64,000 nucleotides of DNA from Trileptium ribeirensis (Eukaryota > Nematoda > Enoplea > Enoplida > Thoracostomopsidae), in contig JASANE010020362.1 of assembly GCA_030248225.1 (NCBI GenBank), forward strand, positions 48,593 through 112,592, written 5' to 3'. Position numbers and translations under genes: made by a program. Below the pieces are notes generated by a model. It saw nothing but the letters and a program-made list of their open reading frames with translations. It searched no databases and was not told the origin of the DNA. Positions 1 through 64,000 of the stretch are shown in pieces. Numbering within the stretch: position 1 is the first letter of the stretch; each line of letters opens with the position of its first letter.

Positions 1-2664
1 AGGGAGTCGCGACAAATTTGAAGGGGCAATAGGGGAGTTTGTAGGATCCTGAGGGTGCCGAGTGGCGTGTCAGAGGGCCACTGGAACCCAACAGGTGCCA
101 GAGATTCGGTATTTGGTTAAAATGTTGTTCAAAGACCGCCAACTAGCAAGTATAGGCTAAAAACTCGGTCTAAATGCCCAAATCCGGCCAAAATCATATT
201 AATCACAACCACCTAGCTATTAATGTTGGACTTATAGAATGTTTGGGGGAATGGTGAAATTACACAGGACATCATTTTCAAAATGTACCTAGTCCTTCAA
301 CTTTCAAAATATTTCAGTCAATTTTTAACATGCTCTGCATGAAAATATGAGAAACTTCTATCGGATTATTGAATTTTTCCTGGTTCACGTGATATACTAT
401 TCACGCAAAATCTGTAAATCGCGAAAAATGACCAAAATCGATCCAAAGTGCTTGATGGAAAAAGAAAAAAAGCCAAATTTAATGACTAATTTCTGAAATG
501 CGCGGTTTACCGTTATCTCACGAACCGGCGATCGGATCATGTCGTAACATGCACTGTTCAACTCCTTTCCACGAGAACTATCGATTGATACCAAAATCGC
601 CCGTGTACTCACTGGATAACTAAATCCAAAAACCACTTTCCAAAACTTCACTAGAACTACTATTATTATAGTGTCTTCTCTGGAAGCCCGACGATTCAGG
701 GGTTCGAGGCTTTTCTCGAAGGAACCACAATAATCAATGTCTATTTTGAACGAATTTTTCTACCAAACCACTTTCCAAAGTGCTATGCTTATCATAGGCC
801 ATCATTTGAAAGATGTTATTTGGCTTGATATCTTTGTTGTTAGTGACAGGAGAGTACAGCGTAATATTTTCTAATATGACCGATACTGCGAAGAAAAATG
901 TCTGCGCTGAAGTTGAAACAGTTCACTCGGCACTCGCTCGGTATTTTTCGTTTACGGAGACAGTAAAAATGACATTGATTCTAGTGCTAGATGTAACCTG
1001 TAATACTTTTCTTGCATCAGATGCTCTCAATAAATGTACCTAGTAGAATCGAATCTAGTAGCTTTAAGCCAAAACTCTTCGTTGGATTGTTATAGTGAAT
1101 TTTATTCTAAACAAAACTACATGGTATTTGGCTGATTTCGGCACCAATTTTTATTTGGTTACAATTAATTATTATATGAAAATGTTACTAAAATTCTGTA
1201 TGCAGGCGCACGGCAATCGTGTTGTCAGAGAAATAGAATAATGATACGCATGCCAAGGCATCTGTTAGTAAATGAAACAAAATTTAGACGATTTATTGTT
1301 ATTAGGATGATTGTTAGTCTTGATAGAGTAAATATAATTAAAAGGCAATCATGTATTAGAACTGACTCGAAGTAGAATTGATTTAATCATTAATTTCTAC
1401 CATTCGAAGTAGTTGCCGTAATAATGTATTGTTTGAACTATGTTCGAAGGTTTTCTTAAGAGTGCATTCTAAGGGTCGTCCACATCCTGGAAAATGTTTG
1501 TACATGGGGTAGCGTCCTGCAAAACCCAGGAATTTGGTGTGGCTACTGTACAAATGTTAGCAAATCCTGGAAAATCTGTCCAATTGCCATGTAAACTGAC
1601 GAGTTTTTGTGGCCAAACATTACAAGTGCGTCAACAATTCGCAAAGTTTTTCTTAAATTATTTATCGGTTTCCTTATCTCATGGGAGCGGAAAACTGTTG
1701 AAATATTCAACAAAACTTGCGGTATCGTGCATGGATGCGTTGCAAAATAGAACCGAACCACTATTTTGTAACCGGGTGGACCTGATATAACATTGATCAG
1801 GTAAACCGGCTGCTGTAGTAACCTAGTGATATGATCACCTTAACACTAAGCCGTAAAACAAATGATCTTGGAAAACTGTTGGATATCAAACAGAGAAATC
1901 GTCGCAGACCTTGGTTTCCCAGGGCTCTACTTTCCACTGTGCAGACAAAGATGGAGACAAAAGATGCTGTTCAGTCCGTCAGGACGTTTCAGCTTCTAAA
2001 CCAGATTATGTCAGTAGCGGTGATACTGTATGAGCTCGCGACCCTTAATGACTCGATGACACTGTTTTATTATATATTATGTTGCTTCAAATACTATTTC
2101 CACGATAACGACAAATAAATCAGCAGTGCGCCATATTTCTGTCTACTAAATCGGTTGCAAATGCCGTATAATCCTAAAAATGCGCTGAGATATCATGAAA
2201 GCTTCGTGCTCGGGAACTGCGGATGCCTTGTTTACTGAACATAATACAGTAATATAAAATAAAAATGTTTTATGTATTTACAGCATCAATGTTTCTAAAA
2301 TGTTATGTACAAAGTGGCACATCAAATATTTAGAAATTGTAAATCAATATGACGTTTTGTATCCCCATATTAAATTGCACATATTATTATTTAAGGAAGG
2401 GTGTACTCAAGACAAACATTTTGTCAATAATTAGTTTTTAATTTTCCAATTATAAAAACTGTCAGTGTTATTGATTGGACAGAATTATTATTTTAAGGCA
2501 GCGTCCAACAATCGTTAGAAAAATGTTTCGGGCGACATGGCGGATCAATTCCAATTGTTCCGAACGAAGAATTCCAGGAAAGAATTGCGGTACGTTTGAT
2601 GGCGCTGGCGATCGTGTGTTTTTGAAGGCAGTAGAACAACAGCGCTAATTGACTCTATCACCCG
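1..2664. other. AT-rich intergenic DNA, no gene recognised
   Basis: No open frame longer than about 98 codons is present on either strand, and none shows a domain motif I recognise. The longest, on the + strand at 1494-1790, has no family signature. A short phrase ending in AACCACTTTCCAAA occurs twice (about 632 and 767). I see no tRNA, no clear mobile-element terminus and no tandem array. Exons of a host gene too short to recognise cannot be excluded. Confidence 0.5.
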
Positions 2665-2667
2665 TTA

Positions 2668-2845
2668 GGGATCTTGTAAAATCACAGTTGTGAGCTCACA
2701 GTGATTATTTTGTGAACTCACAACGATTCACGTGAATCTATTCAAGAGTTGTATGTGAAATATGATATGTTTTTACCGTTTCCATGTCGTCAACGGTGAC
2801 CTGAAATTTAGTTTACATTTTAATAACTTATGTTTATGGCTGACA
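2668..2845 (+). repeat. Left long terminal inverted repeat of the 4.69 kb element
   Basis: This is the reverse complement of the right arm. It contains the 12-base palindrome TGTGAGCTCACA and a second GTGAACTCACA motif. Similarity to the right arm is strong for about 160 bases and fades by about 2845. Confidence 0.85.
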
Positions 2846-3309
2846 TAATCGTGCGCCAGCATCTTCCAGACCATTGTTACAAGGTTAACGAGTAAATTTG
2901 TGATCATTGTTTATATTCGAGGCAGCCTGTATATATTTTGTAGAATTCATTCGCGGCCATCATCGCGAAATATATTTATATAACTGCAATTATTCTTTTC
3001 TGTGCTTTGCTGTTTTGTTTCATATTAAAATGTACGTAAATACAGGGTGTATAATATTCTGTATATAACACAGAATGTATAATATCCGATATAACAATAC
3101 GTATAACATCATATATATCATAGGTGTCCAAGATTGTATGGGGATACATGGCACTGGCTGGGGCGTAAGCGTGTAGAATGTAGAATTTTTTGAGAAACTC
3201 AATTTTTCTTATTTTGCTAATATTTTCTCGAAGCTGTGCGTTTTATGAAATGAACCGTGAACCTGCGGGTTAATATGGCTTAGGCGGTTCGCCTATGGAT
3301 AACGTAGGT

Positions 3310-3395
3310 ATATGAAAAATCACAGGTGTGAGTTCAGAGTGGCGATTTTGTCAGCTCACAACCCTTATGTGAAGAGTTCTGTCAGTAGGTCACAG
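3310..3395 (+). repeat. Decayed internal copy of the terminal repeat
   Basis: The stretch AAAAATCACAGGTGTGAG followed by CAGCTCACAACCC and AAGAGTTCTG follows the order of the left terminal arm with many substitutions. It sits directly before the 200 bp direct duplication. Confidence 0.55.
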
Positions 3396-3785
3396 CAATG
3401 TAGTAGCTTTAGTTTTTACACTGTTTCCCGTTTTATATTTTCTTGATTTGGGACCATATGTGATCCTCATTTTTATTTGTAAGGGCATTTTTAATATGCG
3501 AGAACCCGTAGGTTTGTTGTTAGTCGCAGTTCAGTCGGGCTATCTAAAACTTGGCTACATTAATTCTGTCTTGTTCGACTATCAGCAGGGCAAAACAATG
3601 TAGTAGCTTTAGTTTTTACATTGTTTCACGTCTTATATTTCTTTGATTTGGGACCATATGTGCTCTTCATTTTTATTTGTAAGGGCATTTTTAACTTACG
3701 AAAAACTCTCAGGTTTGTTGCCAGTCGCAGTTCAGCCGGGCTATCTAAAACTTAGTTACATTAATTGTCTTGTTTGACGTTTACT
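3396..3785 (+). repeat. Two-copy direct tandem duplication, period 200 bp
   Basis: CAATGTAGTAGCTTTAG starts at 3396 and again at 3596. The following text (GATTTGGGACCATATGTG, GTAAGGGCATTTTTAA, CAGTTCAGYCGGGCTATC) repeats in the same order with a few substitutions. It lies inside the 4.69 kb element. Confidence 0.85.
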
Positions 3786-6529
3786 ATACATATATTAGTC
3801 ACTCACAACGCGAGGAGAAACGGCACCAATATGGCTTTAGCCTCCGTTTTCCGATCCGTTGCCTCTACCAAGAGTTGTAATCTAAAATGTTGGATGACCC
3901 TAATGGCTAAAATCAAAATATATCCAATCGGTATTTTTTGCCAATTTCATCCGTCCGGTGGAGTGTGATACGACCGACAAAGAAAAATAATATGTCATAA
4001 TTTCAGTAATATGTATGAGATCAGGTTATATACATACATTAGTTGACAGAACGGGAACTGTGAGTTTTAATCAGAACAGAACGAAAGGAAAGATATTTAT
4101 CTATTACGTTAATAATTAAACTTCCAATCATACACATCCAGTCAATAAATTTTATCGTTAATGAACACACCAGCACTCCAACGTTTATTCGCATGGCACT
4201 TCAAATCGCTCCGCTTGGCTCGCGCACTAACTACTATGAAGCAGTGAATTTGCACCGCCCCGGGGATCGAAAAGCCCCACTCCCAAACCTGGACCAGGCC
4301 CATCCCACCAAAAGCAGAATAAAACCTGGCCCGAGAGCCCTTATTGCTTCAATTCACCCGAGACTCCAGTAAAATAGTGTTCACATTAGTTCCAACCGCT
4401 GTTCGTGATAACACATGTATATACTATAATAATGCTAGTTCATAATATGTATTAGGCAGACAGCAACTATCATTTTTACTGAGTTCACCAATTAATTGAT
4501 AACAAATAACAATTAAACGACAGCAAAACTGAACTAAATATGAAATGACAGAAACAAAATAAAAAAGAACTACCACAAGAAAGAAAACTGCAAACCTTAT
4601 AAGGGAGCTGTGGGACCAGTGGTGAAGTTTCCTACTTCACTCAAATTCCATGCAGTCTCAGCGAAAAAACTTGCGCATACAGGTTCTATTAATTTGAAAT
4701 TGTGCGTGCATTGAATATAACCACCATGTATTACCACTTATGTGTTATTTTAAATTTTCTCAAAAAGATTTTAGGATCATTTGTAGATTCTAGGTTCATA
4801 TACGTCTACTTGATCTGTATACAAGTTTGCCCTGCACACCAATATTCTGAAATTATCCCTCGTTTCGTGTAGTTACCAGTCGTTTTTGCGGATAGCAGAG
4901 TAACATTAATGGTTAACTAAGTAACCTAAGATGTTCCAATTGTATTCTAGCCAACTGTTAAATAATATAAAATATACAACGCGAATTATGTACGTACAAA
5001 AACATTTTGACACCAAATTTTCGATTTGGCAGCTTATGTGTCACTGAGATTGCAGTTCAATATTTTTGTTGCAGTTTTGGTTCTGTCTGCTTGTGTGGCA
5101 CTGGTTAAGCATTTTGAAGCTTGAGCAGTCACGACTACATACATTCACAACTGAAAATGCGGATTAAACAGCTGGCCAGCTATAAGCGCTTTGATATTAA
5201 AGCTACTATATTCTACAACACTGGTGTAAACAAGCGTGCCATTTTAAAATTGTCGTAAATTTAAGATGTGATGTCTGTTGTGACAGCCATATTCCTATTG
5301 CTACATTAGACGAGTGTAAAGGCAAAAAGAACTTACTTTTTGGAGCCATTAATACGATGTTAGTTATATATCGTTATAGCAGTGATACCGTTTTGTTATA
5401 CGTTATATAGTAATAATTGATATTGTACAATCTAATAATCCAAGGAACTGTATACTAAATTTAGGGACTGTTGGCTCATTAAACTTCACTATGAAATTTT
5501 TTTCCATAGCAAACCCTTATCGCCTACATTCGCTAGATTTACTTTATAGCTTATAAACAATCAATACTGGAGAGATGTCTAAGTTTTCAAAACTGGGAAG
5601 CTATGCGATGCTCTCTATTTCTACTTACCTCATGCGTTAAACCATAATTATTATTTATTAAGTTGAAAGAATTATCCCAAGCAATAAATATGAGTGTAAT
5701 ATAACTACAATTTGGCAGGCAACGTTCCAGTGTTAGAAATTTCCATAGACATGTCATCTTTTTTCTTGCAATTTAAGGCATAGCCTAAATTACACCTTGT
5801 TGTCAATAATGTTATATTTAGATATGAAATTGATGAGTCGCTGAGGGGAATAGACTATCTCGGTGGGGATAGACCTGACGAGTATGCAAAAACTTTCGCC
5901 AGAATGTCCATTTCTGAGCCAATTTTGGAGAGGTTTCTTCGAATAAAAACCAAATGAAATGCCTATCGAATGGCACACAGCAGTATAGCTAATGTCCATT
6001 GCAAGACAATGCTTAACAACGCAAACCATCCTTAACAGCGAGTCATATATTTGCAAAATCAAACCATAATGCAAAGGTATAAAATTTAAAGCAGTTAAAC
6101 AAAGATTGAATTGTCACCATATTAGACTAAAGATATATATAAACTGCTGCGCCATAATCACGAAAGGCATTTGAAGTATATAAAATGATGTACTACACGC
6201 AACGAAACGATGACAAATCAGCTTGTCATACTGTGTAATTAATTACGATATGTCATTAATCATTCGTGTTAAATGTAAATACATTGCAGTTATAACTTTT
6301 GAAATTGTGGTTATTCGTGTGTGTTATTATGCTACAAATTTATAAAACAGTAAATATAATTATATATTTGAACTTCAATTATAACAGCTTTATGAATAAG
6401 TTGTCGTATTTATAGCAATAACAATGCAATATACATATATTTAGAGTATGCATTGAAACGAATTCTCAATTATTTTCTCATAGTGCTTTTCTAGGTGTAT
6501 CTGAGATTTGATATACCAATATAGACACA

Positions 6530-6573
6530 ATACACACGCACACACACACACATATATATATATATATAATACA
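6530..6573. repeat. CA/TA microsatellite
   Basis: A run of CA units passes into TA units, inside the 4.69 kb element. Confidence 0.9.
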
Positions 6574-7189
6574 TATATTTGTACATTATATACGTCATAC
6601 ATATATAATACTTAATCGGTTTGTTCTTCTGCCGCGATGATTTATTTTTGAAAATAGCTGATTTTTATAATTTATAGAACGACGTACAAATTGTACTGTA
6701 CGATATAAGGGTTACTGTGAAATAAATGCACACTAATGAATAATATCGCTGTCTACTGCTTAGAATTGCAGCCAAAGGCGAAACCAGCAATAAGTTGTCA
6801 AAATATAACAGTTCTCATCATAGCAATCATCAAACATACCGTTACTAAATACACTTTAATTCAGTTGTGTTTTATATGTTTCATTCACTGATTACATCAC
6901 ATTATACAATTGATTTGCGAAATACCATAATTGTCTATTGCTTTGCGATGTTTTTAAACATATTTTCTCGAGCTCAATAAATCTGGCGTGTTTTATTCTA
7001 TCAATGTGGTGTATATATTTCGCTTATGCATATAAAAACACTATATTTTTTGAATAACAGTAAATTCGTTTAGATATTCAAGTTGTGTACACTTGAAATT
7101 TTACAGGTCAAACGTCCGACGGTAATAATTTTATAACACAATACACATTAATCTTGTAACAACGATCTGAAAAGTGTTGTCGCACAGAG

Positions 7190-7358
7190 TTAAACATAAA
7201 AGTTATTAAAATGCAAACTAAATTTCAGGTCACAGATGACGATATGGAAACGGTAAAAACATATATTTCACATACAACTTTTGAGTAGATTCACGTGAAT
7301 CGTTGTGCGTTCACAAAATAATCACTGTGAGCTCACAACTGTGATTTTACAAGATCCC
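7190..7358 (-). repeat. Right long terminal inverted repeat of the 4.69 kb element
   Basis: Read on the minus strand it starts GGGATCTTGTAAAATCACAG at 7358 and tracks the left arm for about 160 bases. It is flanked by TTA at 7359-7361. Confidence 0.85.
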
Positions 7359-7361
7359 TTA

Positions 7362-9490
7362 ATGTAAAACTGATGTGCGGTATGTGCATATCAAAGGTGG
7401 TGTTGCGGTTATAATACTTAACGATATATTATTTATTACATTATCGTGTCACTATTTTTATGTCGCGATCATGCGTGCTAGCGGGTAGAAAGATTGTCTC
7501 TTGGGCCTGACCCTCATCCGGGTGATGCCGATCCGTCTGGGGCTCTGCTATCCCACCACCACCCAAACCGCACAGAAAAATTTGGCAAAAATCGGGAGCT
7601 CATTGGATAAAATTTGCAAAATTGAGTTCCAAAAATTGGGAGTATTTATATCCTGTGGACCTTCCCAGATGTTTCCACTATTCCCTTTGGCACTTCGCAC
7701 CTCGTGCATGTATGGTCGCGATGTTTCTATAATGTTTATATTACAATACTTTACTTGCAATGGCGTTTTCGATTACGCCTTTTCCGGGAGTTAACTAGTT
7801 AACAATATTACTGTGGTCCCAGGAGGCAGCAAATTGGAAAAATACACAATTACCGTTGGACATTTACTGCATTAAATTCGACAAAATACATTATTGTATT
7901 AAATCCACAGATTTACAGAAAAACCGGATTACCGATAGTACTATTTTGTACCAAAGATATAGCCATGGTCCAAGCTAATTTCCATCCGTTTCTGAATCAT
8001 ATCCTACGGCGGTTATTATATAACAGTTTTTATTATATAGGTAGGTGACAGGACCTCCTATTCAAATTTTTCGTTTTATGTTTTTGCCTTTTTTCTTTTT
8101 GTTTTTTCAAGAGCAGATCTCTCGATGGTTGGCATTTGGTTGAAGTGACATCTAGTATTTAAATACTTACTGCTAATTCGCAGATAATTGCACAGTATGC
8201 TAGTTAACTATTCGTTGTTAGGTGGAATAGTTAATGTTGGTGGGCACTTTTAGTAAGAACCTTATTTGAAAACCTATTAGTAAAATTTGTAACAGTTTAT
8301 TTTTTGGGCGTGTGAAGTGATTTAGCAGTGAGTTGAGTAGATGTGCGATTTGTATAGATGTAGTCCCTCACAAAAGTGCAGTCGCGGATAAAAGCCGCAA
8401 TTTCGTAAAAGGACGTAATTTCGTCTAAAAACGGACGTACGCTGTTGCATCCATCTGAGTCCCTTTTGCGCATTTACTTTTGTCAGCCACTGTAGCAATG
8501 GTACTTGATATAACACCCGATTTGGCTGCACAATAATGGTGAAATAAGTTTTGTGAAGCACGCCCCTTTAAATCGTTTAATGAAAACTGGTTTTTGTGAA
8601 ATCTGTTATCCTGAAAACTTTTTTCTGGCATCCACTTTATTTAACTCCACACATTTGTGTCATAAGTGGCTATCCGTTTTATCATCTCATCTTATATGCG
8701 TTATTTTTCCCTCTCCGCGTAACAGCTGACCGTAACCTGTGCTAATGTACGTAATAATTTAGTATAGATTAAAATAATTATTGTACAATGATTATCATAC
8801 AGGGCGCTTCCGAGAAAGATATCGTAAACAGTGGCCTTGAATATTCCATGGATCGTTCGGCTCGAGTAAGTCTCTGCACCTAGACAGTAGCAATGTTGTA
8901 ATGGCTTTCGTGTAGAGAAAGCTTCTTTAGTCAGGTATCCACAAGAAATGGTGTATATGTTTAGAGGAAAGAACAGCTTAGCGCCCGACTTAATATTATG
9001 CTTAGTGTAAGAGTTATATAGAATGTGAAGCTTAGACTAAGGCTCAGGATTTGAGTTCCGATAGCGGTATATATATCTTGGTCTTCACCTATGTTCCTCT
9101 ACACGAGTGCCGTTTAATTATGCGGTTTTGATGAATATGTTTGTAGATTTTATGGTATAGGTTTCCGGTGGTTGAACCGAATGATTTGATCCGATTATTG
9201 ATGATAGTTGTAACTTAAAATTTCGCCGAGCAAACTATAATATACATCGAGGCTTAAACTAAGAATGCAATCTAAATGGATTCAATTTAGATGCATTTTG
9301 CGGTTATTTCTAGTCATGATTATATTATAATAACTTGTGAATATTGTTGATTATTTACATAATGGGTTTGTGAACGTAAACAAACGAATTGAAGGTTTGA
9401 ATTCATGATTTTAAGAATATTTTCTGGTATATAGTTAGGGAAGAGGTGGACACATCAGCCAATTTTTATAGTATAGTGTAGTACCAGCCT
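7362..9490. other. AT-rich intergenic DNA, no gene recognised
   Basis: Overlapping minus-strand open frames of 68-79 codons at 8322-8631 were read for transposase motifs and none was found. A somewhat GC-richer patch lies at 7500-7570. Nothing else in the interval is interpretable. Confidence 0.45.
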
Positions 9491-9508
9491 CAAATGACCG
9501 TTGCTCGC

Positions 9509-9620
9509 TCCATATTCTCTCGCTGCTCGCTCGATGTTCTCTCGCTGCTCGCTCGATGTTCTCTCGCTGCTCGCTCGATGTTCTTTCGCTGCTCGCTCTA
9601 TCTTCTCTCGTTGATCGATC
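9509..9620 (+). repeat. 22 bp minisatellite, about four to five units
   Basis: The unit CGATGTTCTCTCGCTGCTCGCT repeats head to tail. The first copies are almost exact and the last (to about 9620) are decayed. The open frame across it is a consequence of the repeat, not evidence of a gene. Confidence 0.9.
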
Positions 9621-9754
9621 GATATTTATCCGGTGCTTGTGCGATGTTCGGGCGGTCGAAATGCGATAATTATTTCTGGCGCGTACTGTAGTATAATAAC
9701 TTCTTTACATAGCCGTTTATTAATGTTGAGACAGTAATCTCTCGTTTTAGCAAA

Positions 9755-10330
9755 AATATGTGAAAATTTTAGCAAAAAATGAGGACGTGCGGCAAAAATT
9801 GGGGGAAAATTTCAACAAAATGGAGGAAAATTATGATTTTATAAAAAATTTAAAAATTGACTTCTGTTCTCTTTGTGATGATAAGCTACCCCTAGCCGAC
9901 GGACGTTGGGCGCATAAGCTCAAACAATCCGAAATTGATCAATCGAATTTCGACCAAAATTTATGTAAAATTATCTCACAGTTGAACTAAGAAATCGCGT
10001 CAAAATCGTATTAAAATCAGTTTTGCTATATTTTTTGGGTCGGAACCGGCGCACGCCCGACTTTGCTAGGGGACTTTTTGCCAAGAAAAAACGGTAAAAA
10101 ATCGTGTTAAAACAGTTTTGATGTAAGGAAAAGGGATTTTGAAGCAAATTTTGACAGAATTTGCGGAATTTTCGACTTCAGCACGGAATTTCAAAACAAA
10201 TTTTGATCAAATTTACCGAGTGGAGTCAAAAAAATTTACCAAAAGACCATGAACTGGGGGAGCCCAAAATTTTGCCAGGGAGCACTTCAAAATTCCAGCC
10301 CAGCCCACCAATTTGAAGCGCCCAGCACTT
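9755..10330. repeat. A-rich repeat with GCAAAAATTGGGGGAAAA motifs (family copy 1)
   Basis: Motifs such as GGCAAAAATTGGGGGAAAAT and ATGGAGGAAAATTATG resemble the reverse complement of the TTTTTGCCAATTTTCCTCC phrasing at 34.1 kb. They are followed by a small GC-rich block (CGGCGCACGCC near 10050). A 76-codon open frame (9760-9990) covers the start; I do not recognise it and it is probably repeat-derived. Confidence 0.4.
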
Positions 10331-11344
10331 TACTTCTACTTCAATCCTGAGCGAAAAATTTGACCATGCGGTCCGGTGAAGTGGGTGCTAGGTTCATGTC
10401 TCCTGACGAAATTTTTAGCTATATGAGTTTCCAAATCTCTTAGCGTGTTTACCGACTGTACTCTAATGATTTTTAGACATTTGTAACATAGTGTATTAAG
10501 GATATTACAAGTTTTAGGCAATTATTCAAACAGCGCACAAGTACAATTTGGGTCTCGATTTGCGAACTGCCGCGTACGCCAACGCAATCGAAAAAATATT
10601 TCAAACGTATTCGATCGCTGGATTTACGTTTGTCTAACTCTGGCGCTTCCCAATATTTCGAGACCAACACCTCAAACTGGCTCGATCGGCACTAAAAGTC
10701 GACGCTGGAAATATTCTATACGTACAGCGACTATGTCGGCGGTGCTTGGTATTCGAAACTCAGTCTTAAATAAACAGACTAAAATTCTGTGTTTGCGCCA
10801 AAATTGAGAATACAGTATTTGAATTAATATGTCCTCATATTTCATTCGTTTGATGTTAATCTGGCAGGTTGTTTCTGGTATGCTTTCGATACAATAAAGC
10901 AGTTTTTCAATAATAATTCGCTCGGCCAGTACTGTATAATAATAATATTTATCATTTCTGTTTCAAAAAATATGGTATGGCTTGGGTATTAGGTGGTGTA
11001 GTCTTTTTTTATGATTAAGAATTCCACGAATTGCCTCATTGCTTTCTTTTTCAATTCATAAAAACCTGACCTGCGTCGGTTCAGTTTTGGGTGCAAAATA
11101 ATTTTAGTGAAACTATACTGACGGCGCGACCGTACAGCTCTCGAGGCCCTTCTTAAGATTGCCCTATCGAGGAAAATATAAAATAAGCGTGGCAGGTGTA
11201 GAAATCGTTAGCATTGGGTAGTGAAGTATTACATGTCATAAAGATGGCGAGAACAGTAGAATAAGGCGAATCTTTTGAAGAAAACAAAGCGCCGTTTTGT
11301 CCAAAGATAATTCACGATCAGAAATTAGCGCAAAATAATCGGTC
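10331..11344. other. AT-rich intergenic DNA, nothing recognised
   Basis: Only short overlapping minus-strand open frames (about 61-65 codons at 10336-10670) are present, with no recognisable motif. Confidence 0.45.
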
Positions 11345-11545
11345 AAAATTTTATTGGATTTTGATTAAATAAAATTTCGATCGATTTCGATTAAACGAAA
11401 TTTTGATTGATTTGGATTTCGTGCCATTACGATTTTAGCGCGAATAATAATATCAAATTAGAAAAATTTGATTACTTTCGATTAAATGAAATTTGGATCG
11501 ATTTCGGTCGGTTGTGATTAAACGAAATTTCGATCGATGGCGATA
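11345..11545 (+). repeat. Degenerate minisatellite, unit about 26 bp
   Basis: The phrase GATTAAAYGAAATTTYGATCGATTT recurs at least four times (near 11362, 11388, 11480 and 11516), with an unrelated stretch between the two pairs. Confidence 0.7.
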
Positions 11546-11554
11546 TCGATCGTC

Positions 11555-12187
11555 TTAGATTATTGTACTGTTGTAGATAGCGTGTGACGAAGATTCCATT
11601 TCGCTATTTTGATTTTCGTACTTAGCAAAATCCAGACGGTTGCAAAGACTGTCAATATAAACAATTTTTGGCGTAATTCTAGATCGGCGGAAAAGCTGGC
11701 GGTGTTTTCTAATGTAAAATTGTTTACAATGATCATAGTGCTGGTTATACACGTGTAAATGCAGAGCATTGCACATAGTTTGCTTAAAGCTGATTGTTTC
11801 GTTATAAACTGTCTCAAATGGGACTGATGTGAAAAAACACAACACTAAGTCTGTTAGTTCATCCCGAGAACTACCGGTGTTGTTAAAAATATGAAAAATA
11901 CTTGGCAATACCGTGAGTCATACTGATATTCGTGCTTTAATTTGTCGATAACATTTGCACACACGTGGCTCGCAGACGTTGAGGTTTGAAATGGTTAGTA
12001 AACGAGGAGCAACCTGGGACCTTGGAGTTTCAGTGCTTTCGTGAAAACGTAAAATGCTCTGAAACATCGCATGACACTTTTGAAGTACGATAGTAGGAAA
12101 CATGGAGTAAAAAATGGCATTGTGATCAGAGATTATGCCGTTTGCCATATTATTACGCACAACTGGAGAAACTTTATTATATAACAT
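11555..12187 (-). other. Two adjacent unrecognised minus-strand open frames, 117 and 89 codons
   Basis: Open frames at 11555-11908 and 11918-12187 lie end to end on the minus strand, which is longer than most frames in this AT-rich DNA. Neither has a motif I recognise, and the peptides are rich in F, I, H and S as expected of chance AT-rich translation. They could be remnants of exons or chance. I make no functional call. Confidence 0.15.
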
Positions 12188-12189
12188 GT

Positions 12190-13023
12190 ATTACACTGCA
12201 TCCTAAGGTAACAACATTTGTTATAACAAGTTTGTCTAGCCCAGCTGGCTAGTTGGAATAGGTGTAAAGCATTTACATAAATCGTTTCACATCTAAAAAT
12301 TGTCATATCCGCCAGTTAGTTCTGGAATTGTAGTATATATATGTTGTAATAAAATTATTGTGTTTATACAAGCAAAATGAATTGACAGTGAGAACGTCTC
12401 GTACAAACGCAAAACGACATGCCATTTTCTAGAAGTGAATTCATTTGTCTGCTCGTTCTAGCTGGCGTTTACATGTGTTATGTTATGAAATGGTAATGTA
12501 GGTGTTTTTGTCATGTTTTCCAGAGAATGTCCAACTCGGCTTAGCCTTCATCTACACCAAGTACATAATGTGTCCAATGGTACATACAGCGTAAGAACGG
12601 TTTGTTAAATTTAGCCGACAAATTTTTAAAGAACTGCAGATAGTCAATGGTTGAAATTACGTGTTGAATAAAATCAATGTAGATAAGTTTACAGTATACA
12701 GGATTAAAAGCAAGACATGACAAATTTTTGAAAAAATTAAAGTCAAAGAGACGTCGTAATAAAATTACTTTGATATGCGAAATACCTAAACCCTACTGAA
12801 CCAAACTTCCAATAGATTTTGAATAAATTTTGGCATTTCCCGAACGAACAGCGCTGATATGTGGCTAGTACAATAAATAGTTAGTGCTTCTTTATCTTGC
12901 CATGACATTGATGTTTATTATGGACCATTTTGCTATATACGTTTAATTTCTGTAGTTTTCGATCTATATGATAGTATACGTTAGTTGTTGAAAAATAGCA
13001 GAGCATTATCTATTTACAGAGTC
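12190..13023. other. AT-rich intergenic DNA, nothing recognised
   Basis: No open frame above 60 codons, no tandem array and no element terminus seen. Confidence 0.4.
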
Positions 13024-13031
13024 GTTGTTTG

Positions 13032-13175
13032 CAAGGGCGTCGCAACAGGGGGACACTTTCTGGTAGCAGACGTGAAAAAACTACTGTGGTGAGGTTATAA
13101 CAAAATGAATATAAGCGACTGGCCTCTCCACTTTTTAGCCGGTCCCCCATTTATGAAGTGATTGCGACGCCCCTG
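13032..13175. mobile_element. 144 bp hAT-like MITE
   Basis: The left end CAAGGGCGTCGCAA and the right end (minus strand) CAGGGGCGTCGCAA match at 13 of 14 bases. GGGGGAC / GTCCCCC continues the pairing further in. The 8 bases outside are GTTGTTTG (13024-13031) and TGTGTTTG (13176-13183), six of eight identical, consistent with an aged 8-base target duplication. CAGGGGCG-type termini plus an 8-base duplication are characteristic of hAT elements. It has no coding capacity. Confidence 0.78.
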
Positions 13176-13183
13176 TGTGTTTG

Positions 13184-14069
13184 TAAGCCAGGTCTTATGT
13201 TGTTCATATTTTGTATTTTTAACGTTGTATGAATATAGTAAAAGAAACTCTTGTAAAATATTCTTTTAGTTATCACACCATTTACTGTTTGTGATAATTT
13301 TAAAGCAACTCAGTCAACATGAAATTGCCGCGGTTGTTTTATCGTCGTCAACAATGAGATCGAGATTCCTCCATTTCTAGCGAATTTTGTTAAAGATGTG
13401 CTTTAAATAATCGCCCGATAGTAAATCCTCACTTAAAAGCTAAGAACTTTTATTGGTTCATAAACAAATTTTGATTATTAGATGGAAAAGCTATCGCCGT
13501 CGTTTAGTTTGAATATAGTTGGTTCGTGTACCGTTGTTTCGCGCGTACATTCGTCGTGACCTAGAACCTCACAGTACCTAAAGCTACTTTTCATACGTGT
13601 CAGCACTGTACGCTTCGAGCTCTACGGGAATCGATAGGTCATCATATTAAGGAGCAGCATTGTATACCCGAAATTCATTTGTGTATTCGACTCATTATCC
13701 GTTACGCCGATGTTGATACATTGACTGTTCTACATACTTTGTGATGTTTATGATTATTTATGGTAATGTGCAATGTTTGCTACATATATATATATATTGG
13801 CTTTTCGTCTTGTATGCTCTGAAGCATAAAAAGAAGACTGCAAGTAGGAAATAATACTGCGATAACTTTAGTGGACTACAAGTCTTGTTATTGCGCGCTA
13901 AATGTGTCGATTTTTTACGGATATCAGTCCTCTGCAAACGTATGCAACTGGTTACATGACACTCTTGGCTAAGCGAGCATCTGATGCTGTTTGGTTGGGA
14001 AATCTTTATCATGTTTAAACAACTGAAGATGGTCGTTTTTCAAGGATTTGAACCGAAAATGCTTAAACG
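13184..14069. other. AT-rich intergenic DNA, nothing recognised
   Basis: An 84-codon minus-strand frame at 13758-14012 shows no motif. A short TA run is present near 13783. Confidence 0.4.
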
Positions 14070-14485
14070 ATATGATTGAAATTTCTGTGCAGGCGACAAT
14101 GCGCTTGTTTGAGCTATTTTCATTTAGGAAGTTCTTGTGAGGAAATCAGTCTGGCTGAATATTTAAAAATAGTGTTTTTAGACTATTTCAGTCGAAAAAC
14201 ATTTATGCTTGAAGTTTTTGTACCGGCGACAATTCGTTTCTTGTTCTCGATATTTACATTTAGGAAATCAATCTGGTTGGATGTTTGTGAATAATGGTTT
14301 TTTAGGTATTTCAATCGAAATCTTAATCTTTCTAACTATGTGCTTGAAATTTCAGTGCTGGCAATATTTACATTTAGGAATTGTGTTGTTAGGAAATCAG
14401 TCGAGCTGAAAATTTGAAAATACTTATTTTCAGATGATTTCAGTCGAAAATGCTTGAAATTTCTGTACCGCGAACAATCCTCTTT
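14070..14485 (+). repeat. Four-unit degenerate tandem repeat, period about 115-135 bp
   Basis: The phrase ATGCTTGAAATTTCTGTACCGGCGACAA, in variants, occurs near 14070, 14203, 14340 and 14450. Each is followed by ATTTACATTTAGGAAATCAGTC-like and ATTTCAGTCGAAAA-like segments in the same order. Two overlapping short open frames here come from this repetition. Confidence 0.8.
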
Positions 14486-15690
14486 GCGATATTTGTATCC
14501 TCTTGGCATTCCGTTGCGACGGTAATTAACATTCAGTATTTGTAGGTGAAATATGCATGGTTTGTGTGATATTTTATTGTTTACATTTTAGCCGTTTAGT
14601 ATTATTCATATAGTGTTATATTCAAACGATCATTGATCTGTTTTGCACAGTGAAGGGAGCATGATAGCTTCTAGCAATCGTCCACTTTGCAGCCATCGTT
14701 CCAGTGCGGCATAAATTGCAGTGAACGGTGAACAGTTTCGTTATAAAATATAATTGTTGGGGAAGAACACATGAGACCGGATCTTTGATCGTGTGGATTC
14801 CGTGTTTTTAAAATACTGTGTATACTTAAAATCATTCTTTCTGCTGGGCTATTGTGATTGAACAGTGTTATAGAACAATGTGAATATTTTTGTAGCTAAC
14901 CTATCGTAAGGTATATTCTGAAATTTTCATTGTTATATCAGTATGTAATATATAAAATAGTTAGATCGTTTGGTATAAAGAGCGGAAAATAGTTTTACTG
15001 TTAACTACATTTTGCTACTGTAACTCTTTAACAAGAGGGTTTTCGTGTATATTTGTTTGCCTAATAGAACTGTTGCGGCTACTGGTGTTTACCATAACTA
15101 CCAATATTTATAATTTTTCAACGACGTGACAGTATATATATATCGTTCACAGAGACCGGAACACCGCTTTCGCGAACATCTCGCACTGCTTTATCGATGG
15201 GGAACGCTTTGAATTGTTAACGTCAGACCATGATTCCAAATTTATAAAGAGCCCTTTTGACACTTTAATGCGTAGCATACATATACATGTACTAATTCTT
15301 GAAGATACTAGGCTGTGTTATGCGTCTTATTAATTTTACGAACCATGAACCCTTCCCTTCATTGGGCTACTCATTTGTTGCAGGGTATATTCTGAAATGA
15401 TGAACTAATTTAGTTCGTCGGGAGACAACCGTTGTTAGCTCGCTTTGTGAGGCGCCTTTACCACGATTAACAACTCTTAGATAGCGTTGTAGGTAACGTA
15501 AACAAAAGATTCAGGCTGCGACAGGACTGCATACTAATTCAGGCAGCAAAGCGTTAAATCTATAGGTGTCTACAGGGCTCCTTCCACGTCAAAATGGCAA
15601 AACAGGTTTTTAGAGTTTTTGTGAATTCTGTCCACAGTATCTCGCAGCACATATCTTGCAACACAGGGTAGGCATCGAAAAATGCACGCT
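14486..15690. other. AT-rich intergenic DNA, nothing recognised
   Basis: No open frame, tandem array or terminal repeat that I can support. Confidence 0.4.
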
Positions 15691-15699
15691 ATCAGAATC

Positions 15700-16480
15700 A
15701 GCTAATGGACATCTATAACTTTGAAAGTCAGGACAATTTTTATGGGACCGCTACCTGTGCTGCTGCAGACCCGAATATGGTTTGTCGACTCGTTTGTAGA
15801 AATAGTGATTTTTCAAATTTTAACGTGTCACTGTTGGTTTTTGCCATACAGTGTGTGCCTACCAGGTTATCAAGCACGCTGAACACAATGGCTTTGGTAC
15901 CTAGAATCTAACTTTACTATATTATACCTTCATGAGGTTTCGGGGGTTTTACAATCGACGAATCAGATTTCCCAAATGTAGTGCGTTTTCATTTTTATGA
16001 TTATGCGTTGCATACAGGGCATCCGGAATGGTCTATGTATAAGGTACTTCTGAAGACTGAATACAATGCTTTGGTCATTTTTAGTCTAGCGTGCATATTT
16101 CAAGCCCTTTCATGGACTTTAAATGAGTCTAGGGTCAATGAACCCTATTTCCAGAATATAGTGTGTCTTCTGTTATTTGGTTACTTGTTACTTACAGGTT
16201 AATGAACAATTGCCCTTATTAGTTTTTTGGTATTCTGAATACGATGGTATAGCTATGCTGGTTCCAACACATGTATCTTAAGCCTTTTCAGACGTTTTCA
16301 TCGGGTTTAAGACCAAGAACCCGATTTTAAGAAAATAGTATGTCTTCAGTTATGTGCTTACATATGGCGTAAAAATCATCAAGAATTATTTATATGGGTC
16401 CGCCGGTCGGCTGAATACGATGGCTTGCTATATCAACAAATACTTGATGCGTTGTCAGTTGTTTTCGATGGTTTCAAGAT
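15700..16480 (+). repeat. Degenerate tandem repeat, about three units
   Basis: CTGAATACAATGCTTTGG, CTGAATACGATGGTATAG and CTGAATACGATGGCTTGC recur near 16056, 16235 and 16411. A matching AGAATATAGTGTGTCTTCTG / AAAATAGTATGTCTTCAG pair lies between them. A more distant fragment (ACAATGGCTTTGGTA) is near 15886. The 68- and 73-codon frames here have no family signature. Confidence 0.5.
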
Positions 16481-17635
16481 CGACGAGGTGTTAAGATTCA
16501 GGGTTCGAGAAGTTTTAGGGTGGTATATACATAAAACACAGGCTGGTATAGGTGATTAAATAAAATGATAAACTTAAAACTGAAACCACGCTCGGTTCAT
16601 TTCACCCTAGATGTCCGGTTATTTTATTTTGCTAGGTCCGGATCCGGTTCCGAGTCCGGGTACCGCCGAAATATCCGGTTTAATGCCGGATTTTAATTCA
16701 AAACCCTATGGTTCTAGCTCGCTCGATCTAATATCTAGTGACATATTATGTTTACTAATAGTCTTGCTCGCCAAAAAGAACCATCTGATGACTGATTATA
16801 ATATAAAATTAAATGGCATTCAGATATGCGATAGTTATGTTGGCATATGTAATAGTCGCCGAAAAACCCGCTAATAAAAGTCTAATGATTCTCCATTCTA
16901 GGCGAGAATGGTCAAATAAAATTAATTTTCTAAATTTTATGCTCGCTCGCTACTCAAACGATGCTATCTCGTACTAAGATGCAGGCAGTGTGCAACTGTA
17001 GCTGTAACTTTTAATATGTGCCACGTACAAAGTTAGTTGGATTGTACTTCACGTAAAGATGACATAATTTTATTATGTCGACGAGAAAACTTTCCCAATT
17101 ATTTTTACAGAGGATTCAAATTACATGACTTGCACTTGGTATTAAATTACTATATAATAAACCAGCCACTTTAAAACTCGAGGGAAAAATTCGTACTATT
17201 AATTTTATGGGTTCCCTACGAGCTTACCTTAAAGCCAATCTAAATAACGTAGAAAAGTAGAACTAGTGTAAGATGTTAAACTAGTAGAAGATACGTTAAA
17301 CGTCAAACATTTACATCTAAACAATACTACAGAGGGCACGTTTTGGTTAAGTGTTGGATTCAAATGTTTCAGTTGACACCGCAGCAAAGCGCCAATATCC
17401 ATAAGGTAATATTTGAAATGGTCGCTACGAGACATTTCGAGTTACATATATATTAACAGTCATATTGTTATATATATGTATAAAAATATGATATATATGT
17501 ATCTATATTTATCATTTATCTGCGTAGTGGGGTTCCGGGCCCGGGTATTAATTTTGAAAAGTTGCAACTCTATAAACAATTTCTAGTAATAAATTTAAAC
17601 TAAAGTATAAAGGAGCTATTGCTACGGTTGGCTCT
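16481..17635. other. AT-rich intergenic DNA with a CCGG-rich patch
   Basis: At 16613-16690 the tetramer CCGG recurs several times in TCCGGTT-like contexts, an odd local CpG cluster. TA-rich simple sequence lies at 17440-17510. No gene is recognised. Confidence 0.4.
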
Positions 17636-17639
17636 GCTG

Positions 17640-17918
17640 CCACTCAGCCAACTTAGATAAGGTACCTATGGTCCCGCCCATACCGTCTAAAAATGATACA
17701 TAGGGGTGTTCGCCGTACCCTCTACAAATCATAAAAACTTAGAAGGTGTCTATCACACCACCTGTTTCCGATTAAGTAGTTAACAAGCTACCAATTAAAT
17801 CTTTTCAAAAATTATGTACGGTGTCAGGCACACCGCATTCAGTACGGTCTGTGTGGCACTCTCAGGTGTACATATGTGCCGAATAGTGCGGACATTATAA
17901 CCTGAACACGGAATTTAC
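17640..17918. mobile_element. Heavily decayed relative of the 510 bp TWA-target MITE
   Basis: The right end GCGGACATTATAACCTGAACACGG resembles GGGGACATTATAACGTGAACGCCGCA of the intact copies. AAGGTGTCTATCACACC, the AAGCTACCAATT-like segment and GTGTCAGGCACACC follow the internal order of that family. The left terminus is not recognisable. Confidence 0.5.
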
Positions 17919-17989
17919 TCCTGCTTCGCAAAAAGGTAAAATGATCATACATTCTCATGTGGTAAATGGGTACAGTGGTTGCCAACTCT

Positions 17990-18190
17990 CTCGAGGTGCG
18001 GACACCCTCGTCCCACCTACCCCAAGGCCTCGGATGTCAGCTTTAAGAGGAAAGAGGCGGCACAGGCCCAGAACCTATTGGTGCTTTTCGAGGGGAAAAA
18101 GGCGTCGCGACCGCCTCAACACCCGATCGTCGCCCCGACAACTCTCCCTCCACCCATCTACATCAGCACCTCGGACCTTGAGTATGTATG
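17990..18190 (+). pseudogene. Possible degraded coding fragment, unrecognised
   Basis: A block of markedly higher GC than its surroundings, open for 70 codons at 17979-18191. The composition (KRKEAAQAQNLL, then a proline-rich stretch PPQHPIVAPTTLPPP) reads more like real protein than the neighbouring frames. It could be a remnant of a retroelement gag or of a host exon; a second frame is also open. I cannot name a family. Confidence 0.2.
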
Positions 18191-18191
18191 A

Positions 18192-19950
18192 AAATGATGT
18201 ACTAGAAAATACATGTGTTACAAAGTAGGTCTTCCAAACACTGTCAGAGTAAATGTTCAAGTTATTGTGGGAACGGCAACACAGCGATATCCTTACACAT
18301 TCTTGGTGCATCTTATGTTAAGTAGTACCTATCTATAACAATATTTTAATGATTTTAGGACTTTATGAATATTCTCGTCTATTATATTACAATTTTGAAT
18401 ATTCGATAAATTTATATTATTTCTTAGCGCTGAAGCAGAAGAGTTTTTGGTTATGTTTGTGACGATATCATAACCGGTATTATAGAAATCGGTAAAAATT
18501 GTATAAATTAGATGGCCAATTAGATAGTATATATACAACCCTACGATGGATTTATCTAAAGCTTTTACAGTGAGTTGGTACACAAAAATACCAATTTATT
18601 TTGAAATGTAAATAATTCAATGTATATATCGAGAATGGTCCACGAACACCAAGTCCTCAAGCTTAGTAGGTGACAGTACCTAATAATTTAGCTACGGACA
18701 CACTAACATTGCTATTGCACGTCCCTTGATAAAACGTAAACTGTGTTTAGCTTCGCATAGTTTACCGAAAGATTTAGATTTCGCAGTCGCAGTTTTTCTA
18801 AGTATTACTAAAGTTACTATTATCGTTGTTGTTTCAATCAACGTTTCGTTTGTTTATTATTTTATCAAATTTTTAGCGGTTTTAGTTTTTTTTGGAGAAA
18901 AATTTTTGTCTAAAGTTTAGACAAATTGTTTTATCAGGCAGACGTGATTTCATATATTACAATATTCATCATAATTTAACTGCTGGGTTTTTGCTTAGAA
19001 AGTATGCAACGCAGTATTAACCCCGGTATTAAGTATTAACTTTACATCGCTTTTGCGCGATTTCAACACCTGCACAATTATATTTAATCATTTTCAAAAA
19101 AAATTATTACGTTTCGTTGATGGGTTTTAAATGCCTGTTTCACTGTCTCAACTGCTAAATAAATTCAACGGTTTTTAGTAAAAGCGGATATTTTAATAAA
19201 TTCAGCAAAATTTGGCATATTGCATAGTTCAACAATATTTAAAGCCAAAACAACACTAACAAATTTTCAAACTAACAATATTTTTGTTCCAAAAACCATT
19301 GAGAACGTGCAACTGAAGAACACATCGGGCGTTTTTTTTCTTTCAAAATGACATTGAAATGCTGCTAGTTACACATTTCTCAAGTAGGCAACGACTAAGT
19401 GTAATCATGCTGGAAGAGCGTTTGTGGTACACGATTCGAAAAAGCACTTCAACCTTTCAACATTGAGTTAGTTAGCTATTATAGTTGCCAGATCAAGTCT
19501 GAAGCAATAATTTCATTATCCGAATGTGGTCAACAATGAGGCCAGGCCGAGTTTGTACCACAACACGGCTGAGTTTCGTATTTATTATATTTTCTAGTCG
19601 GCGATGGTGATGTTTGTTTCGGTTTTATACACAGATTTTGGTGAAACCGGTTCTGAGCGACGAAAACGTGTTCTTAGTTATAACAGTTCTTACCGATTTG
19701 CCTCGCACAGTTTATGCTAATACATCACATATCATAGCTCTCCATAGGGGGTAGGGGGTTAGCACATTTCCAGCTTAGCCATATTTTTATTCCATCCGCG
19801 CCAAACGCGATAAAATTTTAACAATTACGGGCAAAATTGCAATATTACGAAAAAATAGAGAAAATAGTGAAAGTACAAGGAACAATTTGAGACAACGGAG
19901 CAATTATTGGTTACCTATCACAACTCACCCCGCCGGCATAACCATGTACT
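18192..19950. other. AT-rich intergenic DNA, nothing recognised
   Basis: Short open frames of 64-84 codons only. No terminal repeats or arrays seen. Confidence 0.4.
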
Positions 19951-19954
19951 TTAA

Positions 19955-20219
19955 CCCTTTCATACCGAATTTAATTTGCGTATCGTGCAATCTTTGACAA
20001 ATTCAAGCCCCCGCCGGGGATCGAACTAGGAACGTACGAGTGAAACTTGTGTACGCAAACCACTGAGCTATCTGGCAGGTATTACTCGGTTCCTTAAGGA
20101 AGCTCAAATCTTAAACGAATAACAACGCACGTTCAAACGTACGACATACGACAAACTCAGTAAACACAACGACTCTCAATGTGCATTATGTCCGTATGGA
20201 CCTAGCCGGCATGAAAGGG
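19955..20219 (-). mobile_element. TTAA-target MITE carrying a tRNA-like segment (intact copy)
   Basis: The ends are CCCTTTCATACCG and, inverted, CCCTTTCATGCCG (one difference). TTAA lies directly outside both (19951-19954 and 20220-20223). TTAA targets with CCC-starting termini are the habit of piggyBac-type elements. Read on the minus strand, the interior holds TAGCTCAGTGG and, 33 bases later, GTTCGATCCCC, the form of RNA polymerase III boxes A and B in tRNA-derived SINEs. There is no coding capacity. Decayed relatives occur near 25.3, 34.6, 51.6, 60.6 and 60.8 kb, so this is a family. Termini are clear; superfamily and transcription are inferred. Confidence 0.8.
20017..20070 (-). promoter_or_regulatory. 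tRNA-like box A and box B (possible internal pol III promoter)
   Basis: On the minus strand TAGCTCAGTGG (20070-20060) matches box A and GTTCGATCCCC (20026-20016 region) matches box B. The order and spacing are typical of tRNA genes. The surrounding sequence does not fold convincingly as a complete cloverleaf, so I call it tRNA-like, not a tRNA gene. Confidence 0.65.
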
Positions 20220-20223
20220 TTAA

Positions 20224-23200
20224 ACAGCAGGCCTTGGACAAGAATGATATATGGTTCACAGTATGCGGTTCAGGCTCAGTTCATTCATACGCAATACAAT
20301 CGAAACTAATCATAATAAAATTAAATTTCACCTTTCGATTAACGTTCAATAACGAATCTGGAGTTTAAAACAGATAATAAATGCCAATTGTGTATTAACT
20401 GCTGACAAATATACTAACCATTCACATTAAGATTTCCTTCTCTATATCTACTGCAGCTATAAATTGCTCAGTTAAAACTTTGTACTGCAAATTAACTGGC
20501 AGTGAATTTATGTCTGTTTAATTAATTGTACGATAAGTCAAGGAAGTTGTACTATACCAACAAAATACTGCTTTGCGTAGCTATTTATCAAGCCCTGGTA
20601 TGGTGTTATAAGTTATTTTTCACTTTTTTCCGCATAGAGTTACATATTTGATACATCTGCCGCTACGGTAAGAGCTTGGTCAACAATGTACGAAATATAT
20701 ACACATCAATTCATCTGGCAAACGGTTTATTTCTTTATATGTCTGTGCCGTATGACCCGTGAATGCAATTCGTCGACGATATCTTCTGTTTAATAATATT
20801 CATGCGAATGGTATGCGCTTTAAAACGCAGCACGCCTGAAAATTTGAACCAAAATGTGCTACCAATTAGAATTTTTAGAGCATAACGTCGGACTGCATTT
20901 GGATTATAGCTTTAACAACAACAGATGGCTTAACTCCAATAAATGTAATACTCACAAATACGTATATTCTTTCACAGCCTTAAACTTGTCAATAGCAAAC
21001 CGCTAGGCGAATTATCATAAATGTTGTACGCAAAAGTCCGGTTGTGGAAAAGCAAACATTGGGTAAAACTGAAACATTTAGAGAGTTTTTAGAGCATTGT
21101 TTTACTTCAGAGAAAAACAATCACAGCATGTTTATACCGTTTTCAAAATAACACCGTATAGTTATACAATGGCTGCATATGTACCTGTTTTTCTAACCAT
21201 TTTAAATACTTGTTGCTCCTAAAATGGTTTTTTTATAAATTTTATTCCTACATGCTCATAGGGGTAGGGTGGTTACGCCACCTCAGTCGTCTAAACCCTG
21301 CCTTGGCACGAAGCGCCCACTGCCCGTGAGTACCCCCAAATGTATATGCATAAACACATGTACTAACATATCCGTACATATAACCGCAAACCTAACTAAG
21401 TGAAAGTGTTTGATATAATTTTGATGATTTCTACAAATTTTTAAGCGAAATCATAACTTGGATCTTTTTTTTCTTCCATAGAAGTAGAACTACAATTTTG
21501 TCTGCTATGAATCAATGAGCCATGGCGTAACCGTTATCTGCGCTAGTGATGGTGATAGCGTTTTCCGTCTAGAAATTCACTCACGTCAGTATAAGCTTAA
21601 CGATAGTACTGCTGGATTGGCGCAAAAACTAAAATGTGTTGCTTTGATCCCAGTGGAAAATTGTAGTTTCCGAGACGGCATTTTGGAGCCAAATAAGCTA
21701 AACTAGTCAAGTTTGAAATGTGAGCTGAGCCGAACGCACCATGTAAACCTCTTATCTAGCAGGATATAACTTCTTCGGCCTCTAAATACTGCACCAACAG
21801 CTATGCATACTAGGCTTCTGTTTTGTAACACCTATTTTGACGATACCTTTTGTTACGGTCACCATGATAGGCAATCTTGTTCTGAAAAACATTTGATTCT
21901 GTACGCTGCTGATGTTCTCAATAATTTTTATGTCTACCTATCTTATGAAAACCATTCGCAATGAAACTGCTGTCGTTGTTTCGTATTTTCCGTTTGTTTT
22001 GTTAAAGTTTCTTTGGAACATTTCCCGATTTTTAGCTGGTTTGTTGTTTTTTATTTACTATTTCTTGATTTTACGTAAAATTACATTTGGACTTATAAAA
22101 TTATTTCTACCGAGCACACGAAAGAATATTTGACGTGTATGGGTAGAATAGACGTATGCGTTTGAACAGAAATATTTACGCCCAACGATGAGCTTCAGAT
22201 GTTGGTGTTTATTGATGGCTTCGTAGTAAAGCCTAACCCTGGTACAACTAAATTCTGTGCATGTAGATTAAAATTGAAACGGTGCTTTGTTAAATGCAGT
22301 GAAAGTTTCACTGAAACCCATATAACTAGATGCAAAGCTGTTACCGTTGGGTTGAAACTGGCAGTTTGGTTCAAAAATAGTAGAAAATACTCGATGGTGG
22401 CTATGTAATTCGTGTATAAAACTAGCAAACATAATAAATTACAAAAAGCGAACGGAGCAAATTGGGGTGATTTTAAAGTTTGCATAAAATTTATTAATTA
22501 GCTAACTAATTAATTAACTAATTAGCATATACGGCCAAGTTTTAGAGCTTCCGAAATGTCATTTTCGTTATCAGCGACATCGAAAATCCTCGGGTGCGAT
22601 TTTTCTATTTCAAGCACTTTGAAAATTTTCAAAAACATTAGCTAATTAATTGGTGATTAGCTAATTAACCAAATAGTTAGCATGTTTTTAACATTCTTGA
22701 ATAAACACCTGAATCGTAATCGACACGGCGATATGTCCTATACGCACCAAAACAATAGCTTTACAGTAATTTTTCATTGAAAATAAACAATTTTTGTTTG
22801 AAAATTCATTAAAGAGGCTAACACGCTTAACTAATTAGTTATATAATTACTAGTTAACTAAAATAAATTTTGACAAAAACTATATCTCTTGCACTTGAGG
22901 GACATTAGGCATTTCAAACAAAAAATCTAAACTGGCCCAGTAGTTATTGAGGAGTTTGACAGACCGATGGGCGAACGGACAGACTGTGCCAATTTTACTC
23001 CCTTTGGCGAAAACAAAAACGCTTCGCTTCGATCGGCTCAGTAAACAGTTTTTAATATGTTAAATAGCGTGGTCGTGAAAGTTAGATTTTAAATTGCTCT
23101 CGCAATCAAATAACCCTATTAGCAGGAGACTATCGTGGGCTTCTAGCCACCGTCACTAAGCTTTAATAACTTTGGACAATTTCCAATACGTAATTACACC

Positions 23201-23828
23201 CACTTCTGTAAAACACTTCAAACTAGTGCAGCCCCGACGGCCGAATTAATGTTTGAAGTGACTCAGGGTTTTCAATCCAACGGTGAAAAATTATCTTTGG
23301 TTTTAGACATTTAAACATAATATTTATTTCAAATATGCAACATTTTACTGTGGTTTCTTTGTTTAGTGCTCCAAGTCCTTTGCTTAGTTTTAATCTGAGT
23401 GACTTTACTGCTATGTATCAACAATCATCAAAACAACTATCAAGCCATAACAGTTGCAAAAAATCTGGGAATTCCCAAAGAGCAATCCCTAAACTCGCGG
23501 TTCAAGGTAGTTAACATTGCATTATGACAAGCCAAATATGTTAATGTGGATCACAATAAAAGAAATGCCATTTAGGGTGAGAACTACATACAAGATAGTA
23601 CAGCAGAGTAGGTGAAATCGTTTGGGACGAAGAAAAAAATCACTATAAGAAAGCGTTTTACTATATTCACCTTTATAATAATATACACAACAGGGCTGAA
23701 ACCAAAGAAACATTTAATTATTATAACATTTTCTCCATAAGCGCATTCAATATTTGCACAATCCATTGAATATATAAAATTAAGTTGTGTTAAGGCCTAA
23801 ATTATGAAAATCCTACAGTGTGAGCACT
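20224..23828. other. AT-rich intergenic DNA, nothing coding recognised
   Basis: Open frames stay below about 96 codons and carry no motif. TAATTAG-type simple sequence, including short palindromes, lies at 22490-22520, 22640-22690 and 22820-22865. A phrase GACAGACCGATGGGCGAACGGACAG at about 22959 looks like part of a dispersed repeat, but I find no second copy here. Confidence 0.4.
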
Positions 23829-24012
23829 GAGTGGTGACGCAGTTAGGTACTCCAAGAGGCTAGGGTAATACAAAATCAACATTCGCCAGGACTAGTTTTT
23901 TTGGCAAACTTAGCACATAAGTGGTGTCGCAGTTAGGTACTCTAAGAAGTGAGTGCAACACAAAACGTACATTCACTACAACTATTTCTTTTGGCAAACT
24001 TATCACATAATT
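23829..24012 (+). repeat. Two-copy tandem duplication, period about 92 bp
   Basis: GAGTGGTGACGCAGTTAGGTACTCC (about 23829) and AAGTGGTGTCGCAGTTAGGTACTCT (about 23921) each lead into ACATTCRCYA and TTGGCAAACTTA segments in the same order. Confidence 0.8.
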
Positions 24013-24202
24013 GAGCATTAATGTTAAGTAAAGCCAGGAACTGGACCGGGCAAGGTCTTGAAGCGATTACATTGCACGAAAGTCATCGTTATATTATTAT
24101 TATGAATCAGTATTACCCCAATGTGAATTAACGGGCTTTCCCCCTTAGTAATATATAAATTTAACACATGAATTTCATATTCGTCAAAGGCGTCAAAGGA
24201 AT

Positions 24203-25008
24203 ACTGTGTATCAAGAGGATTTTATACTCGATAGCACTATACCATTTTAAAAGTACTTTGTGCCCGATGTTTTTGTGAAAGCGTGAAATACGGCGAAGAT
24301 AATTCTACAGGGTACTCCTGAGTATCAAGAAGATTCTGAACTCGATATCGGTATAAGGCTTTGAAAGTACTTTGTGCCCGATATTTTTGTAAAAGCTTGA
24401 AATACGGCGAAGATGACTCGTTTGGGTACTACTGAGTATCAAGAGGATTCCGAACTCAATATAAGGCTTTGACAGTACTTTGTGCCCGATGTTTTTGTGA
24501 AAGCTTGAAATACGGCGAAGATAATTCTACAGGGTACTCCTGAGTATCAAGAAGATTCTGAACTCGATATCGGTATAAGGCTTTGAAAGTACTTTGTGCC
24601 CGATATTTTTGTAAAAGCTTGAAATACGGCGAAAATGACTCGTTTGGGTACTACTGAGTATCAAGAGGATTCCGAACTCTATATAAGGCTTTGAAAGTAA
24701 TTTGTGCCCGATATTTTTGTAAAAGCTTGAAATACGACGAAGATGACTCAACTGGGTATTGGTACTACTGAGTATCAAGAGGATTCTGAACTACTGAGTA
24801 TCAAGAGGATGTTGAGCTCCATATCGCTATAACGCTTTAAAAGTACATTGCGCCCGTTGCTTTTGTAAAGCTTATAACACGGCAAAGATTATTCGACTGG
24901 GTACTACTGAGTGTCAAGAGGATGTTGAACTCGATGTCAACGCTTGAAAGAACATTACATCGGATTTTTTGTGAAACCTTGAAATACGGCAAAATGAATG
25001 CGTCACCA
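24203..25008 (+). repeat. Minisatellite of about eight units, 108-119 bp, with dimer structure
   Basis: CTGAGTATCAAGAGGATTC begins each unit (about 24203, 24312, 24431, 24539, 24653, 24767, 24795, 24907). Each unit carries AAGTACTTTGTGCCCGAT and TTGTAAAAGCTTGAAATACGGCG. Units starting at 24312 and 24539 are almost identical and differ from the units between them, indicating duplication of a two-unit block of about 227 bp. The 24767 unit is a short partial one and the last two are the most diverged. Confidence 0.9.
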
Positions 25009-25308
25009 CATGGTCTTGTTATGAAGACTGAGCTAGGTGTTCGAATTCATAGCACAAGGAAAGGTACGAGTTTTCTAACAAAACTTGCTGCTTTCTACTG
25101 GTTTTTGACTGAAATGCTTTCAATTATTAGTCTTTTGCACTCATGGGTGATGTGTGAACCGTGGATGCATATGAATTTGGGTCTTGTGCTTCGATTGGCA
25201 CTGAGGATGTCAAAAGTTTCAACAGCCACGCCATTTAATATTTTTGACATTTTTTGTTATGATGCAAAGACAAAAACTCTTCTGTTCGACGGCATCATTT
25301 ATTTCGTA
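25009..25308. other. Interval between minisatellite and TTAA MITE; long open frame of doubtful meaning
   Basis: A 144-codon plus-strand frame (24922-25356) starts inside the minisatellite and ends inside the next mobile-element copy, so it is unlikely to be a gene. Its central part has no recognised motif. Confidence 0.35.
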
Positions 25309-25550
25309 TTAACCCTTTTACGCCCTTCTCTACCAATTGGCATCGAGTTGTGTTAGATGAGTCTGTCGCAAGATGTATGTTTGCGCGTACGTTATTCATT
25401 CTCTTGGCACTGTGGCTTAAGCAAGATGTCCAAATCGTTGGTCCGTTTTACGCTTGCCTGTACCATTACAGCTCGGGTTCAATTCTTGGTGCCGGATTGA
25501 GTGTGCTAAGTATTGCGCGATAACAAAGTAATTCGGCTTTCAGAGGAAAA
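25309..25550 (+). mobile_element. Decayed copy of the TTAA/tRNA-like MITE
   Basis: TTAA then CCCTTTTACGCCC opens the copy at 25309. A tRNA-like tail with GGTTCAATTC (box B-like) follows, then ATTGCGCGATAAC and AATTCGG matching the intact copy's 3' part. The right terminus is eroded. Confidence 0.65.
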
Positions 25551-26449
25551 ATAATCAACAACATTCTTCCAAAAGGTGAAAGTCTCAAGCTCATTCAGTT
25601 TGTGATGTAGAAACCATCGTTCTGAAATCGTATATTTGTCACCTGAATTGGACCCTGCTCGTGTAAGCTTCCATTGTGCAGAAGCAAAGCAACGTCTATC
25701 GGAACAAAATTTATGTATATATTTCGTTATTACTATTCCAACAACTGCAAACAATACCAAAGGCCATCGTCGATGCTACTACAAACAACCATAAATACTA
25801 TTTTGCTCTTAAAATACAGTATATTTAAAACAATTCCTGTCATTACCAATACCATTTGCGAAACTTTTCACGTGTACACTATTTTCTTAAAAAGCCCCAC
25901 AAAAAGACAATTAGCCAAGAAAAACTTTTAGTTTTTTGATTAATCCCATATTACTTTGTGTCACAAATCATCTCTCGTATCGCCTGATGTGACAGCTTTA
26001 CCACGGCCCACTTATAAAATTGTACGATAACAGTTTCATAGTGTTTGCAAGAAGCTTAGTTGCAAAAAAGTGCAATGCACACAGATGTTATTTTAAAGTT
26101 GTGACAACGGATAGCTGGTGCTTTATTTATCGCTTCGGAAGGAATTAGAAGGGATGATTGCTATAAAACCATTCGCGTCGTTTGTCTGTATTTTTACGCA
26201 GAGAATTGAATTATTTAGGTGCTATACTCACGCTGACTGTCATTGCGTTGGCCACATAAATAAAGTCTAAACCCCGAAAATCTACACCCTGAAAGTCTAA
26301 CTTTTTTCAGCACAGCCATGTTAATGTTACTATTTATGAAAGCAAAATTTATACAGATTTTCTTCCACAAATTTATGATTGTTACCCTCTTGTTTTGCAT
26401 AACTAATAACAACTTCTCAAGCGATATCACTGTATGTGTTATGTAAGTC
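25551..26449. other. AT-rich intergenic DNA, nothing recognised
   Basis: Open frames of 71-85 codons without motifs. Confidence 0.4.
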
Positions 26450-26640
26450 GGCTTAGGTCGCTAAATTTTACACCTTGCCCTGCGCGCTTCAGGCGCGTGG
26501 AAAATTTTAGCAGCTATAAGCAAAATAACAAAAAAAATTTCAGGGAAAATTAAGGAAAATTATAAGCCAAAAATGGAGTGATTGGGGATAATTTTTGGTA
26601 CTCTTCCAGGCTACCACCCGTCATCCCACGACGGGACCAT
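26450..26640 (-). repeat. GCGCG-hairpin / AAAATTTTCC repeat (family copy 2)
   Basis: GCGCGCTTCAGGCGCGTGGAAAATTTT reads, on the minus strand, like AAAATTTTCCAAGCGCTTCCGGCGCG at 59.45 kb. It is followed by GGGAAAATTAAGGAAAATTATAAGCC, the A-rich phrasing of the same family. Confidence 0.55.
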
Positions 26641-27444
26641 CTACCCCCCCAAAGCCGACGACAGACTTTGGTCTTTTATGACATATATTTCCGAAGCAGG
26701 TACGATAAAATGAAATTGCACGACGTAAAATAATGCATAACTATCTGCGTGTTGATGTTTTGTCTCATTACATTTTGTTATATATAAATTTTTCTACTTT
26801 TATAACTATCGCATTATTAGACAATATAGACTTGATGTATGAAAAAAACAACATTTAAGCTCCTGGGGTTGCACACAAGTTGGACTCTTACTAGGGACCA
26901 TAAACATTGAACATTTGTACGACTTTAGCCTGAAAAAAAAGAAGAACATCGCGTGCAACTAAAACAAAAATGTGGAAATTCCCGTTTTTGCATTAGTCAG
27001 ATACAAATGATTCAAAGTGACTTTCTGTCGAATTCTTGCTCAGTATTTATCTGTAGTAAAGACCTAGTGATGAAATTTGCAATGCTGCTACTATAATTTA
27101 CTACGCCATGACGAATATACTCGAAATACATCTAACTTACTGTTTAAATTTCCATCGAACAAAAGTTAATAATGTGCACAATACGGAGAGTAATGCCATT
27201 CCACATTTAAAGCATCGAATTTATTTTACCTTATGTTGTTCTACATAATATACATTCACAAATCATTAATCATTATAAAATTTTACTAAAATTACAGGGC
27301 ATGTAAGTGGACAATGTCATTCTCCCAAACACTGGATAAGTATTTTTTCCTAAACTTAGTTGAAACGCGCAAATGTTGCTTTGTCATTTTTTACGTTTCA
27401 TTGTACATCTTATTTTAAACCAGTCCTTACTTGAACTTACTGGC
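26641..27444. other. AT-rich intergenic DNA, nothing recognised
   Basis: No open frame of note and no repeat boundary seen. Confidence 0.4.
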
Positions 27445-27955
27445 GAATTTTAGGAGACGGTAAATATGTGCCTACAGCAATGGATTGGTCAGTTGTATGT
27501 CTGTTTTTCAGCTCAGAAACTAAAAATTGTTCAGGCCGGATTTTGCCGCATTAATGTTTGGTGCATCAAAAGGGAAATAAATAAGCTGTAAGTTTGTATT
27601 ACCTGTGTTGGTTGGCTGCTAATTTTAAGAGATCTTAAATCTGTGCATACAGAAATTGATTAGTATGTTGTATATGTCTGTTTTTCAGTTCAGAAACTAA
27701 AAGTAGTTCGAGTTTTTGCCGAATTAATTGTTTGGTGTATTAAAAGGGAAAGAAATATGCTGTAAGTTTCAATTAACGGTGTTGGATGGCTGCTAATTTT
27801 AAGAGACCGTAAATTTGTGCCTACAGCAATCGATTAATCTGTTCAGCTCGGAAACTGGAAAGTTGTTCAGACAGGCTTTTGCCGCATTAAATGTTTATTG
27901 TTTTAAAAGGGAAAGAAATAAGCTGTAAGTTTCTATTAACTGTGTTGGATGGCGA
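27445..27955 (+). repeat. Three-copy tandem repeat, period about 175-180 bp
   Basis: Each copy has GGCTGCTAATTTTAAGAGA-like, GTGCCTACAGCAATNGATT, CAGAAACTAAAA and TTTTGCCGCATTAATGTTT segments in order, then AAAAGGGAAAGAAATAAGCTGTAAGTTT. The third copy lacks an internal piece. Copies start near 27445, 27612 and 27787. The first two include TGTATGTCTGTTTTTCAG. Confidence 0.88.
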
Positions 27956-28562
27956 CTAATGTTTTTCTGAAACATTCGCTAATGCTCTACTGCCAAGGCA
28001 TTTTACACCAACAAAGTTGTATTCGTTTGTCAATGATCACTGGAATCATCCATGTTATGGGATGCTGTCCCAAAATGGCTTTATTCAGAATATCCTTAAA
28101 CCGAACACGCCCCTATGTTTCCCCCGTAGCATTATTTGCATCAATCGTGCTTTTCTTAAAAAACAAAATCTTCATTTTGTTCACTCTAAGCTTATTAATT
28201 GAAGTTGATGGACATTAGATCTATTTATAGATATCAAAATTAAGCTTACAATTATTAAGCCCCTAACTATATATATTTGGTATAAAGAGGCTGTTTTGTC
28301 TCATTCGTTATTTTGTTAAGAAGCTAACAGTGTCAAAAGCTGCTTAATGCCGATAAAGTACAAGTTGTGGCTTTGTTGTGTTTATATGAATTAACTACAA
28401 GCTCTGATTGAAGCCAGAGAGTTATAGTCTTAACAGCATGTTAAAAGATCAATGTGAATTCCAAATACTATTGCTGTAGATTTTCACGGCTGTTCTGCCT
28501 TTGTAATCAATTGGCTTTTAGTTCACTTGTTGAAAGCCCTTTTACAATTACTGACAGTTAGT
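27956..28562. other. AT-rich intergenic DNA, nothing recognised
   Basis: Overlapping 89- and 61-codon frames at 27949-28218 start at the edge of the tandem repeat and show no motif. Confidence 0.4.
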
Positions 28563-28955
28563 ATGAATGTGTGTGCGTAAAATTTCGACATGGCATCCCG
28601 CAGCAGGAAAAAATGTGTGTATGTGCAGTATTCCGCTTAGGTTGTCGTTCATTGGGTCGTGCGTCGCACAAATTTTAGCAGTTGCTCTTCGATATTGATA
28701 TGGGTGAATAAAGACCGGCTAATTTCAACTTTGTAGTTCGCCCCATATTCACACTTGATATTGAGGTGTGTACGTAAAATTATGGCTTGCCACCCTGCCG
28801 CAAGAACAGAAAAGGAGGTATGGATAGTGTTCCGCGTATGTTGTCTTTCGTTGGGTCGTCCATCCACATATTTTGCCAGTTGCTCTTCGATATTGATATG
28901 GGTAAATAAAGACCAGCTATTTCAACTTTGTAGTTCGATCCATACACATTCTGTA
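28563..28955 (+). repeat. Two-copy tandem duplication, period about 197 bp
   Basis: GTGTGTGCGTAAAATTTCGACATGGC (about 28569) and GTGTGTACGTAAAATTATGGCTTGC (about 28766) start matching units. Both run through CGTTGGGTCGT, AGTTGCTCTTCGATATTGATATGGG and TTTCAACTTTGTAGTTCG. Short open frames on both strands derive from it. Confidence 0.88.
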
Positions 28956-29220
28956 TTTGATGATAGTGTATTGCTGCTATGCTGACAACAAAATAGCAAG
29001 TAATTCGTTGTTAAGTTCAATGTCAAATTATAAGGACATGGCGACGTCCCTATCATGTGTTTTGTACCTGTATTGGTGCATTTTTTAAAGATGTTTTCGG
29101 TAATTTTCTGAAAACCGACGCTTACTTTCTTTTGCAGATATACATTTTTAAAAAGTAAAGCTTAGTCTGCATCGGAAACAAACAACGTTGATTATATATA
29201 TTTTTGTTATTACGTCCTAA

Positions 29221-29731
29221 TGCGGCGTTCACGTAATAATGTCCCCGCTGTTTGGAACTTTTGACCCCCTGTAGTCGCGACCCTACCGTATAGACAGTCA
29301 GGGTGACACCCATACTGTAAATCAAATGCCGAGGGTGTACGACACACCCTTAGCTACTAAATTTTTTCTAGACAGTGTCGTACACACCCTTAGCTACCAA
29401 TTTGGCGCGAATTAACTATAACGGACACATTCTTTAGCGAATGCGGTTTATTAGTCAATTGTCCTGTGGAGTTTTTCCTAAATTCTCGATATTTGTATCT
29501 AGCCTATATGAACATTGCTCAAATAATTCCGAACAGTGTCAATAAAACTGCCAGAAGTAGATGGTGCGCCTGACACCTGTCGCAAAGTGGAATACAGCGT
29601 AACTAGCTACCGTCTGAAAAATTTATTAAAAACATGGGGGGTCTAAGACACCCTGTTGTCAACAGTGTGTCTGACACTGTGTGGGGTACATAGGTTCCAA
29701 ACGTTGGGGACATTATAACGTGAACGCCGCA
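29221..29731 (+). mobile_element. TWA-target MITE, copy 1 (511 bp)
   Basis: Left end TGCGGCGTTCACGTAATAATGTCCCC; inverted right end TGCGGCGTTCACGTTATAATGTCCCC. TAA lies outside both ends (29218-29220 and 29732-29734), a 3-base TWA target duplication as in PIF/Harbinger-type elements. Internal motifs GTGTMTGACACTGT and GTACACACCCTTAGCTACC recur and can form short hairpins. It has no coding capacity. It is near-identical to the copy at 31930-32439 except for a diverged block around 29565-29610. Confidence 0.88.
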
Positions 29732-29734
29732 TAA

Positions 29735-30079
29735 GCGGTATAAGATTTACTGCACGAACGGATCGCATTAAATTAAGGGTAATTTTAAGAACACGGCTTT
29801 GACTGAATAGAGATTTGTTTTTGAAGCCGCGTTAGATTGCGTAAGCGCATTCTCTGGTAAATAGAATAGGCACGTGTAAAGTCCATATTATTTCGTTTTC
29901 CGTCATATGTCAACCTTATTTTTGTTTTATTTCCGAGACAACGAAATAAAAAAATATACATCTCATCTATATTTCTGAATAAATTTTCCCATACCTACGT
30001 ATATGGCTTGGCAAGTTAGCTGTATTATCATTTTGCGTTATACTGTGTCATTACTTGTATATCTAGTTGCAATGCTTTT
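29735..30079. other. AT-rich spacer between MITE copy 1 and the GC-rich island
   Basis: No gene or repeat recognised. Confidence 0.4.
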
Positions 30080-31332
30080 ATGCAGGCAGAACTACGGGGG
30101 CAGTGCACCATGACAGGCGACACCTCGGCGGGTAGGTTTCGTGAACAGGGCTGGGGAGTGGCGCATCGTGGCAGACCGCCGCATCCGGAAGGGCGGTGCG
30201 GAACCTCGCGAGGAGTTCTGCGGCGCTTCGCGCAGTGTAGGTGCGACGCTGTCGGTGGGGGAGTACGGAATCTGGGTGGGAATACGCCTCGGCGGGATGC
30301 GGCGTCTGGCGGGTGGGGAGGTGTGTGCGGGAGGGGGAAGGCGGAAAGTCGGAGGGTGGGATACGGGTCATCTGGGGGTGGGCGCTTCGGGACCGGCGCG
30401 CACTTCGGAAAGTGCTCTACCTCCGGCGGGGCGGGGTCGCTATGGCGCCGGGCGGGGATACGGGGCTTCTGGACGAGGTACTGCGCCTCCTCAGGGGTGG
30501 AGGTGCTGCACTTTGGTGGGAGGTTCTTGGAGGGGATATGTGCTGCCTGTCCGAATGGGGTGTGGGGCCTCGGGGGTGGGGCTGCAGCACCTAGGGGGAG
30601 ATGCGGTCACTTGAGGTGATGCCGCGCATTGGAGGCGGTGGGCGGAAGGCGGTTGCGGCACCCTAGGGGTGTGGGCTACGCCGTGTCGGAGGAGCGGCGC
30701 TTCGGGCCAGGTGACACCTAGTGGATGTGGGGGAGGTGGAGGCCGAGGCGCTACGACGAGTTTTGGGGCCTCGGGGAAGTAAAAGGGATGCGACACGTCG
30801 GATGAATAGCGGCTCTTGGCAGTGGCGGGGCCGTGGGGGGAGGTGGATGGGGCACGTCTGGGGGCTGCGACGACTAGGAGGCAGATGCGGTCACTTAAGA
30901 GAGTGCGGCGACTCGGCGGAGGGGACGAAGGCGGCGGCTGCGCCGGTGGGCGTGAGCTACGGAGCATCAGAGGTGCTGCGCTTCGGGGCGGGGATCGGGT
31001 GTCGACCTTGGGGGTGCTGTACCTCGAAAGCTGTGGCGCCTTGCGGGGATGCGGCGTCTTCGGGGATGTGGCGCCGTGGGGGTGGCGGGGCCTCCAATTG
31101 CCTTGCGCGGGTGGTGGCGGGGTCTCCGGAAGGTGCCTCGGTGAGGGGCGGACTGCGGCACCTAGGGAAAGATGTAGTTACTGGAGGGGGTGCGGCACCA
31201 CGCGGTGGGGATACCTCGGGATGCGGCGTCTCGGGGGTTGAGTTGAAGGTACCTCGGGGTGCGGCACGTCGAGGGTTAAGGGAACACAAACCTCGGAATC
31301 ACTCCCCCGATGAAATCCAGGATCCGCCACTG
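30080..31332 (+). repeat. GC-rich, G-strand-biased degenerate repeat island
   Basis: About 1.25 kb of very G-rich plus strand in otherwise AT-rich DNA, with abrupt edges. Variants of GGGGATGCGGCGTCTCGGGG and TGCGGCACCTAGGG recur throughout (for example near 30296, 30583, 31043, 31145 and 31217). The phrase AGATGCGGTCACTTRAG recurs at 30599 and 30883. Several open frames of 110-215 codons exist on both strands at once, which is what stop-poor GC-rich repeat DNA gives; none has a recognised domain. CpG is abundant. I read it as an old minisatellite-like filling of a hAT-type element whose right end is at 31332. Confidence 0.7.
31311..31332 (-). repeat. hAT-like terminus at the right edge of the GC-rich island
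   Basis: Read on the minus strand from 31332 it starts CAGTGGCGGATCCTGGATTTCA, a form common among hAT-element termini, followed by a G-run. CAGTGCACC at about 30096 could be the eroded other end, but I see no matching 8-base duplication. Confidence 0.45.
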
Positions 31333-31603
31333 CCTATGAGCTTACTGGATATTTATTATTGGTGGTAGAGATTCACGTTTTTGAAGTTCTTATTGACTCG
31401 GCTCTTCATGAACTGCTCTTCTTCTAGGTTTGGCTCCTCCGATAACAAGCTAGAATCAACTCTCAGGCTCGTAACATTTAAAGCTTGCGACTCCCTAGAG
31501 AGAACTTATACAACTCGTCGAACAAACCATATAGTTGCTTTCAAGAGCCAAGCTGATGTATAGTTTGCTGCTCTTGCTTTTGGCTGACAATTGTACTTTT
31601 GTT

Positions 31604-31720
31604 CACTACGTGTTCCGAAATATGTTTCAATACAAATTCTGCTGCTACACAAGGTTCTTTTAGAACCCTAACCGTTATAATATCCACAAAAACACATGAC
31701 GATGGTAATTTCAACGTAGA
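31604..31720 (-). pseudogene. Exon-like fragment, member 1 of an inverted pair
   Basis: On the minus strand this encodes VRVLKEPCVAAEFVLKHISE within a 64-codon open frame (31541-31735). The inverted partner at 32610-32727 encodes a closely similar peptide. About half of the base differences between the two are silent, which hints that they descend from a duplicated protein-coding exon. I do not recognise the family. Both are too short to be whole genes, and MITE copy 2 lies between them. Confidence 0.4.
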
Positions 31721-31929
31721 TGGACACATAAGCACGCGGAAGAGTAAACTAAATATTGCTATTGCAAATTCAACTTTTTCTTTAAGTACGGAATTTATAA
31801 ATTAAAATAAGTCTTACAATAATAATTTTAAGCTAAAAACAAATGTATCTAAGCTGTTTTACCACTGTATACAAAGTGTCTTAAAAATCATAGATTAGTT
31901 TTTTCGGATTTTATTATGCAGCATAATTA

Positions 31930-32439
31930 TGCGGCGTTCACGTTATAATGTCCCCGCAGTTTGGAACTTTTGACCCCCTGTAGTCGCGACCCTACCGTAT
32001 AGACAGTCAGGGTGACACCCATACTGTATATCAAATGCCGAGGGTGTACGACACACCCTTAGCTACTACATTTTTTCTAGACAGTGTCGTACACACCCTT
32101 AGCTACCGATTTGGCGCGACTTAACTATAACGGACACCGTCTGTAGCTAATGCGGTTTATTAGTCAACTGTCCTGTGGAGTTTTTCCTAAATTCTCCATA
32201 TTTGTATCTAGCCCATATAAACATTGCTCAAATAATTCCGAACACTGTCAATAAAACTGCCAGAAGACACGGTGTGTCTGACACTGTCGGTAAGCGGTAA
32301 TACGCGTAACTAGCTACCGTTGAAAAAATTTATTAAATGCATGGGGGTGTCTAAGACACCCTGTTGTCAACAGTGTGTCTGACACTGTGTGGGGTACATA
32401 GGTTCCAAACGTTGGGGACATTATAACGTGAACGCCGCA
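31930..32439 (+). mobile_element. TWA-target MITE, copy 2 (510 bp)
   Basis: Termini as in copy 1, with TTA outside both ends (31927-31929 and 32440-32442). The different target triplet (TTA here, TAA in copy 1) shows the two are separate insertions in the same orientation, not one duplicated segment. Confidence 0.88.
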
Positions 32440-32609
32440 TTATCTGTTCATAAGGCAATATATAATGGCCCTGCGTAAGCTAAAATTTAATGTTAAAGTT
32501 TGCCATTTTAAAAATACTTTAACCCCTTAAACTCATAGATAACGTATAGCAACCGTCATCTATGTAACTGATTATGCTACTATATGGAACAAGACCCTAA
32601 ATGCTTCTA

Positions 32610-32727
32610 ATATTTTGACAGTAGTCATATATTTTTGTTGCTATTATATCGGTAAGAGTTCTGAACGAACCTTGTGTAGCGAGAAAATTTGCATTAAAAC
32701 ATATTTCGGAACACGTGGTGAAAATTG
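32610..32727 (+). pseudogene. Exon-like fragment, member 2 of an inverted pair
   Basis: On the plus strand it encodes VRVLNEPCVARKFALKHISE, matching the minus-strand fragment at 31604-31720. The reading frame continues to a stop at about 32779, but stops lie just upstream, so it is not an intact gene. Confidence 0.4.
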
Positions 32728-32779
32728 AAACACGTTTAAAACTGCTTTATAGTATCAGCTTCCACAACATGAGCAGGTA

Positions 32780-34045
32780 AACTATTGGTACAAAACACGA
32801 TTAGCAAAAACAATTTACGTAAAGCAATGCGAGAACGGTTTACGTAATTAAGGAATCGATAGTAGCACGACTGCCCAATTTTCACTTTTTAGTATAATGA
32901 ATGTAGCGGAATGGTATGCGGCTTGATAATTCCGCGAACAGATTTGGCTCAAACTGTTTTTACAGCGCACTTGTCTTATGGTAGCTTTAATCTCGCAGTG
33001 ATATCACTCTCAAAGGCTCCCGATGCAGAAAATAAACGGGTTAAGGTTTTGTATAATGGTGTTAGTGACACTGGCCATAACAGTTTTCTCGTCACCGCCT
33101 AGCAAATTCAGTTCTCGTTATTAAAACGTGTTTGCTAGCTAACGTAGTTTTTTGAAAGCGGTGTCACCGACGCTTTCCATATATGGTCCACCTAGTATGG
33201 TTGATAGGGCACCTAAAGTTTTCAAATCGCATAGTCCTGAAACCTTCATAAATAGTCATAGAACGGTCGAAACTTGAGACACATGAAGTCAGGTATCTAC
33301 TTATTTGTTTATTGGTATTTTTATTGCTGAGTAACTACTATTTGTTACAGCATTATCTTCATCAATTCCTATATAAGTTTCAAATCGTTTTTACTAGTAA
33401 ATACATGAGGTTGATTTCAATAGCACTATTGTCAACGCCTGATGAACATCACTACTGAGCTGCTTTGTATCTCGATAAATAAAATTTTTGTTGGAATATA
33501 GGTATAAAAAAAGTGCGACGAAAATATGCTGCAAACATTTTAAAATTACCGAAAGATTACGAAGAATTGCGTAGTGGTAAACAGGTTTTAGCAGTAATTT
33601 TGCACAAATTTTGCCACTGTAACATACGTAAAAAGTTTATATTACATAATATTATCGTTCCTGATGAGTGATATTTTGGGGACGGGAAAACGATAAAAAA
33701 TCCACCAAATACTGTACCGTTTTATGTATGTATTTTGCTAAAATTGGTTTCGACAGTTTCTGTTTGTACAATTTATCGTAATAACAGTATTTCTGTCAAT
33801 TGTAGTTAGTCGCTTCAACGTTACTCATAATATATATACATATTCGGCAATTATATTGTAAAACATTATTTAGCACAAGTTTTACAATAAGATTTATATC
33901 CTTATATTATGATTTTTTTATACATTATATATTATAAATACACGGGGTCCGAAGTCGTAAGGGGGTAGCGAGTGCTTAAGCGGAAGCCTTCGGCCTGCCA
34001 AAAAGGGGGACCAGCCGGTCGTTGTGCAGGGGAAGTTAGTCAGGG
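32780..34045. other. AT-rich intergenic DNA, nothing recognised
   Basis: Only a 63-codon frame (32911-33102) without motifs. A GC-richer block at 33940-34020 leads into the next repeat. Confidence 0.4.
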
Positions 34046-34260
34046 GATAGATTTTCGAAATTTTTGGGGCTCACAATTTATCTTAATTTTTGCCAATTTT
34101 CATCCAATTTTTGCCAATTTTCCTCCGATTTTTGCCAAATTTGCCCCGATTTTAGCCAATTTCCCTAATTTCTGTCAACATCTGCGGCGCGCCTTTGGCA
34201 CGCAGGTGTGGTAGAGAGGGGGGTGGGAGGGAAAGTTGGGAAGGGGTGGTGTCAATGGCA
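34046..34260 (+). repeat. TTTTTGCCAATTTTCC repeat with GGCGCG block (family copy 3)
   Basis: TTTTTGCCAATTTTCNTCC recurs four to five times with a period of about 18-20 bases. Then come GCGGCGCGCCTTTGGCACGC and a G-run (GGGGGGTGGGAGGG). The order (T-rich phrases, GCGC palindrome, G-run) is shared with 59.3-59.6 kb and, inverted, 26.45-26.64 kb. Confidence 0.6.
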
Positions 34261-34604
34261 AGGATCCATTGGGAAGGGAACGTGGAATCTTCGGAATCTC
34301 GCTTAATCGCAAAGTTATTTTCTATACAGTTATAATATGAGAAGTGTTTCGTTTACACAATTCTACATTTATAAATGTGTTATATATACCTTAGTGGCTG
34401 TTTGGCTGGGACGGTTGAGTTCCGACTACTTCTGAAACGGTTTATGAGATCTTTAGTCTGTTTCAAAGCATCCGGTATTTAATAAATATAAAAAAGTACT
34501 TTATTGCTGGAATCAATATATTTTGCAACCAGGACTTTCATTGAAGTTTCTTATGTTATGGTTTAGAATTATTCGCATTTTATTAAGCAAACCAATGTGT
34601 TGTA

Positions 34605-34870
34605 TTAACCCTTTTATGCCCAACTATTGCAATTGGCGTTAGCATATTGCAACGCGTTGTGTAAACAAAGTATATCCGTTGCATACGTTCGCACACGTAT
34701 TGTTATCCGCTTACTTTGTGAGGTTCCTTAAGGAACCGACCAACAGATTCCAGATAGTTCAGTGGTTTGAGTACGCCACTCCCACGCGTGCGATTGTGGT
34801 TCAATCCGAGGCGCGGGCTTGAGTTTGTCAAAAATTGTACAATACACGCACTAGCAAGGGCGTTACAGGG
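34605..34870 (+). mobile_element. Decayed copy of the TTAA/tRNA-like MITE
   Basis: TTAA then CCCTTTTATGCCC opens it at 34605. GAGGTTCCTTAAGGAACCGA matches the intact copy. TAGTTCAGTGG (34755-34765) and GGTTCAATCC (34798-34807) are box A- and box B-like. GGGCTTGAGTTTGTCAAAAATTG matches the post-box segment of the intact copy. The right end is eroded. Confidence 0.72.
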
Positions 34871-35429
34871 GGTACACATGAGACAACAGAAAAATATCAC
34901 AATCGGAAACAAAACGCAATCTGTGGTAGTCGCAGATTTATTTACATTACCAATAACTTTCGTAAGACTTAGATGGCTTGCCCTTAAAATTTGTCGTATA
35001 AACTTTTGACGAATTGTGGTTCACAGTGATGGCTATTGATTTACGATGACAGCCTCCAGACAACATACACACCTAGTGCCTAGGATTAGTATCCATGAGC
35101 ATAGCTTATTCGAGGACAGTTTATATGTGCAGCTCAAACAAAAATTCCCGCAGTTCCTCTAAGAAATTCCAGTAACAAAAAGAGACATTTTGCAGATGCT
35201 CCTTTCCACTATTTACGCAGATAGTTATTTTTACAGATTTTGGAAATCCCTGTAAAGCAAATAAGATTGAATGGCAGTGATGGCTCGACATAGAATATAA
35301 ATATCAATTAATTGCGGCCAAGATAATTTAGCAAATATCACATGATTTCCAAGTATGACAGAATTTGTAAATGTGTCAAATGAGATATTAGGAATAGAAA
35401 CACAAACTAAAATGGAAATTTAATCATTA
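34871..35429. other. AT-rich intergenic DNA, nothing recognised
   Basis: No gene or clear repeat seen. Confidence 0.4.
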
Positions 35430-36500
35430 GGAGTTTGGGTTCTAGGAAATCTGGGAAATTTGGAATTTAGGTCAGAGGGGAATTTTGTAAAGTGGGAATT
35501 CAGAGTTTGGAAGTTTTGGAAATTTGAGTATTTTTGAAAACTTTGAATTTTCCTAATGCGTGAGTTCACATTATGTAGGTACACCAATGTTGTTCTTTTG
35601 TGAAATTCACGAATTGATTCGTGCAGAAATTCGCGGTCATATGTTTGCCGTTGGTATTCGAATGTTTGTGAACGCGAACATGCTCTCCGAGATTTACGAA
35701 TGGAATTTCTGTTCGTGCACCTTTCTCCAATTCGCACATTGCTCGCTTTGTCCGGTTCATCAAATGACATTCTGAACCAGAGACCAACGTTCGCTGTCTA
35801 TCTACGTATTATAGCACACGACAAAAACGCCATTGGTAATCGCGTGTTCATTTCTACGCGTTCATCAAAATGCTATGCTAAATAGTGCTCGTAAAATAGT
35901 GACCGCGAACAGCCCTAGGCGTTGCTGCATCTCAAATCGTGTACGCACACATAAGGAAAATCATGATTTGTTCGCGTTCATCGCTTTTACGATGGTGGAC
36001 TGACTGACAAAAGAACAACCCGGGTGTATGCGCCTAAAATGCACGCAGGCATACCAAAAATTCAGGGAGCCTGCGATGCTGTCAGTTGGAATTTTAGGAA
36101 ATCCCGGAAATTGGATGCGGAAATATAAATAATGTGGTAAATTTAGGAATTTAGGGAACAACTTTGTAAATTCTGAAACGCAAAAATATAGGGAACCTGT
36201 GATTGGAATATGTGGTAGATGGAGTTGGCAGCCTGGTAACTTGATTATTTTGGAATTTATGGAAACCGGAAATTGTGGAATTATTGCATCTCTGACTATG
36301 TGGCATATGGGATTCGAGCTATCTTAGAATTTGGCAATTGCGGAAGTTAGGGAACGTATCGATTTAAATATCTTGGGAATTGGGGCATTTGAGTATATAA
36401 TCTGGGAATTTTGAATCGCGGAAAGTTAGAGAATCTGAGAATTCTTGAAAATGTGGACTTACAATATTTTGGTATGTGGAAGCGTTAATGTTGCAGTAAA
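35430..36500 (+). repeat. Low-complexity GGAATTT-type sequence with an inserted CGCG-motif block
   Basis: Phrases such as GGGAATTTTG and GGAATTTAGG recur irregularly at 35430-35560 and 36080-36470. Between them, 35570-36000 carries repeated GTTCGCG/CGCGAAC motifs in both orientations, including a perfect 12-base inverted pair TGAACGCGAACA (35670-35681) and TGTTCGCGTTCA (35979-35990). Open frames here (up to 116 codons) show no motif. Confidence 0.55.
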
Positions 36501-36574
36501 TTTGGGCACCCGCGATAAAACGTTATTAACTAAAGCAATTTAAAAAATTTTCAATTTTCGATATTGAGAACTAG

Positions 36575-36642
36575 GGTTTTCGGTCAAAAACATGGATTTT
36601 TGACCTTGATTTTTAAAAATGACCAGCATTTTTTTATAAATG

Positions 36643-36707
<65 letters not shown>

Positions 36708-36870
36708 CCAGTGTCCAATACCAACATAGCAGCATCGAAAAATAAAGTTTAACACCGTTTTATAGTACCGATTCCCGTTGTATATATATCGTAAATTTAT
36801 AAATTATGTTTATTTCTGCAGAGTAACAATCCTAAATTTTAGCAAAATTCTGCAGGTCGTAAGCTTTCGG
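36575..36870 (+). repeat. Dispersed repeat with embedded (TA)n, copy 1
   Basis: The order GACCTTGATTTTTAAAAATGACCAGCATTT, ATAAATGA, AATACCAAC, AATTTATAAATTATGT, TTTCTGC, AATCCTAAATTTT, GCAAAATTCTG also occurs at 58955-59190. Here a TA run of about 60 bases (36646-36705) is inserted where the other copy has only ACCATA. Confidence 0.78.
36646..36705. repeat. (TA)n microsatellite
   Basis: About 30 uninterrupted TA units; isoleucine/tyrosine open frames through it are artefacts. Confidence 0.95.
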
Positions 36871-37679
36871 TCATGGTAAGCCAGCATGAATGTGTAAGTA
36901 GGCGTCTCGTAGTAGCAGCATACGTGTAACTTGGCTCATGCAACCGTTTATAAATATTAAGGGAAACATTTTCTTTTACAGGCTCACTTTAAACCAAAGG
37001 TATTACGTTTTTTGTAGTACTTAGATTGTCAATGCGCAACTAGAACATTGCCAGATCCAAAAGCCCACTATTCGAAAAACTTTTCTAAAAAATCGCTGAA
37101 AACCAATATTTATCTTTTTATAATATCTCGGCATTACTCTTCAGCAACCTCCAAGTAGATTTTGAAATGCCTGGAATGGGCCTGTTTAGCTTTTCTTAAA
37201 ACTTTTCTAGAAACGACCAAGGATCCTTAAATTTGAACAGCATTCCTTATAATTGATAAACATTTTGATCAGTCCAATTTTTCAAAAGAAAAATACAACG
37301 AGAACTATGAAATTTCGAAGGTTATGGCAGAGGTAGATCGTGAAGGTTTAAAACAATGGGATTCCAGAAACAGGAAATAATGCAGGAGAAATCTGCATCC
37401 GCGTTGTGGAACGCTGAATGTGATCAGAAATTAGATTGAGTTACGTGACATTGTTTTAATTTCCACTTCAGGAATAAATGAAGTGCAGAAGCTTTCGACT
37501 GAACAAAATTATTGCTAGTTAGGATTTTAGCTCCCAATTTTTTTGTGTAAAACTTGCAGGTGCAAACCTTTGATTTCATTTGTATAGACGGTATGCTGTT
37601 TCAATATAATAAAGTTCGCCTAATCTGAATCACCACCAAAGTGGACCACTTCGATGGTTTTTCATCAATACATTATCAA
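36871..37679. other. AT-rich intergenic DNA, nothing recognised
   Basis: No open frame or repeat terminus that I can support. Confidence 0.4.
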
Positions 37680-37745
37680 TGCGGCGTTCACGTTATAATG
37701 TCCCCGACGTTTGGAACCTATGGTACACCACACACTGTCAGGCAC
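37680..37745 (-). mobile_element. Single end of the TWA-target MITE family
   Basis: TGCGGCGTTCACGTTATAATGTCCCC and the following TTTGGAACCTATG match the inverted right end of the copies at 29.2 and 31.9 kb for about 65 bases, then stop. No opposite end is visible downstream. It lies about 75 bases before recognisable gypsy reverse-transcriptase sequence. Confidence 0.75.
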
Positions 37746-37819
37746 AACCAAGAAAACATTTCGTCATGAACTAAAGTTTTTCCATACGTAGCTGTGATTT
37801 ATACAGGTCAACTTGGTAG

Positions 37820-40800
37820 AATTATAATTATGAAATTTGTGAACCCCTCAACGCACTCCGACGAAAGGACAGTGAATTTAAGTGGACACCGCAATGCGAG
37901 GAGGCATTCGGAAAACTACGTAAGGCCTTGGTACAAGAACCATTACTCATTTATCCGGACTTTTCCAAGCCTTTCATACTCCAAACAGACGCTTCAGGAT
38001 ATGCCCTAGGAGCCGTGCTTTCACAAAAGACCGACAAAGGGACACTACCTATCGCCTACGCGAGTAAATCACTTGTGGACTATCAACGCCGATATCCTGC
38101 CATAGAGACGGAGGCTCTTGCCATTCGGTGGGCTGCCTTACACTTTCGACACTACCTACTTGGACACGAATTCCATGTTGAGACTGACCACAAGCCACTT
38201 AAAGCACTATTCGAGAGACCACCGCGAAATTCGCGACTAGCTCAATGGCGTAACGAATTGCTGATGGAATTCGGTGGTTTTAACATCGAATATCGACCAG
38301 GCAAGGCAAATGCCAACGCAGACGGACTTTCACGTGATCCCCGACATGATGTGGAATTTTCCTACTCCTCGGACGAGGCTGAACAGGATGAACAGGACCA
38401 TCCTCGAATGGTCGCCGTAGCTGTCAAAGGACAGGATCGCGGTAAAGGCAAAGCTCCAGCTAAACCACCCCGACGATTTCCCACCGAGGAAATATGGAAA
38501 CGACTTACGCGACAACTCTTAGGACTTCCACCGGACGCTCCTGTTACCCTACCACCCGAGTACGTTAGAGAACGTTTCTATCGTATGTTCGGAGGATCCG
38601 ATCATGACCCCCTACCGGATCCGACACGTTTCATCTTCTGCGGAGACATAGACGACCCCTGGCCCGAAGGAGTTGAGATCCCCGGGAGACGGACGACTGC
38701 CCCAGGACCACCAGAGTCCACTGATAAACCGACCCACACACCATCTTCTGCACCCGAACCACCCGCCGAACCCCCGCAACCTCAAGAACCCCCGACCGCT
38801 CCGACACCGCCTGCTCCAATCGCGGCGAGTGAAAGCTCAACTCGCGCCACAGCTGGTACACCTGAACCCGCTAGACCGCAGACGCTACCGACAGCTGCTA
38901 GACAAAGATATGGAGGCTTACCCGAAGTAGAGGAATTTGACACATTAATTAAGGTTGCTTACGCATGTGGACCACGAATACAATTACAACGCCCTGAACA
39001 GGTCTATGACACTGGAGAACACATATACTTACCACACTTTCAACAATACGAAGGGAGGAACCTTCTCAATTACCTACCATACATTCAACGCAGAGATAAA
39101 CAATTTGGTCCTATTTGGTGGTATTTACACACACGACAGTCGCCTGCCGATGAAAAGGCAGCGACCGCCCTCAAATTGGAAGCCCATCATTACAGGCTTT
39201 GCCCCGACACTGCTATTCTATACTTGCATCCCATTATGCCAAATGACCACCGACCCAAACTATGCGTACCTAGACTACTCATTCGACAGATACTCAAACA
39301 CGAACACGACACATTATTTGGTGGACATCCAGGTAGAGATCGTCTGCTGAGCAAACTCAAGCAATTCTACTACTGGGAAACCATGGGTAAGGACGTGGAC
39401 GAATATGTCAAGCGATGTGTACTCTGCCAACGATCACGCAACCTACCTCAAAATGTTCGAGCCGCGCTCGGAGAGAACCCGTTGGCTAGTGCGCCCATGC
39501 ATCGCATGTTTGTCGACATACTGGACACTCGGGTGTTATCCCGCAACGGAAACAGGTACGTAATTGCCTTTATCGACCAGTTCACAAAACTAGTAATCGC
39601 CGCTGCGTTGCCGGACCAAACCGCCAAAAGCGTCGCCAAGGTCTTTGTCGAAGACGTGGTGTGTCGCTACGGCGCACCCGAGGAGCTAGTCTCAGACCGA
39701 GGCGGATGTTTCGTCTCCGAAGTAATGGAAGCCTTGTGCGCCAGACTACATACATTTAAGCGTGAAACGCTCAGTTACAACCCGAAGGCAAATGGAGAAA
39801 TCGAACGTTTTAACCGTACCCTACTATTCCTCCTGAGAGTAGCATTACCTGAAAAGGACCATACTACATGGGACGAAGTCCTGCCGTATTGCATCATGTC
39901 CTACAATTCAGCAGTACACGCTTCCACGCACTATCCACCATTCATGCTCATGCACGGATTCCAACCCCGAGTACCGGGTGGAATCGAAACGCAAACTGAT
40001 TGGGGACGCTACCCCGGAGCAGAAGCATATCGCGCTAACGTGCAACGATGGTTAGCCACCATCAGGGATCGAGCCTATCGATCCATGCAATCCGCTCGGG
40101 AATACAGAAAACGCTATTACAACCGCAAGATTAAGGTCCCGGACTACCGCGTTAACGACCATGTATGGGTCTATCGATATTATACCACCCCAGGCTTATC
40201 GCGCAAGTTAGAACGCCGATGGTGTGGACCATACCAGATTACCAAAATAATGCTACCTTGCATTTGTGTTAAGCTCCCCGGACAACCTAATGCTTCTGAC
40301 CATGTAGTTCACATAAATCGCACCAAACCATGCTATCGCCCGCTAAGCAGCTTCCCTGACATGGCCGATCTGCTAAAAGCCGTCCCTCCCGCTTATATTG
40401 AGGCTGCGCTACAGGAACCTGGAGAAACTATCCTCGCTGACAAATATTTCGCTAGGGAATTACAGGCTGCAGACCCAGAAGCAGTCGACCGGTTGCGCCA
40501 GGAGATTGATGGTGCCTCCGACGTCGCCAGTGTAGAAATCGGAGAACCTAACTTAGAATACACGCAAGCTCAGGCAGATATACACCGTGCCGCAGTAGAA
40601 CAGTTAACCATTCAAGCCCAAGACTCCTCCGGAGCCCCGCAACAAAATAGGCTTCCCCTCTGTGACCCTGACAGAACCCCGGACACCGAATGGCCCGCTA
40701 TATCACAGGAACTCGCAACCCAGGACTCCGCTAAGTTACCTTACGCACTGGATAAACCACCAGGTACTTTCTCGCCTGAGTATGGACAACACACCGCCCC

Positions 40801-42610
40801 AGTAACCCTACGAGAGCAGGAACGAGCCGTTCGGACTGATGAGGCTACAAGGCCTCTAAAGGTAAAACGATTAGACCCCGAACGCGCACTGCGACCATTC
40901 AATGCAAACGACCTCGGTCTTGTGGAATTACTCGCTTCACAGGACCCGGACGAAGACTCGCCTCACACTCCAGAACAAGCAACATCCCCAACGTCAGCAG
41001 TCGAACATGCTGTCCAAACTTCGCCCCTTACGCCCGCCCAACGCCGAGCCGCAATCGCCACTCAAACATCCCGCAGTCCTCAGACACAACACTTAACGAG
41101 CAAAACAGACCAGCCAGTAACACCATACTACACCTATTATGAGCATTCAGCGCCTTACGAACAACCCTATTCCATACCTCGTCAGGCATATTCCGCCCCA
41201 CCTACACCACTTCCACACACTCCCCTGATGCCACAAGGATTTGAAGCCACCATAGAGGACTACGTTCCAGATGAATGGCTCACGCCATATCGCACCCCTC
41301 CAAGGCCACAACCCGCGCAATCCGTCCCAGCAACCAGCCAACCTCCACTGGAACCCGCGCCAACACCAAAACCTAAGCCTAAACCACGACGAAAACCAAC
41401 TAAGGTTCCCGCGCCGACTAGTGAACAAGCATCATCTATAAGCTCGGAGACCACCTCACCGGAAACAACCGATTTCCCGACACCGCCTCAACGATGGATA
41501 ATCCCACCACTGCTATCACCCTTGCAGGAACGGGGAACCAAAGATCCACAGGTACCATCCTTTGGTCGATGGACCACCCGAAGACAAAACGAACTAGCAC
41601 AATGGGAATGGGAAATGCAGGAAATAAGAAGGAAACGAGAGGAAGCCGCCCGCGCCCGAGGAGAAATACAGGATGCAACCGAACTAATGGAATACTTAAG
41701 AGGATCCCCCATACAATACATTCCCTCGGAAGACCAAGTAGCTGCCGATGGGATTGTAGAAGAATTTATTCAAAGTTTAGCTCGACAACGAGAAGCAAGT
41801 AAGCAACGTCGACCTTCCGAGTCTTCGGAAGGCGGTCGACCGAAACGATTACGACCACGGACCGTAGACAAGGACAATGAGACAATATCAACCATTGGCG
41901 AATCAACCAAAGGCTCCTCTACCGGGAGGAAGGGAAGAGCGCCGCCGCGTAGCGCTCCCTCCACCCTCAAGGGAGTCCTAACTCGACCATCACGCGCCAA
42001 ACCACGCCGACAAACCCCAGCTAGAGCCCAATCACAAGTTAGTTGGGAAGACGAAGAGGACGAGGTACCTCTTAGTCAACTTTTACCGGGACCCCGGCGA
42101 AGGCCCCACTTTGAACTCGATCCTCCAACAGAGGAGAGCGAGGGATCTCCTGAGATGGGACCCTTTGCACCCGAGGTTAAAGAAAGGGAAGAACCCCCTC
42201 AACCCGTTCGCCGACAACCACATAGACAAGCCAGGGACCGTTATCGCTGGTATGAAGACTATTTACCCCACGGAGAAGAAGCTCGGGTCATAATACCACG
42301 TTTGGACACCCGACGATTGGAACCCAAAATTACGACACCAGCTCGACGGACTATACCCCTCGCTCCACCGACTCGACATCGTGACCCTGTTATGCCGATG
42401 GATTATCCATCTGGTAGTGCTCGTGCACGGCACGACATGTTTGAACCTTTTAGGGACATCTTTGATGAACAGGACATCGAGGACATGTTATCCGCACATC
42501 CGGACTTGGAACCCGACGAAGACAGTGAACAAAGACAATTACGACCTGAAGATATCGGACTAGAAGTGGTCCGACCTCCGAGACAACCGCCTCGCGAGCG
42601 ACGGTTGTAA
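37820..42610 (+). CDS. pol: Ty3/gypsy retrotransposon pol polyprotein, 5'-truncated (RNase H, integrase, long proline-rich tail)
   Basis: This is the replicative polyprotein of a Ty3/gypsy LTR retrotransposon. The frame is open from 37820; sequence from about 37841 matches the end of reverse transcriptase, so the Met at 37928 is internal and gag, protease and the RT catalytic core are missing. Counting from that Met: RNase H at 11-138 with D21 (QTDAS), E60/E62, D87 (TDHKPL) and D132; proline-rich insert around 255-322; integrase zinc finger H460, H467, C497, C500; integrase core D530, D590, E626 (DD35E); GPY motif near 767-769. Residues from about 820 to 1560 are a low-complexity tail rich in P, R, E and Q with no domain I recognise. 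No frameshift interrupts 1590 codons. The NADAR frame follows in the same phase after one TAA. RNase H and integrase motifs make the family certain; the tail's role is unknown. Confidence 0.93.
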   Translation, partial: NYNYEICEPLNALRRKDSEFKWTPQCEEAFGKLRKALVQEPLLIYPDFSKPFILQTDASGYALGAVLSQKTDKGTLPIAYASKSLVDYQRRYPAIETEALAIRWAALHFRHYLLGHEFHVETDHKPLKALFERPPRNSRLAQWRNELLMEFGGFNIEYRPGKANANADGLSRDPRHDVEFSYSSDEAEQDEQDHPRMVAVAVKGQDRGKGKAPAKPPRRFPTEEIWKRLTRQLLGLPPDAPVTLPPEYVRERFYRMFGGSDHDPLPDPTRFIFCGDIDDPWPEGVEIPGRRTTAPGPPESTDKPTHTPSSAPEPPAEPPQPQEPPTAPTPPAPIAASESSTRATAGTPEPARPQTLPTAARQRYGGLPEVEEFDTLIKVAYACGPRIQLQRPEQVYDTGEHIYLPHFQQYEGRNLLNYLPYIQRRDKQFGPIWWYLHTRQSPADEKAATALKLEAHHYRLCPDTAILYLHPIMPNDHRPKLCVPRLLIRQILKHEHDTLFGGHPGRDRLLSKLKQFYYWETMGKDVDEYVKRCVLCQRSRNLPQNVRAALGENPLASAPMHRMFVDILDTRVLSRNGNRYVIAFIDQFTKLVIAAALPDQTAKSVAKVFVEDVVCRYGAPEELVSDRGGCFVSEVMEALCARLHTFKRETLSYNPKANGEIERFNRTLLFLLRVALPEKDHTTWDEVLPYCIMSYNSAVHASTHYPPFMLMHGFQPRVPGGIETQTDWGRYPGAEAYRANVQRWLATIRDRAYRSMQSAREYRKRYYNRKIKVPDYRVNDHVWVYRYYTTPGLSRKLERRWCGPYQITKIMLPCICVKLPGQPNASDHVVHINRTKPCYRPLSSFPDMADLLKAVPPAYIEAALQEPGETILADKYFARELQAADPEAVDRLRQEIDGASDVASVEIGEPNLEYTQAQADIHRAAVEQLTIQAQDSSGAPQQNRLPLCDPDRTPDTEWPAISQELATQDSAKLPYALDKPPGTFSPEYGQHTAPVTLREQERAVRTDEATRPLKVKRLDPERALRPFNANDLGLVELLASQDPDEDSPHTPEQATSPTSAVEHAVQTSPLTPAQRRAAIATQTSRSPQTQHLTSKTDQPVTPYYTYYEHSAPYEQPYSIPRQAYSAPPTPLPHTPLMPQGFEATIEDYVPDEWLTPYRTPPRPQPAQSVPATSQPPLEPAPTPKPKPKPRRKPTKVPAPTSEQASSISSETTSPETTDFPTPPQRWIIPPLLSPLQERGTKDPQVPSFGRWTTRRQNELAQWEWEMQEIRRKREEAARARGEIQDATELMEYLRGSPIQYIPSEDQVAADGIVEEFIQSLARQREASKQRRPSESSEGGRPKRLRPRTVDKDNETISTIGESTKGSSTGRKGRAPPRSAPSTLKGVLTRPSRAKPRRQTPARAQSQVSWEDEEDEVPLSQLLPGPRRRPHFELDPPTEESEGSPEMGPFAPEVKEREEPPQPVRRQPHRQARDRYRWYEDYLPHGEEARVIIPRLDTRRLEPKITTPARRTIPLAPPTRHRDPVMPMDYPSGSARARHDMFEPFRDIFDEQDIEDMLSAHPDLEPDEDSEQRQLRPEDIGLEVVRPPRQPPRERRL

Positions 42611-42733
42611 CGTTTAAATCACTCGAGAAACACCCCAGAAAACTCGAGCTCCCGCCACCAAACTCCCTCAAGAGCCGCCACTAATGGCGATGAATACTAT
42701 TGCAGGAATCACCAATTCAAAGGACTCGACGAC
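42608..42733 (+). other. Single TAA and 41-codon open linker between pol and the NADAR frame
   Basis: TAA at 42608-42610 is the only stop between the two long frames. The next 41 codons stay open in the same phase up to the ATG at 42734. Readthrough, a recent nonsense change, reinitiation or a spliced mRNA could each explain it. CTAAT (42681-42685) followed by TTGCAG (42700-42705) could act as branch site and 3' splice site just before the ATG, though the pyrimidine tract is poor. Confidence 0.85.
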
Positions 42734-43867
42734 ATGGAACAATTTCCACAACCTCGAGTGCCGTACTACACTATCAATTATGATGCGCCGATGGAAACGT
42801 TCCTGTCCAAAGGTACACATTGGCCAGAACTCTCCAACATGGCTCCGTTAGGCCAAACCGTCACCCAATACCCCATCGAATACGCCTCGACGGAGCAAGG
42901 CTACCAGCTCCTCGTCACCTATTTATTCGACGAGGAGCAAGCAAAACAAGACATTTCAGACCTGAAACTGGGAGCTCGAGACGTCAAGGCCATCTCCCGA
43001 CGAAACAAACAAAAGTTCCTCGACCCCGAAACAACCGAGCGCCTCCGCCCAGTACTCCCTCACCTCATGCGGACGGTGCTGCTGGAAAAATTCAAAATTC
43101 CCCGCTTCAGGGACGCCCTGCTAGCCACCGGATTTGCCCAATTGCTAGAGGCAAATAAATCCGATTCCTTTTGGGGAATTGGCCTAGGGCCGGAGGACAT
43201 TAAATTCGGCAAACGACCGCGACCATGTCACAACGTTATGGGTAGCCTATTGGAGGAGGTTCGATCCTTCCTCCGTCACAACGTCGCCTCCTGGCCGACT
43301 GTTTTGATTTTGGGCGACTCTTTAGCGGCGCCCTTGGTCAACATGGCCGCTTCGAAAGGGTGGTTCGCCCTGGCTTGGCCGGGAGCCACCATGCAATTCT
43401 TGGTTCGGCTGGCGACGTGCATCGCGACGCCGCAAACCAAGACAATCATGATCCTCGGCGGCTATAAAGCGGCCCTACGAACCAAGCCGCATGAAGGCCG
43501 TTTGCTGGACACGCCCAGTAAGGTCATGCGTCGAGTGCGCCGATATATATGCTCATTCGACTACCTACTCGGTGATGGAGCCCGAGCCGTCATCGCCCCG
43601 CCCCCATCGCATTGGGACCTCGGACAGGACGATACGGTAGGATGGCATGACGAGTTTACCAAGATATTTCAGGACATTAAATGGCAATTCCCCGACAGGA
43701 TACAGAAATCGTCGATGCCAGACTACCCACCCGAACTAGAAGAATCGGGCGCATGGGAAACCCTTACCGACGGCGACGAAATTGCGGAGCCTCGCGTAAC
43801 CGAACCCTACATAGGGTGCTTTCGTAAATGGGTTCAACTGAACTTAGTATCTGACAGTTGGGCTTAA
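42734..43867 (+). CDS. Retrotransposon accessory protein with NADAR (YbiA-like) domain and SGNH/GDSL-like domain
   Basis: 377-aa open frame in the env position of the gypsy element. Residues about 20-178 match the NADAR fold by motif: LSN (33-35), the STEQGYQ helix with the likely catalytic Glu54, KF (119-120), LLATG (129-133), then LLEANKSDSFWGIG (137-150) and NVMGSLLEEVR (167-177). The family includes N-glycosidases that cut riboflavin-pathway intermediates (YbiA type) and enzymes that remove ADP-ribose from guanine. Residues about 187-315 resemble an SGNH/GDSL hydrolase: GDS with Ser196, Gly217 in AWPGATM, and a late Asp/His (DDTVGWH, His305). The expected block III Asn is replaced (GGYK, 242-245), so hydrolase activity is doubtful. 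I see no signal peptide or membrane segment, so it is not an envelope glycoprotein. Base composition matches the pol frame, suggesting long residence in the element. NADAR identity is quite sure; substrate and role are unknown. Confidence 0.82.
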   Translation: MEQFPQPRVPYYTINYDAPMETFLSKGTHWPELSNMAPLGQTVTQYPIEYASTEQGYQLLVTYLFDEEQAKQDISDLKLGARDVKAISRRNKQKFLDPETTERLRPVLPHLMRTVLLEKFKIPRFRDALLATGFAQLLEANKSDSFWGIGLGPEDIKFGKRPRPCHNVMGSLLEEVRSFLRHNVASWPTVLILGDSLAAPLVNMAASKGWFALAWPGATMQFLVRLATCIATPQTKTIMILGGYKAALRTKPHEGRLLDTPSKVMRRVRRYICSFDYLLGDGARAVIAPPPSHWDLGQDDTVGWHDEFTKIFQDIKWQFPDRIQKSSMPDYPPELEESGAWETLTDGDEIAEPRVTEPYIGCFRKWVQLNLVSDSWA

Positions 43868-44536
43868 CAATTTAGGAAGAAACTCCGACAACACCACATG
43901 GACACTGGCTATTCGGAAAATTTTCTTGTCAATACGAACTACCAAACGCACTTGAGGTGAACCCAAAACCGATGTGTTATAACGATATTATATTTGTATA
44001 ATCAGATGTAGGAACAACAGTATAAATGCCGTATTTAACCACTTATTTTAATCCTGTATCCGTTGCATAATGTATATCTGTCTATGCATAACTTCTACCA
44101 TGGCACCTTGGCTAAATCAAACAAGTTGGATCATCTCGGAAAATTCTTTGAAAACTTAGTGCAAAGTCCTTTTCGTTCCCTAAAAAATATAAGAGGAGGA
44201 CTTTTTTTCGGACCGGAATTCTCAAACAGAAACTTTCAAAATTATGTATGGCTAAGACCAACGATGGTGATAAGACATCTCGACGATAAATATAAATATA
44301 AATTAAATTAGGAAACCGGAATTTTCAAGTATCATATCTCATCAGGTTATCTGTATATGGACTAATTTATTATTGGGTCGTAGAGTATAGGTTATTTTTC
44401 AGAACCAGGCACGATCCTTTTTTTGGAGACCCCATTATAGGCGAAAAAATTTTCATTATCTAGACAACAGAGGAAATTGCTTCCAACCCGAGTAATTAAG
44501 TCCGAAAATTTCCATTTAAAAATATAAGAGATGTAA
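43868..44536 (+). other. Region downstream of the NADAR frame, probably 3' untranslated sequence
   Basis: AT-richer than the coding part. An 82-codon frame at 44063-44311 has no motif. A purine-rich run AAGAGGAGGA at about 44191 could be a polypurine tract, but no LTR start is evident after it. Confidence 0.4.
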
Positions 44537-44689
44537 CAGGCTCGTTCCGACCCGTTACGCTTATTTTTCATGATTTCGGCGCCAAAATGACCCGAACGCG
44601 CCTTAAATCGAACCAGACACAGTTACTGGAACTAAGTTTTCATGTGGTGCAGGGTGCCATGGTTTGTTAACTATATTATTCTGCTTGCT

Positions 44690-44760
44690 AACCTTGCTTA
44701 TTAACATTGATTGCCTATTTTGTAACCCTGCTTATTAACATTCATTGCCTATCCTGTTTG
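44690..44760 (+). repeat. Two-copy 33 bp tandem repeat
   Basis: AACCTTGCTTATTAACATTGATTGCCTAT and AACCCTGCTTATTAACATTCATTGCCTAT lie head to tail, at the place where the other copy of this repeat (61.2 kb) carries a large tandem array. Confidence 0.8.
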
Positions 44761-46420
44761 CTATAACCCATTGTTTTTCTGTATGCGTTATCATTGCATG
44801 TATTATTTCGTGTCTTGGGTTTTCCCGGAACCGGATGGACGGAATGCGTGGTATAAGGTGAAAGTGTAACTTGATCGGAGTTTGGCTTGGACTGAAAAGT
44901 AGGAGCTGTTGTAGGCTCTGAGCATGTCTTCGGAACTCGACGGCCCGCCGCAACACACACAAGAAAATTCAAAATTTAGACCGTCCGGGAATAGGAGGCC
45001 TCTGACGATTTAAGGGGTCGGGAAGTAATCAAAATCAAGACTCTCAATTTTACCTGGTTCAAAGTAAACCATAGCTTAATGGTCGCAGAAGTAAGCTGAA
45101 ACAAGTGGGTTACGGTAGTTTCCGAGTATTCGGAAATAACGGACCTCGGGCCTGTTTATCGGCCCGTAACCGTCCAACGGTTCAGATTTACCGGAAATGC
45201 ACCGAGTACTTTTCGGTAGAGAATTTTCAGGGCTCTCGAACGAGCCCCAGACATCGCAAATCGCTGGAGGATTTCACGAGATATCCTGGGGACAAATAGG
45301 TGAACATTCAATCAACAGCCAATACTTACGCTAGGTTTGGTTGGTGACCATGGTCCCGAGTGGACCTGACATAGGCATATATGGATATATAATTATGTAT
45401 ATATGTAGATATGTGTGTGCTGCCTGATCTTCGTGTCTCGGTATGTCTATTTTCCCGCCCCCACCGTATCAGAACTTTTATCTTTATAGCATCCGTTGAC
45501 GCCCAAAATGGCCTGACCCGCACCCTAACAACCGGTTTTCTGGTGACCATCGGATCACTGATTGAAAGTATGCGTGTTTCTAAGTAGCGTATCCATTTAG
45601 GCATCTGACGAGGCCAGGCGGGTCTCGATCAGACCAGTCCTCCCGCTGCCATATAGATTACTTCCCTGTTCTATAATGCACCACGAAAATTCAACATAAA
45701 ATTCCTTCAGTTTGTACCAACTCCGTATTTGACCACAGACCCTAAACGTGCTCATGCGACCCCTCATTTTATTTGTCTGCTCCTGGCGAGCACAACGATA
45801 TCCGGCGGGTCTTTGTCCGCCTTCGCGTTAGCCTCTTATGACCGATAATGTGCCCCCCCCAATTTGGCCTACCGACTGCAAGTGGGTACAGACCGACCGA
45901 AAATTTAACCCCAACTCAAAGGTAGGCATAATGCCCCTCATTGCATTCGTCGCGTCGAGACATCTTCAACGATGCCCGGCGGGTCTCCATCCGTCGCCCC
46001 GTTAACCCGGGACGGCCGAAAATGCGCCCCCACTTTTTGCCGACACTCTCTTTAACGGTCTTTAACAGTCGTGATTTTAGTGCCCCTCTACCCGCTGCCG
46101 TTAAGGTAGGGAAAACACCCCTCGTTTGAATCGCCTTTCCAAGGCGAGTTCAACGATGTCCGGCGGGCGTCGCTCCGCCCAACCGTTAGAGCGGGAGAGC
46201 CCGCTGAAACCCCGTATGCTAATATATGTCGGAACCCAAAATTGGGTCCCGACCCGCCACTGCGTCTACCCCCCTCGTGTTTGGTATCATTCAGCCCCGT
46301 TTTTCGTCCTGGGACCGAATTTCGCCCCAGCCCCTCGAAATTCCCTCGGGAACCCCCTGTCCCGACTCCCTTCCCTGTCCTTTCTTTTTCGTTTTCTTTT
46401 TCTTTCTTTCCACTCTCTCT

Positions 46421-46441
46421 AACCGACTTCTTTGGTCGGTT
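46421..46441 (+). other. Conserved stem-loop 1 of the gypsy-associated repeat
   Basis: AACCGAC and GTCGGTT form a 7-base-pair stem with a 7-base loop. The second copy (63211-63231) keeps both stem halves while the loop differs. Confidence 0.6.
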
Positions 46442-46489
46442 GTCGTCGTTGCTGTCGCCATGTGTGTGTGTGTAAGTGTGTGTATGTGC

Positions 46490-46526
<37 letters not shown>

Positions 46527-46527
46527 G
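46490..46527 (+). repeat. (TTG)n microsatellite
   Basis: About twelve TTG units; leucine or glutamine runs in the frames across it are artefacts. Confidence 0.95.
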
Positions 46528-46574
46528 GGTTGTGCTAATGTCGTTGTGGTTCTGCATGTTTCTAGTGTGGCCTC

Positions 46575-46594
46575 GAGCGACCTTTCTGTCGCTC
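46575..46594 (+). other. Conserved stem-loop 2 of the gypsy-associated repeat
   Basis: GAGCGAC and GTCGCTC pair around CTTTCT. In the second copy (63287-63314) the same hairpin extends to 11 perfect base pairs with the identical loop. Confidence 0.65.
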
Positions 46595-46662
46595 AGGTCG
46601 CCTGTGTGTCTCATGTGTAGTGTGTGCTCATGAGTATTGTATGTGTATGTGTTTGTGGATAT

Positions 46663-46663
<1 letters not shown>

Positions 46664-46701
<38 letters not shown>
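46664..46701. repeat. (TA)n microsatellite
   Basis: Uninterrupted TA units inside the gypsy-associated repeat. Confidence 0.93.
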
Positions 46702-46704
<3 letters not shown>

Positions 46705-47040
46705 TGTAGAACGACACAAAAAACAGGACATGTAGGGACAGGACATACAAAATTCCGTTAAATTTGTGAGTTTTACGGACGGACTGGACACATAGGAATA
46801 GGACTGACGGGGGGGCAGGTTTAGGGCCCTCCCGTGGGTTCCGGGAGTTTCTGAATGGGACCCCTGATAGGGCGAAAGATGCTTAGGATTGTGCTGTGCC
46901 CTAGAACACGAAATAAGTTCATTCCTGCCTTCGGTTCCCCCCCTTTGGGACGTCCAAAGACGTCCTGACGGGATATTTGAAATTTAGCTAGGAATGTCAA
47001 GAATGCTAGGAATGTTTGGCTTTATGTTGTAAGCCGACAT

Positions 47041-47067
47041 ATAAACGTGCAATGTTTGCACGTTTAT
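47041..47067. other. Perfect 12-bp hairpin
   Basis: ATAAACGTGCAA and TTGCACGTTTAT pair perfectly around the loop TGT. Confidence 0.85.
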
Positions 47068-47138
47068 CTATGGAGAGGGCGATAAAATTTAGCCCCAGAT
47101 GCCCTCCAAATAAGCTTAATTAGGTGATGGATGAGGCA

Positions 47139-47186
47139 GCTAACTCGCTAAATAGCAGAAATTTGGCTTTAAATCGGCGAGTTAGC
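47139..47186. other. 10-bp stem with 28-base loop
   Basis: GCTAACTCGC (47139-47148) and GCGAGTTAGC (47177-47186) are perfectly complementary, about 70 bases after the preceding hairpin. Confidence 0.75.
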
Positions 47187-49286
47187 TGGGGGAAAATTTG
47201 ATGGATGAGAACCAGAACGCGGAAAAGACATATTCTAGCTTATCTTGAATGCTTTGTAGGGGGAAAAGATTTAAAATTTTGAATATTTGACGGGTGATTT
47301 AACAGCTTTCATGGGACATTTGGGGGATAACGACCCAGTTAAGTTAGGTAAGAGATTTAAAAGATCTGAGTAATGAGTTTTCGACAAGTTTCTGACAAGA
47401 ATTTGGGACTACAGATGGGGTAAAATCGGAGATTTTGGAAGAAAACTCGCAGATGGTCGACCTCCGAGTAATCGGAGGGTTCAAATTTGATGTCGGCGAT
47501 TTCGATTGAAGCCGACTCTCTCTAACGGGGTCCCAGGGTTTACGATAGCTGTCAAAATCAAAATCTTGGGAATTTTTCGATTGGGCGCCCGGGTTTGACC
47601 TCGAAAAAGTGGGCGTCAAAAGAACGTCGCCGATTGGATGGCGACAAAATCGCCATGCTTCAACACAGCAGAAAATTTTGAAGCGACGACTACCGCGTCG
47701 TCTCTTCGAATCAGTTCGACTTCGGCAGCGCGGAGTTCGGTCGACTTTACTGACCGGCTCCGACGCTAGAGTTTTACTACATTGGTTTCGCAATTTGTTT
47801 CGCTTTTCCGTGCTTTGTGTTCGCTTTGCGTTTGGAATGGGATTCGACCGATGGAGGACCCGCGCAGACATCTTCCGTCTCGCGGAAGGGGACTAGCAGT
47901 TGCTGTCCCGGATCGAAGGTCGTAAGTCAGGAAGTGAACCAGGCATATGGGGGTTTATTTTCCCCAGATCAAGATGTAACAGACCATCAAACTTTACATG
48001 GCTATAGCGCAATTCGTAGTTTCAATGGTTCGACTGGACGCCCGTCGTGAGGTCGTCTGATGTATTCAGGTTGAGCTGTCACATTTTCACATGACTTTTG
48101 ACAAACCTCCTCCGTCGAGTTCCGTTTTGGGGACGTATTGAGTGATTGCACGGGGGGGTGTTAGGTTGTGAGCCTAAAAGCCGAAGTAGTTCTGATTCCC
48201 CGTGGTCATAGGTAAGGCAAATCAAAACGGACGCTTATCGTCCGCGCGCTTTTACATGACTTAGTACGTTTGAGTTAGGGCTGTTGAATTTTCCTGAGCA
48301 GACCACGGTAAAATTTACCAACGAAACACTAGGGATTTGCTTGTTTGTCTTTCCTTGGAGTTGTGGTTTGCAAAATTACAGTTTAGTAGACCGTTCGAGG
48401 CTCATGCCGCTGCTTGAGCTCGGACTGACGTTGCCGATAGGGACAGAGGGCTAGCCTCTGTCGGGCTTTAGGAAGCCCCAAAATTTTGCTTATCAGATCG
48501 AGCTAAGAAAATTTGGGGAAATAGAAAAGACCAAACAAATTTTAAGAACCTTAACCTGAGCATAAGGTGTTTTTGCTTTCTGATTGCAATGTTTGCCGTG
48601 TACAAAAATGGCCAGATTGCTTCAGCCTCATTTAGGACTTATTTGGTTATCACAAGAGAAGCATCAGTGCTCTGTCCGGAGTCCAGCGCCGACCGCCCGA
48701 ATCCATGACAGCCCCAATGACCCCCTAGCCTAAGCTCTAGCAGCAGATATTGCTACAAAATGTTTACTTCGAAACTGTCGCAACCAGGCTATAAAGTTTA
48801 CCAGGTTTCGCTACAACGCAGACTTGTGGTTAAGCTCGATGACAGTACGTAGGAAGCCCCGGGCGACCGAAACCAACTGACGGCATGGCCAAGTACCAAA
48901 ATCGGCCACAACAAATGCATTCAAAGGCACGTTAGGGTGCTCATTGTTCAAAATGAAATCATCATGCTCCCATTTTAAGAAAGAAAACTCGCGACCTCTC
49001 GCGAATCATTTTGGTCCCAAACCGAGTAAGTGCAAAACCCCGTTTTCTTTTCAGAGCGACTTGATCGCTGAGTTTAGGCATTTTTACATTTTATCTCTGG
49101 TTGCCCGTTAGGCTATGTACTATGTAGGCCCTTTCTCTGAGTTTTACTGTTTCGTCTCTCTCTCTTTTTCACTTTCCCTTGTTGAGTTTAGATCCTGCAC
49201 GGAGAATTTAAGTCCGCTGCAGATTTTTCCGTGTTGTCCACTCGACTATCGAGTTCTGGTAAATTTCATTAAAATTTTGGTGATAA

Positions 49287-49347
49287 CTCGACTGCACAAT
49301 TTCGATAGTGCAGTCGAGACACTGTACAATTTCGATATGTACAGTGT
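49287..49347 (+). other. Two abutting perfect stem-loops sharing the loop AATTTCGATA
   Basis: Hairpin 1 (49287-49318): CTCGACTGCAC pairs with GTGCAGTCGAG around AATTTCGATA. Hairpin 2 (49319-49347): ACACTGTAC pairs with GTACAGTGT around AATTTCGATAT. The stems are unrelated in sequence, but the loops match and there is no spacer. A smaller CTCGA-CTA-TCGAG hairpin lies about 45 bases upstream. Confidence 0.85.
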
Positions 49348-49377
49348 AGTAAGGTAATAGGATGAGCTCGATAGAGA

Positions 49378-49560
49378 GAGGACTGCAAAACAAAGGAAAC
49401 AACAGCAACAAAAAGGAAACAACAGAAATAAAGGAAACAATGGAAACACAAGGAACAGCAGAAACAACAGAAACGAAAGAAACCAAAAGAAAAAACCAAG
49501 AAAAGGAAACGGCACCAACCCAAAACCACCCCAAAAGAGGAAACCCCAAGCGAAACGAGT
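49378..49560 (+). repeat. A-rich imperfect (GGAAACAACAGAA)n-type repeat
   Basis: GGAAACAACAG / GAAACAACAGAAA phrases recur. The 69-codon frame rich in K, E, T and N and the long minus-strand F/S/V frames (90-113 codons) opposite are products of this composition. Confidence 0.7.
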
Positions 49561-51240
49561 CCCAGTTGTAGGACGGACACGGCAGTCCGTCAGAATGGTT
49601 GAAATTACGGCCTCGGTCGCTTAAGAAATCGCCAGAGAAAACAACTGTCCGTGTCTCGTATCTATCCAGCCGACCGAAATAGTAACCAGGGGCATCCCTG
49701 CAAAATAATTAAAACTCTATCCCCTGCCGACACATCATAGTGCAAGGGATACCCCGCCACCAAAATCAACCGCAGCGCCACCGGTCTACCGGTTATGGAC
49801 CAGTAGGACTTAGGATAATCGAATTCCCGGCCGAACCACTCGAACTGCGGAGACAGCGACTATTGGAGAATTAGTGAAGAACCTGGCCGTAGGACGACAT
49901 GAAATGAGTGACTTGTTAGGGACGCTAGGCAACCTTTGTAGGACAGGTAATGCACGCAGGCGTCTCGTTGTTCAAAGCAGGATTGCTCCCTTGTAATCGT
50001 TGACGGCTATCAGTGATCGAGTGCTCTGACAATGCAATAATCTGTACCATATTTGATTATTCTTCAATGCTACTGGTTTTTTTTATCTTGTATGGTAGGC
50101 CTACGCTTTTCCCGTACCCGAATCCATGCCCCGTCCTTGCTGTAACAAACCCATTCCCTTCCCCGCCTAGTTTTCGACGTGCCTGCACCGCCGCACGCTA
50201 TTACGGGCGAACTTCGAAGCACGCCAGACGCATGACTCGAGTGACAGCTGACTTAGCTAACGTTCAACGTGGAACGCCTCGGGTATAGATTCTGGTCCGG
50301 TACTACCGGGGACGACTTCGCTTGCGCTACCCCCTTCCTCTTTCGCACTGCTGGACAAGGGCACGAACGTTCGGACGGGCAGACTAGTACTACCGTAGTT
50401 TGTTTTCATGTGCGTATCTAGATAACTGTCCTTTGTTAACCGACACTGTATATGACTTTGAATAAATTCTTGAAAATTACTTGCTGTGTCCCGCGTTATT
50501 GAAATTTTGGCGTAATAAGCACGTCCACACGGACGGGCCGACCCATCGTGCCACGGCTTGCGGACGAAAATACCCCCAAGCCCTGACTCGATCGGTCCGC
50601 CACCTATGTTAATGTAATGTGTACCGGCATTGCAGCGAGAATGACTTACAGAGTTCTACTAGATCCTATTCGTGAAATTCGTACACGCAGATAAAGACAA
50701 AATTTACTAGGAAAACATAATCACTAGATATTAACACAATCAGATTATTAAGATGTGAACCAAGTAGTCCGACGTTAAACTCTTCAGGGACTGTCGGAAC
50801 CCTGTGGGGGCCATATGGCTACAGCGGATAAAGTGTTCGACCAGGAATAAACTCCCTGGAACTTAAAATTTACCTAGGAAACCTGGAGTATCACGCGTTT
50901 TCGCCTCAAATCACGCTGACAAAACAACTTCCGTTAGGCTAAGATAGGGAATATTGGTATGACATCATGACCTGTGAGCAGGTTTCGGTGTCAACCTCCC
51001 TGGGGGACCTCAGTGATCATACCAGAATACTAGACACGTGCGCAACCAATCGGGCGGGGTCCGAACACACCCCGTGAAGCGCGCCTGCGGCCTGCTAAGC
51101 TCCGTAACTTCTTGGGTCTGACCAAGCAAGGTGACTAAAATGGAAAATTTAGGGTCCGCCCTTGAGGTTATGATAGCCGGGGTCGTATGGGCATGGTGTT
51201 AGGAAGTTGCGCCATGCAGCTGCGTCACCGTTATTACAGA

Positions 51241-51529
51241 TACACATATATAATCTTGCAAAATATATTTCGCACACGTATAAAATCATAATTAATATAT
51301 ATTATTACAATATGTCATACTATGCAAAACTTAAAGCAATAATTAATCAAAACTCACTCACATAAAGTTAAATGTCGTGTTTAGTGTGTGTGTTTATGTG
51401 CTGTGTATTTATTTATCTATACATGTACGTACATTTACAAATTTTGGTTATATTTTGGTTAGTTATAAATTTATAAATAAATTGAGCTTTTTTGGTCACC
51501 AGAAGATGAAATAATAGGTTTTATGTTTT
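51241..51529. other. AT-rich intergenic DNA
   Basis: Background composition resumes here; nothing recognised. Confidence 0.4.
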
Positions 51530-51534
51530 GATAA

Positions 51535-51655
51535 AATGCTGTAGTGGCTAGCGTGCAAGGCTTCGTAGCCAAACGATCCAGGTTAAAACCACTGTGGTGG
51601 AAAATGTTTTAATCTATGTTGTACAAAACACATTTAATTCATGCGGGAAAGGGCT
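51535..51655 (+). mobile_element. Possible relic of the TTAA/tRNA-like MITE
   Basis: GTAGTGGCTAGCGTGCAAGG and GATCCAGGTTAAAACC sit where box A and box B would be. TTGTACAAAACAC and AATTCATGCGGGAAAGGGCTAA resemble the 3' part and right end of the family. The left end is not found. Confidence 0.4.
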
Positions 51656-52690
51656 AACGTTTATTTTATATATTTTTTTGGAAATGTGTTATATCGGATG
51701 CGTATCAAATAATTAAGACTTAAGTTTGCATGATACTACATTGGAAGGGGAGTACCTTTTGTTTCTAGTACTTACCGAATTTGATGGTCACAGACAAGCT
51801 TGGTGCGTTGTAATAGAGTTTGGTATATAATGTGTGACGAAATATATGAATGTTGCCAACAATGATTCGATCAGAACTATTTGGGGAGACACCTACTTCA
51901 CATTAGTTTCTCATATAAGATAGCTTAAGCGTTTATATGGAACAGACATTCCAAATGCTGAACAAGAATGCCAGATCTACTGTTTTAACCAAAAATTTAA
52001 GCCACATATTGATAAAACCATGCATTTAATTTGACAATGTTTCGACTGATCCTTCTGAAAATTAATTCAACTGCCGATTTGTACTGGAATTAGTAGTTCA
52101 TGAAATTTACTGTTAAAGTAACGGTTTCGGAATGCTCGTTAAATTTCTTTCAAAATATGCAACTTTAAACAAACTCAACCTTATATATGACTATCCGTCT
52201 CTTAAATCCGGAAATCGCATTGCCGAAATGTTCAAAGTTTCAACAATGGTACGTGAAGTTACAAACAATATAATTTAAAATATATACAGCAATAATTAGC
52301 GCTGTTTGGGCTGGCGGGAAAAATAAGCACATGGTCGCGCGCCGCTGAAATTGCTAGCAATCGACTCAGCTCGATGAGCTGAGTTCAAAAATGCCGCATA
52401 CGACCATTTTCCGGAAAAAATTTTTCTTCATTTTTCTGTTTTTACACAATGGTCCCACCTGTGAAATGTCACCTCAAAATTTTGAAAAAAAATTTTTGCA
52501 AAATAGACATGGTGCACCTAGATCGACCCAGCATTACAGGAGAAACTCAATGGTATCATTCATTTCGATATATCTGGCCTCACTCTGAAGTTATCCACAC
52601 GAACAGTTAACCACTTCGGAAGTAACCCTTTGGGAACCTCAATTGATGATTTATTTTCCATTTTTTATATTTTAGAGAATAATATTAACC
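51656..52690. other. AT-rich intergenic DNA upstream of the Merlin relic
   Basis: A palindromic GACTCAGCTCGATGAGCTGAGTTC lies at about 52363-52386. No open frame of significance. I could not identify a Merlin terminal inverted repeat here. Confidence 0.4.
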
Positions 52691-52691
52691 T

Positions 52692-53708
52692 ATGGCAGCA
52701 CGTGGCAGACCTCAAAATACTAGATTTAACATTTCGCCCCTTAATACTATACTTCCTGAACCTGATATTATCAATTTGCGTATAACCTATAACCAAATGG
52801 TGCGTAGAACAAGTACATATGAAGATGCTATTGTTCTGCTTGCCCAATGGAGAATTATCGCTAACAACCAACAATGTACATGTGGCGACGCGATGTATTT
52901 GGCTGCGCGTACTGACCTCGCGCGCCTTGACAAATACGAACGGCGCTGTAAAAATTGCCGAGCCAAATTATCTATTCGAAGCGGCTCATTTTTGCCGGTC
53001 ACCGGAACGCATTGGATACGACACTCGTGATCATTTTCAGCTGCATCAACAACTGGCCGTCAAACTTCATTCGCTCGCCACAGATACCATTACGAACTGG
53101 AACAACTACTTTAAGGATGTCGATGTGCCTTACGACTGTGATCATTGGCAAAACAGCATGTTGGGTGGCCCCGGCATCGACGTAGAAGTTGACGAGTCGA
53201 AGTTTTTTCGACAAAAATACAACCGCAGCATGCCACGTCATCAACATGGTTTGGTGGTGGGCATGATTGAACGACAAACGGGCAAGTGTCTACTTTTCCA
53301 AGTTCCCAATAGCACCATCAACACAATCATGCTTCTAATATTTCAACATATCCGACCGGGAACCCGCATCATCACCGACAGCTTCCAGATCTACATCCAA
53401 GGGCTGCGCCGCCTACCTAGCCCCCAGCAATATACCCACGTTCAACCACCATAACCGCCAATTCCTTAATCCCACAGTCCCGACGCTCATACGCAAAACA
53501 GTGATGGTCTCTGGGGAAATTTGAAAACCTTCATTCGGCGACGCCAAGTGTTTCTCATAGCCTATTCCAGCGAACCCTTATTGAATTTCAGTGGCGACGA
53601 CAATTCGCTAAAAATATTGTCGGTGCACTCATTGCCCAAATCGGAAACATGTATCGCGTCCAGAGGTTAGTTCCAATGTCTGTAATACGTTTTCTTATAG
53701 AGTTCTAG
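52692..53708 (+). pseudogene. Merlin (IS1016/ISXO2-like) DNA transposase, frameshifted
   Basis: A DDE transposase of the Merlin superfamily, which is related to bacterial IS1016/IS1595 elements. The start at 52692 opens a frame with a zinc ribbon (CTC, then CKNC) followed by SIRSGSF. A frame change near 53030 leads to a W-containing helix (TNWNNYFKDV) and the core LGGPG.DVEVDESKF with the first catalytic Asp (53191-53193), then IITDSF with the second (53377-53379). Further frame changes near 53440, 53480 and 53550 are needed to follow AHTQNSDGLWGNLKTF and the C-terminal EFQWRRQF, ending at 53708. The third catalytic Glu is Asp in this copy (53503-53505). Total span equals about 339 codons, the normal family size, so it is nearly full length but inactive. 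No terminal inverted repeats were found. Confidence 0.88.
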
Positions 53709-53710
53709 AT

Positions 53711-53825
53711 TAAGCCTAACAAAATAAGCCTAAGCCTTAAACTAAGCCTAAGCCTGAGCCTTAGACTAAGCTAAGCCTAAGCCTTAGACTAAGCCTAAGC
53801 CTTAGACTAAGCTTAAGTCTAAGCC
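53711..53825 (+). repeat. TTAGGC/TTAGRC-like array, about 18 bp units
   Basis: TAAGCCTAAGCCTTAGAC repeats with variation about five times immediately after the Merlin stop. GCCTAA is the complement of TTAGGC, the nematode telomere unit. The following GGGGGCTGCCCCTCGGACCCCC is a different, GC-rich hairpin-forming block. More scattered CCTAA words continue to about 54000. Confidence 0.75.
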
Positions 53826-56800
53826 GGGGGCTGCCCCTCGGACCCCCACACTAATCCGCTGCGCTGGTTAACTGCCACGGTTTTGGGTGCACAGTAATGG
53901 TGCTTCCTCGCCTGCGTTTGCCGGTGCAGTATTTCCGGATACCCTAACCTAAGCTTCAAGCTTACCCTAAAACTGAGCCCAGTCTAAACCTAATTTCCAA
54001 ACATAAAAATATACATTTTTCGCTTGCATTTCATATATCGGGAGCCATATCTTCTTGTGACGGATAGTAATCGTCACCCACTATGCATCGCCATATAGCA
54101 CATTGCATTTTCTATATCATATCCAAATTTGAGCCCAATCGGTTAATCCAATCCAAAGTTATCTCCAAAAAGGTCAAAAAAACCAAAATCCTTATTTCTA
54201 AAAAAAATCCGACCTCTGAAATTGAGCCAAACTCTTGAACCCCCTTGAAGAGCTACAGCCCTGAAACCTTTTCCATTGGAAAGAGCGGGTAAAACTGGCC
54301 CATCGGGGGTTAGGGGGTGACGATATTAAGCGGAGCTTTAGGAAAAAAATTTGCCAAAAAACCCTCTATACCCCAAAAAATCCAAATAAAAAGAACAATA
54401 ATTTAGCATCATCAGGAGGTTATACCTGAAAAGGGGCGACCCTGATCTCGAAGAGATCTTTTTTGGGGGTAACAGATGATTAGGGGTCTAAAGACTCTGG
54501 AGGCTATACTTAAAAAATAGTGGGCCCCTTCTCTGATTTTTCCCCGTCAGCCCAATCAGGGCCCAATAATTTTAAGACAGCGAGCGTTAAATAGATATAT
54601 AAACCGTCTAATCGGTACGAATAACTTAAGTTACCAAGCTAAAAAGCAGGGAAGGCTAAACGCCTTACATGTATTCTAAAAACAAGATAAAGAAATGGTC
54701 CTACTTTTATTTTAAAATAAACAAAAAAACAGCAAAGTACTTCTAACTGCGAGTAAAAGAACCGTATCCGGTGGTGAAAAGTATCTGCATATAGGTTAAA
54801 ATTACACACAAGTAAAAAATTACCCACAGGCAATTTTGAATTACTTTTTGCACTGTTCTCCGGCAAAATATCCTACCTCTGAGCAATCGATACCGTTTTT
54901 ATATTACTATAAACAGTGGATAGGGTTAACAATGAGTGAAAGTAGGATAAATTTTTGTCGCAGGCAGGTCAAAAATTACCTGCAGGTAGAGGCTATCCTG
55001 ATTTAAGAATAAGAACCCTGAGTGTAGTGAGTGAAAAGAGCGAAGCGACGAATTCATCCTTACAGAATAGCGCTGTTTAACAATGCCGTTTATTGGTTTT
55101 ACAATAAAAAGCATAACTCAATTTTATTTAGATAGAATGTTTCGTGCAGTAGCTCATTTCAAAACCTGACATCTCTATTTCGCATCTTCCGTTGGGCGTG
55201 AAACATGATTTCAACATCTTTTCCCGAAAAAGCAAGCAAAATGTGCTCGAATAGGGTCCCGAACAGCCGAAAAATCGCGCTATTTGTTGCACATCGATTG
55301 ATGTGTGGATATCTGAGTTAAATATGGCTAATTTTGTGCAGAAAAAACGCTCTATAAGACTGTATATAATGTTGCTGCGCTGATATTTTATTATGTCGGA
55401 TTTGAATTATAACGTATTTAAATGGACAAGAGACCAAAATATACGAAACCCCCAATATTTCCGGAACAGTCTCCTTTTGTAAAGGAACTCATCTTCTATA
55501 TATCTGCACATGGTTTGCTGCTAGGGAGGATCCCTAAATATGCAGTACGCTTTTATATAACCTCAGCTATTCATGCAGCACGGATGAAAATTGGATGATT
55601 TTGTAAGTTGATGCTCAATATAGCTGTGTACAGCTCTCTAACTTACATATTCAGCGCTTAGAATTCACAATCTTAGCGGTAAGACAACCCACTTGAAGGG
55701 ATAAAATATCTCAAACCTTAAGGAATTGTAACAAATTAACGATTTCCTTAATGATAATGATATTATCCCTTTACATTCAGTAGATTAGAAAATAATTTCC
55801 TTTCAAATATCCAATGCAGGATTAACAGATTTTTAACAAAGATTATTATATAGGTTATAGGCCTGAGTTTACAAGGACACTGACGCGCTATCGGCTGGCT
55901 ACTGTAAAAAATATGTTACGTTTACCACTTATTTACACTTGACCGCCATTAAATTTGTCGTTCAGCTACGCAGTGCAACATTAAATTTTATAACAGTACA
56001 TACGTGCACTGAATAGGTCTACGTTATCCACATGATCAATACACTACCAAAATTGTTGTATAGCAGATGTTATCTTCATTGAACGTCTAATTACATTTGC
56101 TCCTACCTTCAGCTCCAAAAAATTGAAGAAGGTTCGAACTGAAATTTATTGAATCGAACTCGAAAGCTGAAGTGTCCGCAAAAATTTTACTGGGAACGGC
56201 ATGTCCCTTGTTGAACATGGTGGGTGAGTAACTTAATAAACCAGGAGACCAGGTTGAGACGAGCCTCCGCCGATCGAGCTGTCATACCTACAATTCTTGT
56301 TTCTATTTGATTTTTAGCAAACAGAAACTCTCATTGTTAGCAAGTTTCCGCTTTCCTATTAAATATTTTAGGATTACAGCTTAACCAGTGAGTTCATGGC
56401 ATTTTAGGGAGTGATCGGCAGTATGTATCAGCATTGACCAAATATTTTACTCGAGAAACCCGATAATATCATAGAGTGAATCTGAATAAGGGCATTCGGG
56501 ACCTGCATTTGTGACACCACGTTATACATTATTAGTCACCGATGTCGTCAGCCTGAATAGTTCGCAGTGTTTGTAATGCCTGCTTTTACAACTGTGCATA
56601 CTTACAATTGCGAAATTTTTTCAAAGACAACAAGTTAAGAAGATTCAGGGTTAGTGATACAACGCTAACTATCGAACCGGTTACATCACTAGTTCAGAGA
56701 TACATTGACCTTGCATTTATTATGCTTATGGACCTGTTATATTAATTAGATATCTACAAATGTACAGCTTATTACACATCCACACAATCTACAGCTGTTC

Positions 56801-58950
56801 ACACATACATGCAACCTACAGCTTTTCATACATCTTTACAATGCTAAATCCGGCTTTAGACACACTCAGCTTTTACTGAGCGCGTACCACCATTATGCTA
56901 TGTAGCGGAGTGTCTACTTTAGTATTTCTCATTTTATGGTTTCGCTAGCGTTTGTAATCATTGCCTATGTTTAGGATGCGTCTCGTAACGACATTGAATT
57001 TTGGGTAGACTGATTGTTGTTATCGCTTTATATACCACGAAGTATATCGTTGCAGTGTATCGTAAACGATAACATTGCACAAAAAATAAATATAGATAAG
57101 CAATCTATCACATTCCGTCCAATCTGCTAGTTTGCACAGTATAAATACATTGGTCTCAGTAACGAGTCTAATTTTATAATATTCCACACTGCACAACACT
57201 AAAGCAAACAAGCTATCCTGTCGGAAACACATACTATGTGTCAAGAACTTTCGTTTGAAAACGAAAAAGTTTTCTTCTTGAAAAAAGAATGTCACAGCAG
57301 TCATATTGCTATTAACAATAGAATTTATGCGCCTGGACTACATATAATTATTTAAATATAAACTTTACGACGGTTCAGCATAATATATGGTTTTTGAAAA
57401 ATGTCAAATTGTTTGACTTCAGCGTTTGCGAATATGCTGTCTATAAAATAGCAAGAATGAATTCAGACCTGGTAAAGTTGATAATATAATTTTCGATATC
57501 ATCAATTCTCGGAATTCCTAAATGATTTAATCTCAGTTGTAGTCAACAAATCCGAGACGTTTGCTGCATGCCATTTTTGCCTGGCATGCAGACTCCAGCG
57601 GTCGGATCTGAAAAGGCTTTTATGACTATAACAGATGCGTGCAGTGCAGTGCAGTGCAATTAAAACTTTAATGCACAGGCTGACAGAAGGTGAAATCAAT
57701 GTCACAGCCTGACGGCTGTGACAACATGGATGTGGCTTGAGTGAACTGTGAAAGAAGTAACCATGTTTTCGCTGTACGTTTGCACGAATTATAATAATAT
57801 AAAATATACAGTTGATTTCGTCTGCAAAATCGTTCAATTTAATGCGTATAACATGTATATATAAATGTAATACAGACTTCTCCGAGTATGTCTATCTTAT
57901 CAAGTTAATTTTTATAGCAGAACTGCGTTGATATTTTTTGTACGAAGAAAAGCTTTATTTTATTACTTCTTGCTCTGTTCTCACCGATGAAAGCTGAAGA
58001 AGGCAGCCGAGTAACACGTGCCAATTGCTGCTATTTCCTTCACAGTTTTACTTCGAGCGACAATGAACCAACGAAACTAAGTTCTGGTTTTTAGCAAGAC
58101 ATAAATCGAAAACGGATGTTGTTCATCAAATACTTGTTCTTTTTGATGTGATTAGTTTTTTGTTCGCCAAGATTCTGTAGATGTGTAAAATTACATTTTA
58201 CTCCATTTAGTAGGAATTTGCCCTTTGTATACGAAATTATTCAAGTTTTTTGACGTCTTGTCTTTTAGTTTACATTTCAGACAGAAGATTTCAAAGATCT
58301 TTATATTGTAATAATACAAGTGAAAATATATACAAGTCTGGAGAAGTTTATTCCAAAAGCTCTTTTGAAGATTTTTAAGCACAATATTACTCAGAAAAAA
58401 GTAGAACCCACATTAAATTAAACTTGTCACGTAATGATATCTAAAATATTATTTACATGGGTGAAGCCAATGTCATGTATACTGGCGAAATTTAGTGGAG
58501 TTTCCAATAAATTTAAGGTTAAGCTATAAGACACCTCATTTCCTCTTGGGATAACTCGACATAGTAACGCTGACGCCGCGGATGATATACCTAAAGCCAC
58601 ATGCGGTTTCTGTATTTGCTCCAAATACTACTAAGCGATAGAAAACATTAAAATTTTGGCTAATTTTGGACTGAAAACTATTGTTCATAGCAGCTGAAGT
58701 TATGCAAAATGCTTTATACTGGACAATGTGTGGTCTTAAACGCGTGTAACAAAAATTGCATTACCCGCCAGTGAATTTCTGCAATACAGTTGATTTTAAT
58801 GTTACTTAACCCAAACGCTAGTTAAAGAATTTTGCTACTTTTATCAAATCGACAAGATAGAATAGTTGGATTTGTCGGCTTTATGGTGGTTTGTTACAAA
58901 ATAGTGTTAATCACTTATCGATGAATGATTCTTGTATGCTGGTTTTCTTG
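53826..58950. other. Intergenic DNA, no gene recognised
   Basis: Open frames reach 111 codons (57502-57837, minus) but none carries a motif. A (GCAGT)n run lies at about 57640. A perfect 10-bp hairpin lies at 57700-57723. The 54000-54560 part is less AT-rich than the rest and contains no coding signal. Confidence 0.4.
57700..57723. other. Perfect 10-bp hairpin with 4-base loop
   Basis: TGTCACAGCC and GGCTGTGACA pair around TGAC. A related phrase TTGACGGCTGTGAT occurs at 61005-61020. Confidence 0.8.
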
Positions 58951-58954
58951 GGTT

Positions 58955-59190
58955 AAAAATATGGTTTCTTGACCACGATTTTTTAAAATGACCAGCATTT
59001 CGTATAAATGACCATAAAAACCAGCGTTAGATACCAACCTGCGAATGCAGAATTGGAGAAATAAAATTTAACAGCACTTATAATACCAACTCTCATCCTG
59101 AATTTATAAATTATGTGTATTTCTGCTGACTAAAAATCCTAAATTTTTGCAAAATTCTGTAGTGAACGACTTTGCGACGCTCGGTCTCTG
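58955..59190 (+). repeat. Dispersed repeat, copy 2 (no TA expansion)
   Basis: Follows the same order of words as 36575-36870: GACCACGATTTTTTAAAATGACCAGCATTT through AATTTATAAATTATGTG to GCAAAATTCTGTAG. It lacks the long TA run of the other copy. Confidence 0.78.
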
Positions 59191-59299
59191 CAAATTTGAT
59201 ATCACTAAGAGAATTTTTACCGACACCTCTTGGAACTTTCACTTCACAGAATCTATCCATCAGCGCTAACCACGCCGCTTTCGAGGATCCATATCTTGC

Positions 59300-59600
59300 T
59301 CTAAATTTGTAGTTTTTAAATTGGAGGGGGGATAATTTTTTATTTTTTTAATTAGCCAAACTTTTCCCTAGATTTTGGCTAATTTTCCCTTTTCTGCGTT
59401 TTTGTTAATTTAAGCCAGTTTTTGGTCATTTTGCCCCTATTTTTGTCTATTTCGGTCAAAATTTTCCAAGCGCTTCCGGCGCGAGGGGGGGGGAGGGGCA
59501 ACTGGAAAGGGAGGCGCGGAGCCACAGGGGTCCACGCTAGCTACGGGGGGGGGGGGGTCGGCGATGCCCCGTCCGCGTGTGGTCCAAGACACGGTGAGAC
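59300..59600 (+). repeat. TTTTTGCC-type repeat with GCGC palindrome and G-run (family copy 4)
   Basis: T-rich phrases (TTTTGGCTAATTTTCCC and similar) are followed by AAAATTTTCCAAGCGCTTCCGGCGCG, then GGGGGGGGGAGGGGCAA, and a run of 13 G at about 59546. The layout matches 34046-34260. Confidence 0.55.
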
Positions 59601-60500
59601 AATTTTGCTATGGGCATGTATGCTTTAAAGTGATCAAGAATCCTTCAAATTGCCCAAGTATTGACGAGTTTTTTTAAAAATCTTTCCTGTATGACTAATA
59701 TTCCTGTTTATATAAAAACCAAAAAAGTTTGCATGCAATATGTTCGTTTCTGCACCCGGGCGCGAACAAGAGAGATGAAATCGTATTCTAGCCAGTTGTA
59801 ATGCTAATTAGGGGATAGTGTTACACACTGAGTTTTGAACCCTCCGGCCATCCAGGAGGCCCGGCTACTCGCACCCCCTGTCCCCCGCTGGAGTCACCGT
59901 AAGCGCCGAGCTGATAGGAGTTTTTTCCGGAAGCTGAATGCCTTCAACCGGATACCGTATTGCCCCTGGGACCTCGGACATTAAGCATGTATGTGCTAAT
60001 TATGCGTCATTCACATTAAGATGTATGCACTCACTGCACACGGTTACGTGAGAACCGCAGTGCTCGTTCACTACAGTTGTCATTACATTGTAACAACAAT
60101 GTTGTCAGTCGTTACAAGGTTCGTGCAATAGCTGACAATATGAGTGAAAACTAAAAAGTTTTATCCAACTGTGTACCACTGTATAAATTATATATCTAGC
60201 TTTATGTTCATAGCTGTAGCACATAAAGATATCGGGAATACTTTGATCTAAATAGACATCTCTACAAAGCGTGTCCGCAGAGTGTTCATAAAACACTACA
60301 TAAGCAGGATCACGCGTGTTGCACGTACTACAGGCATGGCACATAACTAGCCAGCATTCAATCTATGAAATTTCAAGTTTACTGTGTTGGTTTCTGTGCC
60401 TCACTTTAGACCCAATCGGTGCGAATACAGGCAACACCCATTGCGTTGCGTTGTGATAACTAAACTTGTCGCATGATTGAATATGTGTACTAACAAAATA
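59601..60500. other. Intergenic DNA, nothing recognised
   Basis: A GC-richer stretch at 59835-59980 has no open frame. A 79-codon minus-strand frame at 60105-60344 lacks motifs. Confidence 0.4.
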
Positions 60501-60519
60501 TGTGTACTCGCTCAAAATT

Positions 60520-60656
60520 AGAGACTCCAAAATTGTCGAGCAATAGCTTATTGGCTAGCATACTCAACTTTCATCCGTACAGCCCGGGTTTAATCCATAA
60601 CGCTGGCTTTAGTTTATAAAACATTGCACGATACACAATAGCCATGAAAGGGTTAA
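60520..60656 (+). mobile_element. 3' part of a TTAA/tRNA-like MITE
   Basis: AATAGCTTATTGGCTAG (box A-like), CGGGTTTAATCC (box B-like), ATTGCACGATACACAATAGC and the right end GCCATGAAAGGG followed by TTAA (60653-60656) match the intact copy in order. Confidence 0.68.
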
Positions 60657-60704
60657 TCAAAAATTCGCCAACCGCTTAACTAATCAAAATGTTATTAATG
60701 TCCT

Positions 60705-60845
60705 AAGTAATCTTTTCATGCCGACTAAGGCCAACTGGACCCAACGCACAACAAAATTTTTATGAAATTGTCGTATGGTGCACGTTTGCACGTGTGTTTC
60801 TATCCCAGGCGCAAGCTCGAGTTTATCAAAAATATCAGTTTATAA
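60705..60845 (+). mobile_element. Fragment of the TTAA/tRNA-like MITE
   Basis: CTTTTCATGCCGACTAAGGCC resembles the left end of the intact copy. CCCAGGCGCAAGCTCGAGTTTATCAAAAAT matches the segment after box B. The middle is shortened. Confidence 0.5.
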
Positions 60846-61111
60846 AAATTTTATCAAAAATAGTAGTTTATAAAAATAAAAAGATACACAAATTATATCG
60901 GACATGTGTTAATGAGCACCATGTAGACTATGATACTGGACGTGCAATGTATAAAATATGTGCAATACGCGGGGTGGTAAATGGCAAGTATAATGCACAG
61001 ACGGCTTGACGGCTGTGATACATAATGAAATGGCTAGATTTATTTGTGGATGTAAGTCACTTGGGTGATATTCGAGAACCGAACACTAAATTTTCTACCG
61101 TGCCATATGTA

Positions 61112-61132
61112 ACAGGGTCGTTCCGACCCTGT
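61112..61132 (+). other. Perfect 9-bp hairpin at the start of repeat copy 2
   Basis: ACAGGGTCG and CGACCCTGT pair around TTC. Copy 1 at about 44540 has the same position but an imperfect stem. Confidence 0.75.
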
Positions 61133-61194
61133 CACGAGCATTTCAGGACTTTCACACTCAAAATTGCATTGGAACGCGTTGGCACATGGCTACT

Positions 61195-61770
61195 TTGTAT
61201 AAAAATAAGAATGTTACTCATTTTATGATCCGTTTGTATAAAAATAAAAATGCTACTTATTTATGATCCGTTTGTATAAAAAATAAGAATGTTACTCATT
61301 TTATGATCCGTTTGTATAAAAATAAGAATGTTACTCATTTTATGATCCGTTTGTATAAAAATAAAAATGTTACTCATTTTATGATCCGTTTGTATAAAAA
61401 TAAAAATGTTACTCATTTTATGATCCGTTTGTATAAAAATAAAAATGTTACTCATTTATGATCCGTTTGTATAAAAATAAAAATGTTACTCAGTTTATGA
61501 ACCGTTCGTATAAAAGTAAAATGTTACTTATTTTATGAACCATATGTATAAGAGCAAAATGTCACTTACTTTTATGAACTGTTTGTATAAAATGTCACTT
61601 ACTTTTATGAACTGTTTGTATAAAATGTCACTTACTTGTAGGAACTGTTTGTATAAAATGTCACTTACTTTTATGAACTGTTTGTATGAAATGTCACTTA
61701 CTTTTTATGAATCGTTTGCATAACATGTCACTTACCTTAATGAATCGTTTCTATACCGATGAACCGTTTC
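61195..61770 (+). repeat. Large tandem array, 39 bp units passing into 33 bp units
   Basis: From about 61195 to 61500 the unit ATGATCCGTTTGTATAAAAATAAAAATGTTACTCATTTT repeats about eight times. From about 61500 to 61770 a shorter relative, TGAACYGTTTGTATAAAATGTCACTTACTTTTA, repeats about six times. Because both unit lengths are multiples of three, periodic peptides appear in open frames; they are not genes. Confidence 0.93.
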
Positions 61771-63286
61771 TGCATAACAATGTTCGCTTGTACTGTTTTA
61801 TAATTAGGGACGAGTGTTACCATTTGATGAAATTATAAGATCGTGAACTGCCCCTACCGATCTGTAAGGCCGCAGAAGAACCCCCACGCCAGTGGAAACT
61901 GGGAACTAGCCTAAAACCCAACCAGCAAACACTAGACGTTATAGGGTTGACAGTTATGACCGTCCGGGAATAGGAGGCCCCTGGCTGCACGTTCAAGAAA
62001 CCACGTTTATTAAGACCGAAATCAAAAATATTAAATTTACTTGGTTTTAGCAATATACTAAGCAATGGTCACGGAAAACAACAAGTCAAAAATAAGCGGA
62101 AACCGCACTTTTGGTAGTCTCCGCAAGCATGCGGAACGACGGATGCCGGGCTAATTCGAAGGCCCGCCGCCGTCTACGGTACCCTGATCACGGAACTAAC
62201 CAGAACAGACGGGTAGAACACTCTGGGAATGGTGAATGGACTTCTAAAACCGCCCCGGAAAACGCCAGAACTTCACTTGCAACGTATAGAAACAATCGCT
62301 ACTTACGCTAGGTGGGATTGTCACTGTGGATCCCGGACTATCACTTTCCATGTAGCTGGGGTATATCATATATAAAATATATGCGCATGTGTCTATCTAT
62401 GTGTGTGTCCTGTGGACAATTTATTAGGCAAAACCGCCTTGTTTCTGTAGTCTATTGTAGTATGTAACCAATACAAAACCCCCACCTTCCGACATCCCTG
62501 TCGCCATACCCTGCGTCAGAACCGGCGCATGCGACCCCTGGTTTTGTTCACCGCGACTAGTTGAATCCAACCATATGTGTCGAGCCTCCGCCCGAGTCCC
62601 TGCTGATCCGTTGCGGTCGCTGATCCGTTGCGGTCACCCAAAGATGCCAAAAAAAGCCGTTGCCGACTGCTGATGGGCACCGATAATTCGAGATTTCTCG
62701 CTCCACTCTAAAATGGGCGAACCGCCCCTCATTGGATTCGTCTCGACGAGACATTTCCAAAAATACCCGGCGGGTCTCGATTCGAAGCCCCGTTAACCCG
62801 TACGACCAACAAACGCGCCCCCCATTGTAGCCACGACTCTCTCTAACCGCACCAATTTTAGTACCGTTTTTACTCCGACCGCCCCAGTGGCAATGTCACC
62901 CCTCATTTAAAACGTCGTTGGACGTTGAGTCCAACGATACCCGGCGGGCGTCGCTCCGCCCAACAGTTAACGCAGGAGAGCCCGCTAAACGCCCCCATAC
63001 TTATACACATCAGAACCCATAAGTGGGTTCCGGCCCGCTATTACGTCCTTCCCCCTCGTGTTTGGTATCATTCGACCCCGTTTTCCGTCCTGGGATCGAA
63101 TCTGACCCCAGCCCCTCGAAAATCGCCCCGGATTCCCCTTGTCCCGCTTCCCTTCCCACTCCCGCCTCGTGTCCTCGCTGTCCTTTCGTTTCTGTCCTCG
63201 TTATCTCTCTAACCGACGTTTCTGGTCGGTTTCCTTCTTTGTTGATGTGTTGTTGTTGTGTCTGAGGTGTTACGAGTTTGTATTTA

Positions 63287-63314
63287 TCCTGAGCGACCTT
63301 TCTGTCGCTCAGGA
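63287..63314 (+). other. Conserved stem-loop 2, second copy (11-bp stem)
   Basis: TCCTGAGCGAC and GTCGCTCAGGA pair perfectly around CTTTCT, as at 46575-46594. Confidence 0.7.
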
Positions 63315-63600
63315 CGCCACTATGTCTATTGTGAGTGCATTGTGTGTATTTGTATGTGTGTATTTATATATGTTTATAAATATATATGTATGTATAGATA
63401 TCGATATGTAAGTATTATATATGTAAGGACACGACATAAGGATGGGCAGACAAGGACACGACACACAAAAATTTGTTAAAATTCAGAGTTTTACGGACGG
63501 ACTGGACACCGATAGTTAGGACGGACGGGGGGTGAGTTTAGGGTCTTCCCATGGGTTTTGGGGCACCCGAGCGGAGCCCCCACCTCACTAGGAGCTCTCT

Positions 63601-64000
63601 GAAGTATGCCTTACCTCGAGCCACGGAACGGGCTGATTCTCGCCATTGCGTCCCCCTGGAACGCGTAGAAATCAGCTAGATCAATTAGGAATCATAGTCG
63701 GAATTGGTTTTAAATCTGTTTTCTCGATTTTTGGGTGTCCTCATGACTCGGGTCACCTTCCATAACGAGATTGAGTCGAATTGACGAGCGGCATATCATG
63801 ACCACAAAGGGGACGTCGTTGTTTGCCGATCCAATTAAGGCAGGAAGGCTTGAGCAATCCAAAAGATCGGCAGATTGCAACTTCTGAGGACATTACGGAA
63901 CTTTCGGTGGCGATCTAACCATCTTGCGACCCGCAACTGTTGTCTTACGAACTTGGTGTTGGCTTAGATTTCAAAGGACATCCTGTCTTAATTGCAGGAA
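63601..64000. other. End of window, nothing recognised
   Basis: Composition remains intermediate, so this may belong to the same element as the preceding repeat. No open frame or motif was found. Confidence 0.35.

What the first reader, a model, noticed from the sequence alone, without database searches (positions are those of the whole stretch)
42734..43867. A Ty3/gypsy retrotransposon carries a NADAR-SGNH protein where env would normally sit
Seen: an intact 377-aa frame directly after integrase has the NADAR motif series (Glu54 in STEQGYQ, LLATG, D..WGIG, NVMG..LLEEVR) and then a GDS-containing SGNH-like half. Known: NADAR proteins are N-glycosidases of riboflavin-pathway intermediates and of ADP-ribosylated guanine; SGNH-like domains have been reported in some other retroelements. 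Inferred: the element gained an enzyme that could reverse host ADP-ribosylation of its nucleic acid, or alter nucleotide pools, as a counter-defence or replication aid. An intact NADAR half inside a retroelement in this position is unusual as far as I know.
Basis: partly seen in the sequence, partly recalled or inferred. Interest (0 to 1): 0.87.

Follow-up and report, generated by a model that had tools for sequence, protein, structure and literature searches.

The report
NADAR-SGNH accessory gene in giant retrotransposon
A very large virus-like jumping gene in an unidentified eukaryote carries, after its replication genes, a strongly conserved extra gene that fuses a NADAR enzyme-fold domain to a second domain that looks like an esterase, perhaps to shield the element's nucleic acids from host attack.

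Summary
The 377-aa frame is real and its NADAR half is sure (PF08719, 3e-16). The SGNH half is likely but unproven: no profile match; a low-confidence model ranks SGNH hydrolases first. In the host assembly (687 Mb) the 109 best matches include 100 without internal stop; in 28 sampled copies both halves are under strong purifying selection (dN/dS 0.06-0.07). The gene is a third ORF of a giant (about 31 kb), Burro-like Ty3/gypsy element; the window copy is 5'-truncated. NADAR does not replace env: an env-like segment lies in frame upstream in other copies. It is not a pol fusion: the pol stop stays while ORF3's frame relative to pol varies (8 of 27). A conserved acceptor-like element suggests a spliced mRNA. 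The catalytic acids are invariant, but a substrate-binding Lys and a Trp present in 16 of 16 compared NADARs are missing, so ADP-ribosyl-guanine hydrolysis is not assured. NADAR in a Gypsy lineage is already published (Ectocarpus); I found no report of this arrangement. Maverick-like elements of the same genome carry other NADARs.

The parts
37830..42610 (+). 3' part of the pol polyprotein frame, cut off inside RT on the left (5'-truncated copy); stop TAA 42608-42610
   Evidence: open frame 37820-42610; similarity to three other copies begins at about 37830 and goes on leftwards only in those copies
37958..38260 (+). RNase H (PF17917)
   Evidence: 2.2e-34
39266..39751 (+). integrase: H2C2 zinc binding (PF17921) and rve core (PF00665)
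   Evidence: 1.3e-19 and 2.4e-11
40358..42607 (+). pol C-terminal extension of about 750 aa, rich in Pro
   Evidence: no Pfam match in its last 734 aa; dN/dS 0.11 among 5 copies
42608..42610 (+). pol stop codon, kept in all 27 readable copies of 28 (TAA 26, TAG 1)
42673..42706 (+). conserved element with ACTAATGGCGATGAATACTATTGCAG|G, resembling a branch point plus 3' splice site; the cut would be 42705/42706, 28 nt before the ORF3 ATG
   Evidence: 31 of 34 columns invariant in 27 copies, against 22 of 54 just upstream and 6 of 24 just downstream; the splice reading is mine
42734..43867 (+). ORF3, 377 aa NADAR-SGNH-like protein
   Evidence: ATG kept in 28 of 28 copies
42821..43276 (+). NADAR domain, residues 30-181
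   Evidence: dN/dS 0.060 over 378 pairs of 28 copies for residues 20-182
43280..43693 (+). SGNH-like half, residues 183-320: GDS (S196), PGA (G217), GGY where GxN is expected, WHDE (H305)
   Evidence: dN/dS 0.068; these residues invariant in 12 of 12 aligned copies; SGNH hydrolases top fold searches with a low-confidence model
44518..44531 (+). putative polypurine tract
   Evidence: sequence; lies directly before the start of LTR similarity
44532..51238 (+). 3' LTR, about 6.7 kb, TGTAA...TTACA
   Evidence: start: in copy E (C18157) the two flanks of the coding region match from here, first a 72% block of 161 bp, then 88% over 2.8 kb; end: in copy C (C11613) they match up to here, 96% over 495 bp; sequence. 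No single copy examined showed both LTRs whole.

Best explanation
ORF3 is an accessory gene of a giant (about 31 kb), multicopy, Burro-like Ty3/gypsy element with an in-frame env-like segment. Shown: it is free of internal stops in 100 of the 109 best matches, keeps its own start after the conserved pol stop, is not tied to pol's frame, and both halves are under strong purifying selection in the sampled copies. Inferred: it is translated from its own mRNA, made by splicing (cis, or spliced-leader trans-splicing if the host has it) at the conserved acceptor-like element, as env is in retroviruses. Inferred: the protein is a two-domain accessory factor. Its NADAR half keeps the catalytic acids (E54, E139) and D144/W147, so it most likely still cleaves an N-glycosidic bond of a nucleotide or ADP-ribose type ligand on the element's nucleic acid or in its surroundings, but with altered specificity, since the phosphate-binding Lys and a pocket Trp are gone. 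The SGNH-like half would target it (membrane, RNA) or act as a weak esterase. The net role would be counter-defence against host modification of the element's RNA or cDNA, as proposed for NADARs of animal RNA viruses (PMC9503650, passages).
For: NADAR profile match. 100 of 109 scored matches without internal stop. dN/dS 0.060 and 0.068 against 0.64 for the linker over 28 copies; RNase H 0.003, integrase 0.004, pol extension 0.11, NADAR 0.061, SGNH-like half 0.064, linker 0.47, tail 0.20 over 5 copies. E54, E139, D144, W147, S196 in 28 of 28. Stop kept in 27 of 27 readable copies, ORF3 out of pol's frame in 8 of 27. Acceptor-like element. NADAR-bearing Maverick-like elements in the same genome suggest a shared pressure. 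A Gypsy polyprotein with a Macro domain, another ADP-ribose eraser, exists elsewhere (P0040). Precedent: an orchid Gypsy carries an RNA demethylase active in vitro (PMC9289625, passages).
Against: V61 in place of the conserved Lys (28 of 28) and loss of the Trp: the Lys is essential for efficient guanine-ADPr hydrolysis in a characterised NADAR. The block III Asn of SGNH is Tyr. No RNA data for the splice site. Both structure models are poor (mean pLDDT 39.8 and 43.4). Copies come from the best protein matches and have no internal stop, which favours low dN; the linker control is not a true shared codon frame in 8 of 27 copies. Element copies that lack ORF3 were not looked for. No host ADP-ribosylation of nucleic acid was shown.
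Confidence: 0.5

Rival explanations
1. Non-catalytic version: the NADAR half is a binding or scaffolding module (as NADAR1 of nematode SNA-3, whose key residues are not conserved) and the SGNH-like half an RNA-binding pseudo-esterase in the manner of Oskar. Together they form an RNP accessory protein.
For: Loss of Lys and Trp in NADAR and of the block III Asn in the SGNH-like half in the copies examined. SNA-3 NADAR1 lacks the residues (PMC9303266, passages); Oskar is named a non-catalytic SGNH protein (PMC3905857, passages; its RNA binding is recalled).
Against: E54, E139, D144, W147 and S196 are invariant in 28 of 28 copies and H305 in 12 of 12, which a pure scaffold would not need.
Confidence: 0.3
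2. Metabolic aid: a YbiA-type N-glycosidase that acts on riboflavin-pathway or nucleotide intermediates and tunes pools for reverse transcription.
For: TIGR02464 (riboflavin intermediates N-glycosidase) E 4e-13; dUTPases in rotifer LTR elements are a precedent for pool enzymes (PMC5408684, passages).
Against: Below the TIGR02464 cut-off (49.9 against 73.7 bits); the Trp that aligns with one of YbiA is missing; animals in general do not make riboflavin (recalled; host unknown).
Confidence: 0.1
3. ORF3 is the end of the pol polyprotein, made by read-through of the in-frame stop.
For: In the window copy ORF3 is in frame with pol and the frame is open from 42611; the same holds in 19 of 27 readable copies.
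Against: In 8 of 27 readable copies the ORF3 start is in another frame, by linker indels, while the pol stop stays.
Confidence: 0.03
4. Chance capture of host DNA without function.
For: None found.
Against: Strong purifying selection across 28 sampled copies.
Confidence: 0.02

Closest known systems
Gypsy lineage of Ectocarpus with NADAR (Gypsy-12_Ec32; PMC12477816, passages read)
   Same: A Ty3/gypsy lineage that carries a conserved YbiA-type NADAR domain.
   Different: [quoted passage not shown] here it is a separate ORF after pol, fused to an SGNH-like half, in a giant element with an env-like segment. Sequences of that lineage were not available to compare.
Burro giant Gypsy elements of planarians (PMC6431247, passages read)
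   Same: More than 30 kb, polyprotein near 5,000 aa, gag - extra segment - env-like in frame - PR-RT-RH-IN, accessory ORFs.
   Different: The extra domains named in the passages (BIR, BCL2, MATH, ankyrin, SUMO-like, dUTPase and others) do not include NADAR (0 occurrences in that main text).
GDSL/SGNH ORF3 of rotifer Vesta LTR elements (PMC5408684, passages)
   Same: An enzyme-like ORF3 after pol, of the GDSL/SGNH type.
   Different: No NADAR half is mentioned in the passages seen.
NADAR ORF1 of oyster Tx1 LINEs (in PMC12477816)
   Same: NADAR in an animal retrotransposon.
   Different: Non-LTR element, ORF1.
Orchid Gypsy elements with AlkB RNA demethylase (PMC9289625, passages)
   Same: A 25-kb Gypsy with an additional ORF for a nucleic-acid demodifying enzyme, shown active in vitro.
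   Different: m6A demethylase, unrelated fold.
Nematode SNA-3, three NADAR domains (PMC9303266, passages)
   Same: Animal NADARs in RNA metabolism.

Membership tests
NADAR superfamily (PF08719) | profile match above the curated cut-off | tested here: met
   60.5 bits, cut-off 35.1
NADAR superfamily (PF08719) | catalytic Glu of the SEQ motif and Glu of the last strand (YbiA subfamily) | tested here: met
   E54 and E139 in 28 of 28 copies, aligned with the corresponding Glu; the match to the published numbering is my inference
NADAR superfamily (PF08719) | phosphate-binding Lys seven residues after the first Glu | tested here: not met
   V61 in 28 of 28; Lys in 16 of 16 other NADARs compared
NADAR superfamily (PF08719) | YbiA fold | tested here: inconclusive
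   models too poor in this half
SGNH/GDSL hydrolase | profile match | tested here: not met
   no Pfam match to residues 181-377 at E <= 10; none to an SGNH chain among PDB sequences
SGNH/GDSL hydrolase | Ser in GDS, Gly, Asn, His of blocks I, II, III, V | tested here: not met
   S196, G217 and H305 present in 12 of 12, block III Asn is Tyr in 12 of 12; block assignment is mine
SGNH/GDSL hydrolase | SGNH fold | tested here: inconclusive
   [not shown]
Ty3/gypsy | PR-RT-RNaseH-IN order, LTRs | tested here: met
   domain order in copies A and B, LTR similarity in copies E and C; the window copy itself lacks PR, most of RT and the 5' LTR
Burro-like giant Gypsy | single polyprotein frame near 5,000 aa | tested here: met
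   about 4,711 open codons in copy C11613, by coordinates of two overlapping loci
Burro-like giant Gypsy | env in frame between gag and PR | tested here: inconclusive
   features only: CCHC at 352-367, REKR then a hydrophobic segment at 1977-2002 in copy C, hydrophobic pair 408-437 before PR in copy E; no PF24664 or other env profile match in two pieces, although the relative P0004 has PF24664 in that place
Burro-like giant Gypsy | common descent with Burro in the pol tree | not tested
   no Burro sequence was at hand

The most novel reading that the evidence does not exclude
The host uses ADP-ribosylation (or a related NAD-derived mark) of nucleic acid as a genome defence, and unrelated mobile elements of the same genome, a giant env-bearing Gypsy and several Maverick-like DNA elements, each took up their own NADAR as an eraser; the Gypsy version has moved to a different mark, which would explain the lost Lys and Trp.
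Probability: 0.22. Interest if true: 0.93.

Novelty: new variant of a known kind. Interest (0 to 1): 0.72.

Why it matters
What NADAR proteins of eukaryotes do is largely open (PMC11125620, passages). A multicopy retrotransposon that has kept one under strong selection, with a changed substrate pocket, together with several NADAR-bearing DNA elements in the same genome, turns 'do eukaryotes mark foreign nucleic acid with ADP-ribose, and do parasites erase it' into a question that can be tested with two recombinant proteins and RNA-seq.

Full report
What is in the window. The frame 42734-43867 (+) encodes 377 aa. Residues 30-181 match the NADAR profile PF08719 at E 3e-16, phrog_1017 at 2e-16, TIGR02464 at 4e-13 but below its cut-off and the solved NADAR 8bau at 1.3e-4. 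The rest of the protein matches no Pfam family at E <= 10. The frame follows a pol frame, 37820-42610, with RNase H, integrase and a C-terminal extension of about 750 aa, the last 734 of which match no Pfam family. The pol frame is cut at about 37830, inside RT; to the left the window no longer matches the other copies, so this copy is 5'-truncated.

Copies in the host genome. The window lies in an assembly of 687,459,628 bases and 20,229 contigs. A search with the 377-aa protein saw 2864 candidates, scored 109, and lists 109 matches at 87-100% identity over nearly the whole length, the window's own included; 9 of 109 have one internal stop, 100 have none. Because the query was ORF3 itself, copies of the element without it could not show. 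I examined 28 copies: the window's own, seven more returned with the search, and 20 that I picked from the list, all without internal stops. This sample is therefore biased to good copies.

Selection. Nei-Gojobori dN/dS over all 378 pairs of the 28 copies (ratio of means) is 0.060 for NADAR (residues 20-182) and 0.068 for residues 183-320; the linker before the start gives 0.64 (351 pairs; not a true shared frame in every copy), the tail 321-376 a median of 0.165. Over five copies with pol available: RNase H 0.003, integrase 0.004, linker inside pol 0.053, pol extension 0.11, NADAR 0.061, second half 0.064, linker before ORF3 0.47, tail 0.20. In these copies ORF3 is constrained far below neutrality, less than the pol core.

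Expression. The pol stop is present in all 27 readable copies (TAA 26, TAG 1; copy L018 ends at its contig end). In 19 of 27 the ORF3 start is in frame with pol, in 8 of 27 it is not; the ATG is kept in 28 of 28. A fusion by read-through is therefore not the shared mode. Within the drifting linker, window 42673-42706 is nearly frozen (31 of 34 columns invariant in 27 copies, against 22 of 54 before and 6 of 24 after it). It reads ACTAAT...TACTATTGCAG|G, like a branch point with a 3' splice site (my reading). I infer a spliced mRNA for ORF3; no RNA evidence was available.

The element. In copies other than the window's, one long frame precedes the pol stop. In copy C (C11613) it spans about 4,711 codons by coordinates of two overlapping loci: a gag-like N-terminus with a CCHC knuckle at 352-367 (28% identity over 301 aa to P0004), about 1,600 aa without domain matches, then a furin-like REKR followed by a hydrophobic, fusion-peptide-like stretch at 1977-2002. 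In copy E (C18157) the same stretch is followed by hydrophobic segments at 408-437 of the piece read and then protease, RT and RNase H; [quoted passage not shown] The env reading rests on these features; no env profile matched two pieces of the region. A relative, P0004, has a PF24664 fusion glycoprotein between its zinc knuckle and protease. LTR comparison puts the 3' LTR of the window at 44532-51238, beginning TGTAA after a purine tract and ending TTACA: the start comes from copy E (a 72% block of 161 bp, then 88% over 2.8 kb), the end from copy C (96% over 495 bp). From the end of its 5' LTR to the end of its 3' LTR copy C measures about 24.1 kb; with one more LTR of 6.7 kb, taken from the window, the element would be about 31 kb. 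In plan this is like the planarian Burro elements (PMC6431247, passages). So NADAR appears to be added to, not swapped for, env.

The active site. The catalytic Glu pair (E54, E139), D144 and W147 are kept in 28 of 28 copies. The Lys seven residues after the first Glu is Val in 28 of 28 copies. In a 20-row alignment it is Lys in 16 of 16 non-Gypsy rows that I chose: 13 of the 30 NADAR loci fetched from the same genome (11 that I class as Maverick-type, two beside or like the helicase locus), two phage-type loci and the capping enzyme P0122; it is Lys in YbiA and 8bau too. A Trp shared by those 16 rows is missing in the four Gypsy rows (read from the same output). Not all 16 keep the other residues: the four mavA rows lack the second Glu and the W of D..W, and P0122 has Ser for the Asp. 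In a characterised NADAR the Lys is essential for efficient guanine-ADPr hydrolysis, Arg could stand in for it in vitro, and of the three catalysing residues only the first Glu and the Lys are called largely conserved across the superfamily (PMC11543638, passages). Hence the fold and the acids argue for an enzyme, the pocket argues against the standard substrate. The Gypsy rows sit on the longest branch of the tree (2.74 changes per column; treekit warns of long-branch joins).

NADAR elsewhere in the genome. A PF08719 search of the genome scored 150 of 2317 candidates; all 150 exceed the cut-off, at 123.7-140.6 bits, so copies of this gene (60.5 bits) are not among them. Of the 30 loci fetched, 26 fall into three repeat families whose flanks also align, and four stand alone; none of the 30 has a match to the panel of Gypsy pols in the fetched flanks of up to 1.5 kb. 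I scanned neighbours in five of the 30 loci: L054, L075 and L051 have a Pox_A32 packaging ATPase frame upstream at or above the cut-off, L065 one below it, L079 an AAA_12 helicase instead; L054 also has a TBP frame downstream. On the contig of L064 the 5 kb upstream hold an integrase core, a chromodomain and a 1006-aa frame, open at the edge, with a sub-cut-off endonuclease VII match. Packaging ATPase plus this integrase suggests Mavericks/Polintons (gene set recalled); no polymerase B or capsid match was seen. No paper in the held library has both 'NADAR' and 'Polinton' as whole words.

Verdict. A real, selected accessory gene of a giant Gypsy element; a new variant of something already published (NADAR in Gypsy). 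The function is open; I favour an N-glycosidase with altered specificity in counter-defence.

Noticed in passing
L051-L080, e.g. L054:1408-1935, L064, L075; neighbour L081: High-copy, Maverick/Polinton-like elements of the same genome carry NADAR genes beside a Pox_A32 ATPase (3 of 5 loci scanned at or above cut-off), in one family a TBP gene, and on one contig an integrase and chromodomain.
   Followed up: partly
P0122: A 1122-aa mRNA capping enzyme (guanylyltransferase and N7-methyltransferase matches) with a NADAR domain at its C-terminus, from metagenome sources; may hint at NADAR action at RNA 5' ends.
   Followed up: partly
P0040: A Gypsy polyprotein with an N-terminal Macro domain (PF01661, precomputed): another ADP-ribose eraser in a retroelement.
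   Followed up: no
L079:2-1213 and 1330-2052: An AAA_12 helicase frame directly before a NADAR frame; L067 has a similar NADAR.
   Followed up: partly
62663-63562: About 67-73% similar to the 3' LTR part 45872-46845: probably a second, diverged LTR family at the right end of the window.
   Followed up: partly
53725-53825: Degenerate (TAAGCC)n, a form of the TTAGGC repeat; a hint at a nematode host, not tested.
   Followed up: no
52786-53454: DDE_Tnp_IS1595 (ISXO2-like) transposase fragment, E 4.3e-7, to the right of the LTR.
   Followed up: no
L043:2-6100 (-), residues 325-339: Sub-threshold PAM2 match beside the gag zinc knuckle.
   Followed up: no
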